DNA from: Anaerolineae bacterium
GTDB taxonomy: Bacteria; Chloroflexota; Anaerolineae; B4-G1; SLSP01
Length of the DNA: 46,890 bases
Assembly (NCBI GenBank): GCA_016931315.1
Contig: JAFGFB010000243.1
Location: forward strand, 1-46,890
Direction of reading: 5' to 3'
Program-made: the position numbers and the translations under genes
Notes under the pieces: model-generated
What the model saw: the letters and a program-made list of their open reading frames with translations, nothing else
Told to the model about the DNA's origin: nothing
Databases searched by the model: none
Shown here: positions 1 through 46,890 of the stretch, piece after piece
How the letters are laid out: every line of letters starts with the position of its first letter
How positions within the stretch are numbered: position 1 is the stretch's first letter

Positions 1-65
1 GGTTCCCTCCGGTTCGGTGGTGTGGTAACCTTACTGTACCTGAGTCTACCTGGTTTTCAACTCAT

Positions 66-1547
66 TTGAAACACACCCATTTGATTTACGCACTCGCAAT
101 CGCGGATATGGCCAAGGGTACGGCTCAGCCGGGGCTGCTGCGCGGGTGGGGCATGAGTTTGGGTATTGCTGCCCTGATAGCTGGCATGTTGATGTTGGCG
201 TATTTTTTCACCGGAGCGGTACCCACTCGACGCCAGATTGTGCGGCAACGGCTTGAGGCGGCGCGTCAGGGTGGTTCTATGTTGTATCTGTCCGATATGG
301 GGTTGCGAGAAATTCCCGAAGAGGTTTGGGGCCTATCACATCTGACGGCGCTTTATCTTGACGGGAATAGACTGCGGTTACTGCCGCCAGAAATCGGTCG
401 TCTGGAAAATCTTCAGCGGCTTTATCTTAGTACCAATCGTTTGGAATCCCTGCCGCCGGAGATTGGCATGCTGGCGCGTCTGGAATGGCTCGATCTGGAC
501 GTGAACCGGCTGCAATCTTTGCCGCCAGAGATGGCGCGCTTGCAGCAGCTGAGCCATCTCAAACTCGAGTACAATCGTTTCACGGCTTTCCCGTCTGTGG
601 TTTTAGAGCTTCCTAATCTGGAATTGCTTTTCCTCTCCGGTAATCGCATGGGTGATTTGCCACCCGTTATCCTGGAACGCGCTGCACAGGGGGATCTTAC
701 GTTGTGGTATCAACCCCGCGCTTCGCGTGTGGATTGGGCCTCTATCAGTGTGATTTTCTTTTGCTTCATTTTGCCTGTGGGGGCTTCCTGGCTTGTCAAT
801 CGGTGGTGGACGGCACGTGAGCAGCGGCAGCAGCAAGCAGCGAGTCAGGAAGGGCTGGTCTATCCAATCCCCCCTATGTTTCGGCAGCCGGCACTTTTTG
901 TGCTACTGACGCTGGCAGCAGTGAGCATGTTTGTGGCGATAGCCTCATTCTCTGGTGGAATGACGAAGGAAGCGGGGTGGGGGATTCCACTATTGTTCTC
1001 TCCGTTGATGTTGGGAGCGCTGGTATTGCTCCTGCATCATACAGGGCTGGTGTTACTCAAGCATGATGGCATTGCACTGCGTCGTGGAAGACGGGAGCGT
1101 TTCCTGCCCTATTCATCCATCACAACGGTGCACTCGCTACCTGCATTAAGGGTCAAGAGTGAGAGTCAGACGTTGCGCATTCCACGCACGGTGCATGACC
1201 TCCCCATGCTCTATGAAACCTTAATGGTTCGCATTTCACCGGCGGCGCGGCAGGCTTCGTTGACTCGTGCATCGCGGGATTCGGCTTGCGCTCCTGATTC
1301 AGCTGAGGATGCCATTCGTTTTAGTGTTCCACGTGGTGTTTGGGGGTTTTACGTTGGTGGAACTATTCTCTTCACCGTAGTTTATCTGGGTATCGCTTTG
1401 ATAGGGCTTTGGATTTCCCTGGCGCGTGGTGATGTGCCTCCCTTTACCTGGCGTTCGTTGTGGGATACGTTGATTATATTTTTGCTGGTAAGCGTGCTAT
1501 TCTTGCCAGCATTAATCTGGATTCTGCGCAGTTTTTTTACCGCGTAG
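66..1547 (+). CDS. Leucine-rich-repeat membrane protein
   Basis: About six LRR units (LTALYLDGNRLRLLPPEIGRLENLQRLYLSTNRLESLPPEIG...) between an N-terminal TM segment and several C-terminal TM segments. The start codon is uncertain; an internal ATG is possible. Confidence 0.75.
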   Translation: MKHTHLIYALAIADMAKGTAQPGLLRGWGMSLGIAALIAGMLMLAYFFTGAVPTRRQIVRQRLEAARQGGSMLYLSDMGLREIPEEVWGLSHLTALYLDGNRLRLLPPEIGRLENLQRLYLSTNRLESLPPEIGMLARLEWLDLDVNRLQSLPPEMARLQQLSHLKLEYNRFTAFPSVVLELPNLELLFLSGNRMGDLPPVILERAAQGDLTLWYQPRASRVDWASISVIFFCFILPVGASWLVNRWWTAREQRQQQAASQEGLVYPIPPMFRQPALFVLLTLAAVSMFVAIASFSGGMTKEAGWGIPLLFSPLMLGALVLLLHHTGLVLLKHDGIALRRGRRERFLPYSSITTVHSLPALRVKSESQTLRIPRTVHDLPMLYETLMVRISPAARQASLTRASRDSACAPDSAEDAIRFSVPRGVWGFYVGGTILFTVVYLGIALIGLWISLARGDVPPFTWRSLWDTLIIFLLVSVLFLPALIWILRSFFTA

Positions 1548-1571
1548 GGGCCTTTCAGAATCAAACAACCT

Positions 1572-1856
1572 GTGGCACTGGAACTGCACCCACAGTCATT
1601 GCGCTACCGCTTTCCCTTTTGCCCCTGGCAAATGCGCCCGGCCAGCGATTTGCAGCGTATTTGGGTGGAGAGTACACCGGTCGAGGTCCGGGTGCGGACG
1701 GATGGGGCAATGATCTCTCAGATGGTAACGCGGGTTATGCTGCTTCTCGAGTTCAGTAATAATGTGCGTTTGGTTGTGGACCAGGAGCGCGCCATGCAAT
1801 TGGACACCTCGGTGGAACAGCTGCGCGAGATATTCAAACAGGTGTATGGGAAATAG
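1572..1856 (+). CDS. Small hypothetical protein (GTG start)
   Basis: Open frame just after the LRR gene; family not recognised. Ends at a TAG that is in frame with the following phosphotransferase relic. Confidence 0.35.
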   Translation: MALELHPQSLRYRFPFCPWQMRPASDLQRIWVESTPVEVRVRTDGAMISQMVTRVMLLLEFSNNVRLVVDQERAMQLDTSVEQLREIFKQVYGK

Positions 1857-2111
1857 GTCGCAGCCCTTATCCATGGGGACTTCACGACTGACAATGTGTT
1901 GGTTGTTGAGGGACGAATCACGGGTATCATTGACTGGTCTGGCGGCGCGATGGGTGATCCGCGGTATGACCTGGTGCTGGCTTTCGATTTGGACCAGGAA
2001 GAAGTGGCTTTGACAGCTGAGGAAAGGGCTGCTTTTTACGCCGGTTACGGCAGAGACCCGCTCAGCAAATGGGAACAGCAGCATTTTCCGGATCTGTACG
2101 AACTCTATTAG
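1857..2111 (+). pseudogene. C-terminal remnant of an aminoglycoside phosphotransferase (APH)-like kinase
   Basis: Reads VAALIHGDFTTDNVLVVEGRITGIIDWSGGAMGDPRYDLVLAF: catalytic-loop HGD..(T)DN, IIDW and GDPxYDL motifs, with no N-lobe upstream. Confidence 0.75.
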
Positions 2112-2149
2112 GGCTTTCTCTTAACATCTTTTCAGGAGTCTCTCACGTT

Positions 2150-2872
2150 ATGCAACTCTACTTCATTCGCCATGGGCAGTCGGAAAACAATCTCATTTGG
2201 GAACAGACCGGTTCAGATGAGGGCCGCGACTCTGACCCTGACCTGACTGCCGTAGGGCAGCGGCAGGTGGGGCGCCTGGCGGCTTTTCTCTCCGCTCCGG
2301 GGACAGCGGGCGGCAATTCTGTGGCGGGACATCACAATGTCTCTGGATTTCAGCTGACACACCTGTATTGCAGTCCCATGGTGCGGGCGATTGAGACGGC
2401 GCTGCCTGCCGCGCGTGCGCTAGGGTTGCCGCTTGTTGTTTGGGAGGACTTTCACGAAACCGGGGGGATTTTCTATAACGATGCCGAAACGCGAGAGCAG
2501 CACGGTCTTCCTGGAAGAACTCGCGCAGAATTTAGCTCACGCTTTCCGGAGTTGATCTTGCCCGAAACGGGCTGGGAGACCGGTTGGTGGAATCGCCCAT
2601 TTGAGAGCCGTGAGCAACGCCCCCCACGTGCGCAGCGTGTGTTGCAGACACTTCTGGAACGTCATGGGGGTACAGAGGACCACATTGCCGTTTTCAGCCA
2701 TGCTGGATTCTACAACCATCTGCTACGGATTGTGTTCGACATGCCTGGAGATACCGTGATATGGTTTGAGCTCCAGAATACCGGTATCACACGCATTGAT
2801 TTTCATTCAGACCGTCAACGTGTTGTTTACGCCAATCGGATAGACTTCCTGCCCAGACACTTGCTGACATAG
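2150..2872 (+). CDS. Histidine phosphatase (phosphoglycerate mutase-like) family protein
   Basis: MQLYFIRHGQSENN (RHG motif) at the N-terminus and FSHAGF later. ATG at 2150 preferred over the longer ORF start at 2069. Confidence 0.85.
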   Translation: MQLYFIRHGQSENNLIWEQTGSDEGRDSDPDLTAVGQRQVGRLAAFLSAPGTAGGNSVAGHHNVSGFQLTHLYCSPMVRAIETALPAARALGLPLVVWEDFHETGGIFYNDAETREQHGLPGRTRAEFSSRFPELILPETGWETGWWNRPFESREQRPPRAQRVLQTLLERHGGTEDHIAVFSHAGFYNHLLRIVFDMPGDTVIWFELQNTGITRIDFHSDRQRVVYANRIDFLPRHLLT

Positions 2873-2973
2873 ATACAGAGCTGTTTGGAGAAAGTTGGTT
2901 TTTTTCTACGATGGCAAACCTAGCTAGACTAACGGGCCTGTGGGCGATGCAGGAATGCAGAGGGGTAGTTTTT

Positions 2974-3010
2974 TGTGATTTTTGCGGGCTGTGCGCCCGC
3001 AAAAATCACA
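2974..3010. repeat. Perfect inverted repeat / hairpin (16-bp arms, 5-nt loop)
   Basis: TGTGATTTTTGCGGGC-tgtgc-GCCCGCAAAAATCACA in the intergenic region after the phosphatase gene. Confidence 0.85.
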
Positions 3011-3063
3011 CTTGCGGGGGAAGGCACAGAGGTTTTTTCAAGCTATCTAGCCAGTTTTGCCAC

Positions 3064-3122
3064 TATAGTTTTTTTTGTGGTGAGGCTGCGCTCTACCGCA
3101 AAAAATCAATTGAAGAGAAAAT
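3064..3122 (+). repeat. Degenerate relative of the central hairpin of the dispersed element
   Basis: GTTTTTTTTGTGGTGAGGCtgcGCTCTACCGCAAAAAATCAATTGAAGAGAAA resembles TTGATTTTTGGCGGTGGGGCtttGCCCCACCGCCAAAAATCAATCAAAGAGAAGG; no TIRs found. Confidence 0.5.
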
Positions 3123-3134
3123 TTTCGCCGCTGA

Positions 3135-3143
3135 TGCTATAAT
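3135..3143 (+). promoter_or_regulatory. Extended -10 promoter candidate upstream of the FBPase gene
   Basis: TGCTATAAT about 65 bp upstream of the GTG start; no clear -35. Confidence 0.45.
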
Positions 3144-3207
3144 TGACTATGTCAGAGGTCAATGCGTCGCGATTGCATTTCCACTGTAATCGTAGGAGGT
3201 ACTTCAC

Positions 3208-4236
3208 GTGTTTTCCAAGATCATCACCATGGAGCAGCATATTCTTGAGCAGGAGCGCATGCATCCTGAAGCCACGGGAACCTTTACCAACCTTCTCTAT
3301 GATATTGCACTAGCTGCCAAAATCATCTCTCGGGAGATTCGCCGTGCTGGTCTTGGCAACATCCTCGGTGAAGCGGGTACGATCAATATTCAGGGTGAAG
3401 AGCAGATGCGATTGGATGTTTTCGCCAATGAGACCTTCATCCGCATGAACAGCTATACCGGGCGTGTGGGGGTCATGGCAACGGAAGAGTTGGAAAGCAT
3501 CGTCAGCATTGTCCCCGACAATCCTGCCATGGCGGGTGGCAAATACGTGCTCATCTTCGATCCCGTGGATGGCTCTTCCAATATTGCCGCGAATGTGAGT
3601 GTGGGGACTATCTTTTCCATCTACCGGCGCAAATCTCCGCTTGGAGCTCCGGGCACGGTAGAGGATTGCCTTCAACCGGGGCATGATATGGTCGCTGCCG
3701 GGTATGTGTTGTATGGATCGAGCACCATGTTGGTCTACACTGCCGGCAATGGCGTCCATGGCTTCACCCTGGAGCCTAGTCTCGGTGAGTTTTTGCTTTC
3801 GCATCCGGCGATTTGCACGCCGGCGCTGCCTCGTTATAGCAGCGCTAATGTTTCGTATGAGCGTTTATGGAGTTCTGGTGTGCAGCGTTTCCATCGCTAC
3901 CTGCAGGGGATGGAAGCTGAGAAGCCGCCTGTGGGACTTTCCTCTCGTTATGTTGGTTCGCTTGTGGCGGATTTCCACCGCAACCTGCTCAATGGCGGTG
4001 TTTTCTATTATCCATCCAGTTATGCTGATCCGGCTAATCCACATCCTAAGTTGCGCCTCCTTTATGAGGCGGCGCCGCTCGGGTATATCGCCAATCATGC
4101 GGGAGGTTATGCCTCGGATGGAACCCAGGATATTCTGGATATTGTGCCCACTGAATTGCATCAGCGGACGGCGCTTTTCATTGGCGACTGCACGCTTGTC
4201 CAGAAAGCTGAAGAATTCATACGGCAGTATGGGTGA
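3208..4236 (+). CDS. fbp: Class I fructose-1,6-bisphosphatase
   Basis: [49 protein letters not shown] and an [19 protein letters not shown]-type C-terminus; GTG start after TAGGAGGT. Confidence 0.92.
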
Positions 4237-4313
4237 GCAGATTTTGCTTGCTCGCCTTTCCGCTTTAGCAATGTGATCCTTAAGTTTGTTTTTCAATTAC
4301 AAGGAGGTCATTC

Positions 4314-5174
4314 ATGATTGCGAAAAAAGCTTTTGGCCGGACCGGTCACATGAGCACACGCGTGCTCTTTGGGGCAGCAGCTCTTGGCGGTGTCTCACAG
4401 GAGGAGGCGGACCAGGTCCTCGCGCTGCTGCTACGTTACGGTATCAACCACATTGATACCGCGCATTCCTACGGAAAAGCGGAACTCCTTATCGGGCCCT
4501 GGATGCCCGAGCACCGTGATAAGTTCTTTCTGGCTACCAAAACAGAACAGCGCACTTACGACGGCGCCTGGGCTGAATTGGAAACCTCGTTGGAACTGCT
4601 TAAGACCGACCACATTGATCTCTGGCAGATGCACGTGCTCATTACCGAAGAGGGCTGGCAGACGGCGATGGGGGCCGATGGAGCACTAAAGGCCTTCATC
4701 CAGGCACGCGAGCAAGGCATTGTTCGCTTCCTTGGCGTCACGGGGCATGAGTTGATCGTGCCGCAGATGCATTTGCGCAGTCTGGAACGTTTTGATTTCG
4801 ACGCAGTGCTCTTGCCTTACAATTATGTGCTGATGCAGAATTCGCAGTATGCCGCCGACTTCGAGACGTTGCTGGCGGCCTGTGCTGCCCGCGATGTGGC
4901 CGTGCAGACTATCAAATCGCTTTGCCGCAGCCCCTGGCCCTCAAATGTGACGCGCAACCGCAGCACGTGGTATCAACCACTCGAGACACAGGAAGCGATT
5001 GACAAAGCGGTGCATTGGATTCTGGGCGATGACCGCGTTTTCCTCAATAGCGTCGGGGATATTCACCTGCTGCCGCAGGTACTGGAAGCAGCCGCGAATT
5101 TCCAACAACGCCCTTCTGATGCGGAGATGGCGGCGTTGGTGGAAGAGCAGGCTATGAGTCCGTTGTTTGTTTAG
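4314..5174 (+). CDS. Aldo/keto reductase family oxidoreductase
   Basis: [44 protein letters not shown]. Confidence 0.85.
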
Positions 5175-5249
5175 CCTCGAGGGCTTCGGTATACGTTTCC
5201 TGGTTGGGGATTGCCAGGCGCTGACTTTTCGAAAGGAGTGTGACTGACC

Positions 5250-6263
5250 ATGGAATATCGTTTTCTGGGGCGCACAGGCATGAAGGTGAGCGAGCTCTGT
5301 CTGGGGGCCATGACCTTTGGACGGGAGACGCCACAAGACGAGAGCTATGCGCTGCTTTCGCGGTTCGTCGAGGCAGGGGGGAATTTCATTGATACGGCAG
5401 ATGTTTACAGCCGCGGAGTTTCAGAGGCAATCCTGGGCCGGTGGCTCAAGGGTCAATCGCGTGATAGCCTCGTGATTGCTACCAAGGTCCGCTGGTCTAT
5501 GGGGGAAGGCCCTAATGATGTGGGCTTGAGCCGCAAACACCTTCTGGCATCGGTTGAAGCCAGTTTGCGCCGTCTGGATACGGATTATATAGACCTCTAT
5601 CAAATTCATGGTTGGGATCCCGGTACACCGCTTGAGGAGACTCTGAGTACGCTTGATCGTTTGGTGCAGAGTGGCAAAGTGCGCTACATCGGTGCGAGCA
5701 ATATCACTGGTTGGCAGTTGCAAAAAGCTGTGGACCTGAGCCGCACCATGCATTGGGAGAGTTTTTGCTGTCTGCAGCCCCTCTATAACTTGCTGGACCG
5801 TTCGGTGGAATGGGAACTCCTACCCGTTTGTGCTAATGAGGGCATGGGTGTGATTCCGTGGAGCCCTCTGCGCGGGGGTTGGCTCAGCGGCAGGTATTTC
5901 CGGGGCATGAGCGCTCCTCCGGAAGGCAGTCGGGTTGAGACGGCTGAGAAACACGGTTGGAGCGAAGCCTGGAGTGCGTATGCTACTGAACAGACCTGGA
6001 CCGTGTTGGATCACCTCTTTGCCGTGGCGAAGGAAACCGGTAAGACGCCACCCCAAATCGCCCTGCGCTGGCTTTTACAGCGTCCTGGCGTTACCGCGCC
6101 GATCATCGGTGTACGGACGATGCGGCATCTGGAAGACAACCTCGGTGCTGTAGGCTGGACGCTGGATTCCGCGCTGATGAAAAGGCTGACGCTTGCCGGC
6201 GAATCTCCATTGCCCTATCCCCATAGTTTCCTGGCGCTTCAGGATGATCGCACGCGCGTGTAG
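5250..6263 (+). CDS. Aldo/keto reductase
   Basis: [71 protein letters not shown]. Confidence 0.92.
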
Positions 6264-6269
6264 GGCATT

Positions 6270-7136
6270 ATGATTCGCCGCAGTAAATACCGGCGACTTC
6301 TGGCGCTCAGTGTCGGTTTACTCGCACTGTTGCTGCTTTCGGGTGCGCTACGGTCGCTTACCCTCCACCCTGGTCGTCCTTTTATGCTCGATTTTTCGTG
6401 GATAATGGACTTCGAAACTTACGGGGGTGAGGTGCGTGCTGAGTGGCTGTTTGTCGCGCTGCGAATTCTGGTGTTGACCTCGTTCGTGCTGGCGCCTTTG
6501 GCGTTGATTATGGCTCTTTTGGACCGGCGTCTGCGGCGGCGTGTTTTGCGGAGCGTGCTTTTTCTGGTGATGTTGACGCTCGCTGCGTGGGCCATTCAAA
6601 CTGCGCAGCGCCTGCCTCTGACACCTCAGGAGCGACAGCCAGAAGAGATAGCCGATATTCCCGAGGCTGAAGCACTGGACCTCGACGCTTTTTCAGCGCC
6701 TTCTGGGATGGTAGTCTGGTCTGTAAGTGTGGGGGTAGCGTTGTTGTTGGTCGCTGTGATTGGCGGCGCCGTGTGGATGCTCTGGCATCGCAACCCGCAC
6801 GAGACCTTACCCCTCAGATTGCTGGCTCAAGAGGCCGAAGTCGCGCTCGAGGCGCTGCGGGAGGGCGGCGACCTGCGTAATGTCATCATCCGTTGCTATG
6901 CCGAAATGGAAAGGGTGGTTTCAGAGACACGTGGGCTTCAACGCCAGGACGCGATGACAGTACGGGAGTTCGAACAGCAATTGCAGCGTTTGGGGTTGCC
7001 TCACGAACCGGTCGCGAGCCTGGTACAGCTCTTTGAAGCCGCGCGTTATGGGATGCGTGCTCCAGGGGTAGCTGAGGAGCAAAGTGCCATTACCTGCTTG
7101 AGTGCCATTGTTGTGGCATGTCGGGAGCGTGCATGA
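6270..7136 (+). CDS. DUF4129-like membrane protein (copy 1)
   Basis: TM segments followed by a cytoplasmic domain VIIRCYAEMERVVSETRGLQRQDAMTVREFEQQLQRLGLP...FEAARYG. Confidence 0.7.
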   Translation: MIRRSKYRRLLALSVGLLALLLLSGALRSLTLHPGRPFMLDFSWIMDFETYGGEVRAEWLFVALRILVLTSFVLAPLALIMALLDRRLRRRVLRSVLFLVMLTLAAWAIQTAQRLPLTPQERQPEEIADIPEAEALDLDAFSAPSGMVVWSVSVGVALLLVAVIGGAVWMLWHRNPHETLPLRLLAQEAEVALEALREGGDLRNVIIRCYAEMERVVSETRGLQRQDAMTVREFEQQLQRLGLPHEPVASLVQLFEAARYGMRAPGVAEEQSAITCLSAIVVACRERA

Positions 7137-7777
7137 AAAAACTGCCCCCCGGATTCTGGCTTCTGATGCTTTTGTTAGGGCTGCCTCTCGCAATCCTCCT
7201 TGGTTGGCTACTACGTGATTTGATTCGCGAGTTGGTTGTTGTCCCCATCGCCTATTTCCTGTGGTCTCTGGGGCGTGTTTTCGAAAGTCTTCCGCAGACG
7301 ATTATATGGGGCGTGCTGGTTTTCGGCGCCCTGATGGTGGGCTTACGTTTGTTGGCGGGCACTATGGTGCTTCCACCCCCTGCTCCTTTACCTTCGGATG
7401 CGGGGGGACGAGTTTCGGAGTGGTTGCGTTGGCTGGATTTAACCCGCCGTGGAGTATATTCTCGGGACGGATTGGCACGTCACCTTGGAGATGTGGGGGT
7501 TGCGGTGCTGGCGCACCAACAGCGATGTACCCAGAGTGAAATGCGCTTGCGCATACGTGAAGGTGATTTTGACCTCCCGCAGCCCCTGAACCTTTATCTG
7601 CGTGCTGCTCTGGGGCGCGCTTCGTTGCGCCAGGATTCGTTATGGTCTCAGCTATTGCCTTTTCGGTTTCACCGTCCTCAGCCCGAGGTGGTTGGCGATG
7701 TAGAAGCGATGCTTGATTATCTTGAGGCTGCGCTGGACCTTGACGATCTTTCGCTGTTGCCCAGGGAGGATATGTGA
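7118..7777 (+). CDS. Membrane protein of the DUF4129/DUF58 cluster
   Basis: Overlaps the preceding and following genes; two N-terminal TM segments; similar in position and size to 10436-11017. Confidence 0.55.
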   Translation: MSGACMKKLPPGFWLLMLLLGLPLAILLGWLLRDLIRELVVVPIAYFLWSLGRVFESLPQTIIWGVLVFGALMVGLRLLAGTMVLPPPAPLPSDAGGRVSEWLRWLDLTRRGVYSRDGLARHLGDVGVAVLAHQQRCTQSEMRLRIREGDFDLPQPLNLYLRAALGRASLRQDSLWSQLLPFRFHRPQPEVVGDVEAMLDYLEAALDLDDLSLLPREDM

Positions 7778-9057
7778 GCCGCGCTTTGCTCCTGGGTCTG
7801 TTGGTCTTTGCGTTATTGCTTCTTGGCCTGGCGTTCTTGGATGGGCGCTTCTTCCTGCTGCTTATGCCATTGTTGGTTTATGTGGGCGCCGCATTGTTGC
7901 AAATGCCGGATACGATTCCCGTGCACGTCTACCGCAATTTGCAGTCCCTGGCGTTGCAGGAGGGAAACAGCACGGTTATGTATCTCGATCTGATTAATGA
8001 GGGGGCAGCGATTTCTGTGCTGGAGGTGCGAGACCAGGTTCCCGGTGGGTTGCATATCGTTGAGGGTTTTACGGGACTGGTTACAGCATTGCCATCCGGA
8101 GGCTCAGCGCAACTGGCTTATGCCTTGAAGGCGGCACGTGGCGCCTATGAGTTCCAGAGTGTCGCGGTCACAGTTAGTGAGACGCTGGGCTTGTTTCAGC
8201 GTACGGCGTGGCTGCCAGCTCATGCGCGCCTCATTGTCATGCCGCGGGCGCGGAGATTGCGGCCCTTGCCAATTCGTCCGCGCCGCACACTGGGGTTTGC
8301 CGGGCCGATTCCTTCGCGGCAAAGCGGCGTCGGGGTGGATTTCTACGGTGTGCGAGAGTATCAGCCCGGAGATCCACTGCGCCGTGTCAACTGGCATGTC
8401 ATGGCGCGGCGTCCGGATCGCCCTCACACAACCGAGTTCGAGCAAGAACGCATTGCGGACGTTGGGTTGATTCTTGATGTTCGCCGTCAAATTGCCTTGG
8501 AAATTCGGGGTGTTTCGCTGTTGGAGCACGGCGTTCACGCAACCGCCGCGTTGGCAGAGTCATTGTTGCATGATGGTCACCGGGTTGGGTTGCTGCTCTA
8601 CGGGCGTGGCATTGAATGGGTTTTTCCGGGTTATGGGCGATTGCAGCGTGAGCGTATTTTGCGTGCGCTGGCGAGCGCTGGACCAGGGGATAGTCAGGTC
8701 TTTGCCAGTCTGGATTTCTTCCCGGCACGTTTGTTTCCACCTCGCTCGCAGATGATTTTCATCAGTCCCTTGTTGGGTGAAGATCATCAGATGCTTTTCC
8801 GCCTTCAGGCGCAGGGTTATGCCGTGTTCGTCGTCAGCCCTGATCCCGTATCATTTGAAGTCGCATATCTATCTTCAGATCCTTTGTTGCCTGTGGCGAC
8901 CCGCATGGCGCAACTGGAGCGGCGTTTGTTGCTGCAACAATTGCGCCAAAAAGGGATTGCTGTGGCGGATTGGCCTGTGCACCAATCTTTGGATGATAGC
9001 ATCCATGCAGCCATGACGAGCGCCTGGCGCGCTAGATCGCTAATAGGGAGCCGATAA
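7774..9057 (+). CDS. DUF58 domain-containing protein (copy 1)
   Basis: GVDFYGVREYQPGDPLRRVNWHVMARRPDRPHTTEFEQERIADVGLILDVR matches the DUF58 core; GTGA overlap with the upstream gene. Confidence 0.88.
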   Translation: MSRALLLGLLVFALLLLGLAFLDGRFFLLLMPLLVYVGAALLQMPDTIPVHVYRNLQSLALQEGNSTVMYLDLINEGAAISVLEVRDQVPGGLHIVEGFTGLVTALPSGGSAQLAYALKAARGAYEFQSVAVTVSETLGLFQRTAWLPAHARLIVMPRARRLRPLPIRPRRTLGFAGPIPSRQSGVGVDFYGVREYQPGDPLRRVNWHVMARRPDRPHTTEFEQERIADVGLILDVRRQIALEIRGVSLLEHGVHATAALAESLLHDGHRVGLLLYGRGIEWVFPGYGRLQRERILRALASAGPGDSQVFASLDFFPARLFPPRSQMIFISPLLGEDHQMLFRLQAQGYAVFVVSPDPVSFEVAYLSSDPLLPVATRMAQLERRLLLQQLRQKGIAVADWPVHQSLDDSIHAAMTSAWRARSLIGSR

Positions 9058-9545
9058 TGAAAATCACACGCCAGATTTTTGGGGGAGCGGCAGTGTTGGC
9101 TGTGGGAGCGCCTGCTATTGGCGCTGCTTTGCAGGGCGTTTGGATCCTGGCTTTAGGATTTGGGGTGCTAGGACTTTTCTGGATTGGCTTTTCGCTGCGT
9201 TACCGGCTGATGGGTTTGGCTTTCGCTCTCTGTATTGCCGGAATTGCTTTTGCTGCTGTATTGGATGTTGGCATTGGCTGGTTGTTGGTGGGTATCATGG
9301 CGGCGTTGGCGGCCTGGGACCTCGAGGCTTTTGGCGCACGGATGGCGGGCGTCGCTCGCATCGAGCATGAGCACGCTCTTGTGCGGGATCATTTGCGGCA
9401 GTTGGGCTTGGTCTGCGGCGCCGGTCTGTTGTTGGCGACCCTGGCATCATTGGTTCGTATCAGGCTTAGCTTTGGCGTCGCCTTGGTGCTGGCTTCAATT
9501 GCGGTGTTGGGATTGGGTTACGTGCTGCGCGGAATTGGCGAATAA
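9057..9545 (+). CDS. Hypothetical membrane protein
   Basis: Multiple hydrophobic segments; start overlaps the upstream stop. Confidence 0.5.
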   Translation: MKITRQIFGGAAVLAVGAPAIGAALQGVWILALGFGVLGLFWIGFSLRYRLMGLAFALCIAGIAFAAVLDVGIGWLLVGIMAALAAWDLEAFGARMAGVARIEHEHALVRDHLRQLGLVCGAGLLLATLASLVRIRLSFGVALVLASIAVLGLGYVLRGIGE

Positions 9546-9563
9546 ACTGGTGGAGCTGATTAC

Positions 9564-10433
9564 TTGTCCATCCAATACCGCCGGAAACTGCTGATCGTAT
9601 TGAGCTTTGCCTGTGCTGCCCTTGTAATTGTGGCTGCGGCATTATCATCGCTCACGATGTTGCCAGCTCAGACCGCGCCGATTCTGCGCGAAACCAGGAC
9701 CGTTCCCGCAGTGCTGGATTTGAGCTGGTTGGTGGGCGTGACGCTGGCGTTGTATGTCCTGGGTTTTATTTTTCTGACACCTGCCAGTTTGCGCCGGCGA
9801 TTGGTCTACGCTGTGGTGGCGCTTGTGGGCATTGCGGCTTTGATTGTGCTGCTGGTTTGGTTGGCAGGCGCGACAGTCTTGGGGGTGCCTCCCACGCCTA
9901 CACCAGCACCTTTGACGCCAACGACTGAGTTGTTGGAGACATCTGTGCCGGAGACCGAAGAGCCGGTTATCGAAACTGCATCATTTACACCACCGCCCCG
10001 CTGGGTGGGTACGGTTATCACAGCAGGATCTGGGCTATTGTTGATAGCCGGAGCGTTGTTTATCCTGTGGCGCAGGCAGACGCAGATATCAGAGTCTCGA
10101 TTGTCCCCCTTGTTGCAGCTGGCTCGAGAGGCGCGTTTGGCTATAGATGCTCTGCAAGGCGGCGAAAATGTGCGGGAGGTTATTCTACGCTGTTACTTTG
10201 AGATGGTCTACGTCTTGGACGAGACGCGGGGGATACGCAGGGTGGAAACGGTGACACCACGGGAGTTTGCCGTGCAGCTGGCTGCACTGGGCTTGCCGGC
10301 AGCGCCGATCACAACGCTCACCGAACTTTTTGAGGCGGTTCGTTACGGTACGGGACCTGCGGATGCCGAGGCAGCGAAGCGTGCCATCACCAGCCTCACA
10401 GCGATTATTACCGCTTGCGAGGGGCAATCATGA
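9564..10433 (+). CDS. DUF4129-like membrane protein (copy 2)
   Basis: Same architecture and C-terminal motif as 6270-7136: VILRCYFEMVYVLDETRGIRRVETVTPREFAVQLAALGLP...FEAVRYG. Confidence 0.7.
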   Translation: MSIQYRRKLLIVLSFACAALVIVAAALSSLTMLPAQTAPILRETRTVPAVLDLSWLVGVTLALYVLGFIFLTPASLRRRLVYAVVALVGIAALIVLLVWLAGATVLGVPPTPTPAPLTPTTELLETSVPETEEPVIETASFTPPPRWVGTVITAGSGLLLIAGALFILWRRQTQISESRLSPLLQLAREARLAIDALQGGENVREVILRCYFEMVYVLDETRGIRRVETVTPREFAVQLAALGLPAAPITTLTELFEAVRYGTGPADAEAAKRAITSLTAIITACEGQS

Positions 10434-10435
10434 AA

Positions 10436-11017
10436 GTCTCATGGGGCGCTCGCTCTGGTGTGCGGCTTTTGGTATTGGCTTTGCTTCTGGGGGCATTGTT
10501 GTTTGTGGTGTTCCTGCATGACTGGATTGCCGACGTGTTGGTTGTACGCGGCGCTTATTATGTGTGGTTGCTGGGCCTGCTCCTGAGGAGCCGACCACAA
10601 ATGTTGTATTGGATGCTTCCCGTCATCTGTGGCGTTGGAATGGGGATGCTTGTGTTGATAGGAAGTTTGCGGCCCCGCGCGCGAATTTCTCCGCCACCGG
10701 TGGTTCTGGGACGCGCCGCCGAATGGCATGAATGGCTGGCTTGTGCCTCAAACCAGCCCTTTTTCAGAAAATACTTGCGCCGCAAACTGGAAAACCTGAC
10801 GCGCGAAACGCTACAACTGGAACAGCCACTGCCCTCTGCGTACGGCAGAGCGGTTGCTTCAGCTTCCTCAACGCCATTGCCGCCCGAGCTCCAAGGGCTG
10901 TTTGCGGCGCATTTGCCGTATTCAATTATGGATGAAGAAGACCCCGTTGGTCCCTGGAACCCAGAAGTTGTAGTAGAATACCTCGAATCCACGCTGGAGG
11001 GTAAAAATGACCATTGA
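10436..11017 (+). CDS. Membrane protein of the DUF4129/DUF58/MoxR cluster
   Basis: TM-rich N-terminus; immediately upstream of and overlapping the MoxR gene; positional counterpart of 7118-7777. Start approximate. Confidence 0.5.
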   Translation, partial: VSWGARSGVRLLVLALLLGALLFVVFLHDWIADVLVVRGAYYVWLLGLLLRSRPQMLYWMLPVICGVGMGMLVLIGSLRPRARISPPPVVLGRAAEWHEWLACASNQPFFRKYLRRKLENLTRETLQLEQPLPSAYGRAVASASSTPLPPELQGLFAAHLPYSIMDEEDPVGPWNPEVVVEYLESTLEGKNDH

Positions 11018-11972
11018 GATTACCGTTGTACAAAGCTGGAGCGCGCGCGTTCTGAGTGAAGTCGAAAAAGCCATCATCGGCAAACGCGAGCTTTTGGAGC
11101 GCTTGATGGCAGCCATTCTCTCTTCTGGCGGGCATGTATTGTTGGAAGACTACCCTGGCCTGGCGAAGACCCTCATCGCTTCCAGTTTTGCTACGGCTTT
11201 AGGGTTGGATTTCAAGCGCATTCAGTTCACGCCTGATTTGCTGCCCGGCGATATCACCGGGGGGTATGTCTATGACCGGAATACCAACCGTTTCGTCTTA
11301 CGGCAGGGACCGATTTTTGCCAACATCATTCTTGCGGACGAAATCAACCGCGCTTCCCCAAAGACACAATCGGCTTTGCTGGAGGCGATGCAGGAATATC
11401 AGGTGACGTTGGAGGGCGAAACTCTGCACTTGCCACAGCCTTTCCTGGTCATTGCCACTCAGAATCCCATCGAATACGAGGGCACGTTTCCTTTGCCGGA
11501 GGCGCAGCTCGACCGCTTTATCATGAAGCTCTCGGTGGGCTATCCCACAGTCGAAGAGGAACACGAGATTCTACAACGTCGCCGCATTCGTGGCAGCGAT
11601 GTGGTTCCCCTTCAGGCGGTAACAACGGCGAATGAGCTGCTTGAGATGCGGCAGCTTGTTGAACAGGTTCATGTAGATGCCGACGTGGAACGCTACATGG
11701 TTGAACTTGTGGCGATGACACGGAAGCACCGGCAGGTGGCAGTGGGCGCCAGCCCACGTGGTTCGCTGGCGCTGCTCAAACTTACGCGCGCGTGGGCAGC
11801 TATTCAAGGACGCGATTACGTCTTGCCCGATGACGTCAAGAGTTTTGTGCGACCGGCTCTAGGACACCGGCTGATTCTGGATCCTGAATTGTGGCTGCGA
11901 CGCGGCGCAACTGAGGATATGCTTGGCGAAGTATTGCGTCTCGTGCCGGTTCCTGTGCTCAAGGAGAAGTAA
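11007..11972 (+). CDS. MoxR-family AAA+ ATPase
   Basis: Walker A GHVLLEDYPGLAKT, IILADEINRASPKTQSALLEAMQE, FLVIATQNPIEYEGTFPLPEAQLDRF. Confidence 0.95.
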   Translation: MTIEITVVQSWSARVLSEVEKAIIGKRELLERLMAAILSSGGHVLLEDYPGLAKTLIASSFATALGLDFKRIQFTPDLLPGDITGGYVYDRNTNRFVLRQGPIFANIILADEINRASPKTQSALLEAMQEYQVTLEGETLHLPQPFLVIATQNPIEYEGTFPLPEAQLDRFIMKLSVGYPTVEEEHEILQRRRIRGSDVVPLQAVTTANELLEMRQLVEQVHVDADVERYMVELVAMTRKHRQVAVGASPRGSLALLKLTRAWAAIQGRDYVLPDDVKSFVRPALGHRLILDPELWLRRGATEDMLGEVLRLVPVPVLKEK

Positions 11973-11977
11973 ATCGC

Positions 11978-13258
11978 GTGTCAAGGCGCATTTTGTTGGG
12001 TCTTTTAGCCTATGGGCTTTTGCTACTGGGGCTGGCTTGGGTGAAGGGAAGTCTCATCATCCTGGCGTTGCCCTTATGGTTCTACCTGGGGATGGCGCTA
12101 TGGCGTTACCCGGTGCAGTCAACCCTGGTGATAACGCGCACGGTGAACCCGCCGATTGCTACGGAGGGTATGCCGGTCAGGGCAACACTCTCGTTGCAGA
12201 ACGCAGAAGCTCAGGCAGTGACTTTTTTGGTCGAGGCTCCTGTTCCCGCGACATTAGCGTTGCAGGATGGAGTCACGCGTTGTCTGGCGCTGTTGGCGCC
12301 ACAGGAGACTCTGGAATTGGTGCATGATTTCGGTGCGCGCCGTGGGCGTTTTGATTTCCCCGATGTCCAGGTAACCTTTGAAGAACCGCTGGGCTTATTT
12401 GAGAAAACTCTGGTGCTGCGGCTCAAGCCCCAGGTCCTTGTCTTGCCTCATTTGAAGGCGCTTCGTTCGATAGGCATTCGCCCCAGACGAACGTTAGGTT
12501 TCACTGGTCCCATTCCTGTCCGCCAGGGTGGAACTGGCGTGGATGTCTATGGCGTGCGTGAATATCAGCCCGGCGATCCTCCCCGTCGCATCAACTGGCG
12601 TGCAACTGCGCGCTACCACGACCGTGCTTTCACCACTGAGTTCGAGCAAGAGCGCATCACGGATGTGGGATTGATTCTTGATGTGCGGCGGCATACTGCC
12701 TTACAGTCAGGCTCGGAGACCTTGCTGGATCATGGCGTTCGTGCGACGGCAGCCCTGGCGGCGAGCTTGTTGCGGGATGGACATCGAGTTGGATTGTTGC
12801 TGTATGGGGAGGGCAATCAGTGGGTCATGCCGGGTTATGGATGTGTGCAACAGGCGCGCATTTTGCGCGCTTTGGCAGCAGCGGCTCCCGCTGAGAGTGG
12901 CTTTTTTGATAGCCTGAATTTTCTCTCGTCGCGAGCCTTCCCGCCACACTCGCAGCTGATTTTTGTTAGCCCTCTGGCACTGGACGATGCTGAGATGCTC
13001 TTCCGGTTGCGCGGGCGCGGCTACAGCGTTTGGGTGTTGAGCCTTGATGCGATTGCTGGTGAGGAGTCCATGAAAACTCCACCCTCACGTCTCGCGATTC
13101 GTTTGGCGCGGATTGAACGTGCTTTGTTGTTGCATCGTCTGCGGCAGAGCGGTATTATGATTGTAAATTGGTCCCCTGAAATGCCGCTGGAGGAGTGTTT
13201 ACTGGCCGTGACGGGACGCGCGGTTCAGGCTTTCACCGCTGTCGCGCGTTGGAAATGA
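11978..13258 (+). CDS. DUF58 domain-containing protein (copy 2)
   Basis: GVDVYGVREYQPGDPPRRINWRATARYHDRAFTTEFEQERITDVGLILDVR; closely parallels copy 1. Confidence 0.88.
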   Translation: MSRRILLGLLAYGLLLLGLAWVKGSLIILALPLWFYLGMALWRYPVQSTLVITRTVNPPIATEGMPVRATLSLQNAEAQAVTFLVEAPVPATLALQDGVTRCLALLAPQETLELVHDFGARRGRFDFPDVQVTFEEPLGLFEKTLVLRLKPQVLVLPHLKALRSIGIRPRRTLGFTGPIPVRQGGTGVDVYGVREYQPGDPPRRINWRATARYHDRAFTTEFEQERITDVGLILDVRRHTALQSGSETLLDHGVRATAALAASLLRDGHRVGLLLYGEGNQWVMPGYGCVQQARILRALAAAAPAESGFFDSLNFLSSRAFPPHSQLIFVSPLALDDAEMLFRLRGRGYSVWVLSLDAIAGEESMKTPPSRLAIRLARIERALLLHRLRQSGIMIVNWSPEMPLEECLLAVTGRAVQAFTAVARWK

Positions 13259-13304
13259 GACCTGCTGTTCACATTTGTGTTCTAGAAGAATTGGAGGTTT
13301 TATC

Positions 13305-15161
13305 ATGCCTGGAGGTTTTCATAATCGCGTTCTGCGGATTAATCTGACCACGGGAGATATCAGCGTGGAGGAGCCGGGAGAGGAGTTTTTCCGCACTTAC
13401 CTGGGGGGGTGGGGGATGATTGCGCATTATCTGCTCAAGGAATTACCGCGTGATGCGGATCCCTTTGGCCCAGAAAACCTGCTCATTTTTGCAGCTGGCG
13501 TGCTGACCGGGGCGCCTGCCGGTGGATCGGGACGGAATGCTGTTGGCGCTAAATCACCTTTGACCGGCGGCTTCGGTGAGTCGGACATGGGCGGTTATTG
13601 GGGAGCGGAGCTCAAACGTGCGGGTTGGGATGCCATCATCATCACCGGTAAGGCGGAGAAACCGACTTATATCTGGATCAAGGATGGGGCTGTGGAGCTG
13701 CGCGATGCCGGGCATTTGTGGGGGTGTGAGACGCTGGAGGTGGAGCGCACACTCCGTAGCGAACTGGAAGAGCCACGCTTGCGTGTGGCGCAATGCGGTC
13801 CTGCGGGTGAACGTTTGGCGCGGATGGCTTGTATCATCGGTGACGCGACTCGTGCCGCCGGGCGTACCGGTCTCGGCGCGGTGATGGGATCCAAGAACCT
13901 GAAGGCGGTGGTGGTTCGGGGAACTTCGGGTGTTGAGGTCGCCGACAAGGAGGCTGTGCGGAAGATTGCCAAATGGTTGAGCGACAATGTGCGCAATCTC
14001 TGGACTGCTGGAATGCAGGATTTTGGGACTTCAGGTGGATTGCAGTATTTGAGCACCATCGGAGGCTTACCTACGCGTAACTTCCAGGAAGGCAGTTTCG
14101 AGGGGGCGGAGAAAATTACCGGCAGCACCATGGCGGATACCATTCTTATCGCCAATGATACCTGCTATGCCTGCCCGGTCCGCTGCAAGCGCAAGGTAGA
14201 GGTCAAGGACCGTTTCCCTGTAACCCCAGAGTATGGCGGTCCGGAGTATGAAACCCTGGGGGCGTTTGGCTCGGTGTGTGGCATTGATGACCTGGAAGCC
14301 ATTGCCTATGCCAATCAGCTGTGCAATGCTTATGGGCTGGATACCATTTCTACCGGGATGACGATTGCCTGGGCGATGGAGTGTTTCGAGAGGGGGCTGC
14401 TCACACTGGAAGATACTGACGGATTGGAGCTGCATTTTGGCAATGCTGAAGCGATGCTCGCCCTGGTGAAAGCCATCGTCCAACGCAAGGGCTTTGGTGA
14501 TGTGCTTGCAGAAGGGGCGCTGCGGGCTGCGCGCTTTATCGGTCGCGATACAGAGCGCTATGTCGTGCATGTGAAAGGGCAGGAGTTCCCCATGCATGAG
14601 CCGCGAGTCAAATTCGCGCTGAATTTGGGTTATATAATCTCGCCTACGGGCGCGGATCATATGCACAACATGCACGATACCAGTTTCACCCAGAGTATTG
14701 AGGGCGTGCGTTCTCTGGGCATCCTTGAGCCCTTGCCTGCGGATTATTTGGGACCCGAGAAGGTGCGTTTGTTCAAGTATGAGGTGGACTGGCAGGTTTT
14801 CTGGAATTGTGTGGGTTTGTGCATGTTCATGCCTTATAGCAAGCTGCAGATTCGTGACCTGGTATCCGCGGTTACCGGTTGGGACGTCTCGCTTTTTGAG
14901 CTCGAAAAGGTGGGGGAACGGGCGCTGGCTTTGGCGCGGGTCTTCAATGCGCGCGAGGGCTTTACCCCGGCTGATGACGCACCCCATTGGCGGATCAGCA
15001 CGCCTTTTGAATCGGGTCCGACCGCGGGCGTGAAGGTGCCGGCAGAGGCGATGCGCGAAGCGCTCTTGCTTTACTATGATATGTGTTCATGGGATCGGAA
15101 CACCGGCGCGCCGATTCCCGCGAAGCTTCACGAGCTGGGTGTGGGGTGGGCAATTCAATGA
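13305..15161 (+). CDS. Aldehyde:ferredoxin oxidoreductase (AOR) family tungsten enzyme
   Basis: RVLRINLTTGDISVEEPGEEFFRTYLGGWG, GRTGLGAVMGSKNLKAVVVRG, CYACPVRCKRKV cluster motif. Confidence 0.93.
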   Translation: MPGGFHNRVLRINLTTGDISVEEPGEEFFRTYLGGWGMIAHYLLKELPRDADPFGPENLLIFAAGVLTGAPAGGSGRNAVGAKSPLTGGFGESDMGGYWGAELKRAGWDAIIITGKAEKPTYIWIKDGAVELRDAGHLWGCETLEVERTLRSELEEPRLRVAQCGPAGERLARMACIIGDATRAAGRTGLGAVMGSKNLKAVVVRGTSGVEVADKEAVRKIAKWLSDNVRNLWTAGMQDFGTSGGLQYLSTIGGLPTRNFQEGSFEGAEKITGSTMADTILIANDTCYACPVRCKRKVEVKDRFPVTPEYGGPEYETLGAFGSVCGIDDLEAIAYANQLCNAYGLDTISTGMTIAWAMECFERGLLTLEDTDGLELHFGNAEAMLALVKAIVQRKGFGDVLAEGALRAARFIGRDTERYVVHVKGQEFPMHEPRVKFALNLGYIISPTGADHMHNMHDTSFTQSIEGVRSLGILEPLPADYLGPEKVRLFKYEVDWQVFWNCVGLCMFMPYSKLQIRDLVSAVTGWDVSLFELEKVGERALALARVFNAREGFTPADDAPHWRISTPFESGPTAGVKVPAEAMREALLLYYDMCSWDRNTGAPIPAKLHELGVGWAIQ

Positions 15162-15712
15162 CCATTTCAGTGATGTTTTCAACAGCACAGGTGTTCAGAT
15201 TCCCAACCGCCTTTGGGGAAATGTGCCTTGCATGGGAGGGGACTTCAACAGAGCCTCATGTGATGCGGATTTTTCTGCCCAAGGATGCTGATGCCGTGGA
15301 AGCACTATCTTCCCCTATCATACCTCCCGCCATTGCTGATTTAGGGGCGCGAATTCAGGCTTTTCTCACCGGAGAAGCGCCTGTATTTGACCTGGGCATG
15401 CTGGCGCTTGAGCGTTGTCGTGATTTTCAGCGACGTGTGCTGCTGGCTGAAGCGGCAATCCCACGGGGTTGGGTCAGTACCTACGGACGCATTGCAGCGC
15501 ATCTGGAAGCGCCAACCGCCTCTCGAGCCGTGGGCAATGCATTGGCACAGAATCCCTTTCCTATCGTGATCCCCTGTCACCGGGCAGTTCGGGCGAATGG
15601 GGCGTTGGGGGGGTATCAGGGCGGATTGACGCTCAAGCATACATTGCTAACCGCTGAGGGGGTAGCATTCGATGCCTCTGGGCGGGTTTTATTGGAGCGA
15701 GTCTGGTATTGA
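15158..15712 (+). CDS. Methylated-DNA-[protein]-cysteine S-methyltransferase (Ogt-like)
   Basis: IPRGWVSTYGRIA, SRAVGNALAQNPFPIVIPCHRAVRANGALGGYQGG (PCHR active site); ATGA overlap with the AOR gene. Confidence 0.9.
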   Translation: MTISVMFSTAQVFRFPTAFGEMCLAWEGTSTEPHVMRIFLPKDADAVEALSSPIIPPAIADLGARIQAFLTGEAPVFDLGMLALERCRDFQRRVLLAEAAIPRGWVSTYGRIAAHLEAPTASRAVGNALAQNPFPIVIPCHRAVRANGALGGYQGGLTLKHTLLTAEGVAFDASGRVLLERVWY

Positions 15713-15747
15713 ATCTGTGATCTCAATATTGTGTTGGGGGTATTTAT

Positions 15748-16896
15748 ATGGATGACGCATGTGTCAAGACTGAGTTCGCGCCGGCGGAGCGGGTGACCCC
15801 AGAACAACTTCAGCAGCAGATGGCAACCTTTAGCCAGCGGGCGCAGTTGCGTGAGGTTCTGGATGCGATGCCGGTGGCGGTGATGGTGCTCAATTCATGG
15901 CGCCAGATTATCTACGGCAACACGCCAATGTTGCGCTTTGTTGGAGCTAAAGCTCTAAGTGATGTTTTGGGATTGCGTCCTGGCGAGACCTTGTATTGCA
16001 TTCACGCTTTTGAGAACGTGGGTGGTTGTGGAACCACGCGCTTTTGCCGTGAGTGTGGCGCGGTGCGGGCAATTCAATCTTCGCTGCTTGGGGAATACTC
16101 TGTTGAGGAGTGTTCCATCGCTCGGCGCCGGCATGGGGTGGTGGACGCGTTGGATTTACGGGTTTGGGCCACACCTTTGCAGATAGGGGATGAGGAGTTT
16201 GTTATCTTTTCACTGATGGATATCGGTCACGAGCGTCGCAGGCAGGCGCTCGAACGCATCTTTTTCCATGATATTCTCAACACGGCTGCTGCGTTGCAGA
16301 GTGCCTCGGAATTCATGCTCTTGGATGATGGCAAGCAGGTTCGCGATATTGTGAATCTTATCTACGCCTCGACGCAGAGTCTGGTGCAGGAGATTCGAAC
16401 GCAGCGTGATTTGCTGGCTGCCGAGAACGGCTCCCTGCAAGTAAACTGGCAAGTTGTTGACACACTGCCGTTGCTGAAGCAGTTGTTTGAGCTTTATCGT
16501 CATCATCCCGCCGCTAAGGATTGTGTTTTGTGCATAGCACCGGAGGCTGAAGCTGTGCGCTTCGAGAGTGATCCGACGTTGCTGGGACGCGTCTTGGGAA
16601 ATATGCTGAAGAACGCGATGGAAGCTTCAGCGCCTGGTGACTGTGTGACGCTGAGTTGTGGACGCTTGAACTCGAGGGTGTTTTTCACGGTGCATAATTC
16701 AGGAGCCATGCCGGAGTCCGTGCAGTTGCAAGTCTTTCAGCGTTCTTTTTCTACCAAGGGACCTGGGCGTGGGTTGGGGACCTACAGTATGAGGTTGTTG
16801 AGTGAGCGTTACCTCAATGGCAAGGTGACTTTTGAGTCCTCTCCAGAAAAAGGGACAACATTCATTGCGACTTATCTCCTGCGGCCCGAGTTATAA
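15748..16896 (+). CDS. PAS-domain sensor histidine kinase with a Cys-rich motif
   Basis: H-box IFFHDILNTAAALQS, N-box NMLKNAMEAS, STKGPGRGLGTYSMRLL ATP lid; N-terminal CIHAFENVGGCGTTRFCRECGAV. Confidence 0.85.
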   Translation: MDDACVKTEFAPAERVTPEQLQQQMATFSQRAQLREVLDAMPVAVMVLNSWRQIIYGNTPMLRFVGAKALSDVLGLRPGETLYCIHAFENVGGCGTTRFCRECGAVRAIQSSLLGEYSVEECSIARRRHGVVDALDLRVWATPLQIGDEEFVIFSLMDIGHERRRQALERIFFHDILNTAAALQSASEFMLLDDGKQVRDIVNLIYASTQSLVQEIRTQRDLLAAENGSLQVNWQVVDTLPLLKQLFELYRHHPAAKDCVLCIAPEAEAVRFESDPTLLGRVLGNMLKNAMEASAPGDCVTLSCGRLNSRVFFTVHNSGAMPESVQLQVFQRSFSTKGPGRGLGTYSMRLLSERYLNGKVTFESSPEKGTTFIATYLLRPEL

Positions 16897-16931
16897 CTTG
16901 TTCATCTGACTTTTTTCGACCCTGAAGGTGC

Positions 16932-16971
16932 GATTGGGCGCGCACAGTGCGTGTGCTGTGCGCGCCCAATC
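16932..16971. terminator. Bidirectional terminator-like hairpin between convergent genes
   Basis: GATTGGGCGCGCACAG-tgcgtgtg-CTGTGCGCGCCCAATC, 16-bp perfect arms. Confidence 0.75.
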
Positions 16972-16996
16972 CAGGTCTTCTTCGCGGGCACTTTTG

Positions 16997-17344
16997 CTAG
17001 ATAAAGACTCCCAACAGCAGTAGCCCCGCTTGCACGGCGAGTGTGCGCGCGAACATGCGCCATGATTGCCGTGTATTGAAATGCTCGCGATGATATTCTG
17101 CCCCTCCGATAGCTACTATTACCGCGATGATGCCTAAAGGCAGCACCAGCACTTGCCGGATGCCGATTGCTGTTTGGGTCGCCCGTGAATAGAAGCCACC
17201 ATCTGCCCAAAACGCTGCATAGACGCGCATTAGCACATCCAGAAGGACCGTGATGGTGAGAAGGGTCAGCCCTATGGTGAGTAGCCATAATCCCAGGGTG
17301 AGTATCGCTGCCCGAATTCTCTGTGCCTTGGTTGTGTTGGTCAT
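16997..17344 (-). CDS. Small membrane protein resembling the anti-sigma factor membrane domain
   Basis: Three or more TM segments; C-terminus IGGAEYHREHFNTRQSWRMFARTLAVQAGLLLLGVFI parallels the C-terminus of the 19664-20446 product. Confidence 0.65.
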   Translation of the reverse strand: MTNTTKAQRIRAAILTLGLWLLTIGLTLLTITVLLDVLMRVYAAFWADGGFYSRATQTAIGIRQVLVLPLGIIAVIVAIGGAEYHREHFNTRQSWRMFARTLAVQAGLLLLGVFI

Positions 17345-17391
17345 GGTTCACTTTCTCCTTATTGATTCATTCTCAAAATCTGCCACTGCTC

Positions 17392-19500
17392 TTATCTTGA
17401 TTCTCCCAGGCAGCGCAATGGCAACCAGACCGGAGTTCCCATCACCGGGCTGTGAATCGCTGTGCCTAAATACGGTGAGGGGTCAAGGAAGGTGTTCGGG
17501 TCCCGAGCGTCGGTGGGGTCTTTGTCGGAAAGTACATGATAAGGGAAGCTTCCATCCGCATGAAGTGGTTCAGCCACACCGAAAGTGGCATGGGGCCAGA
17601 TGGCCATCGCCCCCCCGTGTGCTGTTCCCTGATAGCCCAGCAATTGCCCCTTCTTCACGGGGATTCCCTCCGAGCCGGGTGGAAACTCTGCCGCGACATA
17701 GGACTCATTTCCCCAGGCTGGCGCCATTCCGGCGTAATACGTCCACACCTTTTGCCCGGGACGTACAGGATCATCATGGAGAATCGCGATCGCGTCGCGC
17801 CAGTCAGCGGGGCGCATGAGCATGCCATCAGCAACTGCATAAACAGGAACATTGCCCTCGAAGCCTTCTCCCATGAAGAGCAGGCTCTGGGTGAGCCACC
17901 ATACTCCCATATCAGCGCGGGTCGGCAACTGCCAGGGGGCATCAGGGCACGCTGTGAGGGTGGCGGTGGGATGCAGGCTCACGTCGCGTGGTCTGAAAAT
18001 GACACTTTCGCCCGCCCAACCATCGGCGACGTAGTTTGTGAAAATGGTATCAAGCATTTCCGGGGTCCAGCGCTCAGTGTAGACGGGATAGCCCATAAAG
18101 TGGTGTATAAGGATCATGGGGTATTCCTGAGCGCGGATGCTTTCCAGAAATGAGGTCTGATCCCACAATCCGGCATTTGCAAGCTGCGTGATTTCAAAAG
18201 GCTGAATGTGGAGTGGTTTGTCGTTGAGGCTAAGCAGTCCCATGAACTCATCCGCAAGTATCGGAGCTTTAATTTGCCTGACTTCCCAAAACAGGTCTTC
18301 CAGGCGCGCTTCGTGTATTCGACGGGCCTTGACGTCTTGTACGGAACCCTGAAGGGTATTGCGCATGAGAAAACCCAGTTGAATGGTCAATAGTATCATA
18401 GCTCCATTACGGACGGCAAATTTTACCGCCGGTAAACGCTCGCTCAAAGCGCCCATGTTGCCCGCCATGTACAGGCCGGCCATTAAGCTAAGCGCTGCGG
18501 CTAGTTCCAATAGATAGTTGATATTGGAGCCAATCTTGCCGATGGTGAGTGCGGAGATGGTTGCTCCCAAGACATAGGCGCCTGCCAACACCCAGGCAGA
18601 GCAGCTGGTTGAGGACGTTTCTTTGCGCGTAGCCAGGAGTGTCCAGGTGGTCCATCCCAGGCCGACCACACCTAAACCCAGTAAAATTGGTAAGGTGCTC
18701 CGCACATCACGCCAGTGATTCAGTAAATTATCCATTTTGAAGGGGTTGACATTAGCGGTTACAATGTTGAAGAAGAAGCCGCCCTGGCTCAGGATATTTA
18801 GTACCAGGAATAGCACTAAGCCGACACCGCCAATGATGCCGGCTATGGCTGCCGCGCGGCGCCAACCATAGCGGCGCCACATCCAGGCGCATGCGGCGAG
18901 GGGGGCTGCCAGCCCATAGGATTGTCGCGTATAAATGGCTGCTACAAGTAGCAATGACCCCAGGATCAAGCCCTGACGTGTTTGACCGCGGCGTGCAAGT
19001 ACTGCTAATCCGCCCATGCTCAGCGCCAATGCGAGCAAATCTACTCGCGCCAGTGAAGACCAGCTGCCGACATAGGGGATGGCAAGAAAGAGCACTCCTG
19101 CGGCGCGCCCCGCGGCACGGTCTTCAGTGAGCGTTTGCACGATGCGATTGATGAATAGCGCTGTAGCTAGCGCGCCTAGCGTCGAGATCAACCTCCCCGT
19201 CCAAAGCTCCGATCCAAATAGCGCTACCAGTGGTGCCCATACCAGCGGATATAGCGGTGGATAGTTGGAAATCGTATACGGCGGCGTGGAGAGATCATTG
19301 CGGTAGATGTTTTGTCCTGCCCCGAGGCGCATAGCCTGATCTAGCAGCGGAGCCTCGCCGTAATCCAGGGGGTACCGGTAGAATACCGCGAGACTTTTCT
19401 GCCCAATGAAGATCAAAACTGCGACTATGGCGAAGATAGTCAGGATAATCTTGAGCGCCTCTTCGAGATAGGGCCCATAGGCGACAAAAATCTTTTTCAT
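17392..19500 (-). CDS. GT-C type glycosyltransferase-like membrane protein with a C-terminal M23-like domain
   Basis: Polytopic N-terminal portion of ArnT/PMT style (FYRYPLDYGEAPLLDQAMRLGAGQNIYR..YPPLYPLVWAPLVALFG) and a soluble tail PVYAVADGMLMRP...VKKGQLLGYQGT... Confidence 0.7.
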   Translation of the reverse strand: MKKIFVAYGPYLEEALKIILTIFAIVAVLIFIGQKSLAVFYRYPLDYGEAPLLDQAMRLGAGQNIYRNDLSTPPYTISNYPPLYPLVWAPLVALFGSELWTGRLISTLGALATALFINRIVQTLTEDRAAGRAAGVLFLAIPYVGSWSSLARVDLLALALSMGGLAVLARRGQTRQGLILGSLLLVAAIYTRQSYGLAAPLAACAWMWRRYGWRRAAAIAGIIGGVGLVLFLVLNILSQGGFFFNIVTANVNPFKMDNLLNHWRDVRSTLPILLGLGVVGLGWTTWTLLATRKETSSTSCSAWVLAGAYVLGATISALTIGKIGSNINYLLELAAALSLMAGLYMAGNMGALSERLPAVKFAVRNGAMILLTIQLGFLMRNTLQGSVQDVKARRIHEARLEDLFWEVRQIKAPILADEFMGLLSLNDKPLHIQPFEITQLANAGLWDQTSFLESIRAQEYPMILIHHFMGYPVYTERWTPEMLDTIFTNYVADGWAGESVIFRPRDVSLHPTATLTACPDAPWQLPTRADMGVWWLTQSLLFMGEGFEGNVPVYAVADGMLMRPADWRDAIAILHDDPVRPGQKVWTYYAGMAPAWGNESYVAAEFPPGSEGIPVKKGQLLGYQGTAHGGAMAIWPHATFGVAEPLHADGSFPYHVLSDKDPTDARDPNTFLDPSPYLGTAIHSPVMGTPVWLPLRCLGESR

Positions 19501-19663
19501 ATCATGCTCCTGTAGAAGATATGCCCAGGCTTAAGGGTCGATAAAAGTATAACTTCCCGAATCTTGCCGTGTTTTTCCAGTAAAAACGGGAACTTATAGA
19601 TTTACGCGCCCTAAGACACGAGTTGAAAGCAATACGTGGTTTGAAGGGTCGTACAGCACGGTC

Positions 19664-20446
19664 CTAGATCAAAAGGGGGAGTGCGAGTAAACTGAGCTGT
19701 ACCAGCACGGTCAATCCAAAAAGGCGCCATGAGGCTTGCTGCCCCGCGTGACGGTAATGGAACTCCCCGCCGCCGATGACGACCGCAACCCATAGCGCGC
19801 CCATGAAAAACACGCCCCAACTGCCCAGAGCTTGCGCTTGTTGCAGCAGGAGTGAGGAAGGTGGTCCAAAGCGAATATAGGCGCGCAGCACCATTTCGCG
19901 TAGCAGCGCGATTTCGTAAAGACCTAGAACGGCTGTCCCCAGCCATAGGGCCAGGCTGACCACCCACATCCAGGCAAGGGGGCGACGTTGCAGGGCATTC
20001 TGTCCATAATGGCTGAGCACCGGTAGGCTGAACATGATTCCCGCTGTAAATGGCAGGGTAAGCGAGTGATTCTGCTGTAACCCTACCGCGGGCCAGGTAA
20101 CATTGCGAAATAATCCGGCAACTGCCAGTATGACCCCGGTCGCGGCGGCGAGTGCCGGTCCATAGGCGCGGAAGAAATCTAAATAAGCGTGAGATCTGTT
20201 CGCCCGCCGCGATTTCAGCATAGCAGGTGCAATGGCCTCAAAAGTCATGCGCGATGAAGGGCTTAGCGTAGCGATCTCTGCATCAAGGCACGCTTGGATC
20301 TCGGCTTGTTGCTGGATTTTCTCGGCAAGTGCAGCCCGGCAGGTGGGGCAGATTTGCAGATGACGGCTCAGCATTTCACGGTCGGCATCGGTGAGCATAT
20401 TGAGTGTGTAGTTGCTTAAATCATTTTCTGTCAGGTGTTGATTCAT
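19664..20446 (-). CDS. Anti-sigma factor with zinc finger and membrane domain
   Basis: MNQHLTENDLSNYTLNMLTDADREMLSRHLQICPTCRAAL (HxxxCxxC zinc finger) followed by TM segments; directly downstream of an ECF sigma gene; RBS AGGAGGATAACAAG. Confidence 0.85.
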   Translation of the reverse strand: MNQHLTENDLSNYTLNMLTDADREMLSRHLQICPTCRAALAEKIQQQAEIQACLDAEIATLSPSSRMTFEAIAPAMLKSRRANRSHAYLDFFRAYGPALAAATGVILAVAGLFRNVTWPAVGLQQNHSLTLPFTAGIMFSLPVLSHYGQNALQRRPLAWMWVVSLALWLGTAVLGLYEIALLREMVLRAYIRFGPPSSLLLQQAQALGSWGVFFMGALWVAVVIGGGEFHYRHAGQQASWRLFGLTVLVQLSLLALPLLI

Positions 20447-20501
20447 CTTGTTATCCTCCTGAATTAGCAAGGGAGTAGCTAAGCGATTGATCATTCTCCG
20501 C

Positions 20502-21065
20502 TTATTTCTCACCATCCGCCATGGGCTGCAATGCCGCTCGTAGCTGCTCGTATCCCAGTCGCACGCGCGATTGCGCCGTAGGCAATGGGCAGTCCATGAT
20601 ATCGGCAATTTCTCGAAACGTGTGCCCTGCCCAGTAGCGTAAGGCCAGCGCCTCACGCAACAGCGGATTGAGGCGCTGGAGCGCCTGCAAGAGCGTTTCC
20701 CGACGTTCGCTGGCAATGGTGACCGCCTCTGGTCCCGGATCAGGGTCAGTAATATCGCGCCCCCAACCCAACCATTCGGTAAGCGAAAAGTTCGCCAGGC
20801 GTTTGCGCCGCTGGCGATCCCGGCAGCGGCTCACCGTGATGGTGTGCAACCAGGTAGCAAAGCTGGCGCGTTCTGGTACATAGTTCCGAATGTTGACCAG
20901 AGCATAGGTCAAAGCGTCTTGAGCAACTTCCTCCGCATCTTCAGCATTGCCCAGCAACGTATAAGCGAGCCGGTAGATGTTGTCGCGGTGTGCATGATAG
21001 AGCGCCTCCGCTGCGCGCTCGTCGCCTGCTAGCCAGTTTTGAATCAGCGTTAATTGTTCGCTCAT
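20502..21065 (-). CDS. ECF-family RNA polymerase sigma factor
   Basis: Region 2: LYHAHRDNIYRLAYTLLGNAEDAEEVAQDALTYAL; region 4: LNPLLREALALRYWAGHTFREIADIMDCPLPTAQSRVRLGYEQLR. Confidence 0.95.
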   Translation of the reverse strand: MSEQLTLIQNWLAGDERAAEALYHAHRDNIYRLAYTLLGNAEDAEEVAQDALTYALVNIRNYVPERASFATWLHTITVSRCRDRQRRKRLANFSLTEWLGWGRDITDPDPGPEAVTIASERRETLLQALQRLNPLLREALALRYWAGHTFREIADIMDCPLPTAQSRVRLGYEQLRAALQPMADGEK

Positions 21066-21099
21066 GGGTGTCTATTCGCACCGGGTTTCCATTGTCTCA

Positions 21100-21136
21100 T
21101 TATTATACGCTCTCAGCAGCGTTTTTAATCACTTCA
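21100..21136 (-). promoter_or_regulatory. Promoter-like element A upstream of the ECF sigma gene
   Basis: Minus strand AGTGATTAAAAACGCTGCTGAGAGCGTATAATA, TATAAT about 37 bp upstream of the sigma ATG; shared with element B at 25610-25645. Confidence 0.55.
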
Positions 21137-24100
21137 CTATGGGTTGGATGCGTTCCAAAATGGGGGTGAAAATCTCGAAGAAAATGGATTTTTGGCGGTG
21201 AGGCTTTGCCCCACCGCCAAGAATCCATCAAAGAGAAGGTGTTGTCATGCCAGTCATCTTGCTTTTGCCCCAAAGTTGAAACGCACCCTGTGGGCTGCCA
21301 CATTGTAAACCCTTTCGCCGTGGCAAACCAAAATCGCCCTTGAGTGTCACCGGTAATCTTCAGAACATCGTTGGAGAGCAACCCATCGGCGGTTGTGAGG
21401 CTGTGCCATACATCGTTGTTGGGATCAAATGCGTAAACGCCGTTGGGGGTTGCGCACCATAGCTGGCTATCCGGCGCGATAAAGATGTCCCGCACACTGA
21501 TTGGGTCTGAGCCCTGAGGTGGCTTCACATCAACCCAGCGCTCGCCCTCAAGGTAAGCTAAGCCTGCGGCTGTGCCAATCCAGAGCCGTCTTTCTGCATC
21601 TACCGCTGCAGCATTGACCGGCGTGCTGGTGGCGATTGGTGCAGCCCAAATATCATTATCAAAGCGCACCACACCTTTTTCCGTGCCAAACCAGAGCGCT
21701 CCTTGTGAATCTATGGCAATTGTTCGGATAGTACGCCCACCTAATACATCGGCGCGGTTCACTGTCATCCAGGTGTTGGTTGTGGTTGTCAGGCGACTTG
21801 CGCCGGTCAATCCACCTCCTGAACCGAACCAGATGCTGCCATCGGGGGTCGCTGCTACTGCATAGATGAAGGAACTTATCAATCCGTGCTGGACCTCGAG
21901 GTGATTCCATTGCCCCCCATTCACCTGTAGCGCACCACTGCCACTTGTGCCAGCCCAAATAGTGCCTTTATTATCTGCTGTTAGCGCCATGATGTTGCGA
22001 TTGGGTAAGCCTTCGAAGGGCGTTAGCATCGTCCAGCGGTTGCCATCAAAAGTGCTGAGATTGCTGTCCGTTGCTACCCACAGGCGTCCTTTTGTATCTT
22101 GCACCAGTGCAGGAACGGGGGCGCTGTTCACCGTTTGGTAATGTTGCCATAGCCCGGTATTGCTCTGCGTTTCTTGCGTGAGACCAAACCAGGGGCGTTC
22201 TTCCGCGGTCATGATGAGGGCTACGCTGTCTGGCAATTCACTAAATGGACGTGTGCCGAACCAGCGATGTACGGCCGCGTTGATATCAGCCGGGTAGCGT
22301 GACTGGTTCTGAATGGTGACATCGGCGATATAGGTGATCCAGCCGCTGCTATCGAAGCTGCTGATTCCATCGCGAGTGCGCGCCCACACTATGTTATTCT
22401 CCGACAGGGTGAGGGTTCGTACATAGTCATCAGCCATTCCATCACCGCGTGTGACCCACGTCATCTTTCCCGGTGTTGTGGCCTCAAGGATGGCAATCCC
22501 TGAACCCCAGGTGCCGAACCAGGTTTGCCCTTGTGTGTCGTTGGCAATGCTGGTGACCCAAATTCCAGCCAGTGTTGGGAGACTTTCCCATTCGCTCCCT
22601 ACCAGGTGAGCGGCTCCGCCCTCGCCGCCTACCCAAATGCCACCGGCGCGATCCACGGCAACGGCATAGAGATTGTTGATGGGGCTTCTGCTGAGCGTTT
22701 GCCAGTGTTCGCCGTCGAAGTATGCAACGCCGAGCGCAGTCGCTGCCCACAGCTGACCATCGGGTGCAAGTGCTAGCGCGCGGGCAATAGGATGAGGCAG
22801 CCCTTGTGCCTGCCCGAAGTTTTGCCAGTGTGTGCCATCGAAGCGGCTCACACCGCCCTGTGTCGCAACCCAGATATTCCCCATGGCATCAGGTTGAATG
22901 GCATAAACTGTGTTGTGGATGAGTCCATCCGCTGTGGTGTATCTCACATAGCTGCTTGTGATGCTATCCCAGTGGACCACACCGCCGTTGGTCGCAACCC
23001 AGAGCGACTCGCCTATCTGGGCATGATTCAGTGGGCGCGGGCTGGACGTAAAAGCCCGTAGCTCTAGGGGGAGAAAGACCGGCGCTGTTCCGCGGGCATC
23101 ATCTTCAGGATTGAGGGGATGAGTTCCCCGTTGCACTTCGACGCCATCCTTCACACCGCCAAGGTCGGTGTCTCCGTTCATGGGAGAAGTCTCAAAATAC
23201 CCGTGGACTTCCCCTCCATCGCTAAGGTCGTCATGATCAGTGTCCCATTCGAGCGGGGCGACGCCGCGGTGGAATTCGTCGAGATTGCTCAGGCCATCGC
23301 CGTCAAGGTCCTTCTGTGCATCGCTCACGGCGCTATGTGTGCCAAAAGTCTCTTCCCAGATATCTGGCAGTCCGTCGCCGTCGGTGTCGGCGCCTTTGCC
23401 TTCCACCGTGAGCACCAACTCGACCTGACTTTGGGGTGAAATTTGTTGCACTGTGGGCGCACTGGTTGCGATTAACACGCGCGTGTGATAGCGTCCTGGG
23501 GCAGTGAGGCGCCGGTACCAGCTGCTATAGATGCCGTCGTCGGCAAGCCCGTCGCCGTTCAAGCCATCATCATGGAGGGTGAGCGTATTCGTCGCGCCAT
23601 CAGGATGTTCTATCATGGCAATGATTTGAACTCCTGTCGTGTCTGGTCGGTGCGCTGTATGACTTGCCATCAAGAGCACCGGTTCCCCAAGGCCTGGTGT
23701 GGCCCTCGAAAGATTCACGTTGAGGGCAGGCGCCGCGGGCGTGTGAGGATTGCTCTCGGGCACGCTGATGCCGGCATCGAGGTGGGCGTGTTGCCCTAAA
23801 ACTGTGCATTCTACTGCATAGCGGCCTGTAGGAAGCCCTCGTGGCACTGCAATTTCGAGTAAGTAGGTACGGCCCATGTTCCACACGGTCAGTACGGGTC
23901 GGTTTTGGCCGTTGATGGCGACTTCAAAGTGGGCCGTGCTAAGCCCTTGCATCGGACTGCCATCTGAGCGTTCCACAATGACTTTGATGAACCGCCTTTG
24001 TGGGTCACTGTGTTTTACAGGGAGAGAAATGGTTTCATCGGGCAGCTGTACCCTTACCTGCAATGGCGGTAGTTGGGTAATGCCCGCGCCCCAGAGCGTA

Positions 24101-25500
24101 TCCGCCCCAGGTAGCCCCCGGTCAACTGCAAAGGCTATCAATTGCGCTTTCACCTCTTCGACCGAGGCTCTCCTGTGTTCCGGTCGGCTGAGCAGCAATG
24201 CTGCCATGCCGGCGACGTGCGGGGCTGCAGCTGAGGTCCCTCCGAAACCGTGGGGTCCATATTCCGGTGAAGCTACGGAGATGTAACTGTAGCTGCTCAG
24301 ATCTGGCTTGATGCGTCCATCGGCTGTAGGACCGCGGGAACTGTAGGGGACAAGGTCTCCGGTCATGATATGGACTGCGCCAACTGTGAGCACGCTTTGT
24401 GCATCGGCGGGTAGTCCAAGGCTCCCTTCGGGCGTGATGTGGGCTGTAAGAGCAGCATCCTCACCGACAACGAAGAGCTTGAGCGTATGGTTTTGTGTGA
24501 AAGCCGGATCACGCCGAATGTGAATCTCGTAAATTCCATCAAAACGGGGGGAGAAGGTAAGGCGTTGTATAGGGGCGCCCATGGCATTTCTTTGTGTGCT
24601 GCTATGCGCGATTTCTGTGCCCGCCGGATCGAAAAGATACAGCTCATAATTGGAAGTACCGATGGGTTGGAACGGATCATTACCCCAATCATCCCATGCG
24701 AGGGTGATCTCGGTGGTCTTGCCTTGATTCAGGCGCACCGGTAGAGTCTCGTTGACAATTCCTGTGCGCGTGCGTCCAAATTCGTGCCAGTTATCGCCAT
24801 CGGTATCGAGAAATGCGCCTTGATAGTGTTGTTGGGCATAGTTGCCGGCGCTTTTGATGAGCAACATTCCTGTACTGCGGGCTTCCTCGAGGAGAGGGTA
24901 GAGGGGCACGGCGCTCTCGGCGACACGTCCACTGCCATCGCCGCGTCCTGGTGAGAGGGTGGACATGGAGATTGAGACCACGCGCACGTTTTCGTGTTGT
25001 AGGAAATCCAGGACAGCCTCGAGCGTGTTAACGAGGTTGTCCACTTGAATGAGATAGAGCTGCGCATCCGGGGCGATATCGTGGATGATCTCGGCGCACG
25101 CAACACCATGGGAGCCGGTGCTCTCTAGCAGTGTTTCGAAGCTGCCCTTGCCCGTCATAAAGCGCCGGGTGATGATGCCGGCGGGTAGTTCTCCCTCTGC
25201 AATACGCTCGGCGAGGCCCTTGAAGTTCTCATCAATGACGGCGATTTTGACTCCTGCTCCTCGATAGCCTGCTGCATGGTATTCACTGGCGCCTATCGCT
25301 GCCAGGGCTTCAGTCTGAATATGACCACCGGTGTTGCCGGGGTGTGGAGTGATTTCGGCTGGCAGCACAGCTGCGCCAGTCTCAATTTCGAGCACACATG
25401 CCGGGCAGCGATTATCCCGGACGAGGGTCAACGTGAACAATCCCACCAACAGCACCAGTCGTCTGATGTGGGATAATCGTTGACCTTGCAATGCTTTCAT
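21103..25500 (-). CDS. Secreted S8 (subtilisin-like) protease with Ca-binding (TSP3-like) repeats and a Reg_prop-type beta-propeller
   Basis: Catalytic motifs KIAVIDENF, STGSHGVACAEII, GGTSAAAPHVAGMAALL; DTDGDGLPDIWEETFG; many WVATxxGVxxFDGxxW repeats; N-terminal signal-like segment. Confidence 0.9.
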   Translation of the reverse strand: MKALQGQRLSHIRRLVLLVGLFTLTLVRDNRCPACVLEIETGAAVLPAEITPHPGNTGGHIQTEALAAIGASEYHAAGYRGAGVKIAVIDENFKGLAERIAEGELPAGIITRRFMTGKGSFETLLESTGSHGVACAEIIHDIAPDAQLYLIQVDNLVNTLEAVLDFLQHENVRVVSISMSTLSPGRGDGSGRVAESAVPLYPLLEEARSTGMLLIKSAGNYAQQHYQGAFLDTDGDNWHEFGRTRTGIVNETLPVRLNQGKTTEITLAWDDWGNDPFQPIGTSNYELYLFDPAGTEIAHSSTQRNAMGAPIQRLTFSPRFDGIYEIHIRRDPAFTQNHTLKLFVVGEDAALTAHITPEGSLGLPADAQSVLTVGAVHIMTGDLVPYSSRGPTADGRIKPDLSSYSYISVASPEYGPHGFGGTSAAAPHVAGMAALLLSRPEHRRASVEEVKAQLIAFAVDRGLPGADTLWGAGITQLPPLQVRVQLPDETISLPVKHSDPQRRFIKVIVERSDGSPMQGLSTAHFEVAINGQNRPVLTVWNMGRTYLLEIAVPRGLPTGRYAVECTVLGQHAHLDAGISVPESNPHTPAAPALNVNLSRATPGLGEPVLLMASHTAHRPDTTGVQIIAMIEHPDGATNTLTLHDDGLNGDGLADDGIYSSWYRRLTAPGRYHTRVLIATSAPTVQQISPQSQVELVLTVEGKGADTDGDGLPDIWEETFGTHSAVSDAQKDLDGDGLSNLDEFHRGVAPLEWDTDHDDLSDGGEVHGYFETSPMNGDTDLGGVKDGVEVQRGTHPLNPEDDARGTAPVFLPLELRAFTSSPRPLNHAQIGESLWVATNGGVVHWDSITSSYVRYTTADGLIHNTVYAIQPDAMGNIWVATQGGVSRFDGTHWQNFGQAQGLPHPIARALALAPDGQLWAATALGVAYFDGEHWQTLSRSPINNLYAVAVDRAGGIWVGGEGGAAHLVGSEWESLPTLAGIWVTSIANDTQGQTWFGTWGSGIAILEATTPGKMTWVTRGDGMADDYVRTLTLSENNIVWARTRDGISSFDSSGWITYIADVTIQNQSRYPADINAAVHRWFGTRPFSELPDSVALIMTAEERPWFGLTQETQSNTGLWQHYQTVNSAPVPALVQDTKGRLWVATDSNLSTFDGNRWTMLTPFEGLPNRNIMALTADNKGTIWAGTSGSGALQVNGGQWNHLEVQHGLISSFIYAVAATPDGSIWFGSGGGLTGASRLTTTTNTWMTVNRADVLGGRTIRTIAIDSQGALWFGTEKGVVRFDNDIWAAPIATSTPVNAAAVDAERRLWIGTAAGLAYLEGERWVDVKPPQGSDPISVRDIFIAPDSQLWCATPNGVYAFDPNNDVWHSLTTADGLLSNDVLKITGDTQGRFWFATAKGFTMWQPTGCVSTLGQKQDDWHDNTFSLMDSWRWGKASPPKIHFLRDFHPHFGTHPTHSEVIKNAAESV
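21146..21288 (+). mobile_element. MITE-like element, copy A (143 bp), inside the 3' end of the S8 protease ORF
   Basis: Ends GGATGCGTTCCA...TGAAACGCACCC; central hairpin ATGGATTTTTGGCGGTGAGGC-ttt-GCCCCACCGCCAAGAATCCAT; right half aligns over 65 bp with copies B and C; imperfect 7/9 flanking repeat. Confidence 0.8.
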
Positions 25501-25609
25501 GATAATGGCTCCATCCCATTTCTGCGTATGGCGGATGGTGATGAAAACGCTCGGCTATGATTTGTGTTGGAGCTGGTGTAAGCAGGTAAAGGTGTCTCCG
25601 CCTCTCACT

Positions 25610-25645
25610 CTATTATACGCGTCCGACGCGGTTTTTGATCACTGC
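25610..25645 (-). promoter_or_regulatory. Promoter-like element B upstream of the S8 protease gene
   Basis: Minus strand CAGTGATCAAAAACCGCGTCGGACGCGTATAATAG; same spacing between TGATYAAAAAC and GCGTATAATA as element A. Confidence 0.55.
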
Positions 25646-25718
25646 GGATTGTGGTATAGTAAATCACTGTGGTGGTGAGAATCATCTGTTGACCAAATTT
25701 TACCAGGAGCCTCATTCG

Positions 25719-28700
25719 ATGAAAACTGCTCTCTTTGATCGGATTCGCTTTCGTGGTCGTCCTCAAGCCCATCCGGCGAGTATGGTGGTAAGTGCGAATG
25801 CGCGCTTTACCGTTTTGACTCCTCGCATGATTCGCCTGGAATGGGCGGAAACCGGCGTCTTTGAGGATCGCGCCACCTACGCTTTCCCGACGCGGTACAC
25901 GGAGATGCCGCCAACGTTCACCACGTTTGTAGAAGACGGCGTGCTGGTTTTGGATACCGGTGCACTGCGCTTGAGCTATCAAGTGGGCAGCGGCAAGTTC
26001 ACGCCGGAAAATCTCCGCATCAGTTTCACCCTCAATGGTGAGCGCATCACCTGGCGCCCGGGCATGGTGAACTCCGGCAATCTGCGTGGCACACGCCGGA
26101 CGCTGGATAACTGCGGCGGTGATGCGGCGTTAGAGGAGGGCTTGCTCTCCCGCGCGGGGTGGGCGCTCTTTGATGATACCCGCAATGTGCTCTTTGACCC
26201 TGCCGATGGTTGGGTGCAGCCACGTCGGGATTATGAGGTCCCTGGTCGGGGTGTGCAGGATTGGGTCTTCTTTGGCTATGGGCATGATTATAAGTCTGCT
26301 TTGAGTGAGTATATGCAGTTTGGCGGTGCGATTCCGCTCATTCCCCGTTTTATCCTGGGAGGTTGGTGGTCGCGGTACTGGGCTTACAGCGACCAAGACC
26401 TCAAAGACCTGGTGGGCGATTTCGAGAGGCACGAGATACCGCTCGATGTGCTGGTAATTGATATGGACTGGCATACGCCTGACGGTTGGACTGGCTATAC
26501 CTGGAACCGTGAACTTTTCCCCGACCCGCCGGGCTTTTTGAAATGGGTTCATGAAAAGGGCTTGCGCGCGACTTTCAATCTGCATCCTGCGGATGGCATC
26601 CAGCCTCACGAGGAAGCCCATCCAGCATTTGCGCGAGCGATGGGCGTGGATCCCGAAAGCAAACAGGGTATTCCCTTTACCATCGGTGATAAGCGTTTTG
26701 TGGAAGCGTATTTCACACTTTTGCATCATCCGATGGAAGAGGAGGGTGTGGATTTCTGGTGGCTTGATTGGCAGCAGGGAGAGGTCTCCGACGTGAAAGG
26801 GCTAGATCCCCTGCCCTGGCTCAACCATTTGCACTTCAATGACATCACCCGCAAGGGTGTGCGCCCGATGTTGTACAGCCGGTGGGGTGGGCTGGGCAAT
26901 CATCGCTATTATATCGGCTTCTCCGGTGATACTTATGAGACCTGGAATTCGCTCGCTTATCAACCCTATTTCACGGCAGCATCAGCGAATGTGCTTTACG
27001 GTTGGTGGAGCCACGATATTGGTGGGCATATGGGGGGCACAATTACACCGGAGCTTTACGCGCGTTGGGTGCAATATGGCGCGCTCAGCCCCGTATTACG
27101 GCTGCATTCTACCAAAGATGCACGCTGCGAGCGTCGCCCGTGGGCTTTTGGGGATGACGTATTCCGTGTAGCCAGGGCCGCGTTCCAATGGCGTTATCGT
27201 CTGGTGCCCTATCTTTATACGCTGGCGCGTCGCAATGTCGAAACAGGGCTTTCAGTTTGCTATCCGATGTATTATGAATATCCCGAAACACCCGATGCTT
27301 ATGTGGCACGCTATCAATACTTCTTCGGCGATCAGATGATCGCCGCGCCCATCGTGCATCCGTGTGATTCAGAAACCGGCATGGCTTTTGAAGATGTGTG
27401 GATTCCTGAAGGCATGTGGATTGATTATCAGACACGGGAGACTTTTACCGGACCGCGTTGGGTGCGTTTGCCGGGAGACCTTGACCGTGTTCCGATGTTG
27501 CTCAGGGCAGGGGCGATTTTGCCGCTTGCACCGGAGTTTGCGGAGCTTGCGCCACCCAAATTGCGCTCGGGAATGACCGATGCCCATCCGAAAGACCGAC
27601 TGGTTATCGCCGCCTTCCCTGGTGCGATGGGGCATTTCCGCCTTTACGAGGATGATGGCTTGACGGAAGCCTATCATCAAGGGCAGTTTGAGTGGACGGA
27701 GATCAGGTCTGAACCGGCGGAAAGCAGCTGGACGGTAACGGTTGGCCCGGTTGAGGGACGCTGTGACGCGCTGCCGCCTGCGCGCAGCTACGAGATTTGG
27801 CTGGAGGGTAGCGCTGAACCGGCAGAGGTACGTGTGAATGGCGTGCCTGTTGCATGGCAGTATGATGCAGCGATGCTGCGGACGATCATCAGTACATCGT
27901 TATTGCCCAAAACGCAGGCGCTGTTAGTGGAGGCGCAGGCTGCGGTGCAGGGGACTACGGGTGCAATCGTGGCGCTCGGCGAAGCCCATAATGCCGCGTG
28001 CAGGGCGGCTGATGTACAACGGCTCCTGCGGGGTAGCGCTGGTGCGCCCTGGTATGGCGAGCCTCTGGATGCCGATACTGTGCTGGCGTTGCCGGAGATT
28101 CCCGGAAAACGTGACGCGATTGCGCGGGTGGGGGGACCTTTTGCGCGTTTCATCCCCTTTACGACGGTTGAGGATGCACCGCAGCAATTGGGACGGATTA
28201 TCGTGGGCGCACCCGCTGATGGGAGTTCCTACGATGTTGAGGTGCGTTTCACCCTGCACCGTGGAGCCAATCCACAGGTAGAAACGGTGCGCCATATGCA
28301 GACCACGGCAGCGCAGGTTGTGGATGCACCTTTCGCTTATGATGGTAATATGCGCGCTCAGCGCTGTGAGGCGGAGGTCACGCTGACCTGGCGCGGCGTT
28401 TCGTGGAAGGAACACTTCAGCGGACCTTTGCTTTTCCCGACAATTACTAACTGGCATGCTATCGCTTTTCCTGCCGAGGAGGCGCTCGCGCCTGCGGCGA
28501 TGTTCACGGTGGATGGCGCTGTGAGACAAGACCTCGATTGGCACATCCATCAGCAGGATGTGGCTCGCATTCCTGCATTGGACGAGCCTCATTCGATTCA
28601 CTTCATCCGCGATTATGAGAAGCAGCTGTGGTCGCAGCAGCCGTTAGTGGGATACATTGCCGCAAAGGTCATCAGTTCTCAGGCGCGCGAGGTTGTTCTG

Positions 28701-28961
28701 GAGTTCCGCTCTGGAGGTGTTCCAACGCTCTTCTGTAACGGCATTCCGCTAGAGGTGTTGCCTGATCCTGCCGCTGCTGATACGCCAATCTGGTCGCGCC
28801 CCATTGAGCGCACTGTCCCCTTTATGCTTCGGGAGGGGGAGAATACCTTGCTGATTCGAACCACGCCAGCGCCGGATGCCCCGCACCCCCATTGGTGGCT
28901 CTTCGGTGCGCGCCTGGCGTTGCCGGATGGTTCACCCTTGACGGGAGTGGCCTATCAGTAG
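25719..28961 (+). CDS. Glycoside hydrolase family 31 (alpha-glucosidase-like) with long C-terminal extension
   Basis: PLDVLVIDMDWHTPDGWTGYTWNRELFPDPPGFLKWVHEKGLRATFNLHP, DFWWLDWQQGE, YIGFSGDTYETWNSL, GWWSHDIGGHMGG; ATG 25719 after CCAGGAG. Confidence 0.93.
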   Translation: MKTALFDRIRFRGRPQAHPASMVVSANARFTVLTPRMIRLEWAETGVFEDRATYAFPTRYTEMPPTFTTFVEDGVLVLDTGALRLSYQVGSGKFTPENLRISFTLNGERITWRPGMVNSGNLRGTRRTLDNCGGDAALEEGLLSRAGWALFDDTRNVLFDPADGWVQPRRDYEVPGRGVQDWVFFGYGHDYKSALSEYMQFGGAIPLIPRFILGGWWSRYWAYSDQDLKDLVGDFERHEIPLDVLVIDMDWHTPDGWTGYTWNRELFPDPPGFLKWVHEKGLRATFNLHPADGIQPHEEAHPAFARAMGVDPESKQGIPFTIGDKRFVEAYFTLLHHPMEEEGVDFWWLDWQQGEVSDVKGLDPLPWLNHLHFNDITRKGVRPMLYSRWGGLGNHRYYIGFSGDTYETWNSLAYQPYFTAASANVLYGWWSHDIGGHMGGTITPELYARWVQYGALSPVLRLHSTKDARCERRPWAFGDDVFRVARAAFQWRYRLVPYLYTLARRNVETGLSVCYPMYYEYPETPDAYVARYQYFFGDQMIAAPIVHPCDSETGMAFEDVWIPEGMWIDYQTRETFTGPRWVRLPGDLDRVPMLLRAGAILPLAPEFAELAPPKLRSGMTDAHPKDRLVIAAFPGAMGHFRLYEDDGLTEAYHQGQFEWTEIRSEPAESSWTVTVGPVEGRCDALPPARSYEIWLEGSAEPAEVRVNGVPVAWQYDAAMLRTIISTSLLPKTQALLVEAQAAVQGTTGAIVALGEAHNAACRAADVQRLLRGSAGAPWYGEPLDADTVLALPEIPGKRDAIARVGGPFARFIPFTTVEDAPQQLGRIIVGAPADGSSYDVEVRFTLHRGANPQVETVRHMQTTAAQVVDAPFAYDGNMRAQRCEAEVTLTWRGVSWKEHFSGPLLFPTITNWHAIAFPAEEALAPAAMFTVDGAVRQDLDWHIHQQDVARIPALDEPHSIHFIRDYEKQLWSQQPLVGYIAAKVISSQAREVVLEFRSGGVPTLFCNGIPLEVLPDPAAADTPIWSRPIERTVPFMLREGENTLLIRTTPAPDAPHPHWWLFGARLALPDGSPLTGVAYQ

Positions 28962-28993
28962 CGTGTAAAGCGTGAACGGTGCACATCATCACG

Positions 28994-29019
28994 GCGTGGG
29001 GAAATTTTGTTCCCCACGC
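28994..29019. terminator. Terminator-like hairpin between convergent genes
   Basis: GCGTGGGGAA-attttg-TTCCCCACGC. Confidence 0.75.
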
Positions 29020-29087
29020 TTCGCCTTACGATGGAAGTCTGAACACTTTACCGCGCCGTTTTGAGTTGCTGAATCTTGATGGACGGT

Positions 29088-30164
29088 TTACGCGATGTGC
29101 ATTGGCTCAGGTCTCGTGCAGGAGGATTCCGGTGTGAGATGGCGTCCGGTTGCCGAAGCTTCGAGAAGGATGTGCATCACATCTAACACATGGTAGGCCA
29201 GGTCGCCATTGGCGCGATGCTGGCGTCCCTCACAGATGGCTTGTGCCATGTCCGCTGCACCTAGCCCTCTGCTATTTTCAGAATGCCCTTGGATGAGGGG
29301 GATTTCCCTCCAGCCCCCATTGTGTTGCCAGAGCCGCACTGGCCCGCCAAAGGTATTGGGGTCGGGCACGCTGAGCGTGCCTTCAGAGCCGTAAATCTCG
29401 ATGTAGGGCAGGTTCGCCGCCCAGATATCGAAACTGGTGATCAGGGTACCAATAACGCCGTTGGCGAAATCAAGCACGCCGGCGACATGTGTGGGGACTT
29501 CTACCTGGATGATTTCCCCATAGTGCGCTGCGCTGGTGATGCGGCGCTCTGGGAACGAGGCGCGTGCTGAGCCAGCGACTCTTGCCACCGGTCCTAGAAG
29601 GCTGACAAGCGCCGTGAGGTAATAGGGACCGACATCGAAGAGTGGTCCGGCGCCTTGTTTGTAGAAAAATTTCGGATTGGGGTGCCAGGCTTCGGGTCCG
29701 TGACCGGACATGAATGCTGTGGCAGCCACAGGGACACCGATTGCTCCCTCATCGAGCAATTTTCGACAGGTTTGCAATCCTGCTCCCAGAAAGGTATCCG
29801 GAGCGCTGCCCACGCGCAGCCTGTTTGCGCGTGCCAGTTCTACGGTGTGCCGCCCATCCTCCCGATTGACCGCAAGGGGCTTCTCGGTGTAGACGTGTTT
29901 CCCCGCCTCAAGCGCCGCCAGATTGAGCGTAGCATGTGCCATGGGTGGCGTCAGGTTGATGATGATTTCGATAGCAGGATCGGCCAGTAGCTCCGGTATG
30001 GATAGTGGTCGGATGTCGAATTGGGCGGCCTTGGCTGCGGTGCGCTCCGGGTGGATATCGGCGCAGGCGAGTAGCGCAAGTCCTGGCAGCGCCTGGCAGT
30101 TTTTGAGGTAGATCTCGCTGATATTACCGCATCCAAGAATGCCTGTAGTCAGAGTTTTTTTCAT
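29088..30164 (-). CDS. Gfo/Idh/MocA family oxidoreductase
   Basis: [62 protein letters not shown]. Confidence 0.93.
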
Positions 30165-30223
30165 GGTCTGGTCCTTGGCTTACGCATGATATTGGCTTCT
30201 GCGATGAGTGTGAGAGAGACGTC

Positions 30224-30262
30224 AGGGATTTTGCATTTGGAAAAGCCGTACGCAAAATCCCT
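30224..30262. promoter_or_regulatory. Inverted repeat upstream of the Gfo/Idh gene, possible operator
   Basis: AGGGATTTTGC (30224-30234) and GCAAAATCCCT (30252-30262), perfect 11-bp arms with 17-nt spacer in the divergent promoter region. Confidence 0.45.
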
Positions 30263-30324
30263 TCAAAAATCCTGCAACTTATTGTATAATGTGAATGTTG
30301 CTTGTCAATGATTGAGCCATCATT

Positions 30325-30487
30325 GGGTGCGTTTCAGAATGGGGGCGACGATCTCAAACGCCCCTACGGGGCGTAGAATGAAATTGATTTTTGGCGGAGG
30401 GGCTTTGCCCCTCCGCCAAAAATCAATCAAAAGAAAGGCGTTGGCGTGATAATCGTCTTCTTTTTGCCCCAAAGGTGAAATGCACCC
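30325..30487 (+). mobile_element. MITE-like element, copy B (163 bp), with perfect 9-bp target-site duplication
   Basis: TIRs GGGTGCGTTTCA / TGAAATGCACCC; perfect 21-bp hairpin ATTGATTTTTGGCGGAGGGGC-ttt-GCCCCTCCGCCAAAAATCAAT; flanked by GCCATCATT at 30316-30324 and 30488-30496. Confidence 0.9.
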
Positions 30488-30604
30488 GCCATCATTGACT
30501 GTTTGATCGCCTTGTGTTCACGCGACCTTGATCTGGTTTTTCTCGGGAATTTGGTTTCAGTCACAGTCACCCATAAATCAATCTCATCTAGCGAGGGAAA
30601 GGTA

Positions 30605-32014
30605 ATGATCCACAGAAAGAGATTCCGCAGCGTTGTGTTTGGCTTGCTCCTGGTCCTGTTACTCACGGCCGGAACGATCCCTGTTGTAAGGGCGCAGGGT
30701 GTTGTGCACGTGATCCAGCGTGGCGATACCTTATATAGTATCGCACGGCGTTATGGTGTCACGGTACAGGCTATTGCACAAGCCAACGGCATTCTCAATC
30801 CCAATCTCATCTGCGTGGGACAGCAAATCAGCATCCCTGGCGGAACCCCGTCTCCAGATCCCACGCCGACCCCGCCGCCAGCTACCGGTACTGTGCACGT
30901 GGTAGCTGCCGGTGAAACGTTGACGCGTATTGCGCTGCGTTATGGCGTTACTGTTTATGCTATCGTCAGCGCCAACAATCTTTCAAATCCCAATTTGATT
31001 TATGTGGGGCAGCGTCTCACGATTCCCGGGAGTATGCAACCCGGTCCCAATCCCACACCCGGACCTACTCCGGGACCGGTTCTCAGCGGTTTTCAGTTGG
31101 GGGGGCAAACTCACTCGTTGGGACACCCCGATCAGATGCGCCATGCCGGGATGACCTGGGTGAAATTCCAGGTGCTATATTATCCGGGAGCAACCGCGTC
31201 TACGGCGCACAGCCTGATTCAACAAGGGCACGCAGCGGGTTTCAAGGTCTTGCTCAGTATCACCGGGCGTGATAAGTATCCCTCCAGTATTGACTTTGCA
31301 GGCTTTGTGTCGTTTGTCGCGGATGTGGCGCAGGGCGGCCCCGAAGCTATCGAGGTGTGGAACGAAGCCAACATTGACCGGGAGTGGCCCGCCGGACAAA
31401 TCAGCCCTGCGGCTTATGTTCAGCAGATGCTCGCTCCAGCTTATCGAGCGATCAAAGCTGTGAATCCTGGGGTTGCGGTCATCTCCGGGGCATTGGCGCC
31501 AACGGGTTACTTCGGCGGTAGGTGTACTGGAGCGGGGTGTGATGATGCGCCCTATCTTGCTTCAATGCGCGCTGCCGGCGCCGTGCAGTATATGGATTGC
31601 GTTGGCATCCATTACAATGAGGGTATTCTGCCTCCATCACAGACCAGCGGTGACCCCCGGGGCAACCCCACACATTACACGCGTTATTTCTGGACCATGG
31701 TCAATACCTACTACAATGCTTTTGGTGGGCAGCGCCCCCTATGTTTCACCGAGTTGGGCTATCTCTCTCCCGAAGGTTACGGGCAGCTGCCGGCGGGATT
31801 CTCCTGGGCGGCGAATACCACCATTGCCCAACATGCTTCCTGGTTGGCACAAGCGGTACAACTTGCGGGCGCCTCAGGGAAGATACGGCAGTTGATTGTT
31901 TACAATGTTGACTTCACTGAATGGGGAGGAGACGATCCACAAGCCGGCTATGCCATTATCCGTCATGATGGCAACTGCCCCGCTTGTGAGACATTGCATG
32001 GTGTGATGCAGTAG
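30605..32014 (+). CDS. Secreted protein with two LysM domains and a TIM-barrel glycosidase-like domain
   Basis: HVIQRGDTLYSIARRYGVTVQAIAQANGI..., HVVAAGETLTRIALRYGVTVYAIVSANNL..., Pro-rich linkers, AIEVWNEANIDREW and PLCFTELGY as probable acid/base and nucleophile Glu. Confidence 0.88.
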   Translation: MIHRKRFRSVVFGLLLVLLLTAGTIPVVRAQGVVHVIQRGDTLYSIARRYGVTVQAIAQANGILNPNLICVGQQISIPGGTPSPDPTPTPPPATGTVHVVAAGETLTRIALRYGVTVYAIVSANNLSNPNLIYVGQRLTIPGSMQPGPNPTPGPTPGPVLSGFQLGGQTHSLGHPDQMRHAGMTWVKFQVLYYPGATASTAHSLIQQGHAAGFKVLLSITGRDKYPSSIDFAGFVSFVADVAQGGPEAIEVWNEANIDREWPAGQISPAAYVQQMLAPAYRAIKAVNPGVAVISGALAPTGYFGGRCTGAGCDDAPYLASMRAAGAVQYMDCVGIHYNEGILPPSQTSGDPRGNPTHYTRYFWTMVNTYYNAFGGQRPLCFTELGYLSPEGYGQLPAGFSWAANTTIAQHASWLAQAVQLAGASGKIRQLIVYNVDFTEWGGDDPQAGYAIIRHDGNCPACETLHGVMQ

Positions 32015-32083
32015 GCGTTGTGCGAGGAGAGCTATGGCTGCCTTGGGTCAAGGTAAACATCTGACCCGGCAGCACGACCCGAA

Positions 32084-32120
32084 ATATTTCGCGATGCGGT
32101 TCTGCTGCATCGCGAAATAT
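32084..32120. terminator. Terminator-like hairpin between convergent genes
   Basis: ATATTTCGCGATGC-ggttctgct-GCATCGCGAAATAT, 14-bp perfect arms. Confidence 0.7.
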
Positions 32121-32125
32121 CGTTC

Positions 32126-32869
32126 TCAACCGCTATTCTCAGGCAGGGCTTCGAAATCTTGCACGGGGTGGAAGATAATGGCAGTATCTGCGGTCTCCCC
32201 CGGTTGCCAACGGATGGTCCCCAGAAAGCCCTGCTGTTCCACCTGGGCGAGCGCAGTCGCGATTGTGATGCGTGTTGGTTCCCCCTGCGTTGCGGCTATG
32301 GCGATTGCTTCGGCCAGCGTCATGACGGCTCCATAGGTTGGAAGGGCATAGGCGCCCGGCGCCGGTGTGTGCGGACCACTGGCGCGGTAGGCTTCGATCC
32401 AGGCGCTTGTCCCTGGAAGCGTTTCGGGCAAGGGGTAGATTTGTCCTTCTGTATCGAATGCCAGCAGCGGTAGCTCGGATTCAATGTAAATTGCTTGTGC
32501 CGCGGCGGTGCTGTCTGGGTGGAAGTGCCCGATGACGGCGACAACGTCTGCATCTGTGGCAAGATTTTGCGCTGCAGTGTGGGCGAATTCGGGATCGGCG
32601 CGGTCGTCGTGGGCAATGAGCTCTAGTTGCCATCCGCCAGCTCCTCCGGCGGCATTAATCTCGCGTATCGCCAGCCTTGCGGCGTAAATGGTATCATAAC
32701 CCCGGTCACGCTCTGCGCCCTCGAAGGGAGCAACCAGGCCGATTTTCACTACCCGTGGTAGAGCGGGGGGCAGGCAACCGCTGAGACCCTGCAGAAATAT
32801 CAGTGCTATGATGCCGCTCACTATAAGCGGAGGGGTTTTCCAGGCGGTTTGCCGTAACCGGGTGTGCAT
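32126..32869 (-). CDS. Short ABC-type branched-chain amino-acid binding lipoprotein (Peripla_BP_6-like)
   Basis: Lipobox LSGC; VVKIGLVAPFEGAERDRGYDTIYAARLAIREINAAGGAGGWQLELIAHDDRADPEFAHTAAQNL...VVAVIGHFHPDSTAAAQAIY. Confidence 0.8.
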   Translation of the reverse strand: MHTRLRQTAWKTPPLIVSGIIALIFLQGLSGCLPPALPRVVKIGLVAPFEGAERDRGYDTIYAARLAIREINAAGGAGGWQLELIAHDDRADPEFAHTAAQNLATDADVVAVIGHFHPDSTAAAQAIYIESELPLLAFDTEGQIYPLPETLPGTSAWIEAYRASGPHTPAPGAYALPTYGAVMTLAEAIAIAATQGEPTRITIATALAQVEQQGFLGTIRWQPGETADTAIIFHPVQDFEALPENSG

Positions 32870-32870
32870 C

Positions 32871-33437
32871 TTAGCTCAGAAAGGTCAAAGCCCGGCGGAG
32901 TTTCTCTTCGAAGATAAGTTCGACATCTCGTGGTAATTGCTGCAATGCGCGCTGCGCCTCGATCAGACTGAAGCCCAATGCGGTGAGCGCGGCAATCACA
33001 TCGGCATCATCTTCATTGATTGTGGTGGTTGCAGCCCCACTTAATTTGGCAATCTTGTCTTTGAGGTGGAGGACGATGGCTTCGCCTGTTTTGCGCCCGA
33101 TACCAGGGGCGCGCGCCAGCACCTCGGGTTGGCCATTGAAGATGGCGCGTTGCAGGGTATCGGGTGAGAAGGTTCCCAAAATGCTCAATGCTGCCTTGGG
33201 ACCTACTCCAGAGACGCCGAGTAGCAACTCAAAAAGGATTTTGGATTCCTCTTCAATAAATCCGTAGAGCGCCAGCTCATTCTCACGCACATGAAAGTGG
33301 GTGAAGAGTCGCACCCGCTCGCCCGTGTGATGGACATCGCGCAGGGGAACGTAGACCAGGAAGCCCACACCACTGACATCAACAACGATTTGTCCTTCGC
33401 TCACTTTGAGGACCGCGCCTTCTAGTTGAGCAATCAT
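32871..33437 (-). CDS. ruvA: Holliday junction branch migration protein RuvA
   Basis: MIAQLEGAVLKVSEGQIVVDVSGVGFLVYVPL, LLGVSGVGPKAALSILG, APGIGRKTGEAIVLHLKDKI; start at MIAQLEG rather than the upstream M. Confidence 0.95.
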   Translation of the reverse strand: MIAQLEGAVLKVSEGQIVVDVSGVGFLVYVPLRDVHHTGERVRLFTHFHVRENELALYGFIEEESKILFELLLGVSGVGPKAALSILGTFSPDTLQRAIFNGQPEVLARAPGIGRKTGEAIVLHLKDKIAKLSGAATTTINEDDADVIAALTALGFSLIEAQRALQQLPRDVELIFEEKLRRALTFLS

Positions 33438-33501
33438 GGTGAGCCTCCTTAAGTGGGTTGTGTCGCTTAGCACCTGCGGCGTTAGCTATGCGAGAACGCC
33501 T

Positions 33502-33993
33502 TTATCCTTGAATCAACTTATCCAGATGCGCGCGATGAAGGTGACAGATGGCCACGGCGGCTGCGTCAGCGGCATCATCGGGGCGGGGAATCTCCGTCAG
33601 GTTCAGGAGCACCTTCACCATCTCCTGAACCTGACGTTTACCAGCATTTCCGTAACCGGTGACCGCCTGTTTCACCTGCAGGGGTGTATATTCTGCCGTA
33701 GGCAATCCCGCCTCCGCCAGCGCTAATAGCACTACGCCTCGGGCCTGACCTACGGAGATGGCGGTGGTCACATTACGGCTGAAAAAGAGCTCCTCTACTG
33801 CGGCGGCATCCGGTGCATGCTCATGGATTAGCCTACCCACCGACGTGTAGATGGTTTGCAACCGCTGCGGCAAGGGAGTCTTGGCAGGCGTTTCAATTGC
33901 CCCCAATGCCACCAGTCGCAGCGCGGCGCCATCTTCCTCGACGATGGCATAGCCAGTGATGGCTGTTCCCGGATCAATGCCGAGTGTGCGCAT
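33502..33993 (-). CDS. ruvC: Crossover junction endodeoxyribonuclease RuvC
   Basis: [63 protein letters not shown]. Confidence 0.96.
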
Positions 33994-34754
33994 TAGAACG
34001 ACGACTCAAAAGCCTCCACGGCTTCTTCGGTAACCTCGAGGTTGGAGAATACGCGACGCACATCATCCATTTCTTCGAGATTATCAACCAGCTTGAGAAC
34101 CTGCACAGCATCTTTCACCGGCAATGACATTTCGTTTTTTGGCGCCATGACCAGGTCAATGCTGACGACGGGCAGACCTGCTTCCTGAATCTGGTTGCTG
34201 ACCGTGTGCAGATCGGTTGGGTCGGTATAAACTTCGTGATTGTCCTCGCCATCACCCATGGCAACATCTTGGGCGCCAGCTTCAACGGCAATCTCAAAGA
34301 GCTTATCGAAGTCTACGCTGGCGGGTATACCAATCACACCCCGGCGTTCAAACTGCCACGCGACTGAACCTGGGTCTCCCATGGTGCCGCCCTGGCGGCT
34401 CAATGCATGGCGCAATGCAGCTACAGTGCGATTGCGGTTGTCGGTCATCACGTCAATGAGCATGGCTACGCCGTTTGGCCCATAGCCTTCGTACATGATC
34501 TCGACGATTTCTACCGCATCTTTATCATCGCCTGCCCCACGCTTGACGGCGCGCTCGATATTGTCCTTGGGCATGCCCATCGTGCGGGCTTTATCAAGCA
34601 CCATGCGCAAACGCATATTTGAATCGGGGTCGCCGCCCCCCTCGCGTGCCGCAATGACGATTTCGCGCGCGACCTTGGTGAAGACGGCGCCTTTCTTTGC
34701 GTCATTCGCTTCCTTCTTGCGGCGAATGGTTGACCAATGGCTATGTCCTGACAT
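33993..34754 (-). CDS. YebC/PmpR family protein
   Basis: [75 protein letters not shown]. Confidence 0.97.
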
Positions 34755-34860
34755 CTGTCCTCCTAAAATCTAAGAATCAAAAATTACCCATTGAAAACGT
34801 ACGTATTCAATCCCAAGAAACTAATTCCTCAAATTCACGTCCCCGAAATGGGGATGCGAA

Positions 34861-34911
34861 AGCCGGGTGTTTTACATATTCACCCGGCTGTTGGAGCCGT
34901 TAAACGGCTCC
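34861..34911. terminator. Two adjacent hairpins at the 3' end of fmt
   Basis: AGCCGGGTG...CACCCGGCT (34861-34889) and GGAGCCGT-taa-ACGGCTCC (34893-34911); both overlap the fmt 3' end. Confidence 0.55.
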
Positions 34912-35833
34912 CGAGCACGGCATTTTTGCCGCGCAGGAAAGCATCGCCGCTCATCGGACGTTTGCCGGCCATCTGGAGCTGCAAAAGTACCAACGCACCG
35001 TTACCTGTGACTACAGCGGGCATGGATTCCCATCTAAAAACTGTTCCTGGGGCGGATTGAGCCACCGGTGCGGTCTTCGGTAAGGCTTGCGCCTTGAGGA
35101 TTTTCAGACGTTCTTCCCCCCACAGCGTAAAAGCACCTGGTTCGGGTGAGAATGCCCGAATTTGCCGTTCCAGGGCGAGCGCGGATTGCTGCCAATCAAG
35201 CGCGCCAGATTCTTTGCGGAGGCGACGGGTGAGCGTTACTCCTTCTTGGGGCTGGGGGCGGGGTTGTATTTCGCCGTGTAGATATGCTGGCAGGGTGTCC
35301 AGCAACAGCTCCGCGCCCAGCTGGGCTAACCGCTCTTCAAGTTCACCTGCGGTCTCGTTCTCGAGAATTTCGATTTCACGCTGCGCAAGAATCGGTCCGG
35401 TGTCCAGCCCCTCATCCATTTGCATCACAGTGACACCTGTGACCGTGTCACCTGCGAGAAGTGCAGCTTGAACCGGGGTTGCTCCGCGCCAGCGTGGTAG
35501 CAGGGAACTGTGGATATTGAGCGCACCTCGGTGTGCCAGTTCCAGCACCGCCGCGGGCAGGATTTGCCCAAAGGCAGCTACAACAATCAAATCGGGCATC
35601 CAGGCGCGAACATGCTCAATAGCTTCAATGGCGCGCAGGCGTTCTGGTTGGAAGACTGGAATGCCTTCGGCTTCTGCCAGCTGTTTGACAGGTGGCGCAA
35701 CATATCGCCGCCCGCGTCCTGCGGGGCGGTCGGGTTGTGTCACCACTCCAACAACTGGATAGGCATCGCAAAGTTTTTCCAGCGTTGGCAGCGCAAATTT
35801 AGGTGTGCCCATAAATACAATTCGCGGCTTCAC
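34880..35833 (-). CDS. fmt: Methionyl-tRNA formyltransferase
   Basis: VKPRIVFMGTPKFALPTLEKL, GALNIHSSLLPRWRGATPVQAALLAGDTVTGVTVMQMDEGLDTGPIL; GTG start at 35833 preferred. Confidence 0.95.
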   Translation of the reverse strand: MKPRIVFMGTPKFALPTLEKLCDAYPVVGVVTQPDRPAGRGRRYVAPPVKQLAEAEGIPVFQPERLRAIEAIEHVRAWMPDLIVVAAFGQILPAAVLELAHRGALNIHSSLLPRWRGATPVQAALLAGDTVTGVTVMQMDEGLDTGPILAQREIEILENETAGELEERLAQLGAELLLDTLPAYLHGEIQPRPQPQEGVTLTRRLRKESGALDWQQSALALERQIRAFSPEPGAFTLWGEERLKILKAQALPKTAPVAQSAPGTVFRWESMPAVVTGNGALVLLQLQMAGKRPMSGDAFLRGKNAVLGSRLTAPTAG

Positions 35834-35884
35834 AAGCGCTATTTTATCATAAGCTCGGAGCAGGGCAAGTGCGCGCAGGGCCAT

Positions 35885-36010
35885 GGGCGCGTTTCAAAGG
35901 AGAAAATTGATTATTGGCGGTGGGGCTTTGCCCCACCGCCAATAATCAATCAAAGAGAAGGTATTTGCATGTTAGTCATCCTGCTTTTGCCCCAAAACTG
36001 AAACGCACCC
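35885..36010 (+). mobile_element. MITE-like element, copy C (126 bp)
   Basis: TIRs GGGCGCGTTTCA / TGAAACGCACCC; hairpin ATTGATTATTGGCGGTGGGGC-ttt-GCCCCACCGCCAATAATCAAT; lacks the left-arm spacer present in B. Confidence 0.85.
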
Positions 36011-36035
36011 GGGCATTATGCGGGGCCTAACGCGA

Positions 36036-36407
36036 TTATGGATTTTCTGCCGCGTCTGCAATCAGATGAAAGTGCAGTTGTGGAACATCTTGATATTGAC
36101 CGCCGTTGGCGATAAGGCGATAGCCTCTCGCTTCCAGATTGAACTCTGCGACGAGGCTCTGAACTGTGGTGAACAAGTCTGCCATGAAGTCGCTGTCTGT
36201 GGGTCGCAGCTCGCTGAGGCTGCCGATGGCACGTTTGGGAACGAGTAGGATGTGCAAGGGATAACTCGGGCGTGGATGATGGAAGGCAAGCAGCGTTGGC
36301 GTTTCTCGTAAGCGGTTTACGGGTAGGGCAAAGCTCATATGCGCAAAACTCCAACCAATGATGAAACGCGCCAGGGGCGAGCGGGCCACACGGGGCAAGA
36401 ATGACAT
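36036..36407 (-). CDS. HIT family protein
   Basis: RPSYPLHILLVPKRAIGSLSEL ... YRLIANGGQYQDVPQLHFHLIAD (HxHxH). Confidence 0.88.
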   Translation of the reverse strand: MSFLPRVARSPLARFIIGWSFAHMSFALPVNRLRETPTLLAFHHPRPSYPLHILLVPKRAIGSLSELRPTDSDFMADLFTTVQSLVAEFNLEARGYRLIANGGQYQDVPQLHFHLIADAAENP

Positions 36408-36453
36408 ATCGAGTACTGAACCGGTTTCGAATCTGCCCGAAGGGCGAATATGA

Positions 36454-36490
36454 GCGGCCGGCAAGGTGGCGATTCCACCTCGCCGGCCGC
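36454..36490. terminator. Terminator-like hairpin downstream of the SHMT-GcvT gene
   Basis: GCGGCCGGCAAGGTGG-cgatt-CCACCTCGCCGGCCGC, one internal mismatch. Confidence 0.7.
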
Positions 36491-36516
36491 ATTCTGCCTT
36501 TGCCTGGCTTGTGTGT

Positions 36517-39500
36517 TTACTTTCGCTTCGGGAAGCGACTGAGAACGACAACGGGCACGGGTAGTTGCGTGCGCTCGCCTAATTTGAGCTCGCTATTGGG
36601 TTTGGGGGCGCGGCGCGGCGTTACAAGGATTCCGAGCGATGTGCCTTCTTTGTGGTATTCCAGGTTGACGTAGGCCTGGCCCAACAATAGCCCCTCGGTA
36701 TCAATGGCGCAGCTGGTCACATAACCCACGACCTTGCCACGCTCATCCACCAGCCGGTCGAGTTGCTGTGGCATGGGCTGCCCCTTTTCTGGCACCTGGA
36801 AGCGGAGCACGCAGGCTTTGCGCCTGGCTTCGCGGGTGATGTAGGCTTCGCGTCCCACGAAGAAGGGCTTGTAGGTTTTAATGTAGGTGTGGAATCCGGC
36901 ATCCGCCATGGTGAGGTTGAGCGGTCCTGCCATCTCGTGTCCATAGAGCGGCAGACCTGCCTCGGTGCGGAGGCTATCGCGAGAGGCCAACCCGCAGGGT
37001 TTGAGGCCCAGTGGCGCGCCTACTTCGAGCAGCGCTTTCCAGAAATCCACCAACCGGTCGGGATGGACGAAGAGCTCGTAAGCGACGCGCTCGCCGGTGT
37101 AACCCGTACGGCTGATGATGATGTCGAAGTCACCCAGGGTGGCGTGGCAGATGCCTGCCCACGGCAGCGTCTTGACCTTGCGCTTATCTGCGTCACTGCC
37201 ACCCAGAGCCAGGAGAATATCGGTGGATTTCGGGCCTTGTAGAGCCAGCTCGGCACGCATATCTGCACCTGCTGCCGAATCGCGTAAGTCTCGCAGGCTA
37301 AGGTCTTGTCCTTCCCATTTGACCCAAGGGCGACCGGGGTCAATTAATACCTCTCCCTTTAGTACCCCGTTGACCCAGGCCCAATCCTTGTCGTTGTTGG
37401 AGGCATTGACTACGACCAGATAATGTTCCTCTGCCATGCGGTAGACCAGCAGGTCATCGAGTGGAATGCCATCCACATCGAACAGAGCCGAATACTGCGA
37501 TTCGCCGACTTCAAGCGTGCTGACATCATTTACCATAATCAGGTTAAGGAATGTAGCTGCTTCAGGTCCCTGTATATCCCAGCAGCCCATGTGGCTCACA
37601 TCGAAAAGACCGGCTGCCTCGCGAACTGCGCGATGTTCCTCGGAGTTGCCGGTATACCAGACAGGCATATCCCAACCTCCAAAGGGCACCATGCGCGCGC
37701 CCATCTCACGGTGTATGGTGTTGAGATAGGTTTTCTTGAGCGGGGCGTCCTCCGGTTCGACCCATGTGAATTTGGGCAGTGCTGCACCGGCGGGAGTCTT
37801 GGCACTCCATGCACCGATGAAGTAGGGCTTGGTGTAAGGCCCTGCATCGGCGACAAGAGGCTGGGTGGGCGAAGGCGCCGCGCCTGCATCACGGACCGCG
37901 TTGAGGAAGGGCAGTCGTCCGTAAACGTCATCGGTAGCGGCGTAGCCATCTACCAGGGCGCGCAGCCAGGTCATCACGCGTGATGCTTGCGCAACAGGCA
38001 CATCCAGTAGATAGGTTTGTGCGTTGGCCCGTGTGAGCAATGCCGCTGCCATGACGGCGCCATCGGTTTCCAGCAGCGTGACAGGACGGGCTTCGCCATC
38101 CACCATGGCTGCGGTGTTCGAGGGGCTTAGCCAGTCTACAAAGGCTTTGGCTTGCTCTCCGAAGAGTTCGAGTCGCTCAAAGGCGCCAGTGCTCTTTGGA
38201 GCATCATCTATGTAGTAGAAATGTGGGTAGCCGGTGTGTTGTAACAGGTTGTAGGGGTTGCTAGCCTGTTCTGCCAGCTCGCGAATTTCGCATTTGACTT
38301 CCTCGAGCGCGTTGAAATTCACACGCGCTTGATAATCGGGCTTGCTGCGCCAGACGGTGAGATAACCCTGGGTGGCGCGGAAAAGTTTCCCGATAGCGGC
38401 GGCGATGCGCGCCATCTCCGGTTCTTTCAGCCCACGCTGTGTGACCCACGGAGTGCCAAGGCGCACGCCAGAGGGGAAGGCCGCGGTGCTATCACCGGGA
38501 ATGGTGTTGCGATTGGCAACAATGCCCGCGATATCCAGCAGGCGCGCCGCCGCATCACCCATAAGTGGCGTGCCATCAGGTCCCTTGAAGCCCTTGCAGT
38601 CAATGAGGACCATGTGGCTATCGGTACCGCCGTACGCTACGCGGACACCCTCAGACTCTAGCGCGGCAGCCAGGGCTTTGGCGTTGGCTACGGTTTGATG
38701 CTGCAACGACTTGAATTGCTCGGTCTGCGCCAGGCGCATGGCGGTGGCAATGCCGGCAATGGTATGTATGTGCGGTCCACCCTGCAAACCGGGGAAAACC
38801 GCCCGATCGAATTTCTTGGCGAGCAGTGGTTTGTGGGTGAGGATGACGCTGCCGCGGGGACCATCCAGAGACTTGTGAGTGGTGAAGGTCACGACGTCGG
38901 CGATACCCACGGGGCTGGGGAAGGCCCCTGCTGCCACCATGCCAGCGATGTGTGCGATGTCGGCCATCAAATATGCGCCCACTTCATCGGCAATGGCGCG
39001 GAAGGCTTTCCAGTCAATTGTGAGTGGATAGGACGTGTAACCGGCAATGATGAGCTTGGGGTGGTTATCCAATGCCAGTTGGCGGATGGCGTCGTAATCC
39101 AGTCGCTCGGTTTTCTCATTCACACCGTAGTGAACGGCATTGTAGGTCTTGCCGGAATACGCCACTTTGCTACCGTGACTCAGGTGTCCCCCTACATGAA
39201 GCGCCAATGTGAGCATGGTATCGCCGGGGGCAAGTAGCGCTACCTGTACGGCAGTATTTGCAGGGGCGCCGGATAGCGCCTGCACATTGACGAAGAGCTG
39301 TTCGGGTTTGATACCATTGGTTGCGAAGGCTTCAGCGGTGCGACGGCGGGCCAATGCTTCCACAATATCCGCATATTCCACACCTTTGTAATAGCGCGGG
39401 TCACTGTAGCGCCGGTAGTGTCCCAGCTCTGTCTCGTAATCCAGAATGCGTTCCTGTGAAAGCGTGCGGGTGCGCTCATCCGGATAACCTTCAGCGTAGA

Positions 39501-39666
39501 TATGCGAGAAGGCGGAGGCAGAGGCCTCGTGTACCGCAAGTGGGGAAAGCGATTCCGAGGGGACCATGATCAACTTGCGTGCCTGTCGCTCGGTCTCGTA
39601 GCCAATCAATGCTGCGAGCTCGGGATCCAATTCGGCTAAGGGTTTGCGGAAAAGAAAATCTTGCAT
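36517..39666 (-). CDS. Fused serine hydroxymethyltransferase - (linker domain) - aminomethyltransferase (GlyA-GcvT)
   Basis: N-terminal SHMT motifs (MVPSESLSPLAV, NVQALSGAPANTAV, VVTFTTHKSLDGPRG) and C-terminal GcvT motifs (MVPFGGWDMPVWY, FDVSHMG, SRTGYTGE, SLRTEAGLPLYGHEM) in one uninterrupted 1049-aa frame. Confidence 0.95.
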   Translation of the reverse strand: MQDFLFRKPLAELDPELAALIGYETERQARKLIMVPSESLSPLAVHEASASAFSHIYAEGYPDERTRTLSQERILDYETELGHYRRYSDPRYYKGVEYADIVEALARRRTAEAFATNGIKPEQLFVNVQALSGAPANTAVQVALLAPGDTMLTLALHVGGHLSHGSKVAYSGKTYNAVHYGVNEKTERLDYDAIRQLALDNHPKLIIAGYTSYPLTIDWKAFRAIADEVGAYLMADIAHIAGMVAAGAFPSPVGIADVVTFTTHKSLDGPRGSVILTHKPLLAKKFDRAVFPGLQGGPHIHTIAGIATAMRLAQTEQFKSLQHQTVANAKALAAALESEGVRVAYGGTDSHMVLIDCKGFKGPDGTPLMGDAAARLLDIAGIVANRNTIPGDSTAAFPSGVRLGTPWVTQRGLKEPEMARIAAAIGKLFRATQGYLTVWRSKPDYQARVNFNALEEVKCEIRELAEQASNPYNLLQHTGYPHFYYIDDAPKSTGAFERLELFGEQAKAFVDWLSPSNTAAMVDGEARPVTLLETDGAVMAAALLTRANAQTYLLDVPVAQASRVMTWLRALVDGYAATDDVYGRLPFLNAVRDAGAAPSPTQPLVADAGPYTKPYFIGAWSAKTPAGAALPKFTWVEPEDAPLKKTYLNTIHREMGARMVPFGGWDMPVWYTGNSEEHRAVREAAGLFDVSHMGCWDIQGPEAATFLNLIMVNDVSTLEVGESQYSALFDVDGIPLDDLLVYRMAEEHYLVVVNASNNDKDWAWVNGVLKGEVLIDPGRPWVKWEGQDLSLRDLRDSAAGADMRAELALQGPKSTDILLALGGSDADKRKVKTLPWAGICHATLGDFDIIISRTGYTGERVAYELFVHPDRLVDFWKALLEVGAPLGLKPCGLASRDSLRTEAGLPLYGHEMAGPLNLTMADAGFHTYIKTYKPFFVGREAYITREARRKACVLRFQVPEKGQPMPQQLDRLVDERGKVVGYVTSCAIDTEGLLLGQAYVNLEYHKEGTSLGILVTPRRAPKPNSELKLGERTQLPVPVVVLSRFPKRK

Positions 39667-39893
39667 AGCACACTCCTTATGATGTGATAGTTTCCCACTG
39701 TAGTTGGGTCGCGATCGTCCAGAATCTAGAGCAAGAGATTGCCAACTTGCTGTTCCACGATTGGTTTTCTCTGCTGACTTGTGACGCTCGCGCGCCTTTG
39801 GCTCTTCCTGACTATAGGCCCGTTTTGTAGAACACGCAAGCGCAATTTGGATGAAAGTTCCAGGTATTTGTTACTATAGGCGCGAGATTCTCT

Positions 39894-39921
39894 TTGACCT
39901 CGGGGCAGTCGGTTGTATACT
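39894..39921 (+). promoter_or_regulatory. Sigma70-like promoter candidate
   Basis: TTGACC - 16 nt - TATACT upstream of the DUF3592 gene. Confidence 0.5.
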
Positions 39922-40029
39922 GGGAGTGCAGTGATGCAGGGTGAAGGACAAACCTGGTTGCTCCGCTCGAACGTTGTGCGCTTGACACCTTCATTTTGCC
40001 GGCTCGCTAATTTGCCAAGGAGGCGCGGC

Positions 40030-40515
40030 ATGGAACACAGCATGAATTTCCTGTTGGTATTTGGTATCGGAACCGCCTTATTGGGACTGGTTTTTGTCAT
40101 TCTAGCATTGGTCGGGCGCCGGCGGCATGATACTGTAGGCAACTGGCCTACCGTCTTCGGGAAAGTGCTCGCAGCTACGGTGCAGCGCTTTCAACCGCGC
40201 CCGGAGCAAAAGGCTGAGGTCCGGTACACTCCTCTTATCACCTACACTTACGAGGTTGCCGGGCAGTCGTTTGCCGGACAGAAGTTGGATTTCAAGCCTC
40301 ACCGATCCTATGCAACAGCGATTCAGGCAGAGGCAGCCGTCGCCGCCTATCCGGTGGGTAGCGAGGTGAAAGTCACCTACAATCCCCAAGGACCCCAGCA
40401 GGCGGCGCTGGATCCTGGTAGACCTATCGGGTATAATGCGGAACTTGTCTCGGGATTGCTTCTGATGCTGGTCGGCGCGGTGATGATTGTTGTGGCAGTC
40501 TTTTTGCCTCTATAA
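40030..40515 (+). CDS. DUF3592-like membrane protein
   Basis: Two TM segments flanking PVFGKVLAATVQRF...YTPLITYTYEVAGQSFAGQKLDF...YPVGSEVKVTYNPQGPQQAALDPG; ATG 40030 after AGGAGG. Confidence 0.75.
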   Translation: MEHSMNFLLVFGIGTALLGLVFVILALVGRRRHDTVGNWPTVFGKVLAATVQRFQPRPEQKAEVRYTPLITYTYEVAGQSFAGQKLDFKPHRSYATAIQAEAAVAAYPVGSEVKVTYNPQGPQQAALDPGRPIGYNAELVSGLLLMLVGAVMIVVAVFLPL

Positions 40516-40526
40516 GGAGTAGGGCT

Positions 40527-43190
40527 ATGAAAGGGCAGGGGCGGGTTCTATTGTTGGTTGTGCTGGTAGCGGGGTTGATATTGCCCGGTGGGATGACAAC
40601 AGAGGCGCAGAAGGCGGCGTCCCCAGTGCTATCTGCACTCACGGGTGATTATGTCCCTGGAAGGGTCTTGGTTAGGTTCAAGGAAGGTGTAATGACGCGC
40701 GCCGCCGCGGATGTGCTTGCCGAACATGGAGCGAGCTATCTCACTCATCTCTATGCCAGCCCGGTGCAGCTGGTGCAAGTCCCTGAAGGCAAAGAGCTGG
40801 CGTTGGTCGAACAACTGAGTCGTGACCCGCGCGTGGAATATGCGGAACCGGATTATATCTATCGAGCTTTGGGCGCTCCAAATGACCCGTACTATAGCAA
40901 TCAATGGGCACACACACGGATGAATTCGGCGGCAGCCTGGGATATCAGTACGGGCAGCAACACGGTGACCATCGCCGTCATTGATACCGGCATTGATGAG
41001 ACACACCCCGATCTGGCGGCGAAAATCGTCGCAGGCTATGATTTCGTGGATGATGATGCCAATCCGCACGACCTGAACGGACACGGTACGCATGTGGCAG
41101 GTATTGCTGCTGCAATCACGAACAACGGTGTCGGTGTGGCGGGCATGTCCTGGGGCGCTCGCATCATGCCTGTGAGAGTGTTGGATGCTAGCGGCAGCGG
41201 TTACAATTCTGATATCACCAGCGGCATCAACTGGGCTTATACTCATGGCGCGAAAGTGCTCAATTTGAGTCTGGGGGGCTCCAGTCCTTCCACAACTATG
41301 CAGAATGCAGTGACTGCCGCAACCAATGCGGGCAGTCTGGTCATTGCTGCGATGGGCAACTGCCGCACCGCAGGCGGGGGGTGCCCTGTTGCTAATCCTA
41401 CGGCTTACCCGGCAGCGTATAACAATGTCATGGCGGTTGCTGCTACCGGTCCTGATGACACCTACGCTTATTACTCACAATATGGTTCACACTGCGACAT
41501 CGCTGCTCCCGGCGGCGCCATGACATATTTGCACGATCCCGATGGCATCTATAGCACGTTGCCTACTTACGATGTGGAAATGACGGGGGAGGGCTTTTCC
41601 AAAAATTACGATTATCTGCAGGGCACTTCGATGGCGACGCCTTATGTTTCGGGACTGGCAGCGCTGATCTGGTCGGTATCTCCAGGTCTGACGCCCGCGC
41701 AGGTGCAGCAGGTGATGCAGGATACTGCTGTGGATCTGGGTCCCACAGGTTGGGATGTGAACTACGGATACGGTCGTATTGATGCGCTGGCAGCATTGCA
41801 AAATATCTCCTTATCTGCGCCGACGTTATCTCCTATCAGCAACCCGGAAAACGATGGCGTTTATCAGGTGAGCTGGTCTGCGGTGAGCGGCGCTACGGGG
41901 TATCTGTTACAAGAGGATAACGTCTCCGACTTCACTTCACCGACTACACGCTACTCGGGCACCGCACTACAGATGAACATCTCCGGACAGGCAGTGGGCA
42001 CCTGGTATTATCGCGTCCGCGCTACAGCCGGCGGCACGGAGAGTGAGTGGAGCAACACGGTTTCCACACAGGTGCTGCCACAAGCTCCGGTGCTGGCGCC
42101 GATATCGAATCCCTCTCAAGCCGATGCCTATCTGGTGAATTGGAGCGATGTTTCAGGGGCGACCGGGTATCGTCTTGAGCAATCGGCAAACAGCGCTTTC
42201 TCCGCGGTGACCGTGCGGTATAACGGCACGGCCTCGCAGTATCAGGTCACCGGGCAACCTGGCGGAACCTGGTATTATCGCGTGTTCACGTTGGTGGGGG
42301 CTTCGGAGAGTGGACCTAGCAACACGGCTTCAACTGTCGTGACGGCTTCGCTTTTGAGTGCGCCCACGTTGAATGTGATTGGCAATCCCGATGGGGATGG
42401 CGCGTATACCGTGACCTGGGGGGCGGTAACGGATGCTATGGGATACCGGTTGGAGGAGAGCGCCTCGCCGTATTTTGTGCAACCAACTGTGGTCTATGAG
42501 GGGCCGTTGCGCCAATACAATGCTGTGGATATGCCCGGTGGAACGTGGTATTACCGTGTGCGCGCGACCGCGGCGGGGGGGAACAGCCCCTGGTCGGTTA
42601 CGAGATCGGCGATTGTGGAGAGCACTGTGTTCCTGCCACTGGTGATGAAGGCTTATGGTACGGCGCCGATTACCCCGCTTTTGAATGGTGATTTTGAGGC
42701 GGGGCAAACGGGATGGGCGGAGTCTTCACTGAAAGGTTGGGACCTTATTGTCAACACTACTGATGAGCCAAAAATGATTACGCCACACAGTGGCACCTGG
42801 GCAGTCTGGTTGGGTGGCGATAATGATGAGACGGCGACGGTGCAGCAGAGTGTATCGGTTCCGCCAGGAGCACCCTATCTCACGTACTGGCACGTGATTA
42901 GTTCCCAAGAGACTTTGTGCAGCTTTGACGCCGGTTGGGTGAAAATCAACACTATCACCGTCAAGGACTATAATTTGTGTGTAACGGCGAATACCGGCGC
43001 TTGGGTAAAGCAGGTTTTGGATCTCAGCACCTATGCAGGGCAAACCGTCGCGCTGCAATTTGGCGCTTCGACAGATGCGGCGGAAGTGAGCAGCCTCTTT
43101 ATTGACGACGTGGCTTTCCAGAGTGCTGCAACCGCAGCGGCGCAACCATCACCGGGACCCTTTATTGACGCGCTGCCTGAAAGGCGTTGA
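40527..43190 (+). CDS. Secreted S8 (thermitase-like) protease with three Fn3-like repeats and a C-terminal jelly-roll-like domain
   Basis: VTIAVIDTGIDETHPDL, DLNGHGTHVAGIAA, GTSMATPYVSGLAALIW; three tandem repeats each containing GTWYYRV; signal peptide. Confidence 0.93.
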   Translation: MKGQGRVLLLVVLVAGLILPGGMTTEAQKAASPVLSALTGDYVPGRVLVRFKEGVMTRAAADVLAEHGASYLTHLYASPVQLVQVPEGKELALVEQLSRDPRVEYAEPDYIYRALGAPNDPYYSNQWAHTRMNSAAAWDISTGSNTVTIAVIDTGIDETHPDLAAKIVAGYDFVDDDANPHDLNGHGTHVAGIAAAITNNGVGVAGMSWGARIMPVRVLDASGSGYNSDITSGINWAYTHGAKVLNLSLGGSSPSTTMQNAVTAATNAGSLVIAAMGNCRTAGGGCPVANPTAYPAAYNNVMAVAATGPDDTYAYYSQYGSHCDIAAPGGAMTYLHDPDGIYSTLPTYDVEMTGEGFSKNYDYLQGTSMATPYVSGLAALIWSVSPGLTPAQVQQVMQDTAVDLGPTGWDVNYGYGRIDALAALQNISLSAPTLSPISNPENDGVYQVSWSAVSGATGYLLQEDNVSDFTSPTTRYSGTALQMNISGQAVGTWYYRVRATAGGTESEWSNTVSTQVLPQAPVLAPISNPSQADAYLVNWSDVSGATGYRLEQSANSAFSAVTVRYNGTASQYQVTGQPGGTWYYRVFTLVGASESGPSNTASTVVTASLLSAPTLNVIGNPDGDGAYTVTWGAVTDAMGYRLEESASPYFVQPTVVYEGPLRQYNAVDMPGGTWYYRVRATAAGGNSPWSVTRSAIVESTVFLPLVMKAYGTAPITPLLNGDFEAGQTGWAESSLKGWDLIVNTTDEPKMITPHSGTWAVWLGGDNDETATVQQSVSVPPGAPYLTYWHVISSQETLCSFDAGWVKINTITVKDYNLCVTANTGAWVKQVLDLSTYAGQTVALQFGASTDAAEVSSLFIDDVAFQSAATAAAQPSPGPFIDALPERR

Positions 43191-43213
43191 GCATTTACGA
43201 TGCTGTTGTTGTC

Positions 43214-43243
43214 ACGCCCGAAGGCCCCTTCTTCGGGCGTTTT
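43214..43243 (+). terminator. Rho-independent terminator
   Basis: ACGCCCGAAG-gcccctt-CTTCGGGCGT followed by TTT. Confidence 0.8.
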
Positions 43244-43281
43244 GAAATCTTCTAAATGGTCTCGTCGAAGTTGGATTGAAA

Positions 43282-43309
43282 TAGACAAAACTACCGCGCG
43301 GAGTATAAT
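43282..43309 (+). promoter_or_regulatory. Sigma70-like promoter candidate for glpK
   Basis: TAGACA - 16 nt - TATAAT, about 42 bp upstream of the glpK ATG. Confidence 0.55.
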
Positions 43310-43350
43310 CTAAGTCAGAATTTCCACTTTCCCAACTGCAGGAGGCTGAA

Positions 43351-44889
43351 ATGAACAAATACATTGCAGCAATTGATCAGGGCACAACCGGCACACGGTG
43401 CATTCTTTTCGATCATGGTGGCAAGCCGGTGATTTGGGCTTATGCGGAGCACGAGCAAATCTATCCTCAGCCAGGTTGGGTGGAGCATGATCCCACTGAA
43501 ATTTGGGAGAAGACGCAGCAGGTGATCCGCCAGGCGCTGACGCAGGGGAATATCCCCAGCGGAGCGATTGCGGCTGTGGGCATCACAAATCAGCGTGAGA
43601 CCGCCGTAGTTTGGGACCGGCGTACCGGCAAACCACTTTGCAATGCCATTGTCTGGCAAGACACACGTACGAAGGGCATTTGCGATGCGCTGGCGCGTGA
43701 GAGCGAATTGGGGCAAGACCGCTTTCGCGCCAAAGTGGGGTTGCCGCTGGCGACCTATTTTTCAGGCCCAAAGATCAGATGGTTGCTCGAGCATGTGCCC
43801 GCAGTTGCGGAAGCTGCTGCGCGCGGCGATGCGCTCTTTGGAACGACCGACACATGGGTAATCTGGCATCTCACCGGCGGCGTGAAGGGTGGGGCGCATA
43901 TCACCGATGTGACCAATGCCAGTCGCACGCTGCTGATGGATCTGCAAACCTTACAATGGGATGAGGAAATCCTGAAGGTTTTGGGAATCCCATGTTCGAT
44001 GCTGCCGGAGATTCGCCCTTCAAGCGCCTGTCTCACCCCTGGAGAGGCACGCCCCTATGGCTTCACTCTCAGGGAGGGACCCTTCGGGGAGGTAATCCCT
44101 GTTACTGGTGATTTAGGCGACCAACAGGCAGCCCTGGTGGGGCAAACGTGTTTCAGCCCAGGCGAGGCAAAAAACACCTATGGCACAGGCTGTTTCATGT
44201 TGTTGAACACGGGTACGGAGATTGTCCCCTCGCAGAGTGGCTTGTTGACTACACTGGGCTATAAATTCGGCGCCGCGCCTGCTGTCTATGCCATAGAAGG
44301 CTCTATTGCTATTACCGGTGCCTTGGTGCAATGGCTGCGTGATAATTTGGGCTTTTTCGACCGCGCGCCGCAAATTGAGGAGTTGGCTCGTGAGGTCACC
44401 GATGCCGGTGGAATGTACATCGTCCCGGCGTTTTCGGGGCTTTTCGCTCCCTATTGGCGCAGTGATGCTCGCGGCGTCATGGTGGGACTAACCCGCTATA
44501 TCAATAAGCATCATATTTGTCGCGCGGCACTTGAATCCACCGCTTATCAAAGCCGTGATGTGTTGGAGGCAATGGAGAAGGACTCGGGTGTGGCGCTTAC
44601 TGCGCTCAAGGTGGATGGCGGCATGGTTGCCAACACGTTGTTGATGCAATTCCAGGCCGATATTCTGGGCGTGCCGGTAGTGCGTCCTACGGTCACCGAG
44701 ACCACGGCTCTCGGGGCGGCTTATGCTGCCGGGTTGGCGGTGGGTTTCTGGAAGAATACCGAAGAGCTGCGGCGCAATTGGGGCGTGGATCACATCTTCC
44801 AACCGGCGATGACTGAAGAACGGAAAGAGTCGCTCTACTCAGGATGGAAAAAGGCTGTTGAACGGACCTTTGACTGGGTGGAGGAATGA
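43351..44889 (+). CDS. glpK: Glycerol kinase
   Basis: [106 protein letters not shown]. Confidence 0.97.
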
Positions 44890-45011
44890 GAGGCATAGGA
44901 GCGATTCCCAGACGCTTTGTTGGGTCTATCAGCGACTAATCATTCAGGCATTTTCCCGTTTTTCATGACGGTCTTGGGGTGTCAGTATCAAAATTTCATT
45001 GAGGAGACCTT

Positions 45012-46517
45012 ATGCAGAACCCTTATGACATCATCATCATCGGCGCTGGGATTGTGGGAACGATGATTGCCCGCACTCTGGCACGCTATGATTTGCGCAT
45101 TTTGTGGATTGAGAAAGCCAGTGATATTTGCACCGGAGCCACCGGAGCAAATTCCGCTCTCATCCACGCCGGGCATGATGCCATTCCAGGTTCGCTCAAA
45201 GCTGAGATGAACGTGAAAGCTAACCCGATGTGGGATCGGCTTTCCGAGGAATTGCACTTTGCTTTTGGGCGGACTGGAGCCTATGTGGTTGCCATTGGCG
45301 CGGGTGAATATTCCAAATTGGAGGAGCTTCTTGCCCGCGCGCAACAAAACGGCGTCCCAGCTGAGATTATCAGCGGTGAGGAAATGCGCCAGCGCGAACC
45401 GCAAATCAACCCCGAGGTGAGCGGCGCTCTTTTCGTTCCCTCGGGTGCGATTGTGGATCCCTGGGGGGTAACCATTGCCGCTGCCGAGAATGCGGTGATG
45501 AATGGCGTGGAGCTGCGCCTAAACACGGAGTTTCTGGATTTCATTTTTGCCCCGGTTGCGGGCGATGATTTGAAGGCTGAAAAGCGCATCACCGGCATCG
45601 GGACCAATCAGGGTGAGTTCTATGCCCGTTGGGTTATCAATGCCGCCGGCTTGTTTGCGGATGAGGTGATGCACAAGGCCGGCGTGCGTTTGGACTTTCG
45701 CATCACACCCCGGCGCGGTGAATACTTCGTCATGGACCGTAATCAGGTAGAGATCAAGAATGTCCTTTTTCCGGTTCCAACGGCTATCAGCAAGGGCATT
45801 CTGGTGACCACGACCTTGCACGGCAACACACTTGTCGGTCCCAATGCGGAAAACCTGGATGACAAAACTGATGTGGCTGTGACGCCCGCCGGCATGGCGG
45901 AAATTTGGGCCGGGGCGCTCAAGCTTGTGCCGGGACTCAAGCAACGCGATGTGATTGCTGTTTTTGCCGGATTGCGCCCTGGCGGCAACGCGCCCTGTGC
46001 CAACCCGACTGTGGCTTACAACCATGATTTCGTTATTGAGATTCCGGCGGAAGTAGCTGGTTTTGTGAATGTCGGCGGGATGGAATCCCCGGCGCTCACC
46101 GCTGCCCCAGCTATTGCTGAACGCGTGGTGGAGTTGCTGCGCGGCGCTGGTGAAGTATTGGACGAGAAGCCGGACTGGAATCCCATTCGTCCTGGGCGAC
46201 CTGTTTTCCGGCACCTCTCGAAGGAAGAACAGGCGCAATTGATCGCACAAGATCCGCGTTACGGGCGCATCATCTGCCGTTGCGAATCCGTCACTGAGGG
46301 CGAGATTGTTGCCGAAATCCATGCACCAATTCCCGCGACCACCTATGATGCCATCAAGCGCCGTACCTGGCTTGGTACTGGTCGCTGTCTCGGTGGTTTC
46401 GACATGCCCCGCGTCGTTGAAATTCTCGCGCGCGAGCTGGGTCGGGATGTGCTGGAGATCAGCAAGAAGGGTGCGGGGTCGGAGTTTCTGTACCGTAAGA
46501 CGAAAGAAACAGCATAG
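45012..46517 (+). CDS. Glycerol-3-phosphate dehydrogenase-like FAD oxidoreductase with BFD-like [2Fe-2S] domain
   Basis: YDIIIIGAGIVGTMIARTLARY, C-terminal GRIICRCESVTEGEIVAEIHAPIPATTYDAIKRRTWLGTGRCLGGFD; follows glpK. Confidence 0.9.
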   Translation: MQNPYDIIIIGAGIVGTMIARTLARYDLRILWIEKASDICTGATGANSALIHAGHDAIPGSLKAEMNVKANPMWDRLSEELHFAFGRTGAYVVAIGAGEYSKLEELLARAQQNGVPAEIISGEEMRQREPQINPEVSGALFVPSGAIVDPWGVTIAAAENAVMNGVELRLNTEFLDFIFAPVAGDDLKAEKRITGIGTNQGEFYARWVINAAGLFADEVMHKAGVRLDFRITPRRGEYFVMDRNQVEIKNVLFPVPTAISKGILVTTTLHGNTLVGPNAENLDDKTDVAVTPAGMAEIWAGALKLVPGLKQRDVIAVFAGLRPGGNAPCANPTVAYNHDFVIEIPAEVAGFVNVGGMESPALTAAPAIAERVVELLRGAGEVLDEKPDWNPIRPGRPVFRHLSKEEQAQLIAQDPRYGRIICRCESVTEGEIVAEIHAPIPATTYDAIKRRTWLGTGRCLGGFDMPRVVEILARELGRDVLEISKKGAGSEFLYRKTKETA

Positions 46518-46561
46518 GCTGTTTCCTGGGCAGCGCATTATTTCTCACGAAGGGGTATTCT

Positions 46562-46890
46562 ATGGTTCAGACTCTCAAATCTAATTATGACGTCATTGTC
46601 ATTGGCGCAGGTCCAGGTGGGCTGGCTGCGGCTATCGAAGCCAAGAAGAATGGCGCGGATGACGTGTTGATGATTGACCGGGATCTGGAGCTCGGTGGTA
46701 TTTTGCTCCAGTGTATTCATAATGGCTTCGGCGTAGAAACCTTCAAGGAGGACCTCCCTGGTCCGAGCTACGCTCAGCGCTTCATTCACGAGGCTCAGAC
46801 GGTTGGAATTGATTATCTGCTCGACACGATTGTGTTGGACGTGACGTCAGAACGTAAAGTGACCACTACCGGCACACGCACCGGCATCAA
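46562..46890 (+). CDS. FAD/NAD(P)-dependent oxidoreductase, partial (runs off window)
   Basis: Own translation: MVQTLKSNYDVIVIGAGPGGLAAAIEAKKNGADDVLMIDRDLELGGILLQCIHNGFG (GxGxxG dinucleotide fold). Confidence 0.85.
   Translation, partial: MVQTLKSNYDVIVIGAGPGGLAAAIEAKKNGADDVLMIDRDLELGGILLQCIHNGFGVETFKEDLPGPSYAQRFIHEAQTVGIDYLLDTIVLDVTSERKVTTTGTRTGI

Follow-up and report, generated by a model that had tools for sequence, protein, structure and literature searches.

A hairpin-bearing MITE family inserted beside promoters in Anaerolineae and probably mobilised by an ISKra4-type insertion sequence

Insertion upstream of promoters, accompanied by direct repeats (DRs) of 8 or 9 bp, has been published for the transposase superfamily to which the ISKra4-type insertion sequences (IS) belong (PMC3942029). 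Within the p-MULT 4 branch, this targeting was described for the ISKra4 group and not for the two-ORF ISMich2 group, and the published cases have promoters on both sides of the element (PMC3942029). In p-MULT 3, TnGBS and ISLre2 elements insert in one orientation, placing one of their ends some 16 bp ahead of the -35 box of sigma-A promoters (PMC3942029). Among miniature elements (MITEs), the Correia, Chunjie, QMITE and BrickBuilt families share with the element studied here their short, non-coding and largely intergenic character, their terminal inverted repeats (TIRs), their duplications and their high copy number (PMC10969869); the searched parts of that review describe neither promoter-upstream targeting nor loop inversion, and the inversion that it reports for Correia elements concerns the whole element, unlike the loop inversion seen here. 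Finally, work on template switching at hairpins has ascribed compensatory stem changes and inverted loops to switching between the two arms (PMC8794818).

The element at the centre of this analysis, copy B, is a MITE, a non-autonomous transposon of the non-coding type, and lies in a window consisting of the whole 46,890-nucleotide stretch of Anaerolineae DNA that was analysed (Table 1). The first-pass annotation had reported 12-bp TIRs, a perfect 21-bp hairpin and an exact 9-bp target-site duplication (TSD), and direct reading of the sequence confirmed all three: the order is GCCATCATT, GGGTGCGTTTCA, the interior, TGAAATGCACCC and again GCCATCATT, with 11 of 12 positions matching between the TIRs. 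Folded as a single DNA strand, copy B has a z score of -10.6 against shuffles. Its neighbours are a gene for a Gfo/Idh/MocA oxidoreductase on the minus strand and one for a LysM-domain protein on the plus strand; these labels stood, but the glycosidase part of the original LysM label had no Pfam match. The earlier suggestion that the element could affect either promoter can now be made specific, since copy B precedes the Gfo/Idh -35 box by 16 bp and follows a putative LysM promoter. Because this putative plus-strand promoter lies at 30262-30290, the hairpin would be present in the LysM leader. An ordinary terminator role is not favoured, given that the plus strand has its T-tract 5' and its A-tract 3' of the GC stem; a scan did call a terminator-like site on the minus strand. 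Plasmid and phage collections contained no similar DNA, and a full-text literature search for the TIR letters returned only papers that seemed, by title, to be unrelated. REP palindromes with a RAYT were ruled out, the elements being bounded by TIRs and TSDs, and neither GTAG nor CGTC lies directly beside the copy B stem.

Table 1. Positions of the MITE copies, their parts and neighbouring promoters, and of the hairpins of a second repeat family. Positions refer to the window unless a locus is named.
Feature	Position	Strand	Remarks
MITE copy A	21146..21288	+	143 bp, shortened; decayed duplication TATGGGTT/TGTGGGCT
MITE copy B	30325..30487	+	163 bp; L end 30325, R end 30487
Left TSD copy GCCATCATT	30316..30324		9 bp; read from sequence
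Right TSD copy GCCATCATT	30488..30496		9 bp; exact match to left copy
Left TIR GGGTGCGTTTCA	30325..30336	+	L-type end; pairs with IS right end
Right TIR TGAAATGCACCC	30476..30487	-	R-type end; pairs with IS left end
Central perfect 21-bp palindrome	30383..30427		Stem 30383-30403 / 30407-30427; TTT loop
Minor hairpin ACGCCCC-TAC-GGGGCGT	30358..30374		Nearer the L end
Gfo/Idh promoter TTGACA-N16-TACAAT	30281..30308	-	-35 box 16 bp from copy B L end
Putative LysM promoter TTCAAA-N17-TATAAT	30262..30290	+	Copy B would fall in the 5' leader
MITE copy C	35885..36010	+	Internal deletion; L end 16 bp from TTGCCC-N16-TAAAAT
Second-family hairpins	2974-3010; L004:30-72; L007:1852-1894; L038:1273-1317; L039:1285-1329; L047:1612-1656

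Copy B belongs to a high-copy family. The window's own genome (G000) is a 4.35-Mb draft of 330 contigs, 89% complete, and it and the two congeners that carry the family (G002 and G003) are all fragmented draft metagenome assemblies. The 12-mer end GGGYGCGTTTCA occurs exactly 127 times in G000 and the reversed control pattern not once, so the ends are not due to chance. There are dozens of copies in each of the three genomes, the number in G000 being a lower bound (at least 40 scored among 186 DNA-search candidates). The family is high-copy in two of four congeners, and searches of the other two and of another 15 genomes within the family and order (17 relatives) gave no match. Element length is mostly 161-164 bp, too short for a transposase gene. 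We collected 90 TIR pairs from stretches of the three carriers, including four composite spans over tandem pairs; 88 of the 90 combine one L-type with one R-type end, and their flanks show an exact 8-bp duplication in 43 cases, an exact 9-bp duplication in 3 and a duplication with one mismatch in 18 more. The 9-bp duplication originally reported therefore holds for copy B, but the usual duplication of the family is 8 bp, and 9 bp is occasional.

Two further copies, A and C, lie in the window. Copy A has its L end towards a minus-strand gene for an ECF sigma factor, with a weaker promoter match, and the promoter beside copy C precedes a formyltransferase gene, also on the minus strand. A 1465-aa ORF (window 21103-25500, minus strand) ends in codons that run through copy A, and the C-terminus of its product may be partly element-derived. 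Elsewhere, tandem pairs in head-to-tail, same-orientation arrangement were seen in L155, L157, L163 and L187; the gap is 17 bp in L163 and 7-8 bp in the other three, which would fit renewed use of the duplicated target. At one locus, L024 in G000 and L090 in G002 have a flank in common, which may reflect one old insertion or two. Short elements with like TIRs and different interiors were found in L073, L074, L075, L080, L084, L102, L105, L107 and L111, which come from other Chloroflexota contigs and one IMG/VR contig, and related MITEs may be widespread.

The first-pass annotation had proposed that relatives might retain empty sites with a single copy of the target. Orthologs of the LysM protein are present in G002 (91% identity) and G003 (90%), and at this one orthologous locus, the only one compared, the element is absent from both congeners, with the start of the Gfo/Idh gene in place on the far side. 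Empty sites were found in both, although the junction sequence has diverged too far for a letter-perfect single target copy to be recognised. The TTGACA-N16-TACAAT promoter is conserved in all three genomes, including the two in which the locus lacks the element. The reading of copy B as a non-autonomous transposon is supported by these empty sites, by the TIR-bounded, TSD-flanked copies and by the IS with the same TIRs described below.

When the flanks are read outward from the L end, they show a TTGACA-like bias at positions 16-21 and a TATAAT-like bias at 39-44, and the R side shows neither. Scored as at least 9 of 12 matches at an offset of 13-17, an outward-facing sigma-A promoter is present on 44 of 87 L sides versus 2 of 87 R sides, a window and threshold chosen after the positional signal had appeared; 200 shuffles gave a mean of 0.8 and a maximum of 4 promoter-positive sides, and other L-side windows gave 0-3. 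Even with this post hoc choice, the signal lies far beyond what the controls give. Roughly half of the L sides fall below the threshold. The copies are mostly intergenic, often with an outward ORF near on both sides, as would be expected if the promoter excess at the L end merely reflected the survival of elements in DNA between genes, with no targeting; such survival would not, however, produce a signal that is confined to one side and held at a fixed offset, and we regard this explanation as extremely unlikely. Judged by the flanking sequences, insertion is instead targeted, in one orientation, with the L end some 15-16 bp upstream of predicted sigma-A -35 boxes. We found no promoter-targeting MITE in the literature searched.

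No transposase had been seen in the window, and the first-pass annotation had suggested a search for a transposase gene bounded by the same TIRs. That search was successful, yielding IS elements of 1438, 1450 and 1474 bp, all of them outside G000. A scan of GTDB genome contigs with the TIR pattern returned 12 contigs, of which 11 bear the titles of Chloroflexota lineages and the last is called just a bacterium, and two of these (L106 and L110) contain IS elements with the same ends, 1438 and 1450 bp long and with two ORFs each. The ORFs match NF033572, the ISKra4-family transposase model; ORF2 alone scores 193 and 191 bits, under a cut-off of 205 bits that applies to the whole protein. The third IS, of 1474 bp and with one in-frame TAG, comes from G040, a member of the same family as G000, and its ORF2 exceeds the cut-off at 232 bits when the TAG is read through. 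Complete or near-complete copies with the same asymmetric ends are thus present in other Chloroflexota. In the carrier congeners, pieces alone were assembled, comprising an interrupted left end (G003:C388) and right ends on contigs that stop inside the transposase (G003:C47, G003:C12, G002:C133 and G002:C161), and no assembly from the genus contains an intact copy. In G000, TIR pairs 650 to 2700 bp apart turned up only with two mismatches in one or both ends. The junctions of the complete copies in L106, L110 and G040 show no clear duplication. The transposase ORFs of L106, L110 and L112 overlap at a T5C5 run, and ORF2 is in the +1 (or -2) frame; the frame change of the ISMich2 group has been published as -1 (PMC3942029). 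This partner IS is less than 30% identical to the annotated plasmid relatives that were found.

The MITE resembles these IS at both ends, and the match extends past the TIR: its R end matches the left end of the G040 IS at 24 of 26 bases, and the L end in the window matches the right end of the G002/G003 IS at 21 of 26. The IS also share its placement. Six right ends were scored, at offsets of 14-16, and promoter matches were 12/12 in L106, 11/12 in G003:C12 10/12 in G040, 9/12 in G002:C161 and 8/12 in G003:C47 and G002:C133; at the right end of L110 a promoter is absent, by eye, from the expected place. The MITE has therefore very probably been moved by an ISKra4-type transposase, and from the shared ends and shared targeting we infer mobilisation in trans by the IS. 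Another, unseen transposase with similar ends could instead have moved it, the ISKra4-type IS being related in its ends only. A search of G000, an 89% complete draft, with NF033572 and two transposase proteins as queries found no ISKra4 transposase, and the likeness of MITE and IS past the 12-bp TIR spans just some 14 more bases. Agreement with the ISKra4-type IS nevertheless extends to both ends and the asymmetry between them, to the 8-9 bp duplications expected of the superfamily and to the promoter geometry, which is found at the corresponding end, and an unseen mover seems to us very unlikely.

With mobilisation by the ISKra4-type IS as the preferred reading, the family can be set beside the described groups. 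Like ISKra4 and ISMich2 (p-MULT 4; PMC3942029), it has a partner transposase that matches NF033572, duplications of 8-9 bp and G...C-terminated inverted repeats; unlike them, the MITE has no transposase and the partner joins two ORFs with one-sided promoter targeting. The two-ORF layout suggests the ISMich2 group, and the promoter-upstream insertion suggests the ISKra4 group (PMC3942029). Because two ORFs are combined with a one-sided promoter signal, the IS described here may represent a lineage of its own. A further likeness is to TnGBS/ISLre2, which also insert in a fixed orientation with one end some 16 bp ahead of a sigma-A -35 box, but the partner transposase scores lower on the ISLre2 than on the ISKra4 model, and the inserted element here is non-coding and 163 bp long.

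The central hairpin was followed through an alignment of 72 copies. In the main stem, 97.5% of cells are paired, and at 16 of the 21 pairs both arms have changed, with the arms co-varying as Watson-Crick pairs. With both stems taken together, none of the 500 shuffles and none of the slid controls reached the observed value in any of the five covariation measures, although kinship among the copies inflates the comparison with the shuffles. Arms mismatch at 4.0% within copies versus 14.3% between copies. Among the loops, AAA occurs in 26 copies and TTT in 24, and reverse-complement pairs are found for other loop sequences as well (TTC/GAA, CTT/AAG and TGC/GCA). L170 and L181 differ solely in the loop (TTT/AAA), as do L200 and L202 (TTC/GAA), and copy B differs from L002 in the loop (TTT/AAA) and at two other positions. 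The members of each of these three pairs are separate insertions, because their flanks have no similarity. Taken together, arm matching and the nearly 1:1 ratio of loop orientations fit DNA template switching between the arms. Loop inversion would then be frequent, at an apparent rate that is unusually high: in reconstructed rRNA histories loop inversions were few (PMC8794818), whereas recent copies of this one family carry the two orientations at close to 1:1.

Two other accounts of the hairpin were weighed. It could be under selection, as a functional RNA or as a palindrome bound by a protein, with the loop differences being ordinary mutations, and the strong covariation, the level of pairing in the main stem and the existence of comparable hairpins in other repeats of these genomes would all suit such selection. 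G-U pairs are, however, rarer than Watson-Crick double changes, exact reverse-complement loops occur in near-equal numbers even in copies that are otherwise identical, and Rfam has no match within the window. We consider selection with ordinary loop mutation unlikely as an explanation, although selection on the hairpin and template switching are compatible and not exclusive. The near 1:1 orientation could also be an artefact of short-read assembly at palindromes, as all three carriers are known from fragmented drafts in which several contigs stop inside the hairpin. A 45-bp palindrome is, however, shorter than usual reads and final k-mers, and the pattern recurs with four different loop pairs in three assemblies, which makes an artefact quite unlikely. 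Loop orientation has no bearing on arm covariation or on promoter targeting.

Hairpins of similar form occur in other repeats. A second repeat family, with other flanks, has a T-rich outer and a GC-rich inner stem (Table 1), and its copies in L004 and L007 share flanks in the same orientation and have loops, TGC and GCA, that are reverse complements. A third hairpin type (GAGTGTTTTTCGCTGCCGCGC or similar) was found at L033:1870-1914, L038:1380-1424 and L161:466-510.

As a whole, we think it highly likely that element B is a MITE derived, with loss of the transposase, from an IS of the ISKra4 family (Mutator-like, p-MULT 4). The IS transposase would act in trans on the MITE ends, its staggered cuts would give rise to the 8-9 bp duplications, and it would be guided to promoters by promoter DNA or by RNA polymerase, so that the MITE would land beside a working promoter and leave it intact but cut off from upstream sequence. 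The central palindrome would be kept matched, and its loop inverted, by template switching at the level of DNA and not by selection on RNA. A bolder extension, which we hold only tentatively and think unlikely, is that inversion of the palindrome keeps pace with transposition of the element, which would make the family a natural record of template switching or of the processing of hairpins during transposition, and that a promoter-reading Mutator-like transposase sets these hairpins upstream of host promoters, where they would be insulators that alter regulation at many loci.

The many near-identical copies of the family would make it possible to measure how often arms are corrected and loops inverted in a bacterial palindrome, with a bearing on the question of how hairpins stay perfect. 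For the organism, insertion of this kind would offer a route by which promoters are severed from upstream control and yet left undestroyed, and a MITE that has inherited promoter targeting would show, from sequence alone, where promoters are likely to lie in a lineage that is uncultured.
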